64,000 nt of DNA from Nibricoccus aquaticus (GTDB taxonomy: Bacteria > Verrucomicrobiota > Verrucomicrobiia > Opitutales > Opitutaceae): positions 434,001-498,000 of the forward strand of contig NZ_CP023344.1 in the NCBI RefSeq assembly GCF_002310495.1, in the 5' to 3' direction. Positions 1-64,000 of this stretch are shown piece by piece; positions within the stretch are counted from its first letter, which is position 1, and every line of letters begins with the position of its first letter. Both the position numbers and the translations under genes were made by a program. Under the pieces are notes generated by a model, which was given only the letters and a program-made list of their open reading frames with translations, searched no databases and was not told the origin of the DNA.

Positions 1-344
1 AACGCGTGATAGTTAACGCTCGCTCCGAATTTCTTAAGCGCCGCCTGATGACTGTTCGTCGCCTCCGGCCCGAGATACGCGATGAGCAATGGCTGCTCCA
101 ACGCGATGGCCGCCGACATGATCTCACGATAGATAGCGCGCAGCGCGTCATCCTTGATCGGTCCTTGGTTCAGCCCGGTAACTTTGCGGAAAACCGCGTC
201 TTCACGCTCGGCAACATAGATCTGCCCACCCGAGCCGCGCTTCGCTTTCCCAATCTCGGCGGCAACCGCCAGACGTTGGTTGAGCAGCTCCACGATCTGC
301 TGGTCAAGCGCATCGATCTTCTCGCGAAAAGGTGTGAGGTCCAT
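1..344 (-). CDS. pheA: Chorismate mutase / prephenate dehydratase (P-protein), N-terminal part
   Basis: The visible 114 residues begin MDLTPFREKIDALDQQIVEL, the start of an AroQ-type chorismate mutase domain, with the conserved helix ending in EIGKAKR and a later YREIMSAAIALEQP helix. The sequence then enters 'IAYLGPEATNSHQAA', the beginning of the prephenate dehydratase domain, so this is the fused enzyme that converts chorismate to prephenate and then phenylpyruvate for phenylalanine synthesis. The gene runs off the left edge, so the dehydratase and ACT domains are not seen. The ATG lies 20 bases after the scpB stop on the same strand, which suggests co-transcription. Confidence 0.9.
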   Translation of the reverse strand, partial: MDLTPFREKIDALDQQIVELLNQRLAVAAEIGKAKRGSGGQIYVAEREDAVFRKVTGLNQGPIKDDALRAIYREIMSAAIALEQPLLIAYLGPEATNSHQAALKKFGASVNYHA

Positions 345-364
345 GACGTGCGTCGTTTGGCTGA

Positions 365-1357
365 TTAAACAGGTTTCTCTTCCGACTCATCTGCCGCCGC
401 CGCTTCATCCGCATCACTCGCGTCTTCTGACGCAGCCTCAGAGACCACAGTTTCCACTGAGGATTCAACAGACTCTTCCGCCGACTCCGACATCGCATCC
501 TGCGAGTGATCGTGATGCTCCACCGACACCGCTTCGAGATTGGGCGAATCACCTTCGCCCTCCTCCAACGGCAGTCCCATCTCCGCATCCGTCGGCGTCT
601 TGGGATTGATCGCGTTCTTCATCCACTCGTCGATCTGCCGCGGCGACAACACGTCCGACGCCGGCAACTCCACGAGCGATTTCACACCGACAAAATCCAA
701 AAACTTGTCCGTCGTCCCATACTGCAACGGACGTCCCGGCAAATCCGCGCGCCCCGTGATATAAACGAGCTCGCGCTCCATCAACTTGTTCAACCCCGCC
801 TCCGCCGACACACCACGAATCGCCTCCAGCTCCGTGCGCGTCACCGGCTGACGGTACGCCACGATCGCGAGCGTCTCGAGCGCCGACTGCGTCAACTTCA
901 CCGGCGCAGGCTCATCACGCTGGATACGAATCCACCGCGCGAAACGCGGATGCGTCACGATGCGAAATCCCGTCGGTCCCTCGATCAGCAGATAAATATC
1001 GTTCGCCACGCGCAGCTCTTCTCCGATCGCCGCCATCGCCTCGCGAATCTGCGTCGCCGTGATCAGCGATGGCACATCCTGATAAAGCTCCGCGTCCTTT
1101 TCTTCCGGCGAAACCACGGCAACCTCAGTCGCCTCCACCGAGCCCGCCGTAGCCTCTGGCATCTGGCTTCCGGCTTCCAGCTTCTCTTCCCCGCCAGTCT
1201 CCGCAGTCGCTGCGCTCTCAGTTTCGCCTTCGTTCACCACCGGCAAAACCGCCTGGTCATGAAAGCGCGCGAAGACCGCCTGAACGTCCTTAACCGAAAG
1301 CGGCTGGCTCGAAGAAAAGAGCAGCGCCTTGAGCACTTTTTGCAGATTGAAAGCCAT
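365..1357 (-). CDS. scpB: Segregation and condensation protein B
   Basis: ScpB is a winged-helix partner of ScpA and SMC in chromosome condensation. The protein (330 aa) starts MAFNLQKVLKALLFSSSQPL and contains the hallmark central block 'ALETLAIVAYRQPVTRTELEAIRGVSA' and 'GRPLQYGTTDKFLDFVGVKSL' near residues 170-240. It is much longer than typical ScpB (about 180-200 aa). There is an acidic, low-complexity insertion at about residues 35-85 inside the first winged helix, and an Asp/Glu/Ser-rich tail over the last 65 residues. I chose the ATG at the conserved N-terminus, because the same frame stays open far upstream only as antisense to ilvD. pheA follows 20 bases downstream. Confidence 0.9.
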   Translation of the reverse strand: MAFNLQKVLKALLFSSSQPLSVKDVQAVFARFHDQAVLPVVNEGETESAATAETGGEEKLEAGSQMPEATAGSVEATEVAVVSPEEKDAELYQDVPSLITATQIREAMAAIGEELRVANDIYLLIEGPTGFRIVTHPRFARWIRIQRDEPAPVKLTQSALETLAIVAYRQPVTRTELEAIRGVSAEAGLNKLMERELVYITGRADLPGRPLQYGTTDKFLDFVGVKSLVELPASDVLSPRQIDEWMKNAINPKTPTDAEMGLPLEEGEGDSPNLEAVSVEHHDHSQDAMSESAEESVESSVETVVSEAASEDASDADEAAAADESEEKPV

Positions 1358-1435
1358 GCGGTAAAGCCGGTCAGTGAATGCGGCGCGCTCCCGGTGAAGC
1401 AACCCCAATTTCCCCGCTTCCCATCTTCCTCCTCC

Positions 1436-1472
1436 AATCCTGTTAGTCCCTCTTAATCCTGTCCAAAAATTC
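1436..1472 (+). repeat. Periodic intergenic repeat (aatcctgt type)
   Basis: Three near copies of a 9-mer (AATCCTGTT, TTAATCCTGTCC) end in CCAAAAATTCCG. The same element recurs near 7610, 16384 and 18834. It lies between the divergent scpB and ilvD genes, oriented toward ilvD. The rest of the gap (1358-1663) holds only GC-rich text such as 'gcgcctccgcgatcc' repeats and no recognisable gene. Confidence 0.7.
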
Positions 1473-1663
1473 CGACCTCCTCCGCTCCGCCACTTCCTCT
1501 CTGCATCTTCCGCTTCCGCCCCTCCGCGCCTCCGCGATCCCCCTTCCTCAGCCTCCGCGATCCACACAGCATCCGCTCCTTTCCTCCCGCCACTGTTTCG
1601 GTCCGCCCCGCTTTCAATTCTTGCCCGCCTCGCCCGCGTTTGGTGTCGTTCGCCCTTCTTTCC

Positions 1664-3388
1664 ATGAGCAACACCAAGCCCGCTGATCCCCTGCGCCCCC
1701 ACTCGTCCGTCGTCGTTGACGGCAACGACCGTGCCCCCGCCCGCTCCATGCTCCGCGCCGTCGGCTTCACCGACGAGGACTTCAAGAAACCCCAGATCGC
1801 CGTCGCCTCTTCCGCGAGCAACATGACGCCCTGCAACGTCCACCTCGGCGACCTCAGCGAGCACGCGCAAAAAGGCATCAACGCCGCCGGCGGCAAAGCA
1901 GTTTATTTCAACACCATCACCGTCACCGACGGCATCAGCATGGGAACGCAGGGCATGAGATACTCGCTCGTCTCCCGCGACGTCATCGCCGACTCCATCG
2001 AGACCGCTGTCGCCGCCGAGGGTTTCGACGGCCTCGTCGCCATCGGTGGCTGCGACAAAAACATGCCCGGTTGCATGATGGCCATCGCCCGCCTCAACCG
2101 CCCCGCCGTCTTCATCTACGGCGGCAGCATTCTCCCCGGCTTCACCCCCGGCGACTGCGACCACAAGAAGCCTCTCGACATCGTCTCCGTCTTCGAAGCC
2201 GTCGGCAAACACGCCAAAGGCGAGATCGACGACAAGGGCCTGCGCGACGTCGAGGCCAGCGCCATCCCCGGCCCCGGCTCCTGCGGCGGCATGTACACCG
2301 CCAACACCATGGCCACCGCCATCGAGGCGCTCGGCATGAGCCTCCCCAACAGCAGCGCCCAACTCGCCGTCGGCAAAGAGAAACGCGAAGACTGCGAACG
2401 CGCCGGCGCCGCCGTCATGGCCATGCTCAAGAAAGGCACCAAACCCCGCGACATCCTCACACGAAAAGCCTTCGAAAATTCCATCACCGTCTGCCTCGCG
2501 CTCGGCGGTTCGACCAATCTCATCCTCCACCTCCTCGCCATCGCGCACTCCGCCGAAGTCCCGCTCACCCTCGCCGACTTCAAAACCATCGGCGACCGCG
2601 TCCCGCTCCTCGCCGACGTGAAACCATTCGGCAAATACGGCATGGCCCACCTCATCCGCATCGGCGGCATCCGCCCGATGATGAAGATCCTCCTCGATCG
2701 CGGCCTCCTCCACGGCGACGTCCTCACCGTCACCGGCGAGACCATGGCCGAGTCCCTCAAGGACGTTCAACCCTACCCGTCCTACCCCGACCAGCAGGAC
2801 GTCATCCGCCCCTGGGACCAGCCCATCAAGAAAGACACCCACCTCCGCGTGCTCCACGGCAACCTCGCCCCCGGCGGCGCCGTCGGCAAAATCACCGGCA
2901 AGGAAGGCCTCTACTTCAAAGGCCCCGCCAAGGTTTACGAGAGCGAGGAAGACGCGCTCCAAGGCGTCCTCCGTGGCGATGTCGTCAAAGGCGACGTCGT
3001 CGTCATCCGCAACGAAGGCCCGGTCGGAGGCCCCGGCATGAGAGAAATGCTTTCGCCCACCAGCGCCATCGCCGGCCGCGGCCTCATCAAAGACGTCGCC
3101 CTCATCACCGACGGCCGCTTCTCCGGCGGCTCGCACGGTTTCGACGTCGGCCACATCACCCCCGAAGCCGCGAAAGGCGGCCCCATCGGCATCGTGCGCA
3201 ACGGCGACCTCATCGAAATCGACGCCGTCAAAAACACCATGAGCCTCCTCATCCCCGACGCCGAATACGCCTCGCGTCTAGCCGCCTACAAACCGCTACC
3301 ACCCAAAGAAACCCGCGGCGTCCTCGCGAAATACGCCAGACTCGTCGCCACCGCCTCCGAAGGCGCGGTCACCGACAAGTACCTCTGA
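1664..3388 (+). CDS. ilvD: Dihydroxy-acid dehydratase
   Basis: Dehydrates 2,3-dihydroxy-isovalerate and its methyl homologue to the 2-keto acids in valine and isoleucine synthesis, using an Fe-S cluster. At 574 aa it has normal length. Visible family blocks are 'VGFTDEDFKKPQIAVASS' near the N-terminus, the cluster-binding 'GGCDKNMPGCMMA' near residue 125, 'GPGSCGGMYTANTM' near 200, and the C-terminal 'DGRFSGGSHGFDVGHITPEA'. The ATG at 1664 gives MSNTKPADPLRPHSS. An in-frame start 24 bases upstream would add eight unconserved residues. It stands alone and is followed by a strong terminator. Confidence 0.96.
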   Translation: MSNTKPADPLRPHSSVVVDGNDRAPARSMLRAVGFTDEDFKKPQIAVASSASNMTPCNVHLGDLSEHAQKGINAAGGKAVYFNTITVTDGISMGTQGMRYSLVSRDVIADSIETAVAAEGFDGLVAIGGCDKNMPGCMMAIARLNRPAVFIYGGSILPGFTPGDCDHKKPLDIVSVFEAVGKHAKGEIDDKGLRDVEASAIPGPGSCGGMYTANTMATAIEALGMSLPNSSAQLAVGKEKREDCERAGAAVMAMLKKGTKPRDILTRKAFENSITVCLALGGSTNLILHLLAIAHSAEVPLTLADFKTIGDRVPLLADVKPFGKYGMAHLIRIGGIRPMMKILLDRGLLHGDVLTVTGETMAESLKDVQPYPSYPDQQDVIRPWDQPIKKDTHLRVLHGNLAPGGAVGKITGKEGLYFKGPAKVYESEEDALQGVLRGDVVKGDVVVIRNEGPVGGPGMREMLSPTSAIAGRGLIKDVALITDGRFSGGSHGFDVGHITPEAAKGGPIGIVRNGDLIEIDAVKNTMSLLIPDAEYASRLAAYKPLPPKETRGVLAKYARLVATASEGAVTDKYL

Positions 3389-3415
3389 GGTAGGGCGCGT
3401 TAGCCCTAACGCGCC
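3389..3415. repeat. Palindromic intergenic repeat (GTAGGGCGCGTTAGCC type)
   Basis: Directly after the ilvD stop is GGTAGGG followed by the near-perfect palindrome GGCGCGTTAG-CC-CTAACGCGCC. Related copies preceded by GTAGG(G) occur at 6884, 16182 and 21081-21130. Confidence 0.7.
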
Positions 3416-3461
3416 GGTTCGACGTCGAAAACCTCACACGTCGATATTCCCCCGCCCTTCA

Positions 3462-3489
3462 GGCGCCGCCCAGCAGCGGCGCCTTTTTC
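3462..3489 (+). terminator. Rho-independent terminator after ilvD
   Basis: Stem GGCGCCGC / GCGGCGCC (8 bp, perfect) with loop CCAGCA, then TTTTTCTTT. It ends the ilvD transcript. Confidence 0.8.
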
Positions 3490-3582
3490 TTTCCAATCAT
3501 CAACACCGCGATGCGTCGCTCGTCCCGCTCATCTTCCCGTGGAGGACTGCACTTCGTCGCCGCCGTGTATTCGGAAATCCAC

Positions 3583-3609
3583 TCAAGTCTCGATCCACCC
3601 GGCCGATAA
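3583..3609 (+). promoter_or_regulatory. Sigma-28 (FliA)-type promoter for flagellin
   Basis: TCAAGTCT, 11 bases, then GCCGATAA. The family consensus is TAAAGTTT-N11-GCCGATAA, so the -10 box is perfect, the spacing exact and the -35 box 6 of 8. It points to the flagellin gene, whose ATG is about 350 bases downstream, which implies an unusually long 5' leader. No other gene lies between. Confidence 0.6.
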
Positions 3610-3959
3610 ACATCCCGGGCACATGGACGTGTCCTGGCGTCGCGCCATCCGCGACCAACCTCTCCAATCATGACGATTCACAGCTCCCAGCGCGCCACAC
3701 CGCGCACCGCATAATTTTCACACCTGTTCGCGAAACACGGTGTGCCCACGCTCACCCTTTGGAGCAGCCCGGTAATAAATCCGCTGCGCAGTTCGGCTTC
3801 GCCCAGCCGCGCCACCGACTTCGCACCAGCGCGCTCACGCAAACCCGCGCCTGGCCTCCCGCTGTCCAAATCTATTCTGCGAACACCACCTCCATTTTCG
3901 ATCTTTCCACTCCTTCCAACTAAACCGCCCAACCACCGGCCCGACGGACGCCAACCGCC
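3610..3959 (+). other. Long flagellin leader / intergenic region
   Basis: This stretch of about 350 bases has no convincing protein gene. Two tiny frames overlap by ATGA: a 16-codon one starting near 3632 (MDVSWRRAIRDQPLQS) and a 14-codon one ending in TAA near 3712 (MTIHSSQRATPRTA). They could be leader peptides or chance. No second promoter is obvious immediately before the ATG. Confidence 0.4.
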
Positions 3960-5051
3960 ATGAGCCTAGTCATCAACACCAACACCGCCGCCACTCTCGC
4001 GAGCTCCAATCTCGCGAGCTCCAACGCCCTGCTCTCCCGCAGCCTCAACCGGCTCTCCAGTGGCAGCAAAATCGTGAACCCCGCCGACGACGCCGGCGGA
4101 CTCGCCGTCTCGATGAAACAAAGCGCCGCGGTGAAACGCCTCGCCGCGATCAACACGAATCTCGGCAACACCACGTCCTTCCTCCAGACGCAGGACGGCG
4201 TCCTTAAAGTCGCCGGCAAAATTCTCGAACGCATCGGCGAACTCAAAACGCTCAACGGCGACGTCACCAAAAACGCGTCCGACCTCGCCAACTACAACAC
4301 CGAGTTCACTGCGCTGAAAAACCAGCTCACCTCGCTCGCCACCGAAAAATTCAACGGAGTCTCCCTCTTCGGCACCAGCTCCCTGAGCGTGCAAACCGCC
4401 GACGACGTCACCGCCACGATGTCCGTCGCCGCGATCGACCTCCTCGGCGGCGCCCCCGGCACACCCGTCACGATCAATTTCAACACCAACTCCACCGTCA
4501 CTCCTTTCAGCCCCTCCGGCCCCGGCACGCTCACTGCCACCGGTGCCTCGCTCGTTTTCACCGGCGGCGGCGGCTGGGGCGATATTATCGGCGATCTCTA
4601 CGCCGGCCAGTCCGTGGCCTACGACGGAGCTGGCGGTTGGAGTTCTCTTAGCTCAGGCGCCATCTCAGGAACCAGCGTCAACATCGACGACAACAACCTC
4701 GGCGGCACCGCCACCTTCACGCCCGCAGCCGCCTCCGCCACCAACACCGGCAACGTCGCCAACGCCGGCTCCCTCTCCGCCCTCTCGCTCACCACCATCA
4801 CCGGCGCGCTCCAGGACATCGCCACCCATCGCGCCGCCAACGGCGCCCAGCAAAGCCGCGTCTCTTTCGCCTCCGAACTTCTCGCCACCAACAAAGCCAA
4901 CCTCGAAGCCTCCGTCAGCCGCATCGTGGATGTGGATGTCGCCCAGGAATCCACCCAGCTCGCCCGTTACAACACACTCGTTCAGGCCGGCACCGCCATG
5001 CTCGCCCAAGCCAACCAAAGCTCCCAAAGCGCACTCCGCCTCCTCAGCTAA
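3960..5051 (+). CDS. Flagellin
   Basis: Filament subunit exported by the flagellar type III system. The N-terminal D0/D1 block is clear: MSLVINTNTAATLASSNL, then 'LSRSLNRLSSGSKIVNPADDAGGLAVS' and 'NTTSFLQTQDGVLKVAGKIL'. So is the C-terminal block 'RVSFASELLATNKANLEASVSRIVDVDVAQESTQLARYNTLVQAGTAMLAQANQ', ending in ALRLLS. The 363-residue length is short to normal. The central segment (about 145-275) is Gly/Ser/Thr-rich with 'FTGGGGWGDIIGDLYAGQS' and is probably the surface-exposed variable part. The gene is single, with no other flagellar genes in the window. A sigma-28-type promoter lies upstream and a terminator follows. Confidence 0.93.
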   Translation: MSLVINTNTAATLASSNLASSNALLSRSLNRLSSGSKIVNPADDAGGLAVSMKQSAAVKRLAAINTNLGNTTSFLQTQDGVLKVAGKILERIGELKTLNGDVTKNASDLANYNTEFTALKNQLTSLATEKFNGVSLFGTSSLSVQTADDVTATMSVAAIDLLGGAPGTPVTINFNTNSTVTPFSPSGPGTLTATGASLVFTGGGGWGDIIGDLYAGQSVAYDGAGGWSSLSSGAISGTSVNIDDNNLGGTATFTPAAASATNTGNVANAGSLSALSLTTITGALQDIATHRAANGAQQSRVSFASELLATNKANLEASVSRIVDVDVAQESTQLARYNTLVQAGTAMLAQANQSSQSALRLLS

Positions 5052-5081
5052 AAAAACACTCGTAACCATTCCTCCACCCCT

Positions 5082-5112
5082 AAAGCGCCGCCAATCAAGC
5101 GGCGCTTTTTCA
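5082..5112 (+). terminator. Rho-independent terminator after flagellin
   Basis: Ten-bp stem AAAGCGCCGC / GCGGCGCTTT with loop CAATCAA, followed by a T run. It begins about 30 bases after the flagellin stop. Confidence 0.85.
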
Positions 5113-5147
5113 TTCCCCAAAATCATCCAGCCTGCACCTGCCTGAAA

Positions 5148-5172
5148 CCGCGTGGGCGCAGCCTTTACGCGG
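5148..5172. repeat. Palindromic repeat (CCGCGT...ACGCGG type)
   Basis: CCGCGTGGGCGCAGCC followed by TTTACGCGG: arms CCGCGT/ACGCGG around a conserved core. Copies at about 7427 and 7575 read GGCGAAGC in the core. Confidence 0.6.
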
Positions 5173-5291
5173 ACCCCAATCCCGTTCATCCCATCCAACG
5201 GTAACTTTCATCCACGCCCGCCGCTTTTTTCTCCGCAACCCCCGCCTCACCCGTTACCCATCGAAACCTTTCATCCCTCTCTCTCACCACC

Positions 5292-6860
5292 ATGTCTTCC
5301 TGGAATCGCTTCAAAAAGTACTACTACCAAAACGCCGCGCTCGGCCTGTCCCTCGACATCAGCCGCATCCCTTTCCCGGATGACTTCCTCGCCTCGAAAG
5401 AAGGCGCCATCCAGAAAGCCTTCGCTGATATGGGCGCGCTCGAAAAAGGCGCTATCTCCAATCCCGATGAGCAACGCATGGTCGGCCACTACTGGCTCCG
5501 CGCTCCGCAGCTCGCCCCGACCAAAGACCTGAGCAACGAAATCTCCAGCACGCTCAACTCGATCAAAGACTTCGCCGCCAAGGTTCACTCCGGCGCGATC
5601 AAAGCCCCCGGCGGTGCGAAATTCACGCACGTCCTCGTCATCGGTATCGGCGGCTCCGCCCTCGGCCCCCAATTCGTCAACCACGCCCTCGGCCAGCCCG
5701 GCATCGACAAGATGGCCGTCACCTTCTTCGACAACACCGACCCCGACGGCATCGACTACGTCCTCGGCACCCTCTCCGGCCACCTCGCCACCACGCTCGC
5801 CATCGTCATCTCGAAATCTGGCGGCACCGCAGAAACGCGCAACGGCCAGCTCGAAGCCGCCGCCGCCTTCAAAGCCGCCGGTCTCGACTACACCAAACAC
5901 TACGTCGCCGTCACCGGCGCCGGCTCGAAACTCGAACAGACCGCCATCAAAGAAAACTGGATCGCCCGTTTCCCGATGTGGGACTGGGTCGGCGGCCGCA
6001 CCTCCGAACTCTGCGCCGTCGGCCTCCTCCCCGCCGCTCTCCAAGGTCTCGACATCCAGGCCATGCTCGATGGCGCCGCCGCGATCGACGTCGTCACGCG
6101 CTCAACGAAAACCTCCGAAAACCCCGCCGCTCTCCTCGCCCTCATGTGGTACTACGCCACCAACGGCGTCGGCGCGAAAGACATGGTCGTCCTCCCGTAC
6201 AAAGACCGCCTCCTCCTCTTCTCCCGCTACCTCCAGCAACTCGTCATGGAGTCTCTCGGCAAGGAGCTCGATCTCAACGGCAAGGTCGTCAACCAAGGCA
6301 TCGCCGTCTACGGCAACAAGGGCTCGACCGACCAGCACGCCTACGTGCAACAGCTCCGCGAGGGCGTGAACAACTTCTTCGTCACCTTCATCGAGGTCCT
6401 CAAAGACCGCTCCGGCAAATCCCTCGAAGTCGAACCCGGCATCACCGCCGGCGACTACCTCCAAGGCTTCTACCTCGGCACCCGCGACGCCCTTAGCGAA
6501 AAAGACCGCAGCTCCGTCACCATCACGCTGCCCGATGTCTCCGCCCGCACGATCGGCATCCTCATCGGCCTCTACGAACGCGTCGTCGGCTTCTACGCCT
6601 CGCTCGTCGGCATCAACGCCTACCACCAGCCCGGTGTCGAAGCCGGCAAGAAAGCCGCCGGCGGCGTCATCGCCCTCAAACTCAAACTCGACGCCGCACT
6701 CAAATCCGCCGCCGGCAAACCCCAGACCGCCGAAGCCCTCGCCACCTCAGTCGGCGGCAACCCCGAGCTCACCTTCAAGATCCTCGAACACCTCGCCGCC
6801 AACGGCTCCGTCAAAAAGACCCCCGCCGCGAACGTCTTCGACTCCACCTACAGCGCCTAA
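5292..6860 (+). CDS. pgi: Glucose-6-phosphate isomerase
   Basis: Interconverts glucose-6-phosphate and fructose-6-phosphate in glycolysis and gluconeogenesis (cytoplasm). The sugar-isomerase fold shows as '[17 protein letters not shown]' near residue 115, '[11 protein letters not shown]' near 150, '[15 protein letters not shown]' near 178, the signature '[19 protein letters not shown]' near 230 and '[13 protein letters not shown]' near 345. At 522 aa it is somewhat longer than the compact bacterial form. The last roughly 70 residues ([18 protein letters not shown] onward) look like a small Ala-rich helical add-on that resembles a winged-helix segment. It stands alone, with a terminator downstream. 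Confidence 0.95.
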
Positions 6861-6883
6861 CTTCTCCGACTTCCGTTTCCGTT

Positions 6884-6908
6884 GTAGGGCTCGACCTCGC
6901 GTCGAGCC
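6884..6908. repeat. GTAGGG-type palindromic repeat
   Basis: GTAGGGCTCGACCTCGCGTC followed by GAGCC: palindrome GGCTCGAC / GTCGAGCC with a five-base loop, the same lead-in as the repeat after ilvD. Confidence 0.6.
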
Positions 6909-6923
6909 TTCCGACTTTCGCCC

Positions 6924-6951
6924 GGCGGCGCTTCACCAGCGCCGCCTTTTT
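6924..6951 (+). terminator. Rho-independent terminator after pgi
   Basis: Perfect 8-bp stem GGCGGCGC / GCGCCGCC, loop TTCACCA, then TTTTTC. Confidence 0.82.
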
Positions 6952-6974
6952 CATACCCGCATTCCACCTTCCTC

Positions 6975-7080
6975 CCATAGGTCCTATAACTCACAGAAGA
7001 CCCATACGCCCTATTCCCTCCCGCAACCCGCTCCCCTTCGCTCCGACCTTTGCGTCTTAGCGTCTTCGCGCTTCACTTAA
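6975..7080 (+). repeat. Two periodic intergenic repeats
   Basis: 6975-7017 holds a 10-bp-period element (CATAGGTCCTATAAC, CCCATACGCCCTATT) related to 8406-8443. 7046-7080 is CCTTTGCGTCTTAGCGTC then TTCGCGCTTCAC, three near copies of a 9-mer, as also at 22256 and 27850. Both lie upstream of the small lipoprotein gene. Confidence 0.6.
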
Positions 7081-7157
7081 CCATCGCCCGCGTTCAGCCC
7101 CAAAAAAATCCGAAACCTTGCCACCGCCCGCGCTGTCCGTTCAGTTCACCCAACATC

Positions 7158-7322
7158 ATGAAGCTGCAAAAACTTTTGCTCGTCCTCCTCACCGCTGCGC
7201 TCGGCGCGATCCTCACCGGTTGCACCACCAAGACCGCCCGCGACTCATCGATCCCTTGGTCCCGCCCCGCCAGCTGGGAAGGCGGCATCCCCGGCATGGG
7301 CAACCCCGAAGCCGGTCGCTAA
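7158..7322 (+). CDS. Small lipoprotein, unknown function
   Basis: A 54-residue protein starting MKLQKLLLVLLTAALGAILT with a lipobox LTGC (Cys at residue 22), so it is predicted to be lipid-anchored. The mature part is about 33 residues and contains 'SSIPWSRPASWEGGIPGMG', with two Trp and several Gly/Pro. I do not recognise a named family. Start choice: the ATG directly before the signal peptide. The frame upstream is repeat sequence. A clean terminator follows, which supports an independent gene. Confidence 0.75.
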   Translation: MKLQKLLLVLLTAALGAILTGCTTKTARDSSIPWSRPASWEGGIPGMGNPEAGR

Positions 7323-7346
7323 ACTTCCTCACATCTCCCCTTTCCA

Positions 7347-7376
7347 ATCCGGCCGCATCTCGCAGCCGGATTTTTT
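7347..7376 (+). terminator. Rho-independent terminator after the small lipoprotein
   Basis: Stem ATCCGGC / GCCGGAT with an 11-base loop, followed by TTTTTT. Confidence 0.75.
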
Positions 7377-7426
7377 GCGCCCAAAAACTCCCCTGGCCAG
7401 ACGCCCTCCGTGTCGCCCGCCTCCCC

Positions 7427-7640
7427 CACCCGCATGGCGAAGCGTTTACTCGTTCCCTCCGTCATCCATTCCCATCTGTGTAATCTGTGGTTAAAAATTT
7501 CCCTCCGAAAAATTCGCGTCCATTGGCGTCCATTCGCGGTTGAAAAAAATCCCTGCACCCCGCCCACACCTGCGGCCGCGTGGCGAAGCCTTTACGCGGT
7601 TCCCATCCTGTTCATCCTGTAAATCCTGTCCAAAATTCCG
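7427..7640 (+). repeat. Cluster of five intergenic repeats before rsmI
   Basis: In order: CCGC-ATGGCGAAGCGTTTAC palindrome type (7427-7455); a CATCTGTGTAATCTGTGG element ending TTAAAAA (7463-7500); GCGTCCATTGGCGTCCATT with CGCGGTTGAAAAAAA (7514-7548); GCGTGGCGAAGCCTTTACGC (7575-7599); and ATCCTGTTCATCCTGTAAAT ending CCTGTCCAAAA (7604-7640). No gene is visible in this gap of 324 bases (7323-7646). Confidence 0.7.
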
Positions 7641-7646
7641 AAGCCG

Positions 7647-8402
7647 ATGACCGCGCCAACTCCCGCCTCAACCACTGCTCTCGCGCCTGCGCCCACCAAC
7701 GCCTCTCTCACGCCCCTCCCCGGTCATCTCTACGTCGTCGCCACCCCCATCGGCAACCTCGCCGACCTCACCGAACGCGCCCGCGCCATCCTCGCCGCCG
7801 TCGATCTCGTCGCCTGCGAAGACACCCGCACCACCGGCGGACTCCTCACCCGCCTCGGTCTTCACAAGCCTCTCATCGCCTACCACGACCACAACGAAAC
7901 TGACGCCGCCGAACACCTCTCCGCACAACTTGCCGCCGGCAAATCCATCGCCCTCGTTTCCGACGCCGGCACTCCGGCGATCAGTGACCCCGGCTTCCGT
8001 CTCGTCCGCGCCTGCCGCCGCAAAAACCTCCCCGTCGTCCCCGTCCCCGGCCCCTGCGCCCTCGCCGCCATCCTCAGCGCCTCCGGCCTCCCCACCAACG
8101 GCTTTCTCTTCGCCGGTTTCCTCCCCGCCAAAACCGCCGCCCGCACCGCCTTCCTCGAAAAGTACCGGGATTTCGACTACACCCTCGCCCTCTACGAAAG
8201 CTGCCACCGCATCGATAAGTTCGCCGACGAGATCCTCGCCACGCTAGGCCCCGACCGCGTCATCTGCATCGCGAAAGAAATCACCAAACTCCACGAAACC
8301 TTCCTCGTCGGCACCGCGAGCGACGTCCACGCCCGCCTCGCCAAAACCTCCCTCAAAGGCGAATTCGCCCTCCTCATCGCCCCACCTGATTTTGTGCTCT
8401 GA
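7647..8402 (+). CDS. rsmI: 16S rRNA (cytidine1402-2'-O)-methyltransferase
   Basis: SAM-dependent enzyme that methylates the ribose of C1402 in the ribosomal decoding centre. After about 25 unconserved Ala/Pro/Thr-rich residues the tetrapyrrole-methylase-like fold begins at 'GHLYVVATPIGNLADLTERA', followed by 'LVACEDTRTTGGLL', 'SIALVSDAGTPAISDPGFRLV', 'VPVPGPCALAAILSASGLPT' and 'CIAKEITKLHETFLVGT'. At 251 aa it is slightly shorter than E. coli RsmI (about 286), which has a C-terminal extension that is missing here. It stands alone. Confidence 0.93.
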   Translation: MTAPTPASTTALAPAPTNASLTPLPGHLYVVATPIGNLADLTERARAILAAVDLVACEDTRTTGGLLTRLGLHKPLIAYHDHNETDAAEHLSAQLAAGKSIALVSDAGTPAISDPGFRLVRACRRKNLPVVPVPGPCALAAILSASGLPTNGFLFAGFLPAKTAARTAFLEKYRDFDYTLALYESCHRIDKFADEILATLGPDRVICIAKEITKLHETFLVGTASDVHARLAKTSLKGEFALLIAPPDFVL

Positions 8403-8405
8403 AGA

Positions 8406-8552
8406 TAAGTCCTATAGGCCCCATGAGACCTATAAGACATATCCTTCCATTTCCTAAACTCCGCGCCCTCCGCGTCTCCGCGGTTAATTCAAACTCCGAA
8501 CTCCGACTTCCTCGCCCCCTCCGTTTCCAGCCTTCCTGAGTTCCATATTATT
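8406..8552 (+). repeat. Three repeat elements before ppx/gppA
   Basis: 8406-8443: 10-bp-period TAAGTCCTATAGGCCCCATG and AGACCTATAAGACATAT. 8460-8490: TCCGCGCCCTCCGCGTCTCC then GCGGTTAATTC. 8524-8552: TTCCAGCCTTCCTGAGTTCC then ATATTATTC, a family also seen at 17476, 18933, 21195 and 22211. They fill most of the 161-base gap. Confidence 0.65.
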
Positions 8553-8563
8553 CTTTCCGATTC

Positions 8564-9511
8564 ATGCCTTCCGTCTCTCCCACCGTCGCCATCCTCGATA
8601 TCGGCTCCAACTCCATCAAAATCCTGATCGCCCGCCGCGACCCCGCCACCGGCCAGCTCACCGCCGAGAAATACAAAACCCTCGACGCCCGCATCTCCAC
8701 CGGCATCTCCAAAGCCAACCCCCGCCTCACCGAAGACGCCATGACCCGCGGCCTCGCCGCTATCCAGGAACTCCTCGCCGACGCCGCGCCCTTCTCTCCC
8801 GCGAAAATCATCCTCGTCGCCACCAGTGCCGTCCGTGACGCCGCCAATGGCTCCGACTTCCGCGCCCGCGTCCTCGCCGCCACCGGCCACCCCATCCGCA
8901 TCCTCTCGGGCGACGAAGAAGCCGCCCTCATCGGCCGCGGCCTCACCTGCGATCCCGCGCTCGCCCACCTCCGCGACTTCTACGTCTTCGACCTCGGCGG
9001 CGGCTCCCTCGAATGCCTCGCCTTCCGCGACCGCCAGATCACCCAGGCCGTCAGCCTCCAGCTCGGCTGCGTCCGTCTCACCGAACGCTTCATCGCCGAT
9101 CCCGCACAACCGCTCTCACCCGAAACCATCGCCCGCATCGCCGCCCACACCCGCGACACCCTTGACGTTTCCGGCTTCCGCTTCGACCTCCCGCCCACCG
9201 CCGCCACCATCGGCACCGGCGGCACCGTCACCACCGCCCGCACCATCCTCGGCCAGCGCGCGGGCAAAGAACTCGCCGACACCGACACCTTCGTATCCAC
9301 CGCCCAACTCCGCGAACTCCTCGACTTCACCGGCCAGCAACCCCTCGCCACCCGCCGCGAAATCCCCGGCCTACCCCCCGCCCGCGCCGACGTCTTCCCC
9401 ACCGCCCTCATCACACTCCTCGCCCTCACCGACCTCGGCCACTTCCCCGGCCTCCACAACTCCCTCTACAACCTCCGCTGGGGCCTCGCCGCCGACGCCC
9501 TCTCGCCCTGA
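8564..9511 (+). CDS. Ppx/GppA family phosphatase (exopolyphosphatase or pppGpp phosphohydrolase)
   Basis: Member of the ASKHA-fold Ppx/GppA family, which removes terminal phosphate from polyphosphate or from pppGpp. The phosphate-1 motif 'VAILDIGSNSIKILIA' is at residue 7, 'VATSAVRDAANGSDFRARV' near 85, 'ILSGDEEAALIGRGL' near 110, the phosphate-2 motif 'FDLGGGSLECLAF' near 145 and 'TIGTGGTVTTARTI' near 210. At 315 aa it is the short single-module type without the C-terminal HD extension of E. coli Ppx. Substrate cannot be decided from sequence. Confidence 0.88.
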   Translation: MPSVSPTVAILDIGSNSIKILIARRDPATGQLTAEKYKTLDARISTGISKANPRLTEDAMTRGLAAIQELLADAAPFSPAKIILVATSAVRDAANGSDFRARVLAATGHPIRILSGDEEAALIGRGLTCDPALAHLRDFYVFDLGGGSLECLAFRDRQITQAVSLQLGCVRLTERFIADPAQPLSPETIARIAAHTRDTLDVSGFRFDLPPTAATIGTGGTVTTARTILGQRAGKELADTDTFVSTAQLRELLDFTGQQPLATRREIPGLPPARADVFPTALITLLALTDLGHFPGLHNSLYNLRWGLAADALSP

Positions 9512-9518
9512 CTCCCCC

Positions 9519-9740
9519 TGGAGGGACGACCTCCGTGTCGTCCATGTCCCATCTCCTCCCCTGAACTTCCCCGAAGAAACCGAACTTAACGAAGCCCAGC
9601 CTCCTCCCGCCCAATCGCGACTCTCCTGTACTTTCCGTGTCCGCGCTCCGTGCCCTCTGTGACAAAATCCGAACTCCGAAATTCCGATTCCGGATTCCTC
9701 TTCTTCAGTGCCTGTCAGTGTGCATCAGTGGTTAAATTTC
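9519..9740 (+). repeat. Repeat cluster before the ThuA-like gene
   Basis: 9519-9543: TGGAGGGACGACCTCCGTGT then CGTCC (arms GGACGAC/GTCGTCC). 9632-9670: TTTCCGTGTCCGCGCTCCG with CCCTCTGTGACAAAAT. 9704-9740: CAGTGCCTGTCAGTGTGC then ATCAGTGGTTAAATTTCC. No gene is seen in the 290-base gap (9512-9801). Confidence 0.7.
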
Positions 9741-9801
9741 CGTCGTTCGTCCTTCCGCATCCTCCCTCCAAATTCCCGCCCCCCGGGCCATACGCTCCCT
9801 C

Positions 9802-10584
9802 ATGACACCCCTACCATTCTTCATCGCCCTCCTCCTCGCCCTCAGCCTCCCGGCCTTCAGCTCCGCCACCGAACAACCACGTGCGCAAAGCCTCTCCACG
9901 CCGCCCCTCCGCGCCCTCCTCATCACCGGCGGCTGCTGTCACGACTACGCCACCCAAACCCAGCACCTCACCGCCGCCGTCGCCAAAATCGCCCCCGCCA
10001 CCGAGTGGACCATCGTCCACGAAGGCGGCACCGGCACCCGCGCCGAACTCCCCCTCTACGACAACCCCGACTGGGCCAGCCCCTACGACGTCATCGTTCA
10101 CAACGAGTGCTTCGCCGACACCGCCACCCCCGACTACATCCGCAAAATCACCGCCGCCCACCGCGCCGGCAAACCCGCCGTCGTCATTCACTGCGCCATG
10201 CACAGCTACCGCGCCGCGCAAATCGACGACTGGCGCGAATTCCTCGGCGTCACCAGCCGCCGCCACGACCACCAATCCCGTTACCTCGTCCACGCCGTCG
10301 AGCCCACCCACCCCGCGCTGAAAAAATTCCCCGCGTCCGCCCCCTGGGTCACCCCGCTCGACGAACTCTACATCATCGAAAAACTCTGGCCCACCGCCCG
10401 TGCCCTCGCCGTTTCCAAAAGCGAAAAAGACGGCGCCGACCACCCCGTCATCTGGACCAACGACTACCACGGCACCCGCGTCTTCGGCACCACCTTCGGC
10501 CACGGCAACGCGACATGGGAAGACCCCGTCTTCCAAACCCTCCTTGCCCACGGCCTCCTCTGGGCCGCCGGTCGCGAGAACTGA
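9802..10584 (+). CDS. Secreted ThuA-like domain protein
   Basis: A 260-residue protein with an N-terminal signal peptide (MTPLPFFIALLLALSLPAFS, cleavage probably near residue 22), followed by a ThuA (trehalose utilisation) type domain, a class I glutamine-amidotransferase-like fold. Visible blocks: 'RALLITGGCCHDYATQ' near 38, 'YDVIVHNECFAD' near 95, 'AGKPAVVIHCAMHSYR' near 128 and 'HPVIWTNDYHGTRVFGTTFGHG' near 215. ThuA-like secreted proteins are common in Verrucomicrobia and Planctomycetes, usually linked to carbohydrate use, but their activity is poorly defined. It stands alone and converges on the response regulator. Confidence 0.85.
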   Translation: MTPLPFFIALLLALSLPAFSSATEQPRAQSLSTPPLRALLITGGCCHDYATQTQHLTAAVAKIAPATEWTIVHEGGTGTRAELPLYDNPDWASPYDVIVHNECFADTATPDYIRKITAAHRAGKPAVVIHCAMHSYRAAQIDDWREFLGVTSRRHDHQSRYLVHAVEPTHPALKKFPASAPWVTPLDELYIIEKLWPTARALAVSKSEKDGADHPVIWTNDYHGTRVFGTTFGHGNATWEDPVFQTLLAHGLLWAAGREN

Positions 10585-10632
10585 TACCGTTAGATCAGGG
10601 GGCAGCCTCTGATCAAATCGTCGAGCAAGGGC

Positions 10633-11859
10633 TCAGTCCGCGTAATTAAAATACTGCGCCATCCCCGACGGCCGGCGCACGCGCACAAGTTCTCCCACCT
10701 GCGATGTCTCCACGTGATAGACCAGCTTTTCGATGAACCGCGGCGTCAGCACCACGCCACTCATGAACATCGGAACTTCGCTCACTTCTCTCGACGGAAA
10801 CTGCTCCGCCAGCACATCCAGCTCACGAAGCGCGCCTGGCGCCAGCTCCAGAGCCGGACACTCATGCATCGCAAGGATCAACTGCACCGCCTCGCCCTCG
10901 ATCACCAGGTCGTAGGATTTGCTCTCAGGCGGCAGCGGAGGGAACGCACTGCTCGTCTCCACTTTCACCGTACGCGACATCAACGGATGCTGCACACCCC
11001 CGCTCCGCCGCTCCAGCGTACGCATGAACCCCATCATGATCGCACGCGCGATCTCCGCCAAAAAATACCGGTGTTCCACCTCGCTCGTCGCCTTGCGATC
11101 CAGCGCCTTCCCGAAAAGCGCGGTCAACGTCGTCCCCTTTAACGCCACCATGATGTCCAGCCACGCGTTGTCGTTCCCCAGCAGCAGCCCGCCCCACGCG
11201 CAATAATCGCACGACTTCAGGCTCAACGGCTCCGCACCGTTGCGCACCTTCGCCGCTTCGAGCACCAGACGCATTTCCATCAACGTCGCCGAAAGCAAAA
11301 ACCGGATCTCCTGATTCGAAAAATCCGTCGGCTTGATCTCTTTCTTGCCCGGCGCTGAAGCCACCGCCGCCTTCGCCGCCTGCACCGGCGCATCCGCCAC
11401 CTTCTGCTTCACGCTGATTTCCCCCAGCAGCTGGCTGCGCTGGGCGTGAACCTCAAACGCCTCCGCCTTCTTCTGCAGCTCGCGCTGATACTCGAGCGTC
11501 CGCTGCGCCACGCGCAACCGCGCCTGCAGCTCCGCGACATTAAACGGCTTTGAAACAAAATCGTCCGCGCCGATATCCAGCCCCGAAGCCGCGTCAGCTT
11601 TCTCCTTCTTCGATGTTAGAAACAAAATATACGGCCGCACCCTCAGAGCGGCCGCGCGCAATTTTTTGCATACCGCGAGGCCGTCCATATCCGGCAGCAT
11701 CCAGTCGAGGATCACCAACGATGGCGCATCCGGGGCCAGCGCAGCCTCGCACCCTTTTTGCCCGTCGGAATGAATCACCGGCTCGAACCCGGATTTCTCC
11801 AGCAGGAGCTTCATGATTTTCTGCGTCGACGGATCGTCGTCGATGACGAGGGCTTTCAT
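10633..11859 (-). CDS. Response regulator with a C-terminal CheX-like domain
   Basis: The 408-residue protein has an N-terminal receiver domain (MKALVIDDDPSTQKIMKLLL; phospho-acceptor Asp in 'LVILDWMLPDMDG' near 55; Lys in 'SKPFN' near 106). A helical, probably coiled-coil linker follows (about 120-180). The rest (about 190-408) has 'CAWGGLLLGNDNAWLDIMVALKGTTLTALFGKAL' and 'FLAEIARAIMMGFMRTLERR', which resemble the strand-helix pattern of CheX/CheC-type phosphatases, but the usual E-x-x-N active site reads EIAR here. It may regulate its own phosphorylation or act as a binding module. There is no adjacent kinase. Codons end often in G, unlike the C-ending plus-strand genes. Confidence 0.75.
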   Translation of the reverse strand: MKALVIDDDPSTQKIMKLLLEKSGFEPVIHSDGQKGCEAALAPDAPSLVILDWMLPDMDGLAVCKKLRAAALRVRPYILFLTSKKEKADAASGLDIGADDFVSKPFNVAELQARLRVAQRTLEYQRELQKKAEAFEVHAQRSQLLGEISVKQKVADAPVQAAKAAVASAPGKKEIKPTDFSNQEIRFLLSATLMEMRLVLEAAKVRNGAEPLSLKSCDYCAWGGLLLGNDNAWLDIMVALKGTTLTALFGKALDRKATSEVEHRYFLAEIARAIMMGFMRTLERRSGGVQHPLMSRTVKVETSSAFPPLPPESKSYDLVIEGEAVQLILAMHECPALELAPGALRELDVLAEQFPSREVSEVPMFMSGVVLTPRFIEKLVYHVETSQVGELVRVRRPSGMAQYFNYAD

Positions 11860-11973
11860 CGCGGGTTGGGGAGTGGGGGCATCGCAGCTGCGTCAGGCGT
11901 ACTGCTAACCTCGCATCATCGGTCCGTCCAAGGCCTTCTTGAGAAGAAACTCAGAAACCAACCTCGGCTTCGC

Positions 11974-12864
11974 TCACTCCGCCACGACCCACCGCAACTT
12001 GCCCGCCCCGCCTGGTGCCACCGCGAGCCGCTTCGCCAGCACCTCCAGCACCGGCGCGATCTCACGATCAATCTGCCACGGCGGATTGATGACCAGCAGT
12101 CCGCAACCCTTGAGCTTCACCGGCGCATCCTCGCCCGCGATCGTCAGCTCCGCCGCGAAACACGGCGGCGGCCTCAACGCCTCCAGCTTGAATAAAAACT
12201 CATCCACCCGCGCGCGTTCGGTCAGCGGATACCACACCGCAAACGTCGCCGCCGGCATCCGGCGCAATCCCTCGCCCAGCGCCTCCACGACCTGCCCAAA
12301 CTCGTTCTGCGCCTCGAACGGCGGATCGATCAGCACCAGCGCCCGCTTCTCCAGCGGCGGCAGCATCGCGCGCACCGCCGTGTAGCCATCCATCGCGTGA
12401 ACCGTCACGCGCCGCTTGTGCGAAAACTCCTCCGTCAAAAACGCCGCCTCCTCCGGGTGCTTCTCGCACAACGCCAGCCGGTCCTGCTCCCGCGCCGCCG
12501 CCTCGAAAATCCACGGCGACCCCGGATAAGCCCGCAATTCCAGCGCCGGTTCCCCGGCCTCGCCACCAGCCACCGGCTGCCCGTCAAACGCCCGCACCAC
12601 CCGCACGTATTCAGCAATCGGAGCCAGCAGCTCCGCACCGTCCGCGCCCAGCAACCGCCCGATCCCATCCGGATGCTCCGCCTTCCGCGCCAGCGAATCC
12701 CCCAGCCCCGCCGCCGCCAGATCGTACCGCCCCCGCCCCGCGTGCGTGTCTAGATAGAAAAAACCCTTCTCCTTCCGCTGCATCCCGCGCGCGAGCTGCA
12801 GCAGCAACACATGCTTCATCACATCCGCGAAATTCCCCGCATGGAACTGATGCCGGTAATTCAT
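11974..12864 (-). CDS. rlmJ: 23S rRNA (adenine2030-N6)-methyltransferase
   Basis: Single-domain SAM methyltransferase that methylates A2030 of 23S rRNA. It starts MNYRHQFHAGNFADVMKHVL, the family's N-terminal signature. It then shows 'FFYLDTHAGRGRYDL' (SAM loop, near 37), 'YPGSPWIFEA' near 113, and the N6-adenine catalytic motif DPPF in 'ALVLIDPPFEAQNEFGQ' near 185, with 'CGLLVINPPWQID' near the C-terminus. At 296 aa it is close to the E. coli enzyme (280). Its start is 39 bases beyond the stop of the YhcH-like gene on the same strand, so the two are probably co-transcribed. Confidence 0.93.
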   Translation of the reverse strand: MNYRHQFHAGNFADVMKHVLLLQLARGMQRKEKGFFYLDTHAGRGRYDLAAAGLGDSLARKAEHPDGIGRLLGADGAELLAPIAEYVRVVRAFDGQPVAGGEAGEPALELRAYPGSPWIFEAAAREQDRLALCEKHPEEAAFLTEEFSHKRRVTVHAMDGYTAVRAMLPPLEKRALVLIDPPFEAQNEFGQVVEALGEGLRRMPAATFAVWYPLTERARVDEFLFKLEALRPPPCFAAELTIAGEDAPVKLKGCGLLVINPPWQIDREIAPVLEVLAKRLAVAPGGAGKLRWVVAE

Positions 12865-12903
12865 GCTGCCTAAAATCCGCTCACTCTGCGCCGCAGATCT
12901 TTT

Positions 12904-13401
12904 TCACCGGATCACCGGCACCTTGATCACCGTCTTGTGCAACAGCGCCGGCGAGCTCACCGCCAGCGAAGGCATGTGCCCGTCCACCGGAAAAAACACC
13001 GCCGCCTCCCCCGCGCCCAGCCGCAGCACCGAAGCCGCTCCAAACATCTGATACTTGATCAAGTCCTTCCCCGGCGTGAAATCCTCGCCCACCGTCAGCT
13101 TCGCCACATCCGCGACCTCCATCAGCTCCTCGCCGCTCACGATCACCTGCACGTCGATGTACGCGCGGTGCGACTCGAAAAATCCCTGCGCGCGCTCCTT
13201 CGTCAGATACGCCTGCTCCAGCGCGAACGCCCCGCCGCTCAGCTCCACCCGCTCCGTCTTCCCCGCCGCCACCGCCAGGATGCGCTTCATCCCGGCGCTT
13301 CCCGGAGCCAGCACCTCGTCGAGATAAGCAAACGCCGCTTGGAAATGAGCCGCGTGCGCGAGCTGCGCACGGACCGTTGCGATGGAGCCAAATAAAGCCA
13401 T
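12904..13401 (-). CDS. YhcH/YjgK/YiaL family protein
   Basis: 165 residues. The family (DUF386) forms a small cupin-like barrel and is often found with sialic acid or other sugar catabolism genes. The diagnostic central block is 'FFESHRAYIDVQVIVSGEELMEV' near 85, followed by 'GEAAVFFPVDGHMPSLAV' near 130, which contains the metal-binding residues of the barrel (Glu, His). No sugar catabolic genes lie alongside; rlmJ follows. The precise reaction is uncertain. Confidence 0.85.
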   Translation of the reverse strand: MALFGSIATVRAQLAHAAHFQAAFAYLDEVLAPGSAGMKRILAVAAGKTERVELSGGAFALEQAYLTKERAQGFFESHRAYIDVQVIVSGEELMEVADVAKLTVGEDFTPGKDLIKYQMFGAASVLRLGAGEAAVFFPVDGHMPSLAVSSPALLHKTVIKVPVIR

Positions 13402-13489
13402 GCGCGCACAACAGCCGCCCGCCCCCGCCCACGCAAGCCGCGCGATGCCGTCTTTTCACAACAACTCCATCCTCCCCAAAACCTCCTCA

Positions 13490-13645
13490 GCATCCCTGCC
13501 CATCCGTGCCATCTGTGGTTAAAATATCTGTCCTTCCCCGTATCCTCCCCCACGAAACTCCGCCCTCCCGGCTCAACCTCTTTTTCGAATTCAGCCTCTT
13601 TCCGGATAAGTGTTCCTAAGCGCTCATCAGTGGTTAAAAAACTCC
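13490..13645 (+). repeat. Two periodic repeats before the phosphoesterase
   Basis: 13490-13530: CATCCCTGCCCATCCGTGCC then ATCTGTGGTTAAAATATC. 13608-13645: AAGTGTTCCTAAGCGCTC then ATCAGTGGTTAAAAAACTCC. The second supplies an in-frame GTG at 13630 to the phosphoesterase frame. Confidence 0.7.
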
Positions 13646-13656
13646 GCATCGCTCCC

Positions 13657-14475
13657 GTGCTCACCCGCATCCTCTCCGACCTCCACTTCGACGACGCCAC
13701 CAGTCAGGTCCGCTCGCTCGCCATGCTCCGCCCGTTGATCGACGGCGCCGACCGCATCATCGTCAACGGCGACGCCCTCGACTCCCAGGTCACCGCCCGC
13801 GGCCCCGAACTCATCCGCGAGGTGAAAACATTCTTCGCCGCCCACACCCCCGAAGCCCTCTTCATCGCGGGCAATCACGACCCCGACATCTCCTCCGTCA
13901 ACGAACTCCTCCTGGCAGGCGGCCAGATCTGGCTCACCCACGGCGATGTGTTTTTTGAATACCTCGCCCCCTGGAGCCCCAGCCTCCCCGAGTACCGACG
14001 CCGCATCCACGCCCTCCGCGATCACCTCCCCCCCGTCGAACGCGACCGCCTCGACACCCGCTACCGCATCCTCCGCGCCGTCAGCATCGGCCTCCCCCCC
14101 GAACACGACCCCGCCGACCGCAGCCCCACCCACCAGCTCGCCCGCCTCGCCCGCATCATGGTCAACCCCCGCCGCCCCCTCTCCATGATCCACGCCTGGC
14201 TCACCTCGCCCCGCACCGCCGCAACCATGGCTGCGCAACATCACCCGTCCGCCCGCTTCGTCATCTTCGGCCACATCCACCACCCCGGCGTCTGGAAAAA
14301 AAGCCGCCACATCGTCATCAACACCGGCTCCTTCACCCCGCCCCGCGGCGCCCTCATGGTCGAGTTCGACGAAAACAACCTCCGCGTCCGACGCATCGAC
14401 CGCCGCTCCTCCGCATTTCATCCCGGACGCATCATCGCCGAGTTTCCGCTGGCCCCAGCGCCCGCCGCCCCATAA
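13657..14475 (+). CDS. Calcineurin-like metallophosphoesterase
   Basis: About 272 residues with the full set of two-metal phosphoesterase motifs: D-x-H in 'RILSDLHFDD', GD-x-x-D in 'VNGDALDSQ', GNHD in 'FIAGNHDPD', 'WLTHGD', and GH-x-H in 'FGHIHHPG'. The pattern resembles LpxH/UDP-diacylglucosamine pyrophosphatase-like enzymes, but the substrate is not provable here. I prefer the GTG at 13657 (VLTRILSDLH). The earlier GTG at 13630 lies inside an intergenic repeat (GGTTAAAAA type) and would only add repeat-derived residues. The small hypothetical gene follows 10 bases downstream, so they are probably co-transcribed. Confidence 0.85.
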   Translation: MLTRILSDLHFDDATSQVRSLAMLRPLIDGADRIIVNGDALDSQVTARGPELIREVKTFFAAHTPEALFIAGNHDPDISSVNELLLAGGQIWLTHGDVFFEYLAPWSPSLPEYRRRIHALRDHLPPVERDRLDTRYRILRAVSIGLPPEHDPADRSPTHQLARLARIMVNPRRPLSMIHAWLTSPRTAATMAAQHHPSARFVIFGHIHHPGVWKKSRHIVINTGSFTPPRGALMVEFDENNLRVRRIDRRSSAFHPGRIIAEFPLAPAPAAP

Positions 14476-14485
14476 ACCGCCCGCC

Positions 14486-14773
14486 ATGAGTATGGAGTTC
14501 GGTTGGTGGTCCAAAGACGACGAAGGCAAATATCAGATCCACGTCTGCATCCACGGCGGCAACGTCGAGTGGACGCGCAAAAACGGCCACTGGCAGTCGT
14601 GGGACAAATACCCGCCCACCGAAGACGACTGGGATAAACTCATGGGCGAAGCCGCCCGCCGCGTCCCCCGCCGCCTCATTTCCCCCAAACAATACGACGC
14701 CCTGAAAGTCCTCCGCGACAGCTTCTCCGGCAACCACACCACGCCCAAAAAAGGCCATAAGATAAAAGAGTAG
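14486..14773 (+). CDS. Conserved-looking small hypothetical protein
   Basis: 95 residues, starting MSMEFGWWSKDDEGKYQIHV. It is rich in Trp, Lys and Asp: 'CIHGGNVEWTRKNGHWQSW' and 'EDDWDKLMGEAARRVPRR'. It has no signal peptide or membrane segment and ends in a lysine-rich tail. I do not recognise a family. Normal C-ending codons and a 10-base gap after the phosphoesterase support a real gene in the same transcript. Confidence 0.65.
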   Translation: MSMEFGWWSKDDEGKYQIHVCIHGGNVEWTRKNGHWQSWDKYPPTEDDWDKLMGEAARRVPRRLISPKQYDALKVLRDSFSGNHTTPKKGHKIKE

Positions 14774-14838
14774 CCCGGCTGCGCCGACGTCCCTGTCGGC
14801 TCCGCTTCCGCCCTGGAGGGACGACCTCCGTGTCGTCC
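14774..14838. repeat. Two palindromic repeats after the small gene
   Basis: 14774-14803: GGCTGCGCCGACGTCCC then TGTCGGCTCCG (GCCGACGTC/TGTCGGC core, as at 16150 and 16256). 14814-14838: TGGAGGGACGACCTCCGTGT then CGTCC, identical to the element at 9519. The rest of the gap to 15020 holds no gene that I can see. Confidence 0.7.
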
Positions 14839-15019
14839 GTCTTTGCCTCCTCCTCCGATAGAGGCGCGACGCCCCGTCGCGCATAACCGGCGTCCACCGC
14901 AGGCCAACTCCCGCATTCCAACGTAGCCGCGTTACTTAAAACGCGGTTTCCGACTTCGGTACACACCTCGTCCGGCTCGCGCACTGCGCCCCATCCGAAT
15001 CGATACTCATCCCGATCCC

Positions 15020-15053
15020 TTTCAATCTTCACCCTTCACTTTTCACTCTTCAC
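15020..15053 (+). repeat. Heptad intergenic repeat overlapping the Nudix stop
   Basis: TTTCAATCTTCACCCTTCAC and TTTTCACTCTTCACC: a 7-bp period (TTCACNC). It overlaps the minus-strand Nudix gene end, whose last residues VKSEK and stop codon are read from it. Related arrays are at 17531 and 18984. Confidence 0.65.
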
Positions 15054-15617
15054 CACCCGCCCCCAGATAAACCGGAACGCCCGCGCAAACTCCCCCGGCC
15101 GCTCCGCCACCGCCCGAGTCACATCTTCGACCGCCCACCACTCCCCGCGCTCGATCTCCGCTGGATGCAGTGAAAACGGCCCCGCCGACTCCGTCCGGTA
15201 AACGCGCACAAATTCCCACCCCGTGTCCGCCGTCGCGGTCAGCCGCAGCACCTCCGTCAACGCCTCCGGCCCGCTCACGCGCAGCCCGATCTCCTCACCC
15301 AGTTCACGCACCGCCGCGACCGCGTAATCCTCACCCGCGTCCAGATGCCCTGAGCACGACGAATCCCACCGCCCCGGAGCCGTATCCTTCGCCATCGAAC
15401 GCTTCTGCAAAAAAACCTTCGCGCTCCCGCCTGACTCGAAAACCAGCACATGCACCGCCCGGTGCCACAGCCCCTTCGCATGCACCTCGCGCCGCGTCGC
15501 CTGCCCGACTACCACGTCATTCGCGTCGACCACGTCGAACACCTCGTCCCCCCGCTGCGCCGGGCCCGTCTGATCTCCAAATCCGTGCGCCTGCTGACGC
15601 GTCTCGTCTGATTGCAT
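15036..15617 (-). CDS. Nudix hydrolase
   Basis: 193 residues from the ATG at 15617 (MQSDETRQQAHGFGDQTG). The Nudix box is complete: GHLDAGEDYAVAAVRELGEE then IGL (G-x5-E-x7-RE-x-x-EE-x-G). The lead-in 'EVFDVVDANDVVVGQATRREVH' plus 'GLWHRAVHVLVF' and 'RSMAKDTAPGRWDSSCSGHL' is typical of the YfcD/IPP-isomerase-like Nudix branch. Such enzymes hydrolyse nucleoside-diphosphate-linked substrates; the actual substrate is unknown. A longer frame exists upstream but would overlap the divergent gene at 15680. The C-terminal VKSEK and stop come from a heptad repeat. Confidence 0.87.
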   Translation of the reverse strand: MQSDETRQQAHGFGDQTGPAQRGDEVFDVVDANDVVVGQATRREVHAKGLWHRAVHVLVFESGGSAKVFLQKRSMAKDTAPGRWDSSCSGHLDAGEDYAVAAVRELGEEIGLRVSGPEALTEVLRLTATADTGWEFVRVYRTESAGPFSLHPAEIERGEWWAVEDVTRAVAERPGEFARAFRFIWGRVVKSEK

Positions 15618-15679
15618 GTTTGTCTTGTCGCTCCGTTGAAAAACGTGCCCCTTCGTTATCCAAAACCGCCCGCCGCACC

Positions 15680-16147
15680 ATGCCAAAAATTGACGTCAAC
15701 AAGGTCGCCGAAATCCTCAAAAACAACGAGGTCGATCCCAAGCTCCTCCGCCAGATCGTCGAGGAGATGAACATCCTCACCCAGGCCGAGGCCAATGAGG
15801 AAAAACCACCCGCCATCAAAAAACAGTGGGCCATCCTCATCTCCGACCCCGACGGCCACCTCCCCGAACACGACTTCGTCGGCTGGGTCATGCAAATCCC
15901 CGAAGACGACTCCGTCGCCACCACCCAGGACCGCATCTTCAAAGGCGTTTACGAGTACAACGCCACCCGCAAAGGCCGCCTCAACCCCGCCAAAACCATC
16001 GGCGAAGCGATGGAGTACATCCCCGCCAAACATTTCAAAGAGGCCGATCTCTGGATCAAAACCAAGACCCCCGTCCTCATGCTCCGCACCGACAACGAGA
16101 TTCCCAAAGACGAATCCCACGGCAACCGCGGCCGCAAGTCCTCCTGA
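15680..16147 (+). CDS. Hypothetical cytoplasmic protein
   Basis: 155 residues, starting MPKIDVNKVAEILKNNEVDP. The N-terminal third is helical and acidic. The middle reads 'KKQWAILISDPDGHLPEHDFVGWVMQIPEDDS' and 'KGRLNPAKTIGEAMEYIPAKHFKEADLWIKTKTPVLML'. It has no signal peptide or membrane segment. I do not recognise a domain. The start ATG fits the beginning of typical coding sequence and lies 62 bases from the divergent Nudix start. Compositionally normal, so likely a lineage-specific gene. Confidence 0.75.
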   Translation: MPKIDVNKVAEILKNNEVDPKLLRQIVEEMNILTQAEANEEKPPAIKKQWAILISDPDGHLPEHDFVGWVMQIPEDDSVATTQDRIFKGVYEYNATRKGRLNPAKTIGEAMEYIPAKHFKEADLWIKTKTPVLMLRTDNEIPKDESHGNRGRKSS

Positions 16148-16149
16148 CC

Positions 16150-16207
16150 CGGGAGCGCCGACGCCCCCATCGGCCTTTCCGCTGTAGGCGGGGTGCCCCC
16201 ACCCCGC
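16150..16207. repeat. Two palindromic repeats
   Basis: 16150-16173: CGGGAGCGCCGACGCCC then CCATCGGCC. 16182-16207: TGTAGGCGGGGTGCCCCC then ACCCCGCT, palindrome GCGGGGTG/CACCCCGC. They belong to the same broad class as those at 3389, 6884 and 14774. Confidence 0.6.
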
Positions 16208-17260
16208 TTTCAACACCACTCGCCCCTCCGCGTGAACTCCACCCAACACGCCACCCTGGGAACGCCGACGTCCCCGTCGGCTCCGTGCCTCGATGGGAGC
16301 GCCGGCCTCTGGCCGGCTTCCGCTTCCTCAAGTCCTCGCGTCCGACATTCGGCCTTCGTCATTCGGCTTTCAGATGTCCGCCCAATCCTGTCCATCCTGT
16401 TAATCCTGTCCAAAAAACTGTGCCTCCGACCTTCGTCATTCGGCCTTCAGCCTTCGGACTTACCCACTCTCCTCCTCGCCCTCACCGCCCTCCTCCTCAC
16501 CCCCGCCTGCAAACCCTCCACCCCGTCCCCCGCTTCTGCCTCAGCCCCCGCGTCGCCAGCCGCCCACTACACCTACACCATCGTCGCCACCTACCCGCAC
16601 GACCCCGAAGCCTTCACCCAAGGCCTCCAGTACATTGGCAACAACACCCTCCTCGAAGGCACCGGCCTCCCCGGCAAATCCTCCCTCCGCCGCGTCGATC
16701 TCGCCACCGGCAACGTCCTCAAACGCGTCAATCTCCCCGCCCCCTACTTCGGCGAAGGCATCACCGTCCTCGGCGACCGCATCTACCAGCTCACCTGGCA
16801 GCACCAAAAAGGTTTCATCTACGATCTCACCACCTTCGCTCCCGTCGGCAACTTCGCCTACACCGGGGAAGGCTGGGGCCTCACCACCGACGGCCACTCT
16901 CTCATTCTCAGCGACGGCACCGCCACCATCCGTTTCCTCAACCCCGACACCTTCGCCGTCACCCGCACCATCGACGTCACCCTCGACGGCCGCCCCATCC
17001 CCCGCCTCAACGAGCTCGAATACATCGAAGGCGAGATCGTCGCCAACATCTGGCAGACCCACACCATCGTCCGCATCGATCCCGCGACCGGACGTGTCAC
17101 CGGCGTGATCGACCTCACCGGCATCCTCCCCGCCGCCGAACACCGCCCCGACACCGACGTCCTCAACGGCATCGCCTACGACCCCGCCACCAAACGCCTC
17201 TTCGTCACCGGCAAAAACTGGCCCCGCCTCTTCGAAATAAAACTCCTCCCCAAATCCTAA
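16193..17260 (+). CDS. Glutaminyl-peptide cyclotransferase-like lipoprotein (start uncertain)
   Basis: The functional part begins about residue 90 with a lipoprotein signal 'LLLALTALLLTPAC' and then a beta-propeller of the plant/bacterial glutamine cyclotransferase type: 'IVATYPHDPEAFTQGLQY', 'LLEGTGLPGKSSLRRVDLATG', 'FGEGITVLGDRIYQLTW', 'LNELEYIEGEIVANIW' and 'DVLNGIAYDPATKRLFVTGK'. Such enzymes convert N-terminal Gln to pyroglutamate outside the cytoplasm. The start is a problem: between the ATG at 16193 (or GTG near 16229) and the signal peptide there is no in-frame ATG, GTG or TTG, only repeat sequence (palindromes, an aatcctgt element, heptads). So either translation starts within repeats or at a non-standard codon such as CTG near 16419. 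The catalytic domain is not in doubt. Confidence 0.75.
   Translation: MPPPRFQHHSPLRVNSTQHATLGTPTSPSAPCLDGSAGLWPASASSSPRVRHSAFVIRLSDVRPILSILLILSKKLCLRPSSFGLQPSDLPTLLLALTALLLTPACKPSTPSPASASAPASPAAHYTYTIVATYPHDPEAFTQGLQYIGNNTLLEGTGLPGKSSLRRVDLATGNVLKRVNLPAPYFGEGITVLGDRIYQLTWQHQKGFIYDLTTFAPVGNFAYTGEGWGLTTDGHSLILSDGTATIRFLNPDTFAVTRTIDVTLDGRPIPRLNELEYIEGEIVANIWQTHTIVRIDPATGRVTGVIDLTGILPAAEHRPDTDVLNGIAYDPATKRLFVTGKNWPRLFEIKLLPKS
16256..16461 (+). repeat. Repeat cluster read into the cyclotransferase N-terminus
   Basis: In order: GGGAACGCCGACGTCCCC then GTCGGCTCCG (16256-16284); GGGAGCGCCGGCCTCTGGCC then GGCTTCC (16291-16320); heptad ATTCGGCCTTCGTCATTCGG (16343-16375); CAATCCTGTCCATCCTGTT then AATCCTGTCCAAAAAA (16384-16420); heptad GACCTTCGTCATTCGGCC then TTCAGCCTTCGG (16427-16461). 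Five elements of three families stand head to tail. Confidence 0.7.
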
Positions 17261-17344
17261 ATTCTCCCGTCTTCCTTCCCTGCAGGGCCTGCGATCCGCC
17301 AAGCCTGAGCGAAACCTTCCGCCCCGCCTAACAACATCCCTTCC

Positions 17345-17565
17345 GAATCCGTGCCCATCCGTGCCATCTGTGGTTAAAACGCCCTCGTCTTCCTCCGCGC
17401 TCTCCGCGCCTCCGCGTTAAAAATTTCGACACCTCCGAATCCGAGCCATCCGTAGTTAAAAATCCGTCCTCCGCCTTCCAGCCTTCCTGAGTTCCATATT
17501 CCCTCCACGCTCACCGCACACTCGCGCCCCCTTTCACTCTTCACCCTTCCCTCTTCACTCTTCCT
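17345..17565 (+). repeat. Repeat cluster before the M24 peptidase gene
   Basis: The gap 17261-17571 (311 bases) has no gene. It holds CCGTGCCCATCCGTGCCATC then TGTGGTTAAAA (17345-17380), CTCTCCGCGCCTCCGCGTT then AAAAATTT (17397-17425), GAGCCATCCGTAGTTAAAAA (17440-17466), TTCCAGCCTTCCTGAGTTCC then ATATTCC (17476-17502) and heptads CTTTCACTCTTCACCC then TTCCCTCTTCACTCTTCC (17531-17565), ending six bases before the GTG start. Confidence 0.7.
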
Positions 17566-17571
17566 CCGCCC

Positions 17572-18699
17572 GTGCCCACGCCCGCCATCCTCCTCTACGC
17601 CGATTCCCACAACGCCGACGTCCTCTACTTCGGCCGCGTCCACGTGCCCGACGCCTTCATCGCCATCGCCCACGGCAAAAAGAAAATCGCCGTCATCAAC
17701 GCCCTCGAATTCGGCCGCGTCAAAAAATCCTCCGCCTTCACCGACGTCCTCCCGCTCGAAAAATACCTCGCCGCCGCCCGCGAGAAAGCCCCCGGCCAGA
17801 AAGTCGGCGCCGCCGAAGTCATCGCCCTCGTCGCCCGCGAATTCGGCATAAAGACCTTCGTCATCCCCGAAGATTTCCCCGCCGGCCTCGCCAACCGCCT
17901 CACCGGCCTCGACGTCACCCTCGAACTCGCCGACGGCCCCATCTTCCCGGCGCGCGAAATCAAAACCTCCGACGAAGCCGCCGCCATCCGCGAGGGCAAC
18001 CGCTGCTCCGCCCTCGGCATCGCCGCCGCCGAAGCCGTTCTCCGCGCCAGCAAGATCGTGTCCGGGAAACTCCACTACCGCGGCGCCTCGCTCACGTCCG
18101 AACGCCTCAAGTTTGCCATCGAAACTGCCTGTCTCGAAGCCGGCGCCCTCTCGATCGACACCATCGCCGCCGGCGGCGATCAAGCCTGCGACCCGCACGA
18201 CCGAGGCTCCGGCCCGCTTCGCGCCCACGAGCTCATCATCGTCGACGTCTTCCCCCGCGTTCAAGCCACCGGCTACCACGGCGACATGACCCGCACCTTC
18301 CTCAAAGGCCGCGCCTCCGACGCCCAGCGCTCGCTCGTCGCCGCCGTTCGCGAAGCCCAGAAAGCCGCCCTCAAAAAAATCCGCGCCGGCATCAACGGCC
18401 GCACCGTCCACCAGCAGTGCCTCGATGTCTTCGCCAAGCGCGGCTACGAAACCAAACGCACCGACCACGGCTCCGTCGGCTTCTTCCACGGCACCGGCCA
18501 CGGCCTCGGCCTCGCGATCCACGAAACGCCCCGCGTCAGCACCGTGGACTACAAACTCAAAGCCGGCTCCGTCGTCACCGTCGAACCCGGCCTCTATTAT
18601 CCGGGTCTCGGCGGCTGCCGCATCGAAGACGTCGTCCAAGTCACGAGCACCGGCGCCAAACTCCTCTCCTCCGCCCCCTACGACTGGGAACTCAAATAA
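17572..18699 (+). CDS. M24 family metallopeptidase (Xaa-Pro aminopeptidase-like)
   Basis: 375 residues from a GTG start. An N-terminal creatinase-like domain (about 1-140) precedes a pita-bread M24 catalytic domain. The metal ligands are visible: Asp in 'HELIIVDVFPRVQATGYHGDMTRTF' (two Asp), His in 'GFFHGTGHGLGLAIHETPRV', Glu in 'VVTVEPGLYY' and Glu in 'GGCRIEDVVQV'. It therefore probably cleaves an N-terminal residue before proline, in the cytoplasm (no signal peptide). The GTG directly follows a heptad repeat. No upstream ATG is available in frame without entering repeats. Confidence 0.88.
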   Translation: MPTPAILLYADSHNADVLYFGRVHVPDAFIAIAHGKKKIAVINALEFGRVKKSSAFTDVLPLEKYLAAAREKAPGQKVGAAEVIALVAREFGIKTFVIPEDFPAGLANRLTGLDVTLELADGPIFPAREIKTSDEAAAIREGNRCSALGIAAAEAVLRASKIVSGKLHYRGASLTSERLKFAIETACLEAGALSIDTIAAGGDQACDPHDRGSGPLRAHELIIVDVFPRVQATGYHGDMTRTFLKGRASDAQRSLVAAVREAQKAALKKIRAGINGRTVHQQCLDVFAKRGYETKRTDHGSVGFFHGTGHGLGLAIHETPRVSTVDYKLKAGSVVTVEPGLYYPGLGGCRIEDVVQVTSTGAKLLSSAPYDWELK

Positions 18700-18711
18700 T
18701 TCCTCCCTTAT

Positions 18712-19038
18712 CGGGACGCTCGCCGTGTCGTCCGCCTTCCTCACTCCGACATCAGTGTCCCTCAGTGCCCATCAGTGGTTAAAAAATCCGCCATTTCTCC
18801 CCCTCCGAACTCCGCGCCTCGGCCAATTCCGCTCCCCTCTTAACCCTGTCCAAAAACTCCCCGATCCCCTCCGCCATCCTTCCGCATCCGTGTAATCTGT
18901 GGTTAAAAAAATCCGCCCTTCCTCCCCCCCGACTTCCAGCCTTCCCGAGTTCCACATTCACTCCTCTACGTCTTCCTCGCCCCCCTTTCACTCTTCACGC
19001 TTCAATCTTCGGCCTTCGTGATTCGACCTTCTGATTTT
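18712..19038 (+). repeat. Dense repeat cluster before hldA
   Basis: The gap 18700-19044 (345 bases) is almost entirely repeats: variant GGGACGCTCGCCGTGTCGTC (18712-18733); ATCAGTGTCCCTCAGTGCCC then ATCAGTGGTTAAAAAA (18750-18790); CTTAACCCTGTCCAAAAACT (18834-18862); CCGCATCCGTGTAATCTGTG then GTTAAAAAAA (18881-18915); TTCCAGCCTTCCCGAGTTCC (18933-18959); and heptads TTTCACTCTTCACGCTTC then AATCTTCGGCCTTCGTGATT (18984-19038). No gene is visible. Confidence 0.72.
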
Positions 19039-19044
19039 CCCCGC

Positions 19045-20025
19045 ATGATCTCCGTCCCCGCCGCCCGCGCCCTCCTCAAAAAAATCGCCGACGTCCGCGT
19101 CCTCGTCATCGGCGACATCATGCTCGACCACTATATCTGGGGCGACGCCACCCGCATCTCCCCCGAAGCCCCCGTACCTGTCGTGGACATCGCGCGCGAC
19201 ACCTACACCGCCGGCGGCGCAGCCAACGTCGCCCTCAACATCGCCGCCCTCGGCGCCCGCTGCACCGTCGCCGGCCGCTTCGCCGACGACGAAGCCGGCA
19301 CGCACCTCTCCAAAATTCTGGCCGACAAAAAAATCGCCACCATCTCCACACCCGGAACCGGAACCACCATCCGCAAAACCCGCGTCCTCGTCCAACACCA
19401 GCAACTTTGCCGCCTCGATCGCGAGTCCGCCCCCGCCGCCTACCGCATCGATCCCGTCGCCGTCGAAAAACTCTTCGCCAAAGCCATCGCCTCGCACGAC
19501 GCCATCATCCTCTCCGACTACGCCAAAGGCCTCCTCACCGACGACCTCGTCGCCACCGTCACCCGCCTCGCCCGCGCCGCCGGCAAATTCATCGCCCTCG
19601 ACCCCAAACCCAAACGCGCCCTCGCCTTCGCCGACCTCGATCTCATCACGCCGAACCGCAAAGAAGCCCTCCAGCTCGCCGGCATCGAGCCTGACCCACA
19701 CAACCCGTTCCCGGCCGAAAAAGTCTGCGCCCGCCTCCACGAGCTCTACCGCACGCACCACCTCGTCATCACCATGAGCGAAGACGGCATGTTGCTCTCG
19801 ACCGACGGCAAAATCGGCAAAGTCATCCCCACCGCCGCCCGCGAAGTCTTCGATGTTTCCGGCGCCGGCGACACCGCCCTCGCATCCCTCGTCGTCGCCC
19901 TCACCGCAGGCGCGAAGATCGAGACCGCCGCCAACTTCTCCAACGCCGCTTCCGGCGTCGTCGTCGGCAAACTCGGCACCGCTACCGTCACCCCCGACGA
20001 GCTCCTCGCCTACATCAAAAAATAA
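19045..20025 (+). CDS. hldA: D-glycero-beta-D-manno-heptose-7-phosphate kinase
   Basis: PfkB/ribokinase-fold kinase that makes heptose-1,7-bisphosphate for ADP-heptose, a building block of LPS core. 326 residues with 'VLVIGDIMLDHYIWGDATRISPEAPVPV' at the N-terminus, 'TAGGAANVALNIAALGA' near 53, 'DPKPKRALAFADLDLITPNRKEA' near 185 and the catalytic 'DVSGAGDTALASL' (Asp base) near 270. The C-terminal nucleotidyltransferase half of bifunctional HldE (about 475 aa) is absent, so the adenylyltransferase must be encoded elsewhere. I use the ATG at 19045. An in-frame GTG at 19018 lies inside a heptad repeat. gmhB lies 530 bases downstream. Confidence 0.92.
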   Translation: MISVPAARALLKKIADVRVLVIGDIMLDHYIWGDATRISPEAPVPVVDIARDTYTAGGAANVALNIAALGARCTVAGRFADDEAGTHLSKILADKKIATISTPGTGTTIRKTRVLVQHQQLCRLDRESAPAAYRIDPVAVEKLFAKAIASHDAIILSDYAKGLLTDDLVATVTRLARAAGKFIALDPKPKRALAFADLDLITPNRKEALQLAGIEPDPHNPFPAEKVCARLHELYRTHHLVITMSEDGMLLSTDGKIGKVIPTAAREVFDVSGAGDTALASLVVALTAGAKIETAANFSNAASGVVVGKLGTATVTPDELLAYIKK

Positions 20026-20070
20026 TCTTCCGCCTTTCGCTCATTTTCCTGCACGCTGCACCTTCACTTT

Positions 20071-20535
20071 ATGAAACTCGTCCTCCCCCTTCTCGCCCTC
20101 GCCCTCCTTGCCGGCTGCATCACGCCGCAAGTAACACAGAGCGCCGGGAAACTCGTCACCCCCGCGACCGCCGTCGGCCGCAACCCCAGCTGGACGCCCA
20201 CCGCTGAGGAAATCGCCGCCATCGAAAAAGACATCGCCGTCCTCCTCGCCAACCCCGACCAGCGTGTCTTCGGCCTCGGCCAGACCCTCCCCCCGCATCC
20301 CTTTTCCGAGTACATCGCCCGCTTCACCGCCGCCGGCCCCCTCGACAACAAATTCATCATGGGTCTCGCCGCGATCCCATCCACCGTCCCCCGCGATGAA
20401 TTCCTCGCCGCCTCCACCAGCGACGCCCACGCCGTGGAGATCTCCAAAGCCCCGCAGAACTTCCAATTCATCTATAACCTGAAGCAAAAGCACCTCGTCG
20501 AAATCCGCTTCAACAAACAACCCGCCCAGCCCTGA
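20071..20535 (+). CDS. Lipoprotein, unknown function
   Basis: 154 residues beginning MKLVLPLLALALLAGCITPQ, with a lipobox LAGC (Cys at 16). The mature part is alpha/beta without a recognised domain: 'EEIAAIEKDIAVLLANPDQRVFGLGQ', 'FSEYIARFTAAGPLDNKFI' and 'NFQFIYNLKQKHLVEIRFNK'. It sits between hldA (45 bases upstream) and gmhB (19 bases downstream), so it is likely co-transcribed with LPS heptose genes. An envelope role is an inference from location only. Confidence 0.75.
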   Translation: MKLVLPLLALALLAGCITPQVTQSAGKLVTPATAVGRNPSWTPTAEEIAAIEKDIAVLLANPDQRVFGLGQTLPPHPFSEYIARFTAAGPLDNKFIMGLAAIPSTVPRDEFLAASTSDAHAVEISKAPQNFQFIYNLKQKHLVEIRFNKQPAQP

Positions 20536-20554
20536 TCGCCTCGCGTCGCGCTCC

Positions 20555-21085
20555 ATGAGCAAAGCCCTCTTCCTCGATCGCGACGGCACGCTCATCGTCG
20601 ATAAACATTACCTCGCCGACCCCGACGGCGTCGAACTCCTCCCCGGCGTAGTCGAAGGCCTGCGACGCGCCCGAGCCCTCGGCTACCGCCTCTTCCTCTT
20701 CTCCAACCAGTCCGGCGTCGGCCGCGGCTACTACACCCTCGAAGACGCCCTCCGCGTGAATGACCGCATGGAGAAACTGATCGCCCTCCCCACCCCGCTC
20801 TTCGACGGCGTCTGCATGGCCACGGAAACGCCCGATCAGCCGATGATCTACCGCAAGCCCTCCCCGCGCTTCATCAACGAAATGATCGCGCACCACACGC
20901 TCGATCCCAAGCAGTGCATCATGGTCGGCGACCGCGAGACCGACATCGAAGCCGGCCTCGCCGCCGGCACCCAGGTAGCCGCCCTCGCCAACGGCAAACT
21001 CACCCGCGACGCCTGGGCCAGATTCAACTTTCCGAATCTCGCCCTCCACGACGACTTCACGTCCTTCGCCGCCACCTTAAGGTAG
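20555..21085 (+). CDS. gmhB: D-glycero-beta-D-manno-heptose-1,7-bisphosphate 7-phosphatase
   Basis: HAD-superfamily phosphatase (subfamily IIIA) for the step after HldA in ADP-heptose synthesis. 176 residues. HAD motif I 'LFLDRDGTLIVDKHYL' at residue 5 (DRDGT), motif II in 'LFLFSNQSGVGRGYYTLED' near 48, motif III Lys in 'MIYRKPSPRFI' near 98 and motif IV 'IMVGDRETDIEAG' near 125. One feature differs from classical GmhB: the zinc loop with CxH and paired cysteines is not visible between motifs II and III, where the text reads 'GVCMATETPDQPMIY'. Together with hldA two steps away, the assignment is good, though a histidinol-phosphatase-like specificity is possible. Confidence 0.83.
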   Translation: MSKALFLDRDGTLIVDKHYLADPDGVELLPGVVEGLRRARALGYRLFLFSNQSGVGRGYYTLEDALRVNDRMEKLIALPTPLFDGVCMATETPDQPMIYRKPSPRFINEMIAHHTLDPKQCIMVGDRETDIEAGLAAGTQVAALANGKLTRDAWARFNFPNLALHDDFTSFAATLR

Positions 21086-21350
21086 GGCGCCGCGCATCAG
21101 ACTCCGAGGTAGGGCGCGTTAGCCTTAACGCCGCCGGAATGCCACTGCCCACCCAGCATCCACACTCAGCCCCAGCATCATTTCCGTCGTCCTCTTCCAG
21201 CGCTCCCGAGTTCCAGATTAAATCCGTTCATTCCCTCTGCCATCAGTGTCCTTCAGTGCTCATCAGTGGTTAAAAAATCTGCCCTCCTCATCTTCATCGG
21301 CTTATCCTCCGTCCTCCGCCATTAGCGTCCATTCGCTGTTAAAAAATTCT
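21081..21350 (+). repeat. Repeat cluster before the Fpg/Nei-like gene
   Basis: 21081-21130: two half-copies of GGTAGGGCGCG type (GGTAGGGCGCCGCGCATCAG; GAGGTAGGGCGCGTTAGCC). 21195-21220: TTCCAGCGCTCCCGAGTTCC. 21241-21280: CATCAGTGTCCTTCAGTGCT then CATCAGTGGTTAAAAAATC. 21321-21350: ATTAGCGTCCATTCGCTG then TTAAAAAATTC. No gene lies in the gap 21086-21360. Confidence 0.7.
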
Positions 21351-21360
21351 CCGTCGCCCC

Positions 21361-22170
21361 ATGCCTGAACTCGCCGAAGTCGAATTCTACCGCCGCCGCT
21401 GGGACGTCGCGCTCCGCCACCGCATCGAACGCGTCTTCCTCCACCCCCGCGCCGGCGTCTTCAAAACCTGCTCCCCCGCGCTCATAGAGTCCACGCTCCC
21501 CGGCGAAACACTCCTCAGCTCCGAAGCCGCCGCGAAACAAATGCTCTTCCGCTTCACCGGCGACGCCTGGCTCGGCGTCCACCTCGGCATGACCGGCGAA
21601 CTCACCGCCCAACCCGCCGCTTTCGTCCCGCGCAAACACGACCACCTCGTCCTCGCCCTACGCGAAACCACCCTCGTCTTCAGCGACCCCCGCATGTTCG
21701 GCCGCATCCAGTTCCACCTCGGCCCCGACGCCCCCGCTTGGTGGACCACGATCGCTCCCGCCATTTCCTCCCGAGCCTTCTCTATCACCGCCGTCTCCGA
21801 ATTCCTGCGACGCCGCGCCCGCACCCCGATCAAAGCCGTCCTCCTCATGCAGGAACGCTTCCCCGGCGTCGGGAACTGGATGGCCGACGAAATCCTCTGG
21901 CGCGCCGAAATCCACCCACGCCGCACCGCCGGCTCTCTCTCCGAATCTGAGATCACCGCCCTCCACCACGAAACCCGCCACGTCGCCAAACGCGCCCTCG
22001 AAATCATCGGTACCACCACCGCCCCCAATATCCCCGACCCACCGAAATCCTGGCTCTTCCCCCACCGCTGGACCGATGGCGGCCGCTGCCCCAAAACCGG
22101 CGTCCTCCTAAAACGTGAAGACATCGGCGGCCGCACCACCTGCTGGTCCCCCGCCCGCCAAAAACTCTGA
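21361..22170 (+). CDS. Fpg/Nei family DNA glycosylase with a degenerate zinc finger
   Basis: Base-excision repair glycosylase/AP lyase of the Fpg/Nei fold. The N-terminus [12 protein letters not shown] gives the catalytic Pro and Glu after Met removal. '[25 protein letters not shown]' carries the conserved Lys and the beta-sandwich, and the H2TH region is '[23 protein letters not shown]' near 165. The C-terminal finger is odd: the family has two CxxC pairs, but here only single Cys remain ('[21 protein letters not shown]' then CWSPARQ), so it is probably a zincless finger. Length 269 is normal. Oxidised purine versus pyrimidine specificity cannot be told. Confidence 0.85.
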
Positions 22171-22176
22171 CTTCCC

Positions 22177-22288
22177 TGGAGCGACAACTTCCGTGTCGCC
22201 CTCCCCGCTCCGATTCCTTCCTGAGTTCCAGATTAACTCCCCTCCTCCGCATCCGACCTTTGCCTCTTCGCGTCTTTGCGATTCACCT
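22177..22288 (+). repeat. Three repeats before tlyA
   Basis: 22177-22200: variant TGGAGCGACAACTTCCGTGT then CGCC. 22211-22236: CGATTCCTTCCTGAGTTCC then AGATTAAC. 22256-22288: ACCTTTGCCTCTTCGCGTC then TTTGCGATTCACC, a 9-bp-period element. Confidence 0.65.
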
Positions 22289-22297
22289 CTCCCCCTC

Positions 22298-23044
22298 ATG
22301 TCCGCCAAACAACGCCTCGACGAACTCCTCGTCGCCCGCGGCCTCGCCGCCACCCGCTCGCAAGCCAAGGCGCTGATCATGTCCGGCCGCGTTCTCCACG
22401 GCACCGAACGCCTCGATAAACCAGGCAAAGACTTCCCCATCGATCTCGACCTCACCGTCGAACAACCGCCCCGCTTCGTCAGCCGCGGCGGCGAAAAACT
22501 CGCCGGCTTCCTCGAAAAATTCCCCATCGATCTCAACGGCGCGCACATCCTCGACGTCGGCGCCTCCACCGGCGGCTTCACCGACTGCGCCCTCCAAGCC
22601 GGAGCCGCTTCCGCCACCTGCGTCGATGTCGGCCGCGCCCAACTACACGCCAAACTCCTCGCCGATCCCCGCGTCACCAACTTCGAAAAACTAAACGCCC
22701 GCAGCCTCCAGCCCGCCGACCTCCCACGCTCCGACTTCGACGCCGTGGTGATGGACCTCTCCTTCATCTCCCTCAAATCCGTCCTCCCCGCCGTCTGGCC
22801 ATTCGTGCGCGTCGGCGGCGTACTCATCGCCCTCGTCAAACCCCAGTTCGAGGCCGGCCGCACTGCAGTCGCCAAAGGCCGCGGCGTCGTCCGCGACCGC
22901 GCGATCCAAGAAACCGTGCTCGCCGACATTTCCACCTTCGCCCTTCAAAAACTCCCCGCCGCCACGCTCATCGGCTCGATGGATTCCCCCATCACCGGCA
23001 CCGACGGCAACCGCGAATTCCTCCTCGGCCTCCGCAAAGCCTGA
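22298..23044 (+). CDS. tlyA: TlyA family RNA methyltransferase
   Basis: 248 residues: an N-terminal S4 RNA-binding domain ([20 protein letters not shown], 'LIMSGRVL') followed by an FtsJ/RrmJ-like methyltransferase domain. Visible are '[13 protein letters not shown]', the SAM loop '[20 protein letters not shown]' near 83, '[17 protein letters not shown]' near 148 and '[10 protein letters not shown]' near 180. TlyA 2'-O-methylates cytidines in both rRNA subunits; older annotation calls the family hemolysin. The ATG at 22298 is chosen because the upstream frame is repeat sequence. nadK follows 118 bases later. Confidence 0.9.
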
Positions 23045-23058
23045 CGCCTAATTTTGCA

Positions 23059-23133
23059 TGGAGGGATAACCTCCGTGCCGTCCGCGCTCCGTGCCCTACA
23101 TTAGCGTGCATTAGCGCCCATTAGCGGTTCCAC
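23059..23133 (+). repeat. Two repeats before nadK
   Basis: 23059-23083: TGGAGGGATAACCTCCGTGC then CGTCC, an imperfect copy of the 9519 element. 23099-23133: CATTAGCGTGCATTAGCGCC then CATTAGCGGTTCC, three near copies of a 10-mer. Confidence 0.68.
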
Positions 23134-23162
23134 TCTCCGGCCTCCTCCCATCTCGCCGCCGC

Positions 23163-24014
23163 ATGACGCCCAAGCCCATCCGCTCCCTCGCCCTCGTCGT
23201 CAACGACCAGAAAAACGGCGCCCCGCAAATCGCCGAAACGTTGACCGCCATCGCCCGCGAACACGGCGTCACCACGCGGACCACGTCTCAATTTCCCATT
23301 CCCACCGACTGGCTCAAAGGCGCCGACGCCTGCTGCGTCATCGGCGGCGACGGCACGCTTCTCGGCGTCGTCCGCGAATCCGCCCGCCACCAAGTCCCCA
23401 TCATCGGCGTCAACCGCGGCAGTCTCGGCTTTTTAACTACGTACTCAGCCGACGAAGCCCGCACCCAATTCTCCGCACTCCTCGGCGGCGACTACTGCCT
23501 CGCCTGGCGCTCGCTCCTCGAATGCTCCACCGGCCCCGGCCAGCATGACCTAGCCCTCAACGACGTCCTCATCAAAGACGAGCGTAACTCCCACCTCGTC
23601 CGCCTCGAAGTCTACGCCGACGACGAACTCGTCACCGACTACTTCAGCGACGGCCTCATCTTCGCCACGCCCACCGGCTCGACCGCCTACAACCTCTCCG
23701 CCGGCGGCCCGCTCATTCATCCCAACGCCGAGGTCATCGCCATGACCCCGATCTGCCCCCACACTCTGAGCAACCGCTCCATCATCTTCCATCACGACGT
23801 GAAACTCCGCGTGTACAACCGCGCCGAAAACTTCCCGCTCCTCGTCGGCGTCGATGGACAACGCACCCTCGTCACCTGCGGCGACAACCCCATCGAAATC
23901 TCCCTTTCGTCCATCCGCCTCCCGCTCATCCAGCGCCGCGACTACGAACACTTCTCCGTCGTCCGCTCCAAACTCAAATGGTCCGGCGGCGCCGCCAGCG
24001 ACGCGCAAAAATAA
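23163..24014 (+). CDS. nadK: NAD kinase
   Basis: Phosphorylates NAD to NADP. 283 residues. The catalytic GGDGT is at 61-65 ('CCVIGGDGTLLGVVRESA'), followed by 'IIGVNRGSLGFLTTYSADEA' near 85, 'ALNDVLIKDE' near 130 and 'SDGLIFATPTGSTAYNLSAGGPLIHPNAEV' near 165, all standard for NadK/PpnK. Cytoplasmic. It stands alone after tlyA. Confidence 0.94.
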   Translation: MTPKPIRSLALVVNDQKNGAPQIAETLTAIAREHGVTTRTTSQFPIPTDWLKGADACCVIGGDGTLLGVVRESARHQVPIIGVNRGSLGFLTTYSADEARTQFSALLGGDYCLAWRSLLECSTGPGQHDLALNDVLIKDERNSHLVRLEVYADDELVTDYFSDGLIFATPTGSTAYNLSAGGPLIHPNAEVIAMTPICPHTLSNRSIIFHHDVKLRVYNRAENFPLLVGVDGQRTLVTCGDNPIEISLSSIRLPLIQRRDYEHFSVVRSKLKWSGGAASDAQK

Positions 24015-24130
24015 GGTGGAGCGCGCACTCCGAGCGCGCTGAGCGACATCGAAGCAGCTCGTAACGCTGAGAGCCGTCCGCCCGCTTCCAGCTCTCACTG
24101 ATCATTGCTGATTGGTCACTGGTCATTCGC
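24015..24130. repeat. Palindrome and periodic repeat after nadK
   Basis: 24015-24040: GGTGGAGCGCGCACTCCGAG then CGCGCT, arms AGCGCGC/GCGCGCT. 24092-24130: CTCTCACTGATCATTGCTG then ATTGGTCACTGGTCATTCG, a 9-10 bp period. Related palindromes are at 48513 and 48595. Confidence 0.6.
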
Positions 24131-24148
24131 GGCTTTCCCGCCGCCGCC

Positions 24149-24571
24149 TCACCCACCCGCAAACACCGCCCGAAACCCCGCCTCCGTCAAAATCCGCGCC
24201 ACCTCCTCGCGCTTATCTCCTTGGATCTCGATCCGCCCGTCCTTCACGGTCCCGCCCACGCCGCACGCCTTCTGCATTTTCTTCGCGAGCGCCTCCTTTT
24301 CCGGCAGCCCGATCCCGGTAAACCCCGCCGCCACCGTCACCGTCTTGCCGCCGCGCCCGTTCTTCTCGCGCAAAACATCCACCCGACCCCGGTTCTTCTC
24401 CGGCACCTGCGCCGCCCCTTTATCCCCGCCGACCTGCGCTTTCCCGTCCGCCGACCCAGCCCACACCGGCCCGCTCGGCAGCGCCAAACCGCCCAGCGCC
24501 CCAAACGGATTCTGCCCCAGCGACTGCCCGCCGCTCATATCCACTTTGCCGCTCTTTTTGTCCGTGCTCAT
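24149..24571 (-). CDS. SUI1/YciH family translation factor
   Basis: 140 residues. The C-terminal 80 form the SUI1/eIF1-like domain: 'RVDVLREKNGRGGKTVTVAAGFTGIGL', 'ALAKKMQKACGVGGTVKDGRIEIQGD' and 'VARILTEAGF'. Bacterial YciH-like proteins bind the ribosome and are proposed to affect start-codon selection or initiation under stress. The N-terminal 60 residues are Gly-rich and unconserved. The start ATG overlaps the stop of the 83-residue gene by ATGA on the minus strand, so the two are translationally coupled. Confidence 0.88.
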   Translation of the reverse strand: MSTDKKSGKVDMSGGQSLGQNPFGALGGLALPSGPVWAGSADGKAQVGGDKGAAQVPEKNRGRVDVLREKNGRGGKTVTVAAGFTGIGLPEKEALAKKMQKACGVGGTVKDGRIEIQGDKREEVARILTEAGFRAVFAGG

Positions 24572-24819
24572 GAGCCCGCTTTCTTAGCCGCCCGTCCGCC
24601 GCAAATGCCAGCCGGGATGTCACTTGCCCCGCCCAAAAACATCTCGGCCTTCGCGTAACTGCGCCGCTCCAGGAAATGAACCAACTGCGGATGCAGCGTC
24701 TCCCGCCCCGCCATCACAAAGTCGTCGAGCCGCGCCATCTCCCGCGCAATCACCGCCCCATCAGAGGCCTTTATGCCAGCAAGGAGGGCGATTAGGGATT
24801 CTTTGATCTGTGTCTCCAT
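24568..24819 (-). CDS. Small hypothetical protein coupled to the SUI1 gene
   Basis: 83 residues, starting METQIKESLIALLAGIKASD. It looks helical, with 'EMARLDDFVMAGRETLHPQLVHFLERRSYAKAEMFL' suggesting a small all-alpha soluble domain, and a Cys-containing C-terminus 'AGICGGRAAKKAGS'. I do not recognise a family. The four-base ATGA overlap with the SUI1-like gene indicates one operon, transcribed divergently from sucA. Confidence 0.7.
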   Translation of the reverse strand: METQIKESLIALLAGIKASDGAVIAREMARLDDFVMAGRETLHPQLVHFLERRSYAKAEMFLGGASDIPAGICGGRAAKKAGS

Positions 24820-24833
24820 AACGAATACGTGCC

Positions 24834-24899
24834 GTAACTAGTTACTTTGCTTCAAATGCTTACACCTTAAAATCACCCCATGAATGCCCCGCATTCATG
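24834..24899. promoter_or_regulatory. Two palindromes between the SUI1 operon and sucA
   Basis: GTAACTAGTTAC (24834-24845) is a perfect 12-bp palindrome. CATGAATGC-CCC-GCATTCATG (24879-24899) has perfect 9-bp arms. Both sit in the divergent intergenic region upstream of the sucA TATAAT box and look like operator sites for dimeric regulators. No regulator is identified. Confidence 0.45.
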
Positions 24900-24957
24900 T
24901 CCGGTTTCAACTTGAGAAAACACCCCCTCAGGTTACTCCTACCCACCCCACCTCCAC

Positions 24958-24963
24958 TATAAT
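24958..24963 (+). promoter_or_regulatory. Probable -10 box for sucA
   Basis: Perfect TATAAT, 72 bases before the chosen sucA ATG. No good -35 is seen at 16-18 bases (best is TTACTC at 19), which would fit activator dependence or chance. A transcript starting about 7 bases later would begin next to the in-frame ATG at 24972. Confidence 0.4.
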
Positions 24964-25034
24964 GTAGCGTAATGGAGCTGGCCGTCCGACACGCGCTCCA
25001 CGCCACACATAGCTTTCCTTTTAATTTTCTACAC

Positions 25035-27800
<2,766 letters not shown>

Positions 27801-27849
27801 TTTATTGAATCGCAAAACCGAACGGACGCTTAGAAATCCAAAGATGTTC

Positions 27850-27890
27850 TTTGCGTCCGCCTTCGCGTCTTTGCGTCTTAGCGCTTAATC
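27850..27890 (+). repeat. Periodic repeat between sucA and odhB
   Basis: TTCTTTGCGTCCGCCTTCGC and GTCTTTGCGTCTTAGCGCTT: about four near copies of a 9-mer (TTTGCGTCT). It lies inside the operon, so this repeat is presumably transcribed. Confidence 0.65.
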
Positions 27891-27925
27891 ATTCACGCAG
27901 CATACCTCCCGCACCCTTCTCCATC

Positions 27926-29164
27926 ATGGCTCTCCTCGAAGTTAAAATCCCGCCCATGGGCGAATCCATCAGCTCCGGCGTCCTCTCCAAGTGGCACGTC
28001 AAAGACGGCGACATCGTCAAAAAGGACCAGCCGCTCTTCGAGTTGGAGACCGATAAAATCACCTCCGAAGGCACCGCCGAAGCCGCGGGCAAAATCTCCC
28101 TCAAAGTTGCCGTCGGCACCGAAGTGAAAATCGGCCAGGCCGTCGCCTCCATCGATTCCAGCGCCTCCGCCGGTTCTGCTGCTCCCGCAGCCGCACCAGC
28201 CGCCGAATCGAAGTCCGCCGCCAAATCCACCGAGCAATCTCCCGCCGTCCGCCGCGTCGCCGCCGAAACCGGCATCGACCCCGCCACGGTCGACGGCTCA
28301 GGCAAAGGTGGCCGCGTCACCAAAGGCGACGTGCTCGCCGCCGCCGAAGGCAAATCCGCTCCCGCGCCCACCGGCCCGGCTCCTCTCGCGATCCCTTCGC
28401 GCACCGCCGCTCCTTTCCCGACCTCGACACCCGCAGCCGCGCCCGCTCCAGCCGCCTCCTCCGGCGACCGCCAGACGCGCAAGAAGATGACTCCCCTGCG
28501 CCAGAAGATCGCGCAACGTCTCGTCCAGGCCCAGCACCAGGCCGCCATGCTCACGACCTTCAACGAGGTCGACATGTCCGCCGTCATGGACCTCCGCAAA
28601 AAGTACCAGGACGACTTCGTCAAAAAGAACGGCTTCAAGCTCGGCTTCATGTCCTTCTTCACGAAGGCCGTCGTCAACGCCCTCCAGGAAATCCCCGGCA
28701 TCAACGCCCAGATCGACGGCGATACCATCGTCCAGAATAATTACTACGACATCGGCGTCGCCGTCTCGACCGAGAAGGGCCTCATGGTCCCCGTCATCCG
28801 CAACTGCGATCAGCTCAACATGGCTGGCATCGAAAAAGGAATCGCCGACGTCGCTAAGAAAGCCCGCGACGGCAAAATCACCCTCGCCGACCTCGACGGC
28901 GGCGTCTTCACGATCACCAACGGCGGCACTTTCGGCTCGATGCTCTCGACCCCGATCATCAACGCCCCGCAAAGCGCCATCCTCGGCCTCCACGCCATCA
29001 ACGACCGCCCTGTCGCCGTCAACGGCCAGGTCGTCATCCGCCCGATGATGTATCTGGCACTCAGTTACGACCACCGCCTCGTCGACGGCAAAGAAGCCGT
29101 CACCTTCCTCGTGAAAGTGAAACAAGCCATCGAAGACCCCGCCCGCCTCCTTCTCAGCGTCTAA
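27926..29164 (+). CDS. odhB: 2-oxoglutarate dehydrogenase E2 (dihydrolipoyl succinyltransferase)
   Basis: 412 residues. Domains: lipoyl domain 1-75 ('[20 protein letters not shown]', lipoyl Lys in '[17 protein letters not shown]'); Ala/Pro linker; peripheral subunit-binding domain near 105-140 ('[30 protein letters not shown]'); second Ala/Pro linker; catalytic acyltransferase domain from about 185 with the His/Asp site '[19 protein letters not shown]' near 385. It transfers succinyl to CoA and forms the complex core with SucA and Lpd. The ATG at 27926 is at the conserved start; upstream is repeat sequence. Confidence 0.95.
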
Positions 29165-29172
29165 ACCCTTTT

Positions 29173-29247
29173 GAACCACAGAAGCGCGGAGCTCACAGCC
29201 GTCGGTCAACCGACCTCTGTGCCCTCCGTGCCTCTGTGGTTCTGTTA
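29173..29247 (+). repeat. Inverted and periodic repeat between odhB and lpd
   Basis: AACCACAGA (29173-29181) is inverted as TCTGTGGTT (29232-29240). The right half reads CTCTGTGCCCTCCGTGCCTC then TGTGGTTCTG, three near copies of a 9-mer ending in GGTT like the other elements of this class. Confidence 0.65.
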
Positions 29248-29251
29248 ATTT

Positions 29252-30661
29252 ATGTCCTCCCAATCTTTCGACCTCATCGTCATCGGCGCCGGCCCCGGCG
29301 GTTATGTGTGCGCCTTCCGCGCCGCCCAGCTCGGCCTCAAGGTCGCCCTCATCGAGAAACGCGCCACCCTCGGCGGCACCTGCCTCAACGTCGGCTGCAT
29401 CCCGAGCAAAGCCCTGCTCCACTCCTCCGAGCAATTCGTCTTCGCCAAATCCCACGCCGCCGAACACGGCATCAAACTCTCCTCCGTCGAACTCGATCTC
29501 GCGTCCCTTCTCAAAAAGAAGGACGGCGTCGTCACCAAACTCACCGGCGGCGTCGCCGCCCTCGCCAAGGCCCGCAAGATCACCGTCGTCACCGGCGCCG
29601 CGAAATTCGTTTCTCCGACCGAGGTCGAAGTCGCCACCGCCAATCCCGCCGAGCCTCAGCGTCTCACCGCGAAAAACATCGTCATCGCCACCGGCTCAGC
29701 GCCCGTCGAGCTGCCGTTCATGAAGTTCGACGGCGAACTCGTCGTCTCCAGCGACCACGCCATCGCCTTCGATAAAGTCCCGAAAAAACTCATCGTCGTT
29801 GGCGGCGGCGTCATCGGCCTCGAACTAGGCTCCGTCTGGTCCCGGCTCGGCTCCGACGTCACCGTCGTTGAATTCCTCCCGAAAATCGCCGCGACCTACG
29901 ACGACGACATCGTCCGCAATTTCTCCCGCCTCCTCCAGAAGCAAGGCCTCAAGATCGAGGTGAACGCCAAAGTCACCGGCCTCCGCACCGACGGCCCCAT
30001 CAAAGTCCTCACCGCCGAGCGCGAGGGCAAAGTCCTCGAATTCGAAACCGATAAAGTCCTCGTCGCCGTCGGCCGCCGTCCCTTCACCGACAACCTCGCC
30101 CTCGATAAAGCGGGCGTCGTTCTCGACGACAAGAAGCGCGTCAAAGTCGACGACCACCTTCGCACCAACGTCCCTGGCATCTGGGCCATCGGCGACGTAG
30201 TTGCCGGTCCAATGCTCGCTCACAAAGCCGAGGAAGACGGCGTCGCCGTCGCCGAATGGATCGCCGGCAAACACGGCCACATCAACTGGGACCTCATGCC
30301 CGCCATCGTCTACACCGACCCCGAGGTCGCCAGCGTCGGCCTCGGCGAAGACGCCGCCAAAGCCAAGGGCCTCGCGGTCAACATCGGCAAATTCAACTTC
30401 GCCGCCAACGGCCGCGCCATCGCCAACGACGCGACCGACGGCTACGTGAAGATCATCGCCGACGCCAAGACCGACAAAATCCTCGGCGCCCAGATCATTG
30501 GCCGCGGCGCCGGTGAACTCATTAGCGAAATCGTCACGCACATGGAATACGGCGGCAGCGCCGAAGACCTCGCCCGCACGGTCCACGCGCACCCGACGAT
30601 GAGCGAAGCCGTCAAAGAAGCCGCCCTCGCCGTCAGCAAAAGCGCCCTCCACGCGATCTGA
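29252..30661 (+). CDS. lpdA: Dihydrolipoyl dehydrogenase (E3)
   Basis: FAD flavoprotein that reoxidises dihydrolipoyl groups of E2 with NAD+. 469 residues: FAD-binding '[22 protein letters not shown]', redox disulfide '[20 protein letters not shown]' (Cys spaced by four), NAD-binding '[21 protein letters not shown]' near 175, '[25 protein letters not shown]' near 310, and the C-terminal His-Glu pair in '[16 protein letters not shown]'. Third gene of the sucA-odhB-lpd unit; it could also serve other 2-oxoacid dehydrogenases. Strong terminator downstream. Confidence 0.95.
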
Positions 30662-30691
30662 TCCCGCTTCCCTCGTCCTTTCAGTTTCAAG

Positions 30692-30719
30692 GCCGCGCCC
30701 ACTAAGGGCGCGGCTTTTT
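30692..30719 (+). terminator. Rho-independent terminator after lpd
   Basis: Perfect 9-bp stem GCCGCGCCC / GGGCGCGGC, loop ACTAA, then TTTTTATTT. Confidence 0.88.
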
Positions 30720-30727
30720 ATTTCACC

Positions 30728-31462
30728 TCAAGAAGCACTTCCGTCTTCATCCACCAGATCGCTTCTCATCGTCCCGCGCCGCTGCAGCCAGTACGTCGCA
30801 CACCAACACAGCAGCGCCCAAGCCGTCCCCGCGCTCCAGCCCGCCAGCACATCGGTTGGATAATGCACGCCGAGCAGCACGCGGCTGACCCCGATGATAA
30901 AGGCCAAAAATAGCGCCACATTGATAAAATAAATCTTCTCTCGTTTACGCACCGCCGTCTGCGCGAGCAGGGCCCCGAGCGTCAGATAAACCACCGACGC
31001 CAGCATAGAATGCCCGCTGGGAAAACTCTCCGAGGTCACATGCGATAGATGCGGCACCACATCCGGCCGCTCGCGATCAAAGACGTTTTTGAGCGAACCG
31101 CTGATCCCATAACCGCCCAGGGTCGCTACAACCACCAACGCCGCCGCCGCATATCCGCGGCGCAAGAGCAGGTACCCCAGCACCAGCACCGTCATCAGAA
31201 TCAGCGTCATCGCACTGCCCAACGCGCTGACATCGCGCGCCACTTCCTGCACCCACCATGGACCGATGATTCGCGAGACGTCATCTGGCTGCCTCAGCGA
31301 GAGCATCAGCTTTTCCTCCAGCTCAAGATACTCACCCTGCGGAGCGGCTCGCGCCAGCAGTACGAAACCACACACCGCCACGATGAACGCCAGACCTGCA
31401 CTGGTTAAAACGAACTCGTTCCAACCCGAGCGCCTCCAAAGGCTTTTCAGATGTGCAATCAT
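30728..31462 (-). CDS. PAP2-family membrane phosphatase
   Basis: 244 residues with about six membrane segments. The acid-phosphatase motifs are in order: 'KNVFDRERPDVVPHL' (K-x6-RP), 'SFPSGHSMLASVVYL' (PSGH) and 'SRVLLGVHYPTDVLAGW' (SR-x5-H-x3-D). Such enzymes dephosphorylate phosphatidic acid, undecaprenyl pyrophosphate or related lipids at the membrane. I use the ATG at 31462 (MIAHLKSLWRRSGW); a longer frame exists upstream but adds a poorly supported basic tail. It is divergent from a lipid kinase and phosphoesterase pair, a grouping that points to lipid phosphate turnover. Confidence 0.88.
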   Translation of the reverse strand: MIAHLKSLWRRSGWNEFVLTSAGLAFIVAVCGFVLLARAAPQGEYLELEEKLMLSLRQPDDVSRIIGPWWVQEVARDVSALGSAMTLILMTVLVLGYLLLRRGYAAAALVVVATLGGYGISGSLKNVFDRERPDVVPHLSHVTSESFPSGHSMLASVVYLTLGALLAQTAVRKREKIYFINVALFLAFIIGVSRVLLGVHYPTDVLAGWSAGTAWALLCWCATYWLQRRGTMRSDLVDEDGSAS

Positions 31463-31586
31463 GCGTGCCCGCAAAAAGCACGCCCATGCCAGACGCTCAA
31501 GTCTGCGCTGCAAATTCGCCCATGGGGATTTTCCCGATCATGAGAACCGCGTGGCGTTCCGCCGGTCCTTTCCCTCATCCAGAGCC

Positions 31587-32504
31587 ATGCACGTCATCGC
31601 CATCCTCAATGAGAAAGCCGGCACCGCTGCAAACGACGACGCCGTCACCGATCAATCACTACGCGAAGCATTCGCCTCATCGGGCTTCCAAGCCGAAATC
31701 CACCTGCTCCCGCCAGCACAGATCGAGAAAGCTCTCCAACAAGCCATCGAACGCCGCCCGCAGGCCATCTTTGTCGGTGGTGGCGATGGCACCGTCAGCG
31801 CAACAGCAGGCCAGCTCGCTGACACTGAAATTCCCCTCGGCGTACTTCCACTTGGGACACTTAACCACTTTGCCAAAGACCTCGGCCTCCCGCCTGATTG
31901 GCGTGAGGCGATTGCCGCTCTCGCCGGCGGGAATACTCGCTCGGTTGATGTCGCCGAGGTCAACGGACACCTTTTCGTCAATAACTGCTCGATCGGCGCA
32001 TACGCCGACGCCGTGCGCCACCGCGAAGAACTGCGTGAGCGGCATCAGCACGGCAAATGGTTCGCCATGCTGATCGCATCGTTTCGTGTTTTTCGCCGCT
32101 TCCGCCGCATTCGCTTTCGCCTGCAATCCGACGACGGCGAATTCGCCCTGCGCTCTCCATTCCTCCTCGTCGCCAACAATTGCTACGAGGGCAATATCCT
32201 CTCCCAAAGCCTGCGCGAGCGCATCGACGGTGGACAGCTCTGGATCTACTCCACCCGCGCTCGCCGTCACTTCACGTTTCTTCGCATGGTCTGGCAGGCA
32301 CTCCGCCGTGAACTCGCCGCCGCCGATGCGCTCGACACTCACTCGACGACCGAAGCAACGGTGCATCTCGATGCACCCACTGTAGCCGCAGCCGCCGACG
32401 GAGAAATCCTCGAACTAAAAACACCGCTCCGCTTTCGCATTCGTCCCGGTGCCCTGCGCGTCCTCGCGCCACCCGCCGGCTACGCAAAAAGCAATAGCTC
32501 ATGA
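31587..32504 (+). CDS. Diacylglycerol kinase-family lipid kinase
   Basis: 305 residues of the DAGK catalytic (YegS/DgkB) fold: N-terminal 'HVIAILNEKAGTAAND', the nucleotide-binding 'AIFVGGGDGTVSATAGQLADTEIPLGVLPLGTLNHFAKDLGLP' spanning about 70-112 (GGGDGT and GTxNxFA), and 'FVNNCSIGAYADAV' near 133. It probably phosphorylates diacylglycerol or a related lipid at the membrane face. The stop overlaps the phosphoesterase start by ATGA. The ATG at 31587 begins the conserved fold; an upstream open frame is antisense to the PAP2 gene. Confidence 0.88.
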   Translation: MHVIAILNEKAGTAANDDAVTDQSLREAFASSGFQAEIHLLPPAQIEKALQQAIERRPQAIFVGGGDGTVSATAGQLADTEIPLGVLPLGTLNHFAKDLGLPPDWREAIAALAGGNTRSVDVAEVNGHLFVNNCSIGAYADAVRHREELRERHQHGKWFAMLIASFRVFRRFRRIRFRLQSDDGEFALRSPFLLVANNCYEGNILSQSLRERIDGGQLWIYSTRARRHFTFLRMVWQALRRELAAADALDTHSTTEATVHLDAPTVAAAADGEILELKTPLRFRIRPGALRVLAPPAGYAKSNSS

Positions 32505-33307
32505 GAAAGGTCGCGCATATCTCTGACCTGCATTTCGGAGCGCATCTGCCCGCAGTCGCCGAAGCGTTACGTGTCGATCTCCACGCATTTGATCCCGCGC
32601 TCGTCATCGCCAGCGGTGATTTCACCCAGCGGGCCCGCAGTAGCCAGTTCGAGCAAGCGCGTGATTTCCTCTCCCGATTGCCTCGCCCGCAACTCGTCGT
32701 CCCCGGCAATCACGACATCCCTCTCTACGATTTCACGCGACGTTTCCTGTCACCGCTCGGTCGCTACCGCCGGTACATCTCTAGCGAGGACGATCCGGTC
32801 TTCCGCGACGACGAACTCTTTGTCGCCGGTCTTAACACCGCACGCTCCCTCACCTGGAAAAACGGGCGCATTTCTCATCAGCAGCTAAAGAAGCTCCAGC
32901 AACGTCTCCAGGATGCTGGTCCACGCCTGAAACTCGTCGTCACGCATCATCCGTTTATCCCCCCGCCCGACGGTGCCGGCATCGCTCTCGTCGGACGCGC
33001 ATCACACGCGATTCCGATTCTTGCTTCCAGCGGCGTCGATCTCCTGCTCGCCGGCCACCTCCATCACGGTTACGTCGGCGACACCCGCGCGCACTATCCG
33101 TCCTCCGACCGTGGCATCATCGCGGTGCAAGCCGGCACCGCCATCTCCCGTCGCGTACGCCACGAGCCTAACGCCTACAACCAACTAACGCTCCAGCTGG
33201 ACAGCGTGGAAATCGAAACGCGGGTCTATCGTGACGGAGCCTTCACCCGTCTCTCTGTTCTTATCTTCAAACGCATCGAACAGCTCTGGGTGCGCTCCGA
33301 GCAGTAA
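32501..33307 (+). CDS. Calcineurin-like metallophosphoesterase
   Basis: 268 residues with motifs 'VAHISDLHFGAHL' (D-x-H), 'VIASGDFTQRA' (GD), 'VVPGNHDIPLYD' (GNHD), 'VVTHHPFIPP' and 'LLLAGHLHHGYVGD' (GH-x-H). It resembles the cyclic-nucleotide/3',5'-cAMP phosphodiesterase-like and glycerophosphodiesterase-like groups. It is translationally coupled to the lipid kinase and near the PAP2 phosphatase, so a phospholipid-derived substrate is a reasonable inference. There is no signal peptide. Confidence 0.87.
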   Translation: MRKVAHISDLHFGAHLPAVAEALRVDLHAFDPALVIASGDFTQRARSSQFEQARDFLSRLPRPQLVVPGNHDIPLYDFTRRFLSPLGRYRRYISSEDDPVFRDDELFVAGLNTARSLTWKNGRISHQQLKKLQQRLQDAGPRLKLVVTHHPFIPPPDGAGIALVGRASHAIPILASSGVDLLLAGHLHHGYVGDTRAHYPSSDRGIIAVQAGTAISRRVRHEPNAYNQLTLQLDSVEIETRVYRDGAFTRLSVLIFKRIEQLWVRSEQ

Positions 33308-33363
33308 GCTACCGACGCTCCTCGAAATAACTCAGCCGGCAGCTCCACCGCATCCGGCAGCTC

Positions 33364-34284
33364 TCACAGATACAGGTAAACATACACCGCAAAGATCAGC
33401 GCACCCGTGCCCGCCGCCGCCGCCAGCAACCACAACATGCTCCTCTTGCGCGCAGCCATCGCAAACGTCGCGATGATCACCGCCGCTTGCGCCGCCAGCA
33501 TCCCGAAGAAAAACCGCTGGCTCCTCCGGTGATGCCGCTCCGCCGAAAGATTGCTCTGCCGCACCTGAAGTTCGTACAGGCTCGCCACCGCCTGATTCAG
33601 CCGCGCCTCCGCGTCGTAACGCATCGCCGAATACCGCAGCCGCAGCACCGTGAAATCCCGGCTGAGCGCGCGATGCACCGTCGTCGTCGGCTCCAGCAAA
33701 TCCCCGAGCCGGTCTCCGCCCGTCACCACCGGCCGCAGCACGCCGTCAAATGACCGCGCATGTCCCTGCGCCGCCTTCAACGCCTCCGCGATCTCCACCG
33801 GTTTCACCGCATTCAAAATCCGCGTGAGCTCCGGCTCAGTCTCTCCGTGCTCCACCGCATCCAGCGCCGCTTTCACCCCCGCCACCGGCACCGGAGCCGC
33901 CGCCTGCTCGGGCAGTTTCCCCGCCAATAAAAACCCTAGCGCCGTCTGCACCTCCGCTGCTTCCGGCAGCGTCGCCGCCAGCGCCTTCAATCCTTCCACA
34001 TCCAGCCCTCGCTCCATCTGCGTCGTTTGCACCACATCGAGCGTCCCGGACTGCACCGCGCTCCGCATCCGCTTCGCCTGAAAAAACGCCCACTGGTCGC
34101 CTGCCTTCGACTGCTGCTGCGCCGCCAGCGAGCGATCATACTGCGCCTGCGTCATCTCGCTCGACGCCAGCCCTGCGAGCATCGTTGCGATCACCGTCAT
34201 CACGATCGGCGTGGCGTTCAGCACGCGCCCCCACGTCGTTTGCGGCGCGGCATCCTTGAGCTCCTGCGGGATTTTAATCTTCAC
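33364..34284 (-). CDS. DUF4337 family protein
   Basis: 306 residues from a GTG (VKIKIPQELKDAAPQTTWGR). The DUF4337 pattern is clear: an N-terminal membrane segment 'ATPIVMTVIATMLAGLASSEM', then 'TQAQYDRSLAAQQQSKAGDQWAFFQAKRMR', a long helical region with Ala/Glu repeats, and two C-terminal membrane segments ('FFFGMLAAQAAVIIATFAMAA', 'WLLAAAAGTGALIFAVYVYL'). Function unknown; the topology suggests a cytoplasmic or periplasmic helical loop held between membrane anchors. A longer frame upstream to 34458 looks like non-coding basic sequence, so I prefer the internal GTG. Confidence 0.8.
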   Translation of the reverse strand: MKIKIPQELKDAAPQTTWGRVLNATPIVMTVIATMLAGLASSEMTQAQYDRSLAAQQQSKAGDQWAFFQAKRMRSAVQSGTLDVVQTTQMERGLDVEGLKALAATLPEAAEVQTALGFLLAGKLPEQAAAPVPVAGVKAALDAVEHGETEPELTRILNAVKPVEIAEALKAAQGHARSFDGVLRPVVTGGDRLGDLLEPTTTVHRALSRDFTVLRLRYSAMRYDAEARLNQAVASLYELQVRQSNLSAERHHRRSQRFFFGMLAAQAAVIIATFAMAARKRSMLWLLAAAAGTGALIFAVYVYLYL

Positions 34285-34499
34285 CTGACGAGCTTTGCGC
34301 CTGCTCCCACCAGCCAGCGAGAGGAAAACAATCACCCGCGCCGCCGCGTTCGACGCACGATCGTCCGCCCGTTCAGCCACGGCCATTGCCCGCTCATCCT
34401 CAACAGCCCGCCGCTCGTCCGAAGGAACTGGCCGCAAAGCGGAAAACGCGATTCCCATGATCGCTCAACTCCGTCGCCCCAGAAATCCCCCTTCATCTC

Positions 34500-35411
34500 A
34501 TGACCGCTTCAAATATCTCCGCCCGCCTCTTCGCCATTTTAACCAGCGTTGCCTCCTTTTTCTCCAGCCCGCTCGTCCACGCCCAAACCGAAGTCCCCCT
34601 TTGGCACGACGGCGCTCCCGGCCTCAAACACGACCAGCCCGAAGTCTCCGACGATCGCCACGAAACCGGCCGCGTCGATCGCTACCTCAGCTTCGTCAGC
34701 ACGCCCACGCTCACCATTTATCCCGCTCCGGGCGACGCCCTCAACCGTCCCGCCGTGCTCGTCGTCCCAGGCGGCGGCTTCCGCTATATCTGCATCGACA
34801 AGGAAGGCATCGAAGCCGCGCACTGGCTCAACTCTATCGGCCTCACCGCCGCCGTTCTGAAATACCGCACGATGAATCCCGCCATCGAACGCAGCGGAAA
34901 AACCATCGAAGCGCTCCTCGCTCTCGGCGACATCGAGCGCGCCATGCGCGTCCTCCGCGCCAACGCCTCCGCCTGGAAAATCGATCCCTCGCGCATCGGC
35001 GTCATGGGCTTTTCCGCCGGCGGGGTGATGTCCCTCAAGCTCCTCATCGACTCCGACGCAGGCAACTCATCCGCCTCCGATCCCGTGGAAAAAGCAAGCA
35101 GCCGTCCCGACTTCATCGCCCTCGTTTACACCGGCCTGCCCGGTGGAAAATGGCCCAAGGTCGACGCTTCCACGCCGCCCGTTTTCATCGCCCACGCCTC
35201 CGACGACCCCAAAGCTCCGGCCCTCGTCGCCACAAAAATCTACCAACATTTGCAGGAGGGCGGCGCCTCCGCCGAACTCCACATCTTCAGCAAAGGCGAC
35301 CACGGCTTCGGCGCTTTGCCTCCCAAAGGCTCCGTCCGTTCCTGGACCACCCTCTGCGCCGGCTGGCTGCGCGATCAGGGAATTCTCCCGGCGGAACCCG
35401 CCGCGAAATAG
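34500..35411 (+). CDS. Secreted alpha/beta hydrolase (acetyl-esterase-like)
   Basis: 303 residues with a signal peptide (MTASNISARLFAILTSVASF, cleaving near VHA). The hydrolase fold shows the oxyanion block 'AVLVVPGGGFRYICIDKEG' near 83, nucleophile elbow G-x-S-x-G in 'IGVMGFSAGGVMSLKLL' near 165, Asp in 'VFIAHASDDPKAPALVA' near 228 and His in 'IFSKGDHGFGALP' near 265, so the triad is complete. The pattern matches bacterial xylan/carbohydrate acetyl esterases common in Verrucomicrobia. A substrate other than acetylated glycans is possible. Confidence 0.87.
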   Translation: MTASNISARLFAILTSVASFFSSPLVHAQTEVPLWHDGAPGLKHDQPEVSDDRHETGRVDRYLSFVSTPTLTIYPAPGDALNRPAVLVVPGGGFRYICIDKEGIEAAHWLNSIGLTAAVLKYRTMNPAIERSGKTIEALLALGDIERAMRVLRANASAWKIDPSRIGVMGFSAGGVMSLKLLIDSDAGNSSASDPVEKASSRPDFIALVYTGLPGGKWPKVDASTPPVFIAHASDDPKAPALVATKIYQHLQEGGASAELHIFSKGDHGFGALPPKGSVRSWTTLCAGWLRDQGILPAEPAAK

Positions 35412-35448
35412 CCAGGGCAATCTCTGAACGCTCCCGCCGCACGTTCGC

Positions 35449-35476
35449 GCGCGCTGCCACCACAGGCAGCGCGCTT
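35449..35476 (+). terminator. Hairpin between the convergent hydrolase and histidine kinase genes
   Basis: Perfect 10-bp stem GCGCGCTGCC / GGCAGCGCGC with loop ACCACA. The T tract (TTCCGTTT) is weak. It is the likely transcription end of the hydrolase gene. Confidence 0.6.
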
Positions 35477-35480
35477 CCGT

Positions 35481-38400
35481 TTACCTAAACAACCCCAACG
35501 CCGCCTCCAAAGACTCGATACGGACCGGCTTGGTCAGATGCGCCACAAAACCGGCCGCCTGACAGCGGCTGATGTCCTGATCCATCCCATAGCCCGTGAG
35601 CGCGATTCCCCGCAGCCCGAACCGCTCGCGCAGCTCAGCCATCAGCGTCGCCCCGTCACCATCGGGCAGCCCGATGTCCGAAACGACAAAGTCGAACGCC
35701 GCCTTCTCCACCGCCGCCTTCGCCTCCGCCACCGTTCCCGCGCTTGTCACCTGATACTTCCGCCGGTGCAAAAGCTGCCGCAGCGCATTGCGCGTCGGCT
35801 CGTGATCCTCGACGAGCAACACGCGCGCCCCCGCGTTGCCATCGAACGCGCGCGCTTCCGGCACGAGCATGGCCCGCGTTGCGCCCGTCTTCACCGTGTC
35901 CATCACCGGAAGCCGCACGATAAAACTCGCGCCCTTGTTCCGGCCTTCGCTCATCGCCCGCAACGTCCCGTCATGCGCCTCCACCAGCTGCCGCGCGATC
36001 GCCAGCCCCAGCCCGAGACCGCCGAAGCGATGCGCCCCACTCGCTGATGCGTGGTCGCCTTGTTGAAACGCTCCGAACACCCGCTCCAGTTCCTCGGCCG
36101 TCATGCCCAGTCCCGAGTCCGTCACATCGACTTCCAGCATCCCCGCCTCCGCCAGACGCGTCGTCACCACCACGCTGCCTTTGACCGGCGTAAACTTCGC
36201 CGCGTTGCGCAGCAGGTTCAGAAAAATCTGCAACAGCCGCACCCGGTCCGCGCTCACCACGCTCCTCGACGCCGCCAAAGTCATCTCCAAGGAAATCTCC
36301 TTCACCACAAAATCCGCGCGCAACGCAGCGGCTGCCTCGGTGAGGATCTCATGAATCGAAACGGTCTCCTTCTTAATCACCAATTTTCCGCGCACGATGC
36401 CCGTCAGATCCAGCAGATCGTCAATCAACCGCGCTTCCAGCTCCACGTTCTTGCGGATGATCTCAAAAGCCTCCCGCGCGTGTGGTGGCAGCTCCGGATC
36501 GACGGCGGATTCGCTGGCGATCAGCAGCACCGGATTGAGCGGCGTGCGCAACTCATGCGAGAGCGCCGCCAGGAAATCATCCTTCGCCCGCGATCCGCGA
36601 ACCGCCTCTTCGTGCAACCGCGCGAGCTCTCGCTCCGCCTGCTTGCGCGCCGTGATGTCGAGACTCACACCCACCAGCCGTCGCGGCGTGCCATCCACCG
36701 AGTAGCTCGCCTGCCCGCGCACCAGCACCCAGTGCGTGCTCCCGTCCGGCCAGATTGTCTGGTATTCAATATCCAGATCCACCCGATCACGGATGGCGCG
36801 GCTCACCGCTCCACGCAGACGATCCCGGTCCTCGGGATGGATGAGCGTCCAGAGATCTGCATAACTAAAATCGCTTTCCGCCGCCCGGCCATAGTTGGCT
36901 TTGCACTGCGCCGAGCACGTCAGCGTCTCCGTCAGCAACTCCAGCTGCCACACCCCGAGCCGTCCCGTTTCCACCGCCAGCCGCAGCTGTTGTTCGCTAT
37001 CCGCAAGCACCCGCATGACGCGCACCCGTTCCATCGATTCCCAGCACCGATTCGCCACCTGCTGCACCAGCTCGATTTCACCCGGGCTCCACTTTCGCGG
37101 CTCGATGCGATGCACCGCCATTCCCGCCACAAATCGTCCCGCCTTGTGCAACGGCACGCAGATCACCGCGCGGATTTTCGTCGCCGCATACGTCTCACGC
37201 ACGCCATCGAGCCGCGGATCAACGTGGGCATCTTCGACGACATACGCCTCATCAGCGCGCATCTGCCTCAGACATTCGTCACCAAATTGATCGAAGCGGT
37301 AGCGCCCCACGATGCTCGCAACGCCCCGGTTATAGTCACCCGTCAGATTAAACGTATTCTCGTCAGCCTCCACATCCGCGTACGCGCACCGGTTCACATC
37401 CAGATGCTCGCTCAGCAACCGGGCCGACATCTCCACGATTTCCTTCGCGTCTGTGAGCGGCCGCGTCGCGTCGTCCAACTGCACGAGAAAACGATCCCGG
37501 TCTTCGCTGAAACGCCGCTCCGACACGTCTCGCGTTGTCCCGGCAATCAGCTCCACCTCCCCATTTTCTCCGAAAACAGGCGTGAAGATATAGTCGTACA
37601 CACCCGAGATACCGCTGCCCCCGGTGAACGGAACTTCGCCTCGTATAGGCTGCCTCGTCGCGATGACCCGCTCGATCTCTCGCATGTGCATGTCCGCATG
37701 CCACTCCGGATAACCCAGCTCGTGACACGTCTTGCCCACGATCTGATCGAGCGTCTTGGCCCAAACTTTTAACAGCTCACGGTTCGCGTAAATGAAACGC
37801 CCCTGACGATCAAAGACGTACGCGAAATCATTCGTCGCTGACAACACCGTCTCATGAATCGCCGACAACCGCCGGAACTCATCCGCGATTCCCGCGCGCG
37901 CTTTCTCTGCAGATTTTCTATGAGTCACATCCAGCACCACGCCGCAAAAACGCTCCACTTTGCCCGCGGCGTTTTTCGCCATTTTACCACGGCTGTTAAT
38001 CCAGCGCTCCCCTTGCGACAGGAGCACGCGGTAATCCATTTCGAAATTCTCCCCCGTCTGCACCGAGTGCTCGATGCGGCGCATCGTCTCCACGCGTTCA
38101 TCCGGATGGATGACATCTATATAATCCTTCAACGGCGCCGATCCCGCGGCGTCGAGATGCACCTGGAAAAGTTTCTGGAAGTTCGCGTCGCCATACACGC
38201 GGTCGGAGCCGATCTCCCATTCGTAAACACCGAACTCGGCGGCGATCAGAGCGGAGTCGAGCCGGCGCTGCACCGCAGTCAGCTTCCTCTGCGCATTCAC
38301 CGTCTGCCATGCGGACTCCGCAAACTTTGAAAGACTCGTCACGATGCGCGCGTCCTCTGCATCGAAATGTTTTTCCGGCAAATGCGCCACCACCCACACC

Positions 38401-38912
38401 GTCCCGACCGGCCTCCCTCTGTCATGAAAGGGAACCAACAACAGTTCATGCACCGGATCGCTTAGCTGCGCGATATAAGGATAAAAACGGACTGGAGAAC
38501 GCATCAGCTGCAACGAGCCACTGTCCACCACCGCGCCACATGGACTGAAATTCCGCGGTAACGTCTGACCTTGCAGCGAGGCAAACCCTCCCGCCGTCGC
38601 TCGCCACCGAAAAACCGAGGCATCTTCGCCACGCTCCCAAATACTTATCCCCGCCGACTGCGCGCCACACAGGCTCAGCGCAGCCTCCACCAATCGCTGA
38701 AAAAGGATCTCCGGCTCGCTCGACATCACATGAGCCAGCGACACCAGCGCTTCGTTCTCCGCCCGATAATCCGGCACATGCGCCACCCGGCTCGTGAGTT
38801 CATGCGTGATGATCACCTCGTCGAGGGTCACCGCGCAGACGGAAGAATCCGTTGAATGCGCAGCACTGTGCATGGATCGACTTTCGTCAGAGCGGGAATC
38901 TGTTGGAGACAT
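35481..38912 (-). CDS. Multi-sensor hybrid histidine kinase
   Basis: 1143 residues, no membrane segments, so a soluble sensor. Domains in order: GAF (about 60-215), PAS (about 225-345), PAS (about 360-480), GAF (about 490-640), PAS_3 with PAC (about 650-765), HisKA with the phospho-His in 'ALSHELRTPLNPV' (His about 786), HATPase with N box 'LNLLRNAAKF' near 903, G1 'VTDSGLGM', G2 'GGLGLGLAIARQLV', and a C-terminal receiver with Asp in 'VVSDIGLPDGDG' near 1079 and Lys in 'LTKPVR'. The ATG at 38912 (MSPTDSRSDESR) is chosen; a further 60 residues upstream look non-coding. No partner regulator is adjacent, so output is probably via a distant protein. Confidence 0.9.
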   Translation of the reverse strand: MSPTDSRSDESRSMHSAAHSTDSSVCAVTLDEVIITHELTSRVAHVPDYRAENEALVSLAHVMSSEPEILFQRLVEAALSLCGAQSAGISIWERGEDASVFRWRATAGGFASLQGQTLPRNFSPCGAVVDSGSLQLMRSPVRFYPYIAQLSDPVHELLLVPFHDRGRPVGTVWVVAHLPEKHFDAEDARIVTSLSKFAESAWQTVNAQRKLTAVQRRLDSALIAAEFGVYEWEIGSDRVYGDANFQKLFQVHLDAAGSAPLKDYIDVIHPDERVETMRRIEHSVQTGENFEMDYRVLLSQGERWINSRGKMAKNAAGKVERFCGVVLDVTHRKSAEKARAGIADEFRRLSAIHETVLSATNDFAYVFDRQGRFIYANRELLKVWAKTLDQIVGKTCHELGYPEWHADMHMREIERVIATRQPIRGEVPFTGGSGISGVYDYIFTPVFGENGEVELIAGTTRDVSERRFSEDRDRFLVQLDDATRPLTDAKEIVEMSARLLSEHLDVNRCAYADVEADENTFNLTGDYNRGVASIVGRYRFDQFGDECLRQMRADEAYVVEDAHVDPRLDGVRETYAATKIRAVICVPLHKAGRFVAGMAVHRIEPRKWSPGEIELVQQVANRCWESMERVRVMRVLADSEQQLRLAVETGRLGVWQLELLTETLTCSAQCKANYGRAAESDFSYADLWTLIHPEDRDRLRGAVSRAIRDRVDLDIEYQTIWPDGSTHWVLVRGQASYSVDGTPRRLVGVSLDITARKQAERELARLHEEAVRGSRAKDDFLAALSHELRTPLNPVLLIASESAVDPELPPHAREAFEIIRKNVELEARLIDDLLDLTGIVRGKLVIKKETVSIHEILTEAAAALRADFVVKEISLEMTLAASRSVVSADRVRLLQIFLNLLRNAAKFTPVKGSVVVTTRLAEAGMLEVDVTDSGLGMTAEELERVFGAFQQGDHASASGAHRFGGLGLGLAIARQLVEAHDGTLRAMSEGRNKGASFIVRLPVMDTVKTGATRAMLVPEARAFDGNAGARVLLVEDHEPTRNALRQLLHRRKYQVTSAGTVAEAKAAVEKAAFDFVVSDIGLPDGDGATLMAELRERFGLRGIALTGYGMDQDISRCQAAGFVAHLTKPVRIESLEAALGLFR

Positions 38913-39167
38913 GAATCGGCGGCGAAGTGCTGCACGCTGCGCGGTGCGCCAGATCAACAGAAGAGAAAAGCGGCAAAAAATCCGCCACCGTCTCACGCGG
39001 CATATTGCAATCCCACGCTGCCACGCACGACCTGGGCATGCTAAAAAGTCCGGCGAACCACCGGAGGCCGCGTCTAACTCCCCTCCACTTGACACTGATA
39101 ATCGTCACCCGGCATCGTCCGCGCGCTTTTGTATTCGATTACCCCCTCCACCCCTTCTCTCCACTTC

Positions 39168-40163
39168 ATGAAACGTCTCCATTCGCTGTCCTGCCGGATG
39201 TTTGCCTGCATTGCGGCCTTCACCGCTGTTAACGCCTCCGCCCAAACCGATGCGCCTGCCTTTACGATTCCCGCCAAACAGATCGATACGGTCAGCATCA
39301 AGCATCTCAAATCCGCCAAACGCATCCTGCTCCCCACAGCCAACGTCGAGGTGCTCAACTGGGGAAAAATCACGAGCGTCACCCAGACCTCCGCGCTCCA
39401 GACACTCGGCGGTGCCAGCACCAGCTCTGCACGCTCCACCATGGAAGTCGCCGTCCCCTCCGACGTCCCGATGCTGCGCGCCGTCGCCGATGAACTCTAC
39501 CAAGACCTCGCCACCAAGCTGCGCGCCGCCGGCTGGGAAGTGCTCACCTTCGACGACGTGAAGGCCGACCCCGTTTTCATCAAGCAGAGCCAGGAAAAGA
39601 CCGACCCGAAGATCGGCGCACCCGTCCGCAAGCTCACTCTCGGCAAGCAGAAGATGCACTACACCGTCGTCGCTCCTGCCGGAATGCCCGTGTTCGATCC
39701 CGGCATGACGATGCCGCTCTGGGGCCTCCGCTCGCTTCTCAAGGATCGCGACACGCACGCGCTTGAAGCGACCTACCGCTTCGATCCCATCGCGCTCACC
39801 GCCAAGAGCCGCCACGGTATCGGTAGCAACACCGCATCAACCGCCGCTGAGGCCAATCTCACGCTCTCCCACGCTCAAGGCACCTTCGTCACGAGCAAAC
39901 TCGCACCCGGTAACGTTCGCCTCAAAGAGCCCATCGCCGTCGCCGGCAACATCGGCGAAATCAAGAAAGCCGCGGATGTCTCTCCACAGCTCGCCAACGC
40001 GATTTCCGAAGCGCTCACCTTCCTTGGAAACGCCGGAGCTATCAGCTCCAACAAAGGTCTCTACATCTGCGACGTCGATCAGGCCGCGCTGAAGACCAGC
40101 ATCCTCCTCGCGGGAAAAATCTTCAACGACGAGATCGTCAAAGGCCTCGGCAAAGCTCCCTGA
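39168..40163 (+). CDS. Secreted hypothetical protein
   Basis: 331 residues from MKRLHSLSCRMFACIAAFTA, with a signal peptide probably cleaved after 'NASA'. The mature protein has no recognised domain. It contains 'KRILLPTANVEVLNWGKITS', 'PMLRAVADELYQDLATKLRAAGWEVLTFDDVKADP' and 'VVAPAGMPVFDPGMTMPLWGLRSLL'. A mixed alpha/beta periplasmic or outer-membrane-associated role is possible. An in-frame TTG upstream (39129) is less likely than this ATG. A terminator follows. Confidence 0.75.
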   Translation: MKRLHSLSCRMFACIAAFTAVNASAQTDAPAFTIPAKQIDTVSIKHLKSAKRILLPTANVEVLNWGKITSVTQTSALQTLGGASTSSARSTMEVAVPSDVPMLRAVADELYQDLATKLRAAGWEVLTFDDVKADPVFIKQSQEKTDPKIGAPVRKLTLGKQKMHYTVVAPAGMPVFDPGMTMPLWGLRSLLKDRDTHALEATYRFDPIALTAKSRHGIGSNTASTAAEANLTLSHAQGTFVTSKLAPGNVRLKEPIAVAGNIGEIKKAADVSPQLANAISEALTFLGNAGAISSNKGLYICDVDQAALKTSILLAGKIFNDEIVKGLGKAP

Positions 40164-40188
40164 GCTCACACGCCCCACACCAACACTT

Positions 40189-40217
40189 AGCCGCAGCTCC
40201 TTCGTTGCGGCTTTTTT
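40189..40217 (+). terminator. Rho-independent terminator after the secreted protein
   Basis: Stem AGCCGCA / TGCGGCT with a 10-base loop, then TTTTTTG. Confidence 0.72.
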
Positions 40218-40265
40218 GTGCCCCTGATGGCCACGCGAACAGTCCCGCGTCGAAGACTCACGCGT

Positions 40266-40811
40266 TCAGCGCACCGGCTGAAGCACGCGCGCGAGTTCGT
40301 CAGCCCCGAGCCCCCGGCTCCGCACCTTTTCCACGATCGTGGTGTAAGTGGCATCGTCCATCGTTCGTGCACGTGACAAAATCCAGATCAGATCCCCATC
40401 GCCACTGCTGACCACCGCCCACCGATAATCCGCATCGAGCTCGAGCACCCGGTACGCCGCCCGCAGGGGCCAGATGAACTGCACCCGCCACTCGGCGTTG
40501 GTCGTTTTATCAACCACCCACGACACGCCGTTCCACTGCTTTTGCGGAGCATCGAGACTCTCTTTCCGGAAAAGAAACGTCGTCTCGATTTTCCCGTCCT
40601 CACGAAGCCGATACCGGTCCGTCGTGGCGACTTTTCCCTTCTCAAGCACGTAGGGAATATGGGCGATCACATGCCAGTCGCCCATGTACCTCGCGAGATC
40701 CACATGCTTGACCGTCGTCAGATCTCGCGCGGGTTTTGATGAGGAAGTGGACATGCAGCCAGAGAGTGTGAGGGTGATTACCGCGATCGCGGCGAGAAGT
40801 GTGCGGGACAT
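40266..40811 (-). CDS. Outer-membrane lipocalin (Blc-like)
   Basis: 181 residues: lipoprotein signal MSRTLLAAIAVITLTLSGC (Cys 19), then a lipocalin barrel with the opening motif 'VDLARYMGDWHVIAHIPYVLEKG' near 35, 'DRYRLREDGKIETTFLFRK', 'WRVQFIWPLRAAYRVLELDADYRWAVVSSGDGDLIWILSRAR' near 105-150 and a final helix 'TTIVEKVRSRGLGADELA'. The Blc family binds membrane lipids such as lysophospholipids and is often stress-induced. CsbD and entericidin-like genes lie just upstream on the same strand, consistent with a stress/envelope set. The ATG before the signal peptide is used. Confidence 0.88.
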   Translation of the reverse strand: MSRTLLAAIAVITLTLSGCMSTSSSKPARDLTTVKHVDLARYMGDWHVIAHIPYVLEKGKVATTDRYRLREDGKIETTFLFRKESLDAPQKQWNGVSWVVDKTTNAEWRVQFIWPLRAAYRVLELDADYRWAVVSSGDGDLIWILSRARTMDDATYTTIVEKVRSRGLGADELARVLQPVR

Positions 40812-40926
40812 AAAGACAGTCTTCGGAACAAATAAAAGCCGGTCGCCATGCTCGCGCACACCGACCGGCGTTGTTGGTTAAATTATCTACGCGTCAAAAA
40901 TCAGCGCAGATGCGTTGGATGAATGA

Positions 40927-41106
40927 TCAGCGGTCAAAAACCTTCTTAACGTCGCCGACTTTTTTCTGCACCTTGCCTTCGACTTGATCGGCACGGCCTT
41001 CGGATTGCAGGCGTTCGTTACCGACGAGCTTGCCAGCACCTTCCTTGATTTTGCCTTTCAAATCTTTGGCTGTGCCTTCGGCCTTATCTTGAGTACTTGA
41101 TTTCAT
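40927..41106 (-). CDS. CsbD family stress protein
   Basis: 59 residues, [20 protein letters not shown] continuing with '[32 protein letters not shown]', the typical Gly/Lys-rich pattern of CsbD (general stress proteins, predicted disordered or helical). It was found by reading the gap. It lies between the lipocalin and the entericidin-like gene on the same strand, consistent with a stress regulon. Function of the family is not established. Confidence 0.85.
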
Positions 41107-41152
41107 GATGAGTGCGGGGGTTGGAGTTACTGGTTAATGATAGAGCGCGGAA

Positions 41153-41299
41153 TTACTTCGCCGCGTCTTCGAGTTTATCGCCGGCCTTTTGGATGTCTTT
41201 GCCGGCACCTTCCATCGTATGGCAGCCCGAGAAGACAAGTGCGCCGAGAAGGACGGTGATAAAAGCGGTCAGCTTGAAGAAGGATGGTTTGGTTTTCAT
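41153..41299 (-). CDS. Entericidin-like small lipoprotein
   Basis: 48 residues: MKTKPSFFKLTAFITVLLGA then 'LVFSGCHTMEGAGKDIQKAGDKLEDAAK'. The lipobox FSGC (Cys about 25) and the tail 'MEGAGKDIQKAGDKLEDAA' match the entericidin EcnA/B pattern. In E. coli these are small envelope lipoproteins linked to stationary-phase lysis. It lies 46 bases before the CsbD gene on the same strand. Short length keeps confidence moderate. Confidence 0.82.
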   Translation of the reverse strand: MKTKPSFFKLTAFITVLLGALVFSGCHTMEGAGKDIQKAGDKLEDAAK

Positions 41300-41476
41300 G
41301 CGGTATCCAGTTTCGCACTCCTTGTGCCATCCCGGTACAGTACTTGCCGAACTTCTTCGCTTTCAGGTAGCTGAAAAAATAACACCGGCTACGCCCTCTC
41401 GACCGGCTGCGATTACCCACCGCAACTTGCATCCCGGTTTTATCCACCACACCGCAACTCGCCCTCGCCCCATTTC

Positions 41477-41500
41477 CCGTCGCAGCAAAATCTGCGACGG
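41477..41500. repeat. Inverted repeat upstream of the DUF4190-like gene
   Basis: CCGTCGCAG-CAAAAT-CTGCGACGG: perfect 9-bp arms with a six-base AT-rich spacer, about 100 bases before the ATG at 41596. It could be an operator or a small hairpin; there is no T tract for a terminator. Confidence 0.45.
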
Positions 41501-41595
41501 TTGACTTCCCGCCTTCAGAAATCCCACCTAGCCGGGCTTGCAGGAGGATGCCGTCGCACCTCCCGGCACGCTTTCCAGCCCGACACTACCTCATC

Positions 41596-42180
41596 ATGAC
41601 AACCCTGCCCCCACCCGTCCCCACCGCATCGCAGTCCATCCAAAAAACCTCCGGCCTCGCCATCGCCGCGCTCGTCTGCGGCATCCTGAGCATCATCGGC
41701 GGCGCGATCTTCATCATCCCGCTTTTGCTCGCGATCATCTTCGGCCACATTGCCCTCTCCCAATGCAACCGGGACCCTCAGCTCGGCGGCAAAGGCATGG
41801 CCATCGCAGGTCTGTCCCTGGGCTACGCATCCATCCTTTTCGCCGGTCTCCTCGCCGCCATGGCCATCCCCGCGTTTCAAAAAGTCCGCGAAAACTCCAT
41901 GCAGAAGGCCATGTCCAATAACGCCCGCCAGATCGCCGCCGCCGCCCAGCAAGTGATGATCATGAACGGCAACAAACCCGTCTCCTTCACCATCGACCCG
42001 GCCAACGGCAGAGTCACCGGCCCGCTCGCCGAGTATGTCCCCTATGTCACCCCCGGCACCGTCGGCGTGGACTCCACCTTCGCCAATGACGTGGACGGCT
42101 TTTCCCTCCAGCACCCCAAGACCTACGGCGGCAAAGAAGTCCGCTTCGATGCCGAGGGCCGCTTGAGCATGGAACGCTGA
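41596..42180 (+). CDS. DUF4190-like membrane protein with a pseudopilin-like tail
   Basis: 194 residues. The front half has 'SGLAIAALVCGILSIIGGAIFIIPLLLAIIFGHIALSQCNR' and 'GGKGMAIAGLSLGYASILFAGLLAAMAIPAF', the two-helix DUF4190 pattern. After the second helix come 'QKVRENSMQKAMSNNARQIAAAAQQVMI' and 'FTIDPANGRVTGPLAEYV', which resemble the helix and early globular part of type IV pseudopilins (G/H-type). It is therefore possibly a membrane-anchored fusion with a periplasmic domain. The ATG at 41596 (MTTLPPPVPTASQS) is chosen; an upstream ATG at 41548 adds an unlikely basic leader. The TPR gene follows 28 bases later. Confidence 0.75.
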   Translation: MTTLPPPVPTASQSIQKTSGLAIAALVCGILSIIGGAIFIIPLLLAIIFGHIALSQCNRDPQLGGKGMAIAGLSLGYASILFAGLLAAMAIPAFQKVRENSMQKAMSNNARQIAAAAQQVMIMNGNKPVSFTIDPANGRVTGPLAEYVPYVTPGTVGVDSTFANDVDGFSLQHPKTYGGKEVRFDAEGRLSMER

Positions 42181-42208
42181 GCGCCGTTTCCTCACGGCAA
42201 TAAGCCGC

Positions 42209-43543
42209 ATGTCGCCCCCGCCCGCCCTGCCTCCGCCACTGCCCTCTGAACGCAGACGGAGCCTCTTCATCCAGTTGTCGCTCGTCGCGCTGGCGGCCAT
42301 CGCCCTCGGGATTTTCGCAACGGTCACCACGGCCGATACCCGCCGCACACAGCGCCTCACCCGGCAGCTCATGGCGCTTTCCGATCAGGGAAAATTCCGC
42401 GAGGGCCTCGCTCTCGCGGAAAAGGAATTACCCCACACCAAGCCCAATGCCGCGCTCTACTTCGCCATGGAGAATCTCCACTTCGGCGTGGACGATCTCG
42501 CGCAGACGAAACTCTTCGGCGGCAAAACGCTGGAACTGAATCCCGATAACGAAATGGCCGCGCGCATGATCATGATCGTGTGCCGCAAGTACGAGGACTA
42601 CGCCCACGGCATCGACGTCGGCCGCGCCTGGATAGCCGCCAACACCCACGGCACCAGTATCTACAAGGATCTCGCGCTCATCTGCGACGACGCCGGCCGC
42701 GACACCGAGGCATTCACCTTCGCCGCCGAAGGATTTCGCCGCGCACCGTCTCACGCTCGCATCGCCAGCATCTACTTCTACTACGCGTTTGAAGCAAACG
42801 GCGTGGAGCCCACGCTCCGCGAGGTCGAGTCGTGGACCGCCCGATACACACCCGAGGCCTTCTTCTGGGCTCAGGTGGGCAAGGGTCTCTCCGATGCCGG
42901 CAGCTGGGAAGAGGCGCTCCCTCGCTTGGAACTCGCACTGAAAATGGGCTCCGACGACGAAAGCGTTCTCACCGAAATCCTCGACTGCTACCGCAGCCTA
43001 AAAGCCACCGACCGCGCCACCGCCTTTGTGGAAAAACTCCAGAAAACCCGCGAACCGGGCTCCGCGATCTGGCGAAACCTCGGCGCGATTTACTACGACG
43101 CAGGCGAGTTCGAGAAAGCGCTGACGACATCTCAAAAAGCCCGCGACCTCGATCCCAAGAACGCCATCACCACCGCCAATATCCTCTTCACGCTCTACGA
43201 ACTGAAACGCTCCCAAGAAGCCTTCGACCTGGGCCAACAATGGCTCGCGACCAGCGGCCACGTCCCCACCGCTACGCTCCAACGCTCCATCGGTCACGTT
43301 GCTTTCGCCCTGAACCGCTGGCCCGAGGCCGAGCACCACTACCGCGCATCCCTCTCGCTCGCTCCCGACAACGTCAACTCAGCGCGCGATCTCATCTCCA
43401 CACTCGTCGAAGCGAAACGCATCGGCGAAGCCGTCTCGTTCGGCATGACCTGGCGCGAAGCGCATCCCAAAATCTCTGACACTTCCTTCGATCTGAGCCT
43501 CGCCAAAGCCCGCGAAAAAGCCGCCGAAGCGAATACACCCTGA
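42209..43543 (+). CDS. Membrane-anchored TPR protein
   Basis: 444 residues with one N-terminal membrane helix ('LFIQLSLVALAAIALGIFATV') after a Pro-rich start, then a run of tetratricopeptide repeats. Visible repeat cores include 'IWRNLGAIYYDAGEFEKALTTSQKARDLDPKN' near 290 and 'RSIGHVAFALNRWPEAEHHYRASLSLAPDNVNS' near 375. TPRs are protein-protein interaction scaffolds. The gene follows the DUF4190/pseudopilin-like gene closely and both are membrane-linked, so they may act together, but no specific role can be assigned. Confidence 0.82.
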   Translation: MSPPPALPPPLPSERRRSLFIQLSLVALAAIALGIFATVTTADTRRTQRLTRQLMALSDQGKFREGLALAEKELPHTKPNAALYFAMENLHFGVDDLAQTKLFGGKTLELNPDNEMAARMIMIVCRKYEDYAHGIDVGRAWIAANTHGTSIYKDLALICDDAGRDTEAFTFAAEGFRRAPSHARIASIYFYYAFEANGVEPTLREVESWTARYTPEAFFWAQVGKGLSDAGSWEEALPRLELALKMGSDDESVLTEILDCYRSLKATDRATAFVEKLQKTREPGSAIWRNLGAIYYDAGEFEKALTTSQKARDLDPKNAITTANILFTLYELKRSQEAFDLGQQWLATSGHVPTATLQRSIGHVAFALNRWPEAEHHYRASLSLAPDNVNSARDLISTLVEAKRIGEAVSFGMTWREAHPKISDTSFDLSLAKAREKAAEANTP

Positions 43544-43570
43544 TCCCGGTCAGACCTCGCCATCCATCCA

Positions 43571-43601
43571 CAAAAAATCCGCACCGGTGAAGGTGCGGAT
43601 T
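43571..43601 (-). terminator. Rho-independent terminator after ndk (minus strand)
   Basis: Ten-bp stem AATCCGCACC / GGTGCGGATT with a six-base loop. On the minus strand it is followed by a T6 tract (AAAAAA on plus). It sits between the TPR and ndk stops and could serve both. Confidence 0.78.
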
Positions 43602-43628
43602 CTTCAAAGGTTCAAAGACCGTCTTCGC

Positions 43629-44045
43629 TTAAGCGAAGATCTCGTCGGCTTTGAAAAAGCGGGCGATCTCGATCTTGCCGTTTTCCTCGCTGTCGGAGGC
43701 GTGAACCACGTTCACCATCATGTCGGCGCCGAAGTCGCCGCGGATCGTGCCCTTGGCTGCCTTCTTCGAATCGGTTGGCCCGAGGAGCTCGCGCACTTTG
43801 GCGACGATATTGTCCCCCTGAAGGGCGGCGACGAGGACCGGATGGGAAGACATGAACTTCTCGATCTCGGGATAGAACGGCTTGTCGGCCACATGCGAGT
43901 AATGCTCGCGGAGAAGAGCCGGTGTGAGGCGGATCATTTTGGCCCCGATGAGGGAGAAACCGGCTTGCTCGAAGCGGCCGAGGACCGCGCCGACGTGTTT
44001 CTTCTGCACGCAGTCAGGCTTAAAGATGATGAGGGTTTTCTGCAT
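43629..44045 (-). CDS. ndk: Nucleoside diphosphate kinase
   Basis: 138 residues. Equilibrates NTP pools through a phospho-His intermediate. It begins MQKTLIIFKPDCVQKKHVGA and contains 'RLTPALLREHYSHVADKPFYPEIEKFMSS' and the active site 'GTIRGDFGADMMVNVVHASDS' (His near 116), with C-terminal 'EIARFFKADEIF'. Length is typical (about 140). Codons end strongly in C although the gene is on the minus strand, which suggests high expression. An ATG farther upstream would add 11 unconserved residues. Confidence 0.96.
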   Translation of the reverse strand: MQKTLIIFKPDCVQKKHVGAVLGRFEQAGFSLIGAKMIRLTPALLREHYSHVADKPFYPEIEKFMSSHPVLVAALQGDNIVAKVRELLGPTDSKKAAKGTIRGDFGADMMVNVVHASDSEENGKIEIARFFKADEIFA

Positions 44046-44196
44046 AAACCCGCAGACCATAGGACTCATGCCTTTCATGGGAAGCCTCTTTTCTGCCGTA
44101 ACCGCCCCGCGGGCACACCGGACGCTAATCGATTCAAGGCGCCCCCAAAATCAGTCCGCCACCGCTTAGCGCCTCCCCAAAGCCCCGCCCCTCACT

Positions 44197-44241
44197 GCGG
44201 CCATTGGCCGTCTCCGCCCGCAAGCGAAGGCCATTGGCCGC
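44197..44241. repeat. Two copies of a palindromic GCGGCCATTGGCCG element
   Basis: GCGGCCATTGGCCG (44197-44210) and AGGCCATTGGCCGC (44228-44241), each nearly self-complementary and 17 bases apart. A third CCATTGGCG core lies in the terminator at 44255-44277. A GGTTAAAAA element (TCAGTGGTTAAAAATCCG, 44281-44298) follows. Confidence 0.55.
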
Positions 44242-44253
44242 AGCCGCACTTCG

Positions 44254-44277
44254 AAAAAACGCCCCATTGGCGTTTTT
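44254..44277 (-). terminator. Rho-independent terminator after ligA (minus strand)
   Basis: Stem AAAAACGCC / GGCGTTTTT with loop CCATT. Read on the minus strand it ends in TTTTTT, 58 bases beyond the ligA stop. Confidence 0.7.
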
Positions 44278-44334
44278 CCATCAGTGGTTAAAAATCCGCC
44301 CTCCGAAATCCGCCCAGCCTTTGACCGTAAAAGC

Positions 44335-46470
<2,136 letters not shown>

Positions 46471-46896
46471 TCAACCGCGCGAAAAAAGTCCGCCCTCCAG
46501 CCACCGCCGCAACCCATGCCAGCGCGCATAGATCGTCACCGCCACCAGCGCGCCCACCGTGTCCGCCAGCCAGTCGGCAAATTCGACGCCCCGCCCCGGC
46601 GTGAAGCTCTGGTGAAACTCGTCCGTGATTCCGTAGAGCGACGCCACCGCCACCGCCGTCCACACCCCGAGCGGTTTCCACCGCGTCACCCACGGCACCC
46701 GCGCCCACAACACGCCCAGCCAGCCGTATACGACGAAATGCCCGAACTTGTCGATCCCGCTGACATTCGGCGCCGCGATCTGGCTGTTCGACGACGCGAA
46801 AAAAATCAGCGCCATCAACACCAGCGGCCAGAACACCGCCCGCGAAGAGCGCGCGCCCGGCGGCTGTGGGTGAGTCGTGGAAGACGGTTGCGTCAC
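46471..46896 (-). CDS. VanZ-like membrane protein
   Basis: About 141 residues from GTG 46896. It has four hydrophobic segments and the VanZ pattern: 'VLMALIFFASS', 'DKFGHFVVYGWLGVLWAR' (K-x-x-H), 'GVWTAVAVASLYGITDEFHQSFTPGR' (E-x-x-Q) and 'FADWLADTVGALVAVTIY' (D). VanZ-family proteins include a teicoplanin-resistance accessory factor but most are of unknown envelope function. The frame extends upstream to 46992 but would overlap the 81-residue gene, so an internal GTG (46896 or 46905) is likelier. Confidence 0.78.
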   Translation of the reverse strand: MTQPSSTTHPQPPGARSSRAVFWPLVLMALIFFASSNSQIAAPNVSGIDKFGHFVVYGWLGVLWARVPWVTRWKPLGVWTAVAVASLYGITDEFHQSFTPGRGVEFADWLADTVGALVAVTIYARWHGLRRWLEGGLFSRG

Positions 46897-46963
46897 GCGC
46901 GCCACGCTGAAGCCGCCGAAACCAGCCGCAAGCCGCTTCCTCTCCGGTGGACGCCTGACGCGC

Positions 46964-47209
46964 TCACAGATTTTTCGGCGGCGGATTTCCATCCGCGAAC
47001 TTCATCTGGATGCTGCCATCCTCCACCGGCCAGAGCATGCAAAGCCGTCCCTTGTGCCGGAAATACCGCGCATCCTTGGCCGCCGCCTCGCTCTTGGTCT
47101 GCTTGAGAAACTCCGCCTCGGCGGGACTAAGCGACGCGTCGTCCTCAAGCGGATCGAACTTGTTCAGAAATTCCAGCATCTCAGCAGCGAGTTCTTTTTC
47201 GGAAGGCAT
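46964..47209 (-). CDS. Small hypothetical protein
   Basis: 81 residues, starting MPSEKELAAEMLEFLNKFDP. The N-terminal half is acidic and helical, then 'AKDARYFRHKGRLCMLWPVEDGSIQMKFADGNPPPKNL'. It has no signal, no membrane segment and no recognised domain. The VanZ-like gene starts about 70 bases downstream on the same strand. Confidence 0.6.
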   Translation of the reverse strand: MPSEKELAAEMLEFLNKFDPLEDDASLSPAEAEFLKQTKSEAAAKDARYFRHKGRLCMLWPVEDGSIQMKFADGNPPPKNL

Positions 47210-47327
47210 GGGTAAAAGATATGCGGCATGTGAAGTCAGAGGGAAGTGCTCGAATTGCCGGTTGAGGGATTTCCCAAGAAAATGAGCGAACGCATTTCAC
47301 CTCTGGGAGGATACGCTCGTTACAGCT

Positions 47328-48212
47328 CTATCTGTAGGAAGCGGTCGAGAGTTTTATTCTAGCTCGATGGAATCCGTGCTCGCTCAACAACGCGTAAAGC
47401 GTAGCTGGGTCTGAAAGATTTCTCGGCCCTACCATAACCTGCGCCAACGCGTCCTCCGTTCCGAGTGTGGTAAATGGCACCTCGAAATAAGCTGTAACGC
47501 CGAAACGCGCTGGACGAAATTTAATCCCTTGAAGAACCCCTTTGATGCGAACGCCTGGCTCGGGGATTTTGCTGCGCAATGTCGGAGTATAAGCGAGTCG
47601 AACTTCCTGTTCCTCTTCAAACGATGGATTTTTCAGCTGTAGCGCGATTTCACGCAATTCTTGAACACATGCGCGGATACTCTCTGGGGTGCGCTCACCT
47701 CCAAGACACTCGCTCACGATTTGGACGACAATGCCAGACGAGGTCATCCGGCTTTTATAGACCATCTCAACAAATCCTAAAGACTCCTCTGGAACTGTTG
47801 TCTGCGCCGGAATTTGAAACGGTACATCGAAATTTTCAGGCCGGAATCCAAGCGCAAATCCCGCGCCGTTGTCTGCATATGCCCGCCACTGTCCAAGTTG
47901 GTCTCCCTGTTTGGAAAATGAACAAAGGAAGATGTCGTGAAGTTCATCTTCCAACGAGAAGCGAATGTTCTCCAAAAAACCTTTCGTCTCCAGATCGGAA
48001 GTTTTCTCAGTCATTTCTGAGAGTAGCGTCAGCACCCATTTCCCCTCTTGCGTGTCATTCAAAGAAGCTCGGTGAGATAGCCAAATCTTGCCAGTTTTGA
48101 GTATATTAACAAAGGCATTCGCGTCGCAATAATGGTAGAGGATGATCTGCCCATCAAAAGGCCCTGGATCACGGATGTCCGGCGCGGAAAACTTAGACCA
48201 ATTAGTCGGCAT
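47328..48212 (-). CDS. DUF2971 family protein, probably horizontally acquired
   Basis: 294 residues. The DUF2971 pattern is present: 'ILYHYCDANAFVNILKTGKIWLSHRASLNDTQEG' at the N-terminus, 'DIFLCSFSKQGDQLGQWRAYADNGAGFALGF' near 93 and 'VRLAYTPTL' near 205. Function unknown; the family is often found in accessory and defence-associated regions. The coding sequence is AT-richer than its neighbours and uses ATA, CTA and TTG codons rare elsewhere in the window. It lies just past the 3' end of a tRNA-Pro gene on the same strand, a common integration point, but I found no duplicated tRNA end marking an att site. Confidence 0.8.
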   Translation of the reverse strand: MPTNWSKFSAPDIRDPGPFDGQIILYHYCDANAFVNILKTGKIWLSHRASLNDTQEGKWVLTLLSEMTEKTSDLETKGFLENIRFSLEDELHDIFLCSFSKQGDQLGQWRAYADNGAGFALGFRPENFDVPFQIPAQTTVPEESLGFVEMVYKSRMTSSGIVVQIVSECLGGERTPESIRACVQELREIALQLKNPSFEEEQEVRLAYTPTLRSKIPEPGVRIKGVLQGIKFRPARFGVTAYFEVPFTTLGTEDALAQVMVGPRNLSDPATLYALLSEHGFHRARIKLSTASYR

Positions 48213-48276
48213 CTCTAAGCTATGTGACAGGTAGGTCTACCGGAGAGGGAGATGGGGCTTTCAGCAGGGGGGAAGA

Positions 48277-48353
48277 TGGTCGGGCCGGAGAGATTCGAAC
48301 TCTCGACCTCTTGCACCCCATGCAAGCGCGCTACCAGACTACGCTACGGCCCG
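48277..48353 (-). tRNA. tRNA-Pro (anticodon GGG)
   Basis: The minus-strand sequence folds as a cloverleaf: acceptor CGGGCCG/CGGCCCG, anticodon arm CTTGC-ATGGGGT-GCAAG with T33 and GGG at 34-36 (reads CCC), T-arm GAGAG-TTCGAAT-CTCTC, discriminator A and an encoded CCA. Length 77 nt. Confidence 0.93.
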
Positions 48354-48479
48354 ACGAGAGTTGGTCAGGAAGCCGGATGCCCCGGTGGGAAGCAAGTGGT
48401 TTTTTGAAGGTTTTCGCAGAGCCGCCAGAGTTGGTTTTCCTCTCACGATTCCGAGCGAACATGAGCCGCTCTCAGGCAA

Positions 48480-48620
48480 TGGAGGGACGACCTCCGTGTC
48501 GTCCACGCCTTTAGGTGGAACGCGCACTCCGAGCGCGTTGTACGAGCCAGCCCGTGAACACATCCCTGTTTTTTTCGCGACGCCGACAACGAACCAGCGC
48601 GCTCGGAGTGCGCGCTGCAC
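48480..48620. repeat. Compound of three palindromic repeats between tRNA-Pro and yjfF
   Basis: 48480-48504: TGGAGGGACGACCTCCGTGT then CGTCC (identical to 9519 and 14814). 48513-48540: AGGTGGAACGCGCACTCCGA then GCGCGTTG. 48595-48620: CAGCGCGCTCGGAGTGCGCG then CTGC, the inverse of the second. The gap 48354-48638 has no gene. Confidence 0.7.
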
Positions 48621-48638
48621 CCGCCAATCCCCCCCGCC

Positions 48639-49601
48639 TCAGCGTTTCGCCGTGCTGCGGACGATCGCGCGTTGCAGCAGGATAAACGTGAGCAGCAAGG
48701 CCGCGACCACGATGCGCACCCAGGCCGAGTCGAGGCGTCCATCGAAGAGGATCGCCGACTGGATCGTGCCGAAAACGAGGATGCCGAACAGCGTGCCGAT
48801 CATGTGGCCGCGTCCGCCGGCGAGCAGCGTGCCGCCGATCACGACGATCGCGATGGAGTCGAGTTCGAGGCCCACGCCGAGGCTGGGATTGCCCGAGCCG
48901 GTGTAGAGCGTGGCGACGAGTCCCGCGAAAGCCGCGAGCGTGCTGTTGAGCGTGTAGGCGGCGATCTTGGTCGCGCCGACGGGCAGGCCCATGAGCAGCG
49001 CGGATTGTTCGCTGCCGCCGATGGCGAGCAGGTTGCGGCCGAAGCGCGTGAAGTGCGCCACGACATAACCGACCACGATGGTCGCCAGAAGCAGCAGCGC
49101 TGTCAGCGGCACGTGCACGTTCTCGCCAATCGAGAGTTCGAAACGCGAGAGGCTGTCGTAGAGCGGATGCGTGATACTCGTGGATTCATTGCTCACCCAG
49201 AAGCCCATCCCGCGCGCGAGAAACATGCCCGCGAGCGTGATCAGAAACGCCGGTTGTTTGAAGACATGGATCAGCGTGCCCATGAACGCGCCGAACAAGG
49301 CGCCGAGGCTGAGTACATAGAACGCCACCGCCCCCGGATGCTCACCGCGTTGGATCAGAATCGCAGAGAAAATCGATGTGTACGCCACCACTGCGCCCAC
49401 CGATAGATCGATGCCACCTGCGAAGATGACCAATGTCATGCCCACAGCGGTGATCCCGAGGACCGCATTGTCGGAAAAAATATTCACGAGCACACTGCCC
49501 GAGAAAAAGCCGTCGTACTTCAGTGATGCCGAGGCGAAGAGCAGGATAAAAATCGCTGCTGTCGAAATCAGGGGAAGGTTGCGACGTACGAACGGATTCA
49601 T
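48639..49601 (-). CDS. yjfF: Sugar ABC transporter permease, YjfF type
   Basis: 320 residues of the ribose-type (branched chain-like) permease family with about ten membrane segments: 'GMTLVIFAGGIDLSVGAVVAYTSI' near 55, 'FKQPAFLITLAGMFLARGMGF' near 112, 'RFGRNLLAIGGSEQSALLMGLPV' near 190 and 'ELDSIAIVVIGGTLLAGGRGHMIGTLFGIL' near 245. Last gene of the four-gene operon. Its ATG overlaps the ytfT stop by four bases. In E. coli the set imports galactofuranose. Confidence 0.87.
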   Translation of the reverse strand: MNPFVRRNLPLISTAAIFILLFASASLKYDGFFSGSVLVNIFSDNAVLGITAVGMTLVIFAGGIDLSVGAVVAYTSIFSAILIQRGEHPGAVAFYVLSLGALFGAFMGTLIHVFKQPAFLITLAGMFLARGMGFWVSNESTSITHPLYDSLSRFELSIGENVHVPLTALLLLATIVVGYVVAHFTRFGRNLLAIGGSEQSALLMGLPVGATKIAAYTLNSTLAAFAGLVATLYTGSGNPSLGVGLELDSIAIVVIGGTLLAGGRGHMIGTLFGILVFGTIQSAILFDGRLDSAWVRIVVAALLLTFILLQRAIVRSTAKR

Positions 49602-50614
49602 AGCGCCCTCCTTTTGAAAAGGCCGCGCAACCAGCCACGTGTGACATCCGACTGCGCGACACAGACCACGATGATAAGAAGCGCCTTCGGCACCGTGGCG
49701 ACATCCGGCGGCACACCGACCACATACATCGTGGTCGTGAGTGTTTGCAGAAGCAGCGCGCCGACAAACGCGCCAGCGATCAAGAATCGTCCACCCGTGA
49801 GCGCCGTGCCACCGACCACGACGGCGAAGATCGCATCGAGCTCCATCATCTCACCCGCGCGATAAGGATCGGCCGCGCGGATATTCGAGGTCGCCAGCAA
49901 CCCGGCCACGCCTGCGCAAATGCCGCTGAACACATACACGAGCGCCTTCACCTTGGCCGCCGAAAGACCGGCGAAGCGGGCGGCCTTCTCGTTGTCGCCC
50001 ACCGCTTCGATGAACAAACCGGCCGCCGTGCGCCGGAGGAAAAGCTGTGCCAGAAGATAGAATACGCCGACCAGCAGAATCGAGAACGGCAGGCCGAGCA
50101 CGAAGCCGTTGCCGAGAAATTCGAAGGAGGGATTTTGCACCACGATCACTTCGCCACCGGTGATTTTTTGCGCCACGCCGCGTCCGGCGATCATCAGGAT
50201 CAGCGTTGCGACGATCGGCTGGAGGCCGAGCCACGACACCATCAAGCCGCTCAACAAACCGCCGAGCGCCGTCACACTCACGCCCGCGAGAATCGCGACC
50301 GGAAGAGACGCGCCGTGCTGAACCAGAAGCGTTGACGTGACCGCGCCGGCCACGGCCATGAGCGAGCCGACTGCGAGATCGACGCCGCCGGTGGCGATGA
50401 CGAGCGTCATGCCCAGCGCGAGCAACATGCCGCGCGAGCCCTGGTTCAGAATATCGATCGGCAGGCCGTAGAGATGGCCATCGAGAATCGAGATTTTCAG
50501 GAACGCTGGATTGATGATCACGTTGATCACCAGCAGCAGCCCGAGACCGGCCAGCGGCCAGATCAGCGGCGAACGTGCGGGCGGCGGCGTTTGCGGAATC
50601 GCGTAGTCGATCAT
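49598..50614 (-). CDS. ytfT: Sugar ABC transporter permease, YtfT type
   Basis: 338 residues, a second ribose-type permease: 'GMLLALGMTLVIATGGVDLAVGSLMAVAGAV' near 62, 'VSWLGLQPIVATLILMIAGRGVAQKITGGEVIVV' near 125 and 'MELDAIFAVVVGGTALTGGRFLIAGAFVGALLLQTL' near 260. It overlaps the ytfR stop and the yjfF start by ATGA on both sides, so translation of the operon is coupled. Together with YjfF it forms the heterodimeric channel. Confidence 0.88.
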   Translation of the reverse strand: MIDYAIPQTPPPARSPLIWPLAGLGLLLVINVIINPAFLKISILDGHLYGLPIDILNQGSRGMLLALGMTLVIATGGVDLAVGSLMAVAGAVTSTLLVQHGASLPVAILAGVSVTALGGLLSGLMVSWLGLQPIVATLILMIAGRGVAQKITGGEVIVVQNPSFEFLGNGFVLGLPFSILLVGVFYLLAQLFLRRTAAGLFIEAVGDNEKAARFAGLSAAKVKALVYVFSGICAGVAGLLATSNIRAADPYRAGEMMELDAIFAVVVGGTALTGGRFLIAGAFVGALLLQTLTTTMYVVGVPPDVATVPKALLIIVVCVAQSDVTRGWLRGLFKRRAL

Positions 50615-52128
50615 GACGTTTCGTGTCCTCCGGCCATGGCGCGCATCAGGCGCGACGGATCGATCTCGTCACCGACGAGTTCGCAGGTCTTGCGGCGCTC
50701 GCGGAGCACGACGACGCGCGTGCTGTTGCGGACGATCTCTTCGATCTCCGAGGAAATGAGCAGCACCGCGATGCCGTCGGCGCGGAGCTTGTGGATCAAC
50801 TGCTCGATCTCGGCGCGGGCGCCGATGTCGATGCCGCGCGTCGGTTCATCGAGAATGATCAGCTCCGGCTGCGTCGCGAGCCAGCGGGCGAGGAGAACTT
50901 TTTGCTGGTTGCCGCCGGAGAGATTGCGGATCGCGGTCTCCGTGCTGGCGGTCTTGATACGCAGCGCGGTGATATAGTGATTGCAGAGCGTCATCTGCTC
51001 CTCGTGCGAAAGCGTTTTCCACGCGCCGCGTTTGGCCTGGAGGGCGAAGATCAGATTCTCGCGGACGGAAAGATTCGGGAGAATGCCCTCGACCTTCCGG
51101 TCCTCGGAGCAAAACGCGAAACCGTGCGCGATCGCTTCACGCGGAGACGACATCGGGACTTTTTTCCCTTTCACGTGAATCTCGCCGCCATCCGCCGAAT
51201 CGATGCCGAAGATGAGTCGCGCCGTCTCGGAGCGGCCGGAGCCGAGCAGACCGGCGAGCCCGGTGACCTCGCCTTTGCGGATGGTGAGATCGATCGGGTT
51301 GATCGCACCGCGACGGGCGATGCCCTTGGTCTCGACGACGCATTCGGCGTTGTCGGCGACGGCTTTCAGATCGGCAGAGCGCGGGGCGTTGTCGTGGACT
51401 TCACGGCCGATCATGCGGCTCACAAGTTTCAGGCGGGGCAGCTCGGCGGTGAGGTACTCGCCTACCAGAGCGCCGTTGCGAAGCACCGTGATGCGATCGG
51501 TGACCGCGTAAACCTGATCGAGAAAATGCGTGACGAAAATGATGCCGAGCCCCTCGCCTTTCAGACGGCGCATGACGGCGAAAAGATCAGCGACTTCCTT
51601 TTCATCGAGGCTGGCGGTCGGCTCGTCGAGAATCAGGAGCTTCGCCTTGAGATCGAGAGCACGCGCGATGGCGACCATCTGCTGCATCGCGACCGACAAC
51701 GAGCCGAGTTCGGCATCAACGTCGATGGACTGGAGATCGAGGCGTGCGAGCACTTCGCGCGCGTGGCGGCGGAGTGCGCCCCAGTTGAGGAAACCCAGTT
51801 TTCCCGGCTGACGACCGAGGCCGATATTCTCGGCGACGGAGAGCGCAGGAATCAGATTCACCTCCTGGTAAACCGTGCTGATGCCGCAGTCCTCGGCATC
51901 TTTTGGCGTGGCCGGACGGACGGATTTTCCATCCAGCAGGATCTGGCCGTCATCGAGCGAGTAAACGCCCGTGAGGACTTTGATGAGTGTCGATTTGCCC
52001 GCGCCGTTTTCGCCGAGGAGCGCGTGAATTTCACCGGAGCGAACGCTGAGATCCACGCCCGCGAGAGCGACGACACCGGGAAATCGTTTCCCGATGCCGC
52101 GCATTTGAAGCAGCGGGGTGGAACTCAT
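50611..52128 (-). CDS. ytfR: Sugar ABC transporter ATP-binding protein, YtfR type
   Basis: 505 residues with two tandem ABC ATPase domains. First: Walker A 'LLGENGAGKSTLIKVLTGV' near 36, signature region 'LGSLSVAMQQMVAIARAL', Walker B 'LLILDEPTASLDEKEV'. Second: degenerate Walker A 'LAGLLGSGRSETARLIFG' near 290, signature 'IRNLSGGNQQKVLLARWLA' near 405 and Walker B 'LIILDEPTRGIDIGARAEI'. This two-domain layout is typical of the RbsA/XylG/YtfR class. It overlaps ytfT by ATGA. Codons end in C as in highly expressed genes. Confidence 0.93.
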   Translation of the reverse strand: MSSTPLLQMRGIGKRFPGVVALAGVDLSVRSGEIHALLGENGAGKSTLIKVLTGVYSLDDGQILLDGKSVRPATPKDAEDCGISTVYQEVNLIPALSVAENIGLGRQPGKLGFLNWGALRRHAREVLARLDLQSIDVDAELGSLSVAMQQMVAIARALDLKAKLLILDEPTASLDEKEVADLFAVMRRLKGEGLGIIFVTHFLDQVYAVTDRITVLRNGALVGEYLTAELPRLKLVSRMIGREVHDNAPRSADLKAVADNAECVVETKGIARRGAINPIDLTIRKGEVTGLAGLLGSGRSETARLIFGIDSADGGEIHVKGKKVPMSSPREAIAHGFAFCSEDRKVEGILPNLSVRENLIFALQAKRGAWKTLSHEEQMTLCNHYITALRIKTASTETAIRNLSGGNQQKVLLARWLATQPELIILDEPTRGIDIGARAEIEQLIHKLRADGIAVLLISSEIEEIVRNSTRVVVLRERRKTCELVGDEIDPSRLMRAMAGGHETS

Positions 52129-52208
52129 CGTGTGGTTGATCTGGATTAAACGACGGCGCGGCGAATCGGCGTGAGCGCGTACTTATCTGGATACGTGCGA
52201 CGTGCGGC

Positions 52209-53165
52209 TCAGTATTCGCGGGTGCTGACGCGGGCGGCGGCGTTGGTGGAGTCGAAGAGCTCGTCCTTGTTGTAGGAAACGCGTTCGACCTTCTCGCCCT
52301 TCAAAATCTTGTCGATGGTGTCGTAGATTTTCGGTCCGAAGAGAGGATTGCACTCGACGGTGACGCTGATCTTGCCGTCGGCCACGGCCTGCACGGCTTC
52401 TTTAATAGCGTCGACGGAAACGATGATGATGTCCTTGCCGGGTTTCAGGCCGGCTTCCTCGATGGCCTGGATCGCGCCGAGCGCCATATCGTCGTTGTGC
52501 GCGTAGACGATCTCGATGGCTTTGCCGTGTTTCTTGAGGAAGGCCTCCATGACTTCCTTGCCCTTGGCGCGGCTGAAGTCGCCGCTCTGGGAATCGATGA
52601 TCTTAAGATCGGAGTGTTTCGCGAGTCCGTCGGCGAAAGCTTTGCGGCGGTCGTTGGCGGCGGCGGAACCGGGCGTTCCCTGGAGCTCGACGATCTTGGT
52701 GCGCTCGTCGCGGTTCTTGGCGAGCCACTCAACGGCCATCTGGCCTTCTTCGTAGAAATTGGAACCGACGAAGCAGTGGAACAGCGTTTCATCAGTGGTC
52801 TCGATCTGGCGGTCCATGATCACGACCGGGATCTTGGCGCGCTTGGCTTCGCGGAGAACATTGTCCCAGCCGGTCGTCTTGATAGGCGCGATCACGATGA
52901 CGTCGACACGCTGCGTGACAAACGAGCGCACCGCGCGGATCTGATTCTCGAGCTGGCCCTGGCCGTCGGCGAACTTGAGGTTGATGCCGCGCTTGTCGGC
53001 CTCGGTCTTCATTGAGTTGGTGTTGGCCGTGCGCCAGGCGCTTTCGGCACCCGTCTGCGCGAAGCCGACGGTGAGTTTTTTCTCGGCGGCGGCCACCACG
53101 GCGGTCAGCGAAACGAAGGCGAAACCGAGGCAGGCGATCGAGCGGCGGAACAGGGAGGTTTTCAT
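52209..53165 (-). CDS. ytfQ: Sugar ABC transporter substrate-binding protein, YtfQ type
   Basis: 318 residues: signal peptide MKTSLFRRSIACLGFAFVSL cleaving near 'VVAAAEKK', then a periplasmic-binding type 1 fold. The blocks 'LTVGFAQTGAESAWRTANTNSMKTEADKRGINLKFADGQGQLENQIRAVRSFVTQRVDVIVIAPIKTTGWDNVL' match my memory of E. coli YtfQ, the galactofuranose receptor, very closely. 'DRRKAFADGLAKHSDLKIIDSQSGDFSRAKGKEVMEAFL' and 'VYAHNDDMALGAIQAIEEAGLKPGKDIIIVSVDAIKEA' complete the fold. First gene of the operon. Galactofuranose is the best-supported ligand, a related sugar is possible. Confidence 0.9.
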   Translation of the reverse strand: MKTSLFRRSIACLGFAFVSLTAVVAAAEKKLTVGFAQTGAESAWRTANTNSMKTEADKRGINLKFADGQGQLENQIRAVRSFVTQRVDVIVIAPIKTTGWDNVLREAKRAKIPVVIMDRQIETTDETLFHCFVGSNFYEEGQMAVEWLAKNRDERTKIVELQGTPGSAAANDRRKAFADGLAKHSDLKIIDSQSGDFSRAKGKEVMEAFLKKHGKAIEIVYAHNDDMALGAIQAIEEAGLKPGKDIIIVSVDAIKEAVQAVADGKISVTVECNPLFGPKIYDTIDKILKGEKVERVSYNKDELFDSTNAAARVSTREY

Positions 53166-53339
53166 AGGGTAAAAGCTGCGCGCAAAAGGCGGTTGCGAAA
53201 AGTTCGGGTCAACGGACACCCGTGAGGACAGTAAAGTGCCGCGAAGAATCAGATGAGTTCAACAAAACAGAGTGAGCGCGAGGAAGAGAGAAAGCGTTCC
53301 CCGAAGTTTTCGTCGTGGTTTGCAATCAGTTCAGCGGAC

Positions 53340-54509
53340 TCAACGCCCCTCAAGCACGGCAATGAGCGATTTCGCACTCTGCTCGACATGGAAACGCGTC
53401 GAGAAACTCACCAGCGCGCGCTCCCGCATCGCATCGCGTTCCGACGGAGAAAGCACGAGCCAGCGCGTGAGCAGCTTCGTGGCGCCGGCGACATCGTCGT
53501 TCTCGATGATGCCCGCACCGTCCTGCTCGATCTCGCGCCAGATGTTCACCTTATTAGAGATCAGTACCGGCACGCGGCACGCGAGCGCCTCAGCCACGGC
53601 GATGCCGAAATTTTCCTGGTGCGAAGGCAGCACAAATGCCTGGGCTCGGTGAAACGCGCCCCACTTCAAATCGCCGGTGAGCATGCCCGTCCACGTCACG
53701 CGAGCCGACAGCCCGAGTTTTTCCGCGAGTGCTTTCATCTCCTGTCCGTACGGATGGTCGTTCGGTCCCGCGATGATCAAGTGCCAGTCGGCCAGCTCAG
53801 GCGATTGGCCGGATTTGAGAACATCCGCGAGAGCATGGAAAAGCAGATCATTGCCCTTCTTCACATGAACACGCCCTAGAAAGAGCAGACAGTGTTTCCC
53901 GCGAACCTCAGGAAATTTCTCCTCGAATAATACTCGCTGGCTCTGCGGCTCCCCGATCGGCGCACCGGTGCCGAGATTCACCACGCGCTCATTGCAGCGG
54001 TAGAGCCAGAACGACTCCCGCGCCAGCCGCTTCTCCTCTTCGCACGTGAACAACACCGCCCGCGCATCTCGCAGCACGCGATAGTCACCCCACGGCCAGT
54101 AAAACCATTTCTTGAGATGCTTCAGCGGATATGTCCGCTTGAACCACGGATCGAGCATCCCGTGCGTGAAAACATGATACGGCGTGTCCGTCCCATGCAG
54201 CGCCCTCCACACGCCGAATGCGTGATACTGCCAGAGCCCATCCACCACGACAGCATCATAATCGCGCCGATGCTCCCGCAGCCAAGGCACGAGCTTGCTC
54301 GAATAACCATAGCTACCTTTCGACGGTCCCATCGCGTGACACGGCAGCGGAAACGCCTTCACCCACGGATCTTCCGGCGCATCGAGACAAACGACCTCGA
54401 TTGTGTGCCCGGCCGCTTTATTCACCGCTGCCAGCTGCTTGATCGCCTCCACCGGACCGCCCCCATGCGGATTCACGGAACGGATCGAGTGCAGGATTTT
54501 CAGCGGCAT
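53340..54509 (-). CDS. Family 4-type glycosyltransferase
   Basis: 389 residues, GT-B fold. The N-terminus 'MPLKILHSIRSVNPHGGGPVEAIKQLA' is the acceptor-domain opening with a Gly-rich loop. The donor domain has 'KHCLLFLGRVHVKKGNDLLFHALADVL' near 210, 'LIIAGPNDHPYGQEMKALAEKLGLSARVTWTG' near 255 and the E-x7-E-type site 'QENFGIAVAEALACRVPVLISNKVNIWREIE' near 305. It probably adds a sugar to a polysaccharide repeat unit. It is divergent from a polyprenyl sugar-phosphate transferase, so an exopolysaccharide or O-antigen role is likely. The ATG at 54509 is chosen over an upstream frame. Confidence 0.87.
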   Translation of the reverse strand: MPLKILHSIRSVNPHGGGPVEAIKQLAAVNKAAGHTIEVVCLDAPEDPWVKAFPLPCHAMGPSKGSYGYSSKLVPWLREHRRDYDAVVVDGLWQYHAFGVWRALHGTDTPYHVFTHGMLDPWFKRTYPLKHLKKWFYWPWGDYRVLRDARAVLFTCEEEKRLARESFWLYRCNERVVNLGTGAPIGEPQSQRVLFEEKFPEVRGKHCLLFLGRVHVKKGNDLLFHALADVLKSGQSPELADWHLIIAGPNDHPYGQEMKALAEKLGLSARVTWTGMLTGDLKWGAFHRAQAFVLPSHQENFGIAVAEALACRVPVLISNKVNIWREIEQDGAGIIENDDVAGATKLLTRWLVLSPSERDAMRERALVSFSTRFHVEQSAKSLIAVLEGR

Positions 54510-54792
54510 GGGTGAAACAGTTAGGCGAATACAGACAGGTGAAACCGGCAATGCCGCCCACCCAGCAGTCATTGTCGAGCCTAACCTCAGTAAGCTGAAA
54601 AAAGGCCCCGCGCTGTCTATTTCCCGCTTAAAAAGATTTCAGCTCACTTACCCAGTCCGACTCAAAACGATGCTTGAAAAATCGCGCTATCAATTGGCTA
54701 ACAAACAATAGAAACACCCTAAACCGATGCCTAGGCAACCCTCCCGGCCCTCACTGAGGGTTTCCCCTAACGAGCGAACGGGGGTGGCCTGA

Positions 54793-54820
54793 TTGTTGGA
54801 AAGACGCCCTTCGCTAGTAT
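54793..54820 (+). promoter_or_regulatory. Possible promoter of the sugar-phosphate transferase gene
   Basis: TTGTTG, 16 bases, TAGTAT, about 43 bases before the ATG at 54863. Both boxes match the sigma-70 consensus at four to five positions. The rest of the 353-base gap (54510-54862) is comparatively AT-rich and contains no gene that I can support. Confidence 0.4.
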
Positions 54821-54862
54821 GAGCCCACATTTCGCAAACAGCTTTCAGAAGACATTCCTCAC

Positions 54863-56269
54863 ATGCTCAAACATCGCCAAGAAGGACTCATCTCACTCCA
54901 CGGGTTCATCGTGACTGTGCTGCTGGGCGGCATCTTTCTCCTGTGGGCAGCACTCATCGAAGCGAGCGGCCTCATCCAGTTCGCGAGCGAGACAAACATT
55001 AAGCTCTATTTTCTTGGCGTCATCGGCGGCACTTTGATCAGCGCCCGCAGCTACCACACGATGGCCGGTCGTATCGGTTATCTGAACTGGATCGAACTCT
55101 TCCAGATCACCCAGCGTCAGCTGGTCCGCATCGCCCTCGTCCTCTTCTTCGTGGCCTTCGCTACCAAGGACATCAACATCAGCCGCGTTTTCCTCGGTTC
55201 CTTTTTGGCTATTGCCGCCGCTGTCCTTTACCTCGCGAACTGCTTCCTCCCCGGCCTCATCTCCCGCTTCTTCTTCAAAGATCACGCCGTCCGCACACTC
55301 TTCGTCGGTTCGCCCGAGGAAGTTCGTAAACTCAGAGGCTGGATCAACCAAAAGGCCCACCTCGGCGTCGAACCCGTTGGCTTCCTTTGCAACGAATCCG
55401 GCAACAACGTGATCGACGGCCTCCCCTGCTTTGGACGCGTCGATGACCTCAAGTCCGTCATCGAACAAAACCAGATCGGCCAGATCGTCCTCCTCCAATT
55501 TTACCTCGGTCAGGAAGCGTCCAACGCAGTTGTCCAAGTCGCCCAGCGCGCCGGCACCCGCGTCCGCCTCTACAACAATCTCAACTCGTACTACGACCAT
55601 CCTGTCAGCGTCGATCACGAGGGCGAATACACCTTCTTCACGCTCGACGACGAACCGCTCCAGAATCCCGTCAACCGCGTGCTCAAACGCGCCCTCGACA
55701 TCGCCGTTTCCCTCCCAGTCGTCCTTTTCGTTCTCCCTCCGCTCACGATCTTCGTCTGGATGATGCAACGCACCCAATCGCCCGGCCCGATCTTCTATCC
55801 GCAGCTTCGCTCCGGCATCAACAAACGCCGCTTCAACATCTGGAAATTCCGCACCATGAACGCGGCCCAGACCAAGACCCAGCAGACCGTACAGGCCAAG
55901 GTCGGCGACTCCCGCATCTACGCTTTCGGCCGCTTCCTCCGCCGCACCAGTCTCGACGAAGTGCCACAGTTCCTGAACGTCCTCCTCGGCGAGATGAGCG
56001 TCTCCGGCCCACGCCCGCACATGATCGAGCACGATGCTGAGTTCGCTAAGCTCCTCCGCAATTACTACTCCCGCCACTACGTGAAGCCCGGCATCACCGG
56101 CCTCGCGCAGAGCAAAGGCTTCCGCGGCGAGATCTCCGAAGTTTCCCTCCTCGAAAAACGTGTCGGCTACGATCTGGTTTACATCAACAACTGGTCGCTC
56201 CTCCTCGACATCAAGATCCTCTTCGCGACCGCCTGGCAGGTCATCTTCCCTCCAAAGACCGCTTACTAA
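54863..56269 (+). CDS. Polyprenyl glycosylphosphotransferase (WcaJ/UndPP-sugar type)
   Basis: 468 residues. The first about 130 residues contain four to five membrane segments. A Rossmann-like middle domain follows ('VRTLFVGSPEEVRKLRGWI', 'QIVLLQFYLGQEASNAVVQVA'). The last about 200 residues are the bacterial sugar transferase domain: 'RALDIAVSLPVVLFVLPPLTI', 'SPGPIFYPQLRSGINKRRFNIWKFRTM', 'RFLRRTSLDEVPQFLNVLLGEMSVSGPRPHM' and 'YVKPGITGLAQSKGFRGE'. It loads the first sugar phosphate on undecaprenyl phosphate to start polysaccharide synthesis. A glycosyltransferase gene is divergent; no other EPS genes are in the window. Confidence 0.92.
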   Translation: MLKHRQEGLISLHGFIVTVLLGGIFLLWAALIEASGLIQFASETNIKLYFLGVIGGTLISARSYHTMAGRIGYLNWIELFQITQRQLVRIALVLFFVAFATKDINISRVFLGSFLAIAAAVLYLANCFLPGLISRFFFKDHAVRTLFVGSPEEVRKLRGWINQKAHLGVEPVGFLCNESGNNVIDGLPCFGRVDDLKSVIEQNQIGQIVLLQFYLGQEASNAVVQVAQRAGTRVRLYNNLNSYYDHPVSVDHEGEYTFFTLDDEPLQNPVNRVLKRALDIAVSLPVVLFVLPPLTIFVWMMQRTQSPGPIFYPQLRSGINKRRFNIWKFRTMNAAQTKTQQTVQAKVGDSRIYAFGRFLRRTSLDEVPQFLNVLLGEMSVSGPRPHMIEHDAEFAKLLRNYYSRHYVKPGITGLAQSKGFRGEISEVSLLEKRVGYDLVYINNWSLLLDIKILFATAWQVIFPPKTAY

Positions 56270-56291
56270 GCCAAAACTTTCCGCATCACCC

Positions 56292-56329
56292 AAAAGGGCG
56301 CGTACGACTTCGGTCGGCGCGCCCTTTTT
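56292..56329 (+). terminator. Rho-independent terminator after the glycosylphosphotransferase gene
   Basis: Stem AAAGGGCGCG / CGCGCCCTTT with a 15-base loop, then a T run. Confidence 0.8.
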
Positions 56330-56453
56330 CGTGCCCCAAAACTCCCGCCGCCCACCCGCACAATACCCCTCCTCACTGCATCAACTCACCCGCATCATTC
56401 TCTCCCAAAAAAACCTTCCCAACCTCACCCTCCCGCTGACACAACGCTCCTCC

Positions 56454-56996
56454 GTGCCCACGTCTCCCAAGAGCCTCAATCCCTCCGAGATTCACGCCGC
56501 CATCGACCGGCTCGCCCTCGCCATTTCCGAACGCCACCCCGGCTCGCAAAAACTGCTTCTCCTCGGCATCGCCAACGGCGGCATCACCCTCGCCCGCCGT
56601 CTCTCCGCCCTGCTTCCCGGCTCCATCGTCGGCACGCTCGACATCTCCTTCCACCGCGACGACATCACCCGCAATCCCATCCCCAAGGAATTCGCCCCCA
56701 CCCACATCCCCGTCGATGTCCGCGGCGCGACCGTGATCCTCGTCGACGACGTCCTCTTCTCCGGCCGCACCGTCAAAGCCGCCCTCGACGAACTCTTCGA
56801 CCACGGCCGCCCCACCCAGGTCGAACTCGCCGTCCTCGTTGACCGCGGCCACCACCGCCTCCCTCTCACCGCCGACTACATCGGCCTCACGCTGACCACG
56901 CTTCCCACACAAAAAGTCGTCGTCACCCTCGACGCCGCCAATCCGAAGCGCGACACCATCCGCCTCGAAGCCGCCCGCGCCGACTCCGCCTCCTGA
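56454..56996 (+). CDS. pyrR: PyrR: pyrimidine operon regulator / uracil phosphoribosyltransferase
   Basis: 180 residues from a GTG (VPTSPKSLNPSEIHAAIDRL). A type I phosphoribosyltransferase: 'LLLLGIANGGITLARRLSALL' near 38, 'GTLDISFHRDDITRNP' near 62, the PRPP-binding loop 'ATVILVDDVLFSGRTVKAALDEL' near 90 and 'VELAVLVDRGHHRLPLTADYIG' near 122. PyrR binds pyr mRNA and/or converts uracil to UMP. It leads the pyrR-pyrB-pyrC group. I see no PyrR-binding attenuator in its leader, so regulation by attenuation is not shown. Confidence 0.9.
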   Translation: MPTSPKSLNPSEIHAAIDRLALAISERHPGSQKLLLLGIANGGITLARRLSALLPGSIVGTLDISFHRDDITRNPIPKEFAPTHIPVDVRGATVILVDDVLFSGRTVKAALDELFDHGRPTQVELAVLVDRGHHRLPLTADYIGLTLTTLPTQKVVVTLDAANPKRDTIRLEAARADSAS

Positions 56997-57058
56997 TCTG
57001 CGCCCATCCGCTTCAATCGCCCCCCTTTCGCACAACAACCGCCACGACTTCTCCGCCC

Positions 57059-58003
57059 ATGCCCTGGACGCGCCGCCACCTCATCACCCTCGAAGAACTC
57101 TCGCTCGCCGAGATCGACCAGATCCACGCCACCGCCACCGCCTTCAAAAAGATCCTCGGCCGCAGCGTGAAAAAAGTCCCCGCCCTCCGCGGCAAGACCA
57201 TCGTCAACCTCTTCCTCGAACCCAGCACGCGAACCCGCATGGCCTTCGACATGGCCGCCAAACGCCTCAGCGCCGACGTCATCTCCCTCGACGGTGCCAG
57301 CTCGAGCACCACCAAAGGCGAAACCCTTCGCGACACCGCGGAAAACATTCAGGCGCTCAACGCCGACATGATCATCATCCGCCACGCCGCCTCCGGCTCC
57401 CCGCTCTACCTCAGCAACATCCTCGACATCCCCGTCATCAACGCCGGCGACGGCGCTCACGAGCATCCCACCCAAGGTCTCCTCGACACCTTCACCATGA
57501 AGGAGCACCTCGGCTCCCTCAAAGGCCGCAAGGTCGTCATCCTCGGCGACATCCTCTTCAGCCGCGTCGCCCGCTCGAATATCCACGCCCTCACCAAAAT
57601 GGGCGCCAACGTCACCCTCGTCGGTCCTGCTACGCTCGTCCCTCACTGGTTCACCGACCTTGGCGTCAAAGTCTCCCACGACCTCAAGAGCGCCCTCGCC
57701 GACGCCGAGGTCGTCATGCTTCTCCGCATACAGCACGAGCGTCAGTCCAGTGGCCACTTCCCCTCGCTCGGCGAATACACGAGCATGTTTGGCCTCAACA
57801 AAACCCGCGCCAGCTGGCTCAACCCCAAAGCCATCATCATGCATCCCGGCCCGATCAACCGCGGCGTCGAGATCGACAGCGAACTCGCCGACGGCGACCG
57901 CAGCGTGATCCTCGAACAAGTCTCCAACGGCATCGCCGTCCGCATGGCCGTCCTCTACCTCTGCTCCGGCGGCCAGCCCGAATCCGTCGTAACCACCGAC
58001 TAA
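57059..58003 (+). CDS. pyrB: Aspartate carbamoyltransferase catalytic chain
   Basis: Condenses carbamoyl phosphate with aspartate in de novo pyrimidine synthesis. 314 residues: carbamoyl-phosphate site 'NLFLEPSTRTRMAFDMAAKRL' (STRTR) near 52, 'KGETLRDTAENIQAL', 'DGAHEHPTQGLLDTFTM' near 135, 'VVILGDILFSRVARSNIHAL' near 160 and 'IIMHPGPINRGVEID' near 263. Length and motifs are standard. It lies 62 bases after pyrR and 104 before pyrC on the same strand. No regulatory pyrI is present. Confidence 0.96.
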   Translation: MPWTRRHLITLEELSLAEIDQIHATATAFKKILGRSVKKVPALRGKTIVNLFLEPSTRTRMAFDMAAKRLSADVISLDGASSSTTKGETLRDTAENIQALNADMIIIRHAASGSPLYLSNILDIPVINAGDGAHEHPTQGLLDTFTMKEHLGSLKGRKVVILGDILFSRVARSNIHALTKMGANVTLVGPATLVPHWFTDLGVKVSHDLKSALADAEVVMLLRIQHERQSSGHFPSLGEYTSMFGLNKTRASWLNPKAIIMHPGPINRGVEIDSELADGDRSVILEQVSNGIAVRMAVLYLCSGGQPESVVTTD

Positions 58004-58107
58004 GAACTCCACACGCCAAATAACCAGCCGCCAAATTCTCCACGCTCGCTCTGATTTGAGCACTCTTTGGCGTTTGGAGTTTGGCCTTTGAAATTTCAAA
58101 TCACGCC

Positions 58108-59397
58108 ATGCCCGCTCTCTGGATTCAAAACGCCCGCGTCATCGATCCCGCTTCCAAGCGTGACTCCCTCGGCGACCTATTCATCGCCAACGGCAAAATC
58201 GCCGCCTCGCTCTCCGCCGCCGACAAAAAGCGCGCGAAGAAAATCGACGCCAAGGGCCTCATCGCCTGCCCCGGCCTCGTCGACATTCATGTCCACTTCC
58301 GCGAGCCCGGCCAGATGCACAAGGAAACCATCGAGACCGGCTCCCGCGCCGCCGCCGCCGGTGGTTTCACCTCGGTCGTCTGCATGCCCAACACCGCCCC
58401 CGTCGCCGATAGCGCGGGCACGATCCAGCTCATTAAGGACTCCATCACCCGCACGTCCTGTATCCGTGTTTACCCCACCGGTTGCATCACCGTTGGTATG
58501 AAGGGCCAGACCCTCGCCCCCATCGGCTCGCTCAAACGCGCCGGCGTCGTCGCCATCACCGACGACGGCGACTGCGTCCAGTCCAACGAGCTCATGCGCC
58601 GCGCCGTCGAGTACGCCAAGATGTTCGACCTCCCGATCATGGACCACTGCCAGGACCACTCCATGACCGTCGGTGCCGTCATGAACGAGGGAATCATGTC
58701 CACCCGCCTCGGCCTCAAGGGCTGGCCCCACGCCGCCGAGGACATCATCGTCTCGCGCAACGTCATCCTCGCCACCTACACCGGCGCGCACATCCACATG
58801 CAGCACATCTCGTCGAAAAACTCCGTCGAGATCCTCCGCCGTGCCAAAGCCCGCGGCGTCAGCGTCACCGCCGAGGCCACACCGCATCACATCGCGCTCA
58901 CCGACGAAACCCTCGCGACGTACGACACCAACTTTAAGATGAATCCTCCTCTCCGCACCGAGGACGACCGCATCGCCATCATCGAAGGCCTGCGCGACGG
59001 CACCCTGGACTGCCTTGCCACCGACCACGCCCCGCACACCGACTACGAGAAAGACAAGGAATTCGACTTCGCCCCCAACGGTATCCTCGGCTTGGAGACC
59101 GCCCTCGCCGTCTCGCTCGACGTCCTTGTCCGCCAGAGCAAATTCAAGCTCCCCTACGTCATCGACCTCTTCACGCGCAAAGCCGCAAAGATCGTCAACC
59201 TACCCGCCGGCAACCTCGCCGAAGGCGCCGCCGCCGACATCTGTCTCTTCGACCCCGAAGAGAAATGGACCTACGACGCCAAAGCCGGCTTCAGCAAATC
59301 CAGCAACTCCCCCTGGCACGGCAAAACCCTCACCGGCCGCGTGAAAACCACGTTCGTCGAAGGCCGCATCGTCTTCGAAAACGGCAAAATCAAGTAA
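58108..59397 (+). CDS. pyrC: Dihydroorotase (class I)
   Basis: Cyclises carbamoyl-aspartate to dihydroorotate. 429 residues of the amidohydrolase barrel: metal ligands in 'GLVDIHVHFREPGQMHKE' (H-x-H) near 60, 'PIMDHCQDHSMTVGAVMNEGI' near 177, 'HIHMQHISSKNSVEILRRAK' near 230 and the Asp in 'DCLATDHAPHTDYEKDKEF' near 303, with 'NGILGLETALAVSLDVLV' following. The ATG at 58108 (MPALWIQNARVIDPASKRD) is used; an upstream ATG at 58081 adds nine unlikely residues. Third gene of the pyr group. Confidence 0.95.
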   Translation: MPALWIQNARVIDPASKRDSLGDLFIANGKIAASLSAADKKRAKKIDAKGLIACPGLVDIHVHFREPGQMHKETIETGSRAAAAGGFTSVVCMPNTAPVADSAGTIQLIKDSITRTSCIRVYPTGCITVGMKGQTLAPIGSLKRAGVVAITDDGDCVQSNELMRRAVEYAKMFDLPIMDHCQDHSMTVGAVMNEGIMSTRLGLKGWPHAAEDIIVSRNVILATYTGAHIHMQHISSKNSVEILRRAKARGVSVTAEATPHHIALTDETLATYDTNFKMNPPLRTEDDRIAIIEGLRDGTLDCLATDHAPHTDYEKDKEFDFAPNGILGLETALAVSLDVLVRQSKFKLPYVIDLFTRKAAKIVNLPAGNLAEGAAADICLFDPEEKWTYDAKAGFSKSSNSPWHGKTLTGRVKTTFVEGRIVFENGKIK

Positions 59398-59404
59398 CGT
59401 CTGC

Positions 59405-59435
59405 CGAGGTGAGTGGCGCGCCAGCCCTCACCTCG
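59405..59435. repeat. Inverted repeat at the pyrC/pseudokinase junction
   Basis: CGAGGTGAG and CTCACCTCG form perfect 9-bp arms around TGGCGCGCCA. It lies just after the pyrC stop and contains the last codons and stop of the convergent pseudokinase gene. It resembles the other palindromic intergenic repeats. Confidence 0.55.
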
Positions 59436-62220
59436 CCCCCAGATAAAACGCCCGCACCCCGCCGATCTCCAGCCACGAGCGCGCGATCGGATTAAACGCC
59501 ACTTCGTATACCGTGCGGTTCGCGAACTTCCCCGCCTTCCCGTCGTACAGCATCAGTCCGTAACCCGACGCCACCGGCACACGCACCGCCACCATCACGG
59601 CGACCGTCTTCTCGTCGTAGCGCCGCTTCAGGTCCGCCTCCGCCGCTTCCGCCGCCGCGACCTGCTCCTCCGTCGCCTCCACAAACCTGCGCACCTTCAT
59701 TGTCACGGCCTCACGCGTCATCTTGAACGGCCACGCCACCCGCACGATCTCCTGCGGAGCTTCTTCCGCAGTCGCCGCCACCGCTTCCGCCACGCGCTCC
59801 GTCTCTGCGACACCCGCCGCTTCCTTCGTCTGAATTTCCCACGGCTCCACTTTCCGCCGTTCCTCGCCGCTCTTGCCCGCTCCCTTCTCATCGATCTGCG
59901 CAGCGACCACCGCCTCGCGCCTCTTCGCGATTCCCTCCTTCAAGGAAGCCCCGCTTACGCCCAGCACCGACGCCAACACCAGCCAGCTCATCGTCGCCAC
60001 CACCCACGTCCCCACCGGCCTGCCAGCCGCGACCACCACACTTCGCGCCGGCTCAAACCCCAGCGTAGCGATCCCCCCATTCGCCTCCGCCAGCCCTGCG
60101 CGCAATCCCGCCTCCGTCCCCACTGCTCCACCGCCGATCACGCACTCCGCCTCCCGCTGACACCGCCTCGCTCCGTCGAAAAATCTCCACGCCTTCCCCG
60201 CTGCGATCCGCTTTGCCAAGTCCCTACGCTTCGCCAGCCACCAGCCCACCCTCGCGCCCAACACAACCACCACCGTCCCTACGCCCCACACAACCGCCTC
60301 GCTCCAACGCCCCGCATAGATTGCAGCGCCCACCGGAATCGCCACCACCACCGCGAGCCACACCCACGTCCCAAAAACCACCGGCCCCGCCCGCATCGCG
60401 CTCCCCAGCCGCACCCAATAAAGCGCCTCCACCATCCGCTGCGCCCGCGCCCGCAACTCCGCATACCGCTCCTCTCTCCACTGCGCATGCGTCACATACC
60501 CAAACCGCACCGCCTCGCTCCCGCTAAAAACCACCAGCACCCGCTCGTACCGCGTCGGCGCGCTCTTCTTAAACAACGCCTCAACCACGGTCTCACGGCT
60601 GCACGCGTACAACTGCTTCATCCCCGCGTGCGTCCGCTCCAGCGCATCCTCCGGCTCGAATAAACTCCGCAGCAACGCCAGCTCCGCCGCCGGCGAATCC
60701 ACCGCACACCCGCGCGCCGACGCCCACGCCACCGCCGCTTCGAAATCGTGTGCATAGCCGCCAAGCCACCGTCCCGTATCCGCATCTCCAGCACCGATCG
60801 CCTCGCTCAACACCGCGTTGATCGCCCCGCGCACCCGCGCCGCTCCCGACGGCTGCGCCTCATCGCGCAACCACTCCCGGATCAGCACCGCGTCGATCAC
60901 CCGCCCGCGCCACCGCGCCGCCACGATTCCCTTGCCCAGCTGCGCCCACGCCACGCACGCGACCATCTCCCGCCGCACGCCCTCCGGCAGCGTTTGCAGC
61001 GCCGTGCTCTGCTCCAGTTTCAACACCGCCTCCAGTTGTTCGCGCGCCTTCGCCTGCTCCGGATTCTCCGCGAGAAACGCCCTCAGTCCCCCTGCACGTC
61101 CGCTCCCTTCCTCGGCAAACAAGTCGCCCAAGCCTTCCTCCCATGCCTCCGCGCCTCCAAAAAGTTCAGCCGCCTCCGGCACCGTGAACAACCTTTCCTG
61201 CCTCTCGAACAACCGGTCATGCCGTGAAAGCTCATAGCGATCCCGCACCGGTTCCCCCGCCAGCCAGCGCTGCACCTGCTCGAATCCCCAGCGCCCATCG
61301 CGGCAGCTCGCCAGCAATCCGCGCAGCAGCCGCACGATCTCCGCCTCGACCGATGCCGGCATATGCTCCACCGCGCCCGCCCGCGTCATCCCTTCCTGCT
61401 CCGCCAGCACCGCCTCCGCCCGCGTCATCAGCTCCTCCGTCTCCCGCGACACATCCCGCTGCCACAACTCTCCGAATACATGCCGCCCCAGCACCAGCTC
61501 CTGCACCAGCCGCCCCAACGTCCACCAATCCCACGCCATCAGCCCGCGATCCGCCACATGCTTGAAAAGCCCCACCGCTTCCGGCGGCGCGTAAAAGGGA
61601 TTCCCATGCAGCACCACATGCCCGCCTCCTTCACCGCCGACGCCACCAGCGCCCGCGCTCCCCGTCTCTCCCGTCACCGCCACCGCCAGCTCCAGCCCCG
61701 CGAGAATCACATGCGGCCCGTTTTTATCCAGCACGCGCACAGCCTCCGGTCTCAAATTCAGATGCACCACGCCGCCTGCGTGCAACGCGTTCAACGCCCC
61801 CGCCAGATGCCGCACCAGCACCCGCACTTCGTCCAACGTCACCCGGCGCTCCATTCCCCACTCGCGCAACGTCATCGCCGGCCCCGCCAGCATCACCTCG
61901 ATGCGCCGCCCGTCGCTCTCGAAAACCTCCAGCGGCCTCAGCCACCCCATCTGCCCCTCCCCGCCCTCCGCGCACAGCCGCTTCCACGCCCCCGCCCTCC
62001 GCTCATCCATCACACGCAATCCCCGGATCACCACGTCATTTCCCGTCGCGATCTGCACCGCCACAAAACACTTCGCCGCCACCGCATCCGGCAGCGCCTC
62101 CCCGACCTGATACGCCTCCAGCCAGCGCGTTCCGGTCGCGAGCGTCTCCCACGCCATCGCCGGAATGGGCGACGCCGCTGCGGCCTTCACGACTGCGGAG
62201 GGATTGGGTGGGGTGGTCAT
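59428..62220 (-). CDS. Large membrane protein with a protein-kinase-like (pseudokinase) domain
   Basis: 930 residues. Residues about 35-325 follow the Ser/Thr kinase layout but the key residues are changed: the ATP-site Lys region reads 'NDVVIRGLRV' (Arg 66), HRD reads 'VVHLNLRPEAV' (153-155, Asp to Asn), DFG reads 'LAGLELA' (Gly-Leu-Glu, 175-177), while the APE region 'NPFYAPPEAVG' and 'LMAWDWWTLGRLVQEL' (usual D-x-W-x-x-G) are retained. A helical region follows (330-600), then membrane segments near 612-636, 641-662 and 736-757, and an Ala/Glu-rich tail. It therefore probably binds rather than phosphorylates partners. No phosphatase or target gene is adjacent. Conventional classification would need a profile search. 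Confidence 0.8.
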   Translation of the reverse strand: MTTPPNPSAVVKAAAASPIPAMAWETLATGTRWLEAYQVGEALPDAVAAKCFVAVQIATGNDVVIRGLRVMDERRAGAWKRLCAEGGEGQMGWLRPLEVFESDGRRIEVMLAGPAMTLREWGMERRVTLDEVRVLVRHLAGALNALHAGGVVHLNLRPEAVRVLDKNGPHVILAGLELAVAVTGETGSAGAGGVGGEGGGHVVLHGNPFYAPPEAVGLFKHVADRGLMAWDWWTLGRLVQELVLGRHVFGELWQRDVSRETEELMTRAEAVLAEQEGMTRAGAVEHMPASVEAEIVRLLRGLLASCRDGRWGFEQVQRWLAGEPVRDRYELSRHDRLFERQERLFTVPEAAELFGGAEAWEEGLGDLFAEEGSGRAGGLRAFLAENPEQAKAREQLEAVLKLEQSTALQTLPEGVRREMVACVAWAQLGKGIVAARWRGRVIDAVLIREWLRDEAQPSGAARVRGAINAVLSEAIGAGDADTGRWLGGYAHDFEAAVAWASARGCAVDSPAAELALLRSLFEPEDALERTHAGMKQLYACSRETVVEALFKKSAPTRYERVLVVFSGSEAVRFGYVTHAQWREERYAELRARAQRMVEALYWVRLGSAMRAGPVVFGTWVWLAVVVAIPVGAAIYAGRWSEAVVWGVGTVVVVLGARVGWWLAKRRDLAKRIAAGKAWRFFDGARRCQREAECVIGGGAVGTEAGLRAGLAEANGGIATLGFEPARSVVVAAGRPVGTWVVATMSWLVLASVLGVSGASLKEGIAKRREAVVAAQIDEKGAGKSGEERRKVEPWEIQTKEAAGVAETERVAEAVAATAEEAPQEIVRVAWPFKMTREAVTMKVRRFVEATEEQVAAAEAAEADLKRRYDEKTVAVMVAVRVPVASGYGLMLYDGKAGKFANRTVYEVAFNPIARSWLEIGGVRAFYLGAR

Positions 62221-62359
62221 CGAAGCAACCAGACTCTACCCGCCAACATCGACGCGACCAACGCTCCCCTAAACCATGAAAACTCTTCCCCTCGCCTACG
62301 TCCCACCCGCCAGCCCCGGCCTTGAAATAGCCCCGCGCCCCTGAAAGCGTGCCCCAACC

Positions 62360-63259
62360 ATGCCGGATAAATTGATCGTCGCCAGCGCCCTCGAGGCCGC
62401 CCTCGTCCTCTCCGGACTCGTGCTGCTCTGGTGCTTCTTCCTAAGCCCGTCCGCCCGTGCGCGCGCCTCCCAGCCCATGCCTCTCCCTTATTGGGACATC
62501 CCCGGCTACGTCTTCGGCCTTACCATCGTCCGGCTTTTCGGTGTGGCCTTCATTATCCAGCTGCTGGCCGCCTCTCTGCTCAAAAAATATGCCCCCGATG
62601 TCCCGCTCGATAAAGGCTTCGGCCTCCTCCTGAGCGGCTTCGCGCTCCAGCTCGGCCTGCTCCTCGGTCTCGGCGTCAGCTGGGTGCTTCTGAAATCCAA
62701 CCGCTTCCAAGCCCAGCTTAATGTCGCCATCAACCCGGCTGCGGTACAACTGCCCGAGCCGCTCCCCCTGTCGCGAATCCCCTTCGCCGGCATCGCGACC
62801 TTCCTGATCATGATCGCGCTCATTGCGCCGATCGCCCTCCTCTGGCCAGTCCTGCTAGAGCAGTTCGGCCATACGCCAAAGCCCCAGGAAGTCGTCGAGC
62901 TTTTCACCGCCGCCGACTCTACCGCACAGCTCCTCTCGATGATGCTGTTCGCCACCATCATCGCACCGATCACCGAAGAACTGATCTTCCGCTTCGGCAT
63001 CTTCCGCTACCTGCGCGGCCGCGTTCCCCGCTCCGTTGTTTTCATTCTCCCTGCCCTGATGTTCGCCGCTGCCCACCAAAGCCTCACGGCCGGACTCCCG
63101 CTCTTCGTCTTCGGCCTCATCCAGGCCGTCGCCTACGAACGCACCGGACGCATCGCCGTCCCCATGATAGCGCACGGCCTCTTCAATCTGCACACCGCGC
63201 TCTTCCTCATGACCGGCACCGATCCCTATTCGGCTTTGATCAACCGGCTCGCGCCATGA
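62360..63259 (+). CDS. CPBP family intramembrane metalloprotease
   Basis: 299 residues with about eight membrane segments. The CPBP (Abi/CAAX protease-like) motifs are in order: 'IIAPITEELIFRFGIFRYLRG' (EE-x3-R) near 208, 'ILPALMFAAAHQSLTAGLPLFVFGLI' (F-x3-H) near 233 and 'VPMIAHGLFNLHTALFL' (H-x3-N) near 275. Such proteases act in the membrane; bacterial members include bacteriocin self-immunity proteins and others of unknown substrate. The stop overlaps the thiL start by ATGA. Confidence 0.87.
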   Translation: MPDKLIVASALEAALVLSGLVLLWCFFLSPSARARASQPMPLPYWDIPGYVFGLTIVRLFGVAFIIQLLAASLLKKYAPDVPLDKGFGLLLSGFALQLGLLLGLGVSWVLLKSNRFQAQLNVAINPAAVQLPEPLPLSRIPFAGIATFLIMIALIAPIALLWPVLLEQFGHTPKPQEVVELFTAADSTAQLLSMMLFATIIAPITEELIFRFGIFRYLRGRVPRSVVFILPALMFAAAHQSLTAGLPLFVFGLIQAVAYERTGRIAVPMIAHGLFNLHTALFLMTGTDPYSALINRLAP

Positions 63260-64000
63260 CCCCCTTCAGTCACCGCAAAGCCGATACCGTCGCCGCCCTC
63301 GGCGAAGAGCGCCTCATCTCCGCCATCCGCCGCTGGCTCGGCGATGTCTCCCCACCCGCCCCGCTCGGCATCGGTGACGACTGCGCCATTCTCCCCGCGT
63401 CGAAAAAAGCCCAGGCCATCACCGTCGATCCCGTCATCTACCGCCGTCACTTCGACGACTCCATCCCGCCCTGCGCCGTCGGCGCGAAACTCCTCAAGCG
63501 CAACCTCAGCGACCTCGCCGCCATGGGCGCAAAACCCCGCGCCGCCGTCGTCGCCCTCACGCTCGATCCCCGCACGCGCCTCGACTGGCTCGAAAAATTC
63601 TACCGCGGCCTCGCCGCCTGCGCGCGCACGTACAACCTCGCCATCGTCGGCGGTGACGTCGCACAAGCCGACAAAATCCTCGCCGCCAGCCTCACCCTGA
63701 TCGGCGAGGCTAGCGGCTCGCGCATGTTGACCCGCGCCGGCGCGCGCAGCGGCGACTGGATCTACGTCACCGGCCCCCTCGGCGGCAGCCTGCTCGGTAA
63801 ACATCACCGCTTCACGCCACGCCTCTCCGAAGGCGCCTGGCTCGCCGCCCACCCCGAAGTCCGCGCCATGATGGACCTGAGCGACGGCCTCGCCAAAGAT
63901 CTTCACGCGCTCACTCCCTCCAACGCCGAGCCCGCGCTCGATCCCGCTCTCATCCCCATCAGCCCTGCCGCCCGCAAACTCGCTCGCGACTCCAAGCGCA
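63256..64000 (+). CDS. thiL: Thiamine-monophosphate kinase, N-terminal part
   Basis: The first 248 residues are visible, starting MTPFSHRKADTVAALGEERL. Family blocks: 'PLGIGDDCAILPASKKAQAITVDPVIYRRHFD' (the DD and ATP/Mg site), 'AKLLKRNLSDLAAMGAKPRAAVVALTLD', 'LAIVGGDVAQADKILAASLTLIGEA' and 'MMDLSDGLAKDLHAL'. ThiL makes thiamine diphosphate from the monophosphate. The gene is translationally coupled to the CPBP gene and runs off the right edge. Confidence 0.93.
   Translation, partial: MTPFSHRKADTVAALGEERLISAIRRWLGDVSPPAPLGIGDDCAILPASKKAQAITVDPVIYRRHFDDSIPPCAVGAKLLKRNLSDLAAMGAKPRAAVVALTLDPRTRLDWLEKFYRGLAACARTYNLAIVGGDVAQADKILAASLTLIGEASGSRMLTRAGARSGDWIYVTGPLGGSLLGKHHRFTPRLSEGAWLAAHPEVRAMMDLSDGLAKDLHALTPSNAEPALDPALIPISPAARKLARDSKR

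Follow-up and report, generated by a model that had tools for sequence, protein, structure and literature searches.

A membrane-anchored pseudokinase family of Opitutaceae and the deletion of its kinase-like domain in one lineage without detectable Hanks-type kinases

The gene, its neighbours and the architecture of its product

The window, a stretch of 64,000 nucleotides of DNA from Nibricoccus aquaticus, carries on its minus strand an open reading frame that a preliminary description had taken to encode a membrane pseudokinase. The frame exists as claimed and is 930 amino acids long (Table 1). It is convergent with pyrC, across a gap of 30 bp, and divergent from a gene for a CPBP/Rce1-like (CPBP-type) protease, across a gap of 139 bp, both flanking genes lying on the plus strand. 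Opitutaceae bacterium EW11 (loci L028/L063) has its pseudokinase gene between the same two neighbours, pyrC on one side and the CPBP protease gene on the other. Two antisense ORFs, of 416 and 320 aa, belong to no family in a Pfam scan and were set aside. The genome from which the window comes is one contig of 4,730,447 bases, and it contains a second, distant copy of the pseudokinase family, at 37% identity.

Table 1. Features of the pseudokinase gene (coordinates are those of the window)
Feature	Coordinates	Strand	Basis
Whole gene, 930 aa membrane pseudokinase	59428..62220	-	ATG start
Pseudokinase domain, residues 28-326 (N-lobe 28-117, C-lobe 118-326)	61243..62139	-	Pfam, AlphaFold model, Foldseek/VIA over residues 19-323
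VVIR 63-66 in place of VAIK, beta-3 Lys lost	62023..62034	-	R/C/H/T/V and others in 31 members, K never
HLN 153-155 in place of HRD, catalytic Asp lost, His kept	61756..61764	-	His 31/32, Asp 0/32
GLE 175-177 in place of DFG, G-L-E itself conserved	61690..61698	-	G 30/32, L 25/32, E 21/32
PPE 212-214 (APE motif), invariant	61579..61587	-	Family alignment
WDWWTLG 230-236, helix alpha-F, D-x-W-x-x-G	61513..61533	-	D231 and G236 32/32, W233 31/32
Cytoplasmic all-helical module, residues 331-606	60403..61230	-	AlphaFold pLDDT mostly >90; no Pfam family; only in this pseudokinase family
Membrane segment 1, residues 614-632	60325..60381	-	Hydropathy, conserved across family
Membrane segment 2, residues 642-660	60241..60297	-	Hydropathy, conserved across family
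Membrane segment 3, residues 740-758	59947..60003	-	Hydropathy, conserved across family
Disordered linker, residues 767-823	59752..59922	-	pLDDT <50
C-terminal beta-alpha-beta domain, residues 826-928, predicted extracytoplasmic	59437..59745	-	AlphaFold pLDDT ~90 or more

Does the gene travel with a partner? No active partner had been noticed nearby, and this holds, the neighbours being pyrC and the protease gene. It extends to the family: no partner gene is conserved beside its members, and when the neighbours of 28 family loci were clustered, no kinase gene was found to be conserved next to the pseudokinase. The clusters, an NAD-dependent epimerase, prfA, valS, an unnamed conserved protein and a Sel1/LysM protein, yielded housekeeping genes only, not a conserved partner. 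A 500-aa candidate was rejected, being a conserved gene located elsewhere in the window's genome. Several family members are adjoined by a protein of about 500 aa (L070:14000-15511 and relatives) that is highly conserved, unnamed and without a Pfam family; the window's genome has, at another site, a gene 74-81% identical to it.

Beyond the kinase-like domain, the long helical region noted earlier is indeed all helical and confidently predicted, and hydropathy gives the three membrane segments. In the AlphaFold model the last hundred or so residues form a helix packed with beta strands. If the kinase end is cytoplasmic, three crossings, as judged by hydropathy only, would place residues 826-928 outside the membrane.

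Profiles of residues 331-930 and of the C-terminal domain, run against 76 genomes, matched only members of the pseudokinase family. The fold searches took residues 331-930, the small C-terminal domain included, as one piece. Foldseek gave no convincing match (best E 0.13), nor did VIA, whose best hit was a helical bundle (Z 5.6, rmsd 8.5, 134 aligned), while a PDB profile search with the C-terminal beta domain gave a weak match (E 0.08). Relatives of the membrane-side modules outside the pseudokinase family were not detected in the genomes searched.

A kinase fold without catalytic residues

That residues 28-326 adopt a kinase fold is indicated by several methods. Pfam Pkinase (PF00069) matches residues 124-317 with 37.3 bits, above its curated cut-off of 31.7, and also matches all 19 of the homologues scanned. 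A PDB sequence search returns kinases, CaMKII and ULK among them. AlphaFold2, given 26 sequences from the window and public contigs, produced a model (mean pLDDT 84.4) in which the N-lobe has five strands, helix C is formed and the C-lobe is complete. Foldseek with this model gives a top list that consists of kinases throughout, and VIA-align superimposes model residues 19-322 on ZIP kinase (1yrp) with a Z of 23.4 and an rmsd of 2.8 Å over 256 residues. With Pfam, PDB and the structural comparisons in agreement, the kinase fold is not in doubt. The preliminary description had named a profile or structural comparison as the test that might place the domain outside the kinase fold; both place it inside. 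The landmarks it relied upon are present as well, PPE in the APE region and D231-W-W-T-L-G236 as the D-x-W-x-x-G motif.

The catalytic residues are another matter. VVIR, HLN and GLE do occupy the three catalytic sites, so that the window protein has R66, N155 and G175 where a kinase has the VAIK Lys, the HRD Asp and the DFG Asp. The family alignment has 32 members, or 31 at the beta-3 Lys, since one fragment stops short of it, and not one retains the Lys (0/31) or either Asp (0/32 in each case). In place of the DFG Asp there is Gly in 30 of 32, and the L of HLN is conserved in 27 of 32. Absence of the catalytic Lys and Asp residues from every aligned member is due neither to chance nor to sequencing error, and a reading of the protein as an active Hanks-type Ser/Thr kinase was rejected because all three are missing. 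The most divergent member (L035:7419-10118, genome G019) has Tyr in place of the HRD His, and a 1159-aa frame on the opposite strand overlaps it.

Could other residues have taken over? The preliminary description had set this as a second test. Across the 32 members, no conserved polar residue is found at the catalytic positions, and the positions of the beta-3 Lys, the HRD Asp and the catalytic-loop Lys and Asn have entropies of 2.4-2.6 bits, compared to a mean of 1.84 for the domain. Both tests thus turned out in favour of its main interpretation. Elsewhere residues that determine the fold are invariant despite only about 30% identity amongst the members: PPE 212-214, D231, G236, R237, Q240, E285, R310 and W311 are identical in 32 of 32. 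Mean entropy is higher in the N-lobe (2.27) than in the C-lobe (1.66). Catalytic positions that are free to vary within a scaffold that is frozen are what a domain shows when it is selected but does not catalyse. For the two closest pairs, N-lobe and C-lobe alike have a dN/dS of 0.08-0.15, similar to other regions of the protein; between more distant members it is the C-lobe that is under the tighter constraint. Values so low in both lobes argue that the pseudokinase is not a decaying relic. The family is therefore one of bacterial pseudokinases: the domain has the kinase fold, none of VAIK, HRD and DFG survives in it, and it is under selection. Its sequence and fold predict that it carries out no phosphotransfer.

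Known pseudokinases and the distribution of the family

Bacterial pseudokinases are largely unexplored by experiment, and in a 2025 review of their families Verrucomicrobia receive no mention (PMC12599244). Amongst those described, MviN/MurJ of Mycobacterium tuberculosis (ActPs3) is alike in that a membrane protein carries, on the cytoplasmic side, a kinase fold from which the VAIK Lys, HRD and DFG are gone. ActPs3, however, is found mainly in actinobacteria, is marked by a deletion in its activation loop and, in M. tuberculosis, belongs to the MviN membrane protein. In the window protein the kinase-like domain is followed by the helical module, the three membrane segments and the beta domain, with no match to MurJ (Pfam finds Pkinase only). 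The pseudokinase of MviN is dispensable for the core job of the protein and recruits an inhibitor once it is phosphorylated by PknB (PMC12599244). MviN is the nearest worked precedent for the logic in outline, but the window protein is not a member of its family.

EssB/YukC is also a transmembrane pseudokinase without any of the three motifs, one that plays a non-catalytic scaffold role (PMC12599244). It is a Firmicutes protein, however, and the window protein has neither a match to an EssB-family Pfam model nor type VII secretion genes nearby. The GLW pseudokinases of Proteobacteria are similarly degraded in all three motifs, but they have GLW for HRD and a poly-Leu motif for VAIK, where the window protein has HLN and VVIR. 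CP1 and DLHK pseudokinases have no membrane segments, and DLHK retains the HRD Asp, unlike the window family, in which membrane segments are conserved and that Asp is absent. Membership in MviN/ActPs3, EssB/YukC, GLW, CP1 or DLHK was rejected, as in each case a defining feature fails. Other candidates fared no better. The defence kinase MAD6 scores 24.7 bits against a cut-off of 460; the match to the defence kinase MkoA is limited to its kinase part (residues 118-320 against profile positions 108-274 of 1112), leaving the helicase part unmatched; and a kinase-TM-PASTA receptor of the PknB type would have a PASTA match, found neither in the window protein nor in 19 members.

Also compared were active-type kinases from Streptomyces (L086), Acrocarpospora (L087) and a deltaproteobacterial MAG (L088), which share the signature YAPPE...AWDWWSLG. 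The family profile matches them over the domain, with 78-83 bits for the best three. Unlike the pseudokinases, these AWDWWSLG kinases keep HRDxKPxN, and L086, L087 and L088a keep DFG. In a tree of the domain, rooted at its midpoint, the pseudokinases form one group (support 0.67) with the AWDWWSLG kinases nearest, which would fit catalysis having been lost once, in an ancestor of the group. The AWDWWSLG kinases are 800-915 aa long, with long unannotated C-terminal parts, and may represent a parent class. In one of them the HMM match extends about 40 residues beyond the kinase domain; a shared post-kinase region was considered, but profile-profile comparison does not support it.

The preliminary description had guessed that the protein might be lineage-specific, and so it appears. 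By single-sequence search, 38 of 252 Opitutaceae species genomes carry it, spread over 15 of 49 genera. The family profile, taken to samples of 372 genomes from the order and 387 from the phylum, finds full-length members in Opitutaceae only and, beyond that family, matches kinase domains only. A pattern-based scan of 84,980 species genomes gave Verrucomicrobiota-type records, one record labelled only 'bacterium', and kinase-only matches in actinobacteria and one deltaproteobacterium. A search of viral contigs for relatives found none. Tandem copies of the pseudokinase gene occur at L098:8594-14627 (G089) and L034:1-3144 (G013).

A natural deletion and what the domain may be for

Three species of one genus (g7), G264 (L093), G268 (L092) and G271 (L091), have orthologues that lack the kinase-like domain cleanly. 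The frames are 677-688 aa long, with about 290 pseudokinase residues missing, and the disordered N-terminus passes through a short Pro/Ser/acidic stretch directly into the helical module. The kinase region was sought elsewhere in the three genomes and not found. Purifying selection still acts on what remains of the protein (dN/dS 0.18-0.20). The three orthologues group as a single clade (0.97-0.99), whose sister is the full-length protein of G006 (1.0), with G263 next.

A Pkinase search of the three genomes, which like the other drafts of the deletion lineage are 89-97% complete, gave no Pkinase protein, and the same search of G006 (L037) gave the pseudokinase itself and nothing else. The congeners G263, G265 and G266 have several other Pkinase matches each. 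When the rate of the C-lobe is taken relative to that of the helical module, G006 and G263 are the fastest among 30 proteins, with mean residuals of +0.090 and +0.083, compared to -0.021 to +0.045 for the other 28. Thus one genus holds the same gene with an ordinary, a fast-evolving or no pseudokinase, in genomes with several or no other Hanks-type kinases.

I propose, giving it an even chance, that the family comprises membrane sensors or regulators in which the pseudokinase is a non-catalytic docking or input site coupled to active Ser/Thr kinases. The protein would be anchored in the membrane of Opitutaceae, with the helical module and the inactive Hanks-type kinase domain on the cytoplasmic side and, beyond the three membrane segments, the small beta domain on the other. 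The pseudokinase would provide, above all in its C-lobe, which is rigid, a surface that serves for docking, for recruitment or for an input dependent on phosphorylation, and would thereby link the membrane module with active Ser/Thr kinases of the cell or with their readers. Candidates for such kinases exist in the window's genome, which has five others; of these four were read, and all four have HxD and DFG. Against the proposal stand the lack of a kinase gene conserved beside the pseudokinase and the lack of any identified docking motif of a known kind, FHA or other. A role as scaffold or signalling receptor had been suggested in the preliminary description. The deletion in a lineage without active Hanks-type kinases lends that role some support, though the role itself is still inferred.

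The simplest reading of the g7 genomes is an order in time. The pseudokinase domain would have loosened in the common ancestor of G263, G006 and the three domain-less species, the active kinases would have been lost in the common ancestor of G006 and those three, and only afterwards would the domain have been deleted. That G263 has an accelerated C-lobe yet retains Pkinase matches suggests that relaxation may precede kinase loss. If the events did occur in that order, they suggest that the use of the domain depends on active Hanks kinases, and that the membrane and extracytoplasmic core is able to work without pseudokinase input. It is one lineage that points to a docking role, and its genomes are drafts, so the dependence is a lead rather than a proof. 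More tentatively, the proteins may be transmembrane receptors whose pseudokinase is an input module slaved to Ser/Thr kinases, one that, after the kinases are lost, first loosens and later is excised, while the core stays selected. If this is true, then nature has performed a stepwise deletion experiment that reveals the purpose of a bacterial pseudokinase.

Might the domain serve without any kinase? It could be a structural scaffold, assembling a membrane complex by dimerising or by binding a fixed protein partner, as EssB/YukC does in type VII secretion (PMC12599244). The strong conservation of the C-lobe scaffold and alpha-F would fit this view, as would the lack of an adjoining kinase gene. 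A scaffold, however, does not predict that loss of the domain should coincide with a lineage lacking Hanks kinases, three species manage without the domain, and no conserved neighbour presents itself as a partner in a complex. I consider it unlikely, if a serious contender. A nucleotide-sensing switch, whose pocket would still bind ATP or ADP but not catalyse, is improbable. ULK4 and DLHK, without the VAIK Lys, bind nucleotide or are modelled to do so (PMC12599244), and Arg is the commonest residue at that site (14 of 31 members). The Arg is not conserved, however, other members having C, H, T, V, F, S or further residues there; neither the DFG Asp nor the catalytic Asn is kept; the N-lobe is the more variable of the two (2.27 vs 1.66); and MviN, with a comparable loss, does not bind nucleotide (PMC4718504, PMC12599244).

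The deletion in one clade, along with the accelerated C-lobe in the clade that includes it, is what might be expected if the domain were left over from an active kinase, joined to a membrane protein that is useful in itself, and were now in decay. Elsewhere, though, dN/dS of 0.08-0.15 in both lobes and invariant fold-determining residues in 32 members with so little overall identity make this quite improbable. Least probable of all, and very much so, is an enzyme repurposed to a reaction other than that of a kinase, for example AMPylation, as in SelO, or glutamylation, as in SidJ. Cases of this kind are known among bacterial pseudokinases (PMC12599244), but SidJ reuses ATP- and metal-binding residues (PMC12599244), while here the canonical catalytic positions hold no conserved polar residue.

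Coupling to active kinases can be put to the test, since the contrast within one genus opens the tie between pseudokinase and active kinase to comparative genomics and to domain swaps in a naturally kinase-less background. What is new here is the inactivity of an entire family with selection on its fold, its restriction to Opitutaceae, and its stepwise deletion in a Hanks-kinase-less lineage.

The g7 genomes differ in size as well. The drafts of G264, G268, G271 and G006, with no detectable active Hanks-type kinase, are 4.1-4.9 Mb, and those of congeners with several are 5.7-6.8 Mb. In the four smaller drafts an entire signalling class appears to have been lost within a genus.
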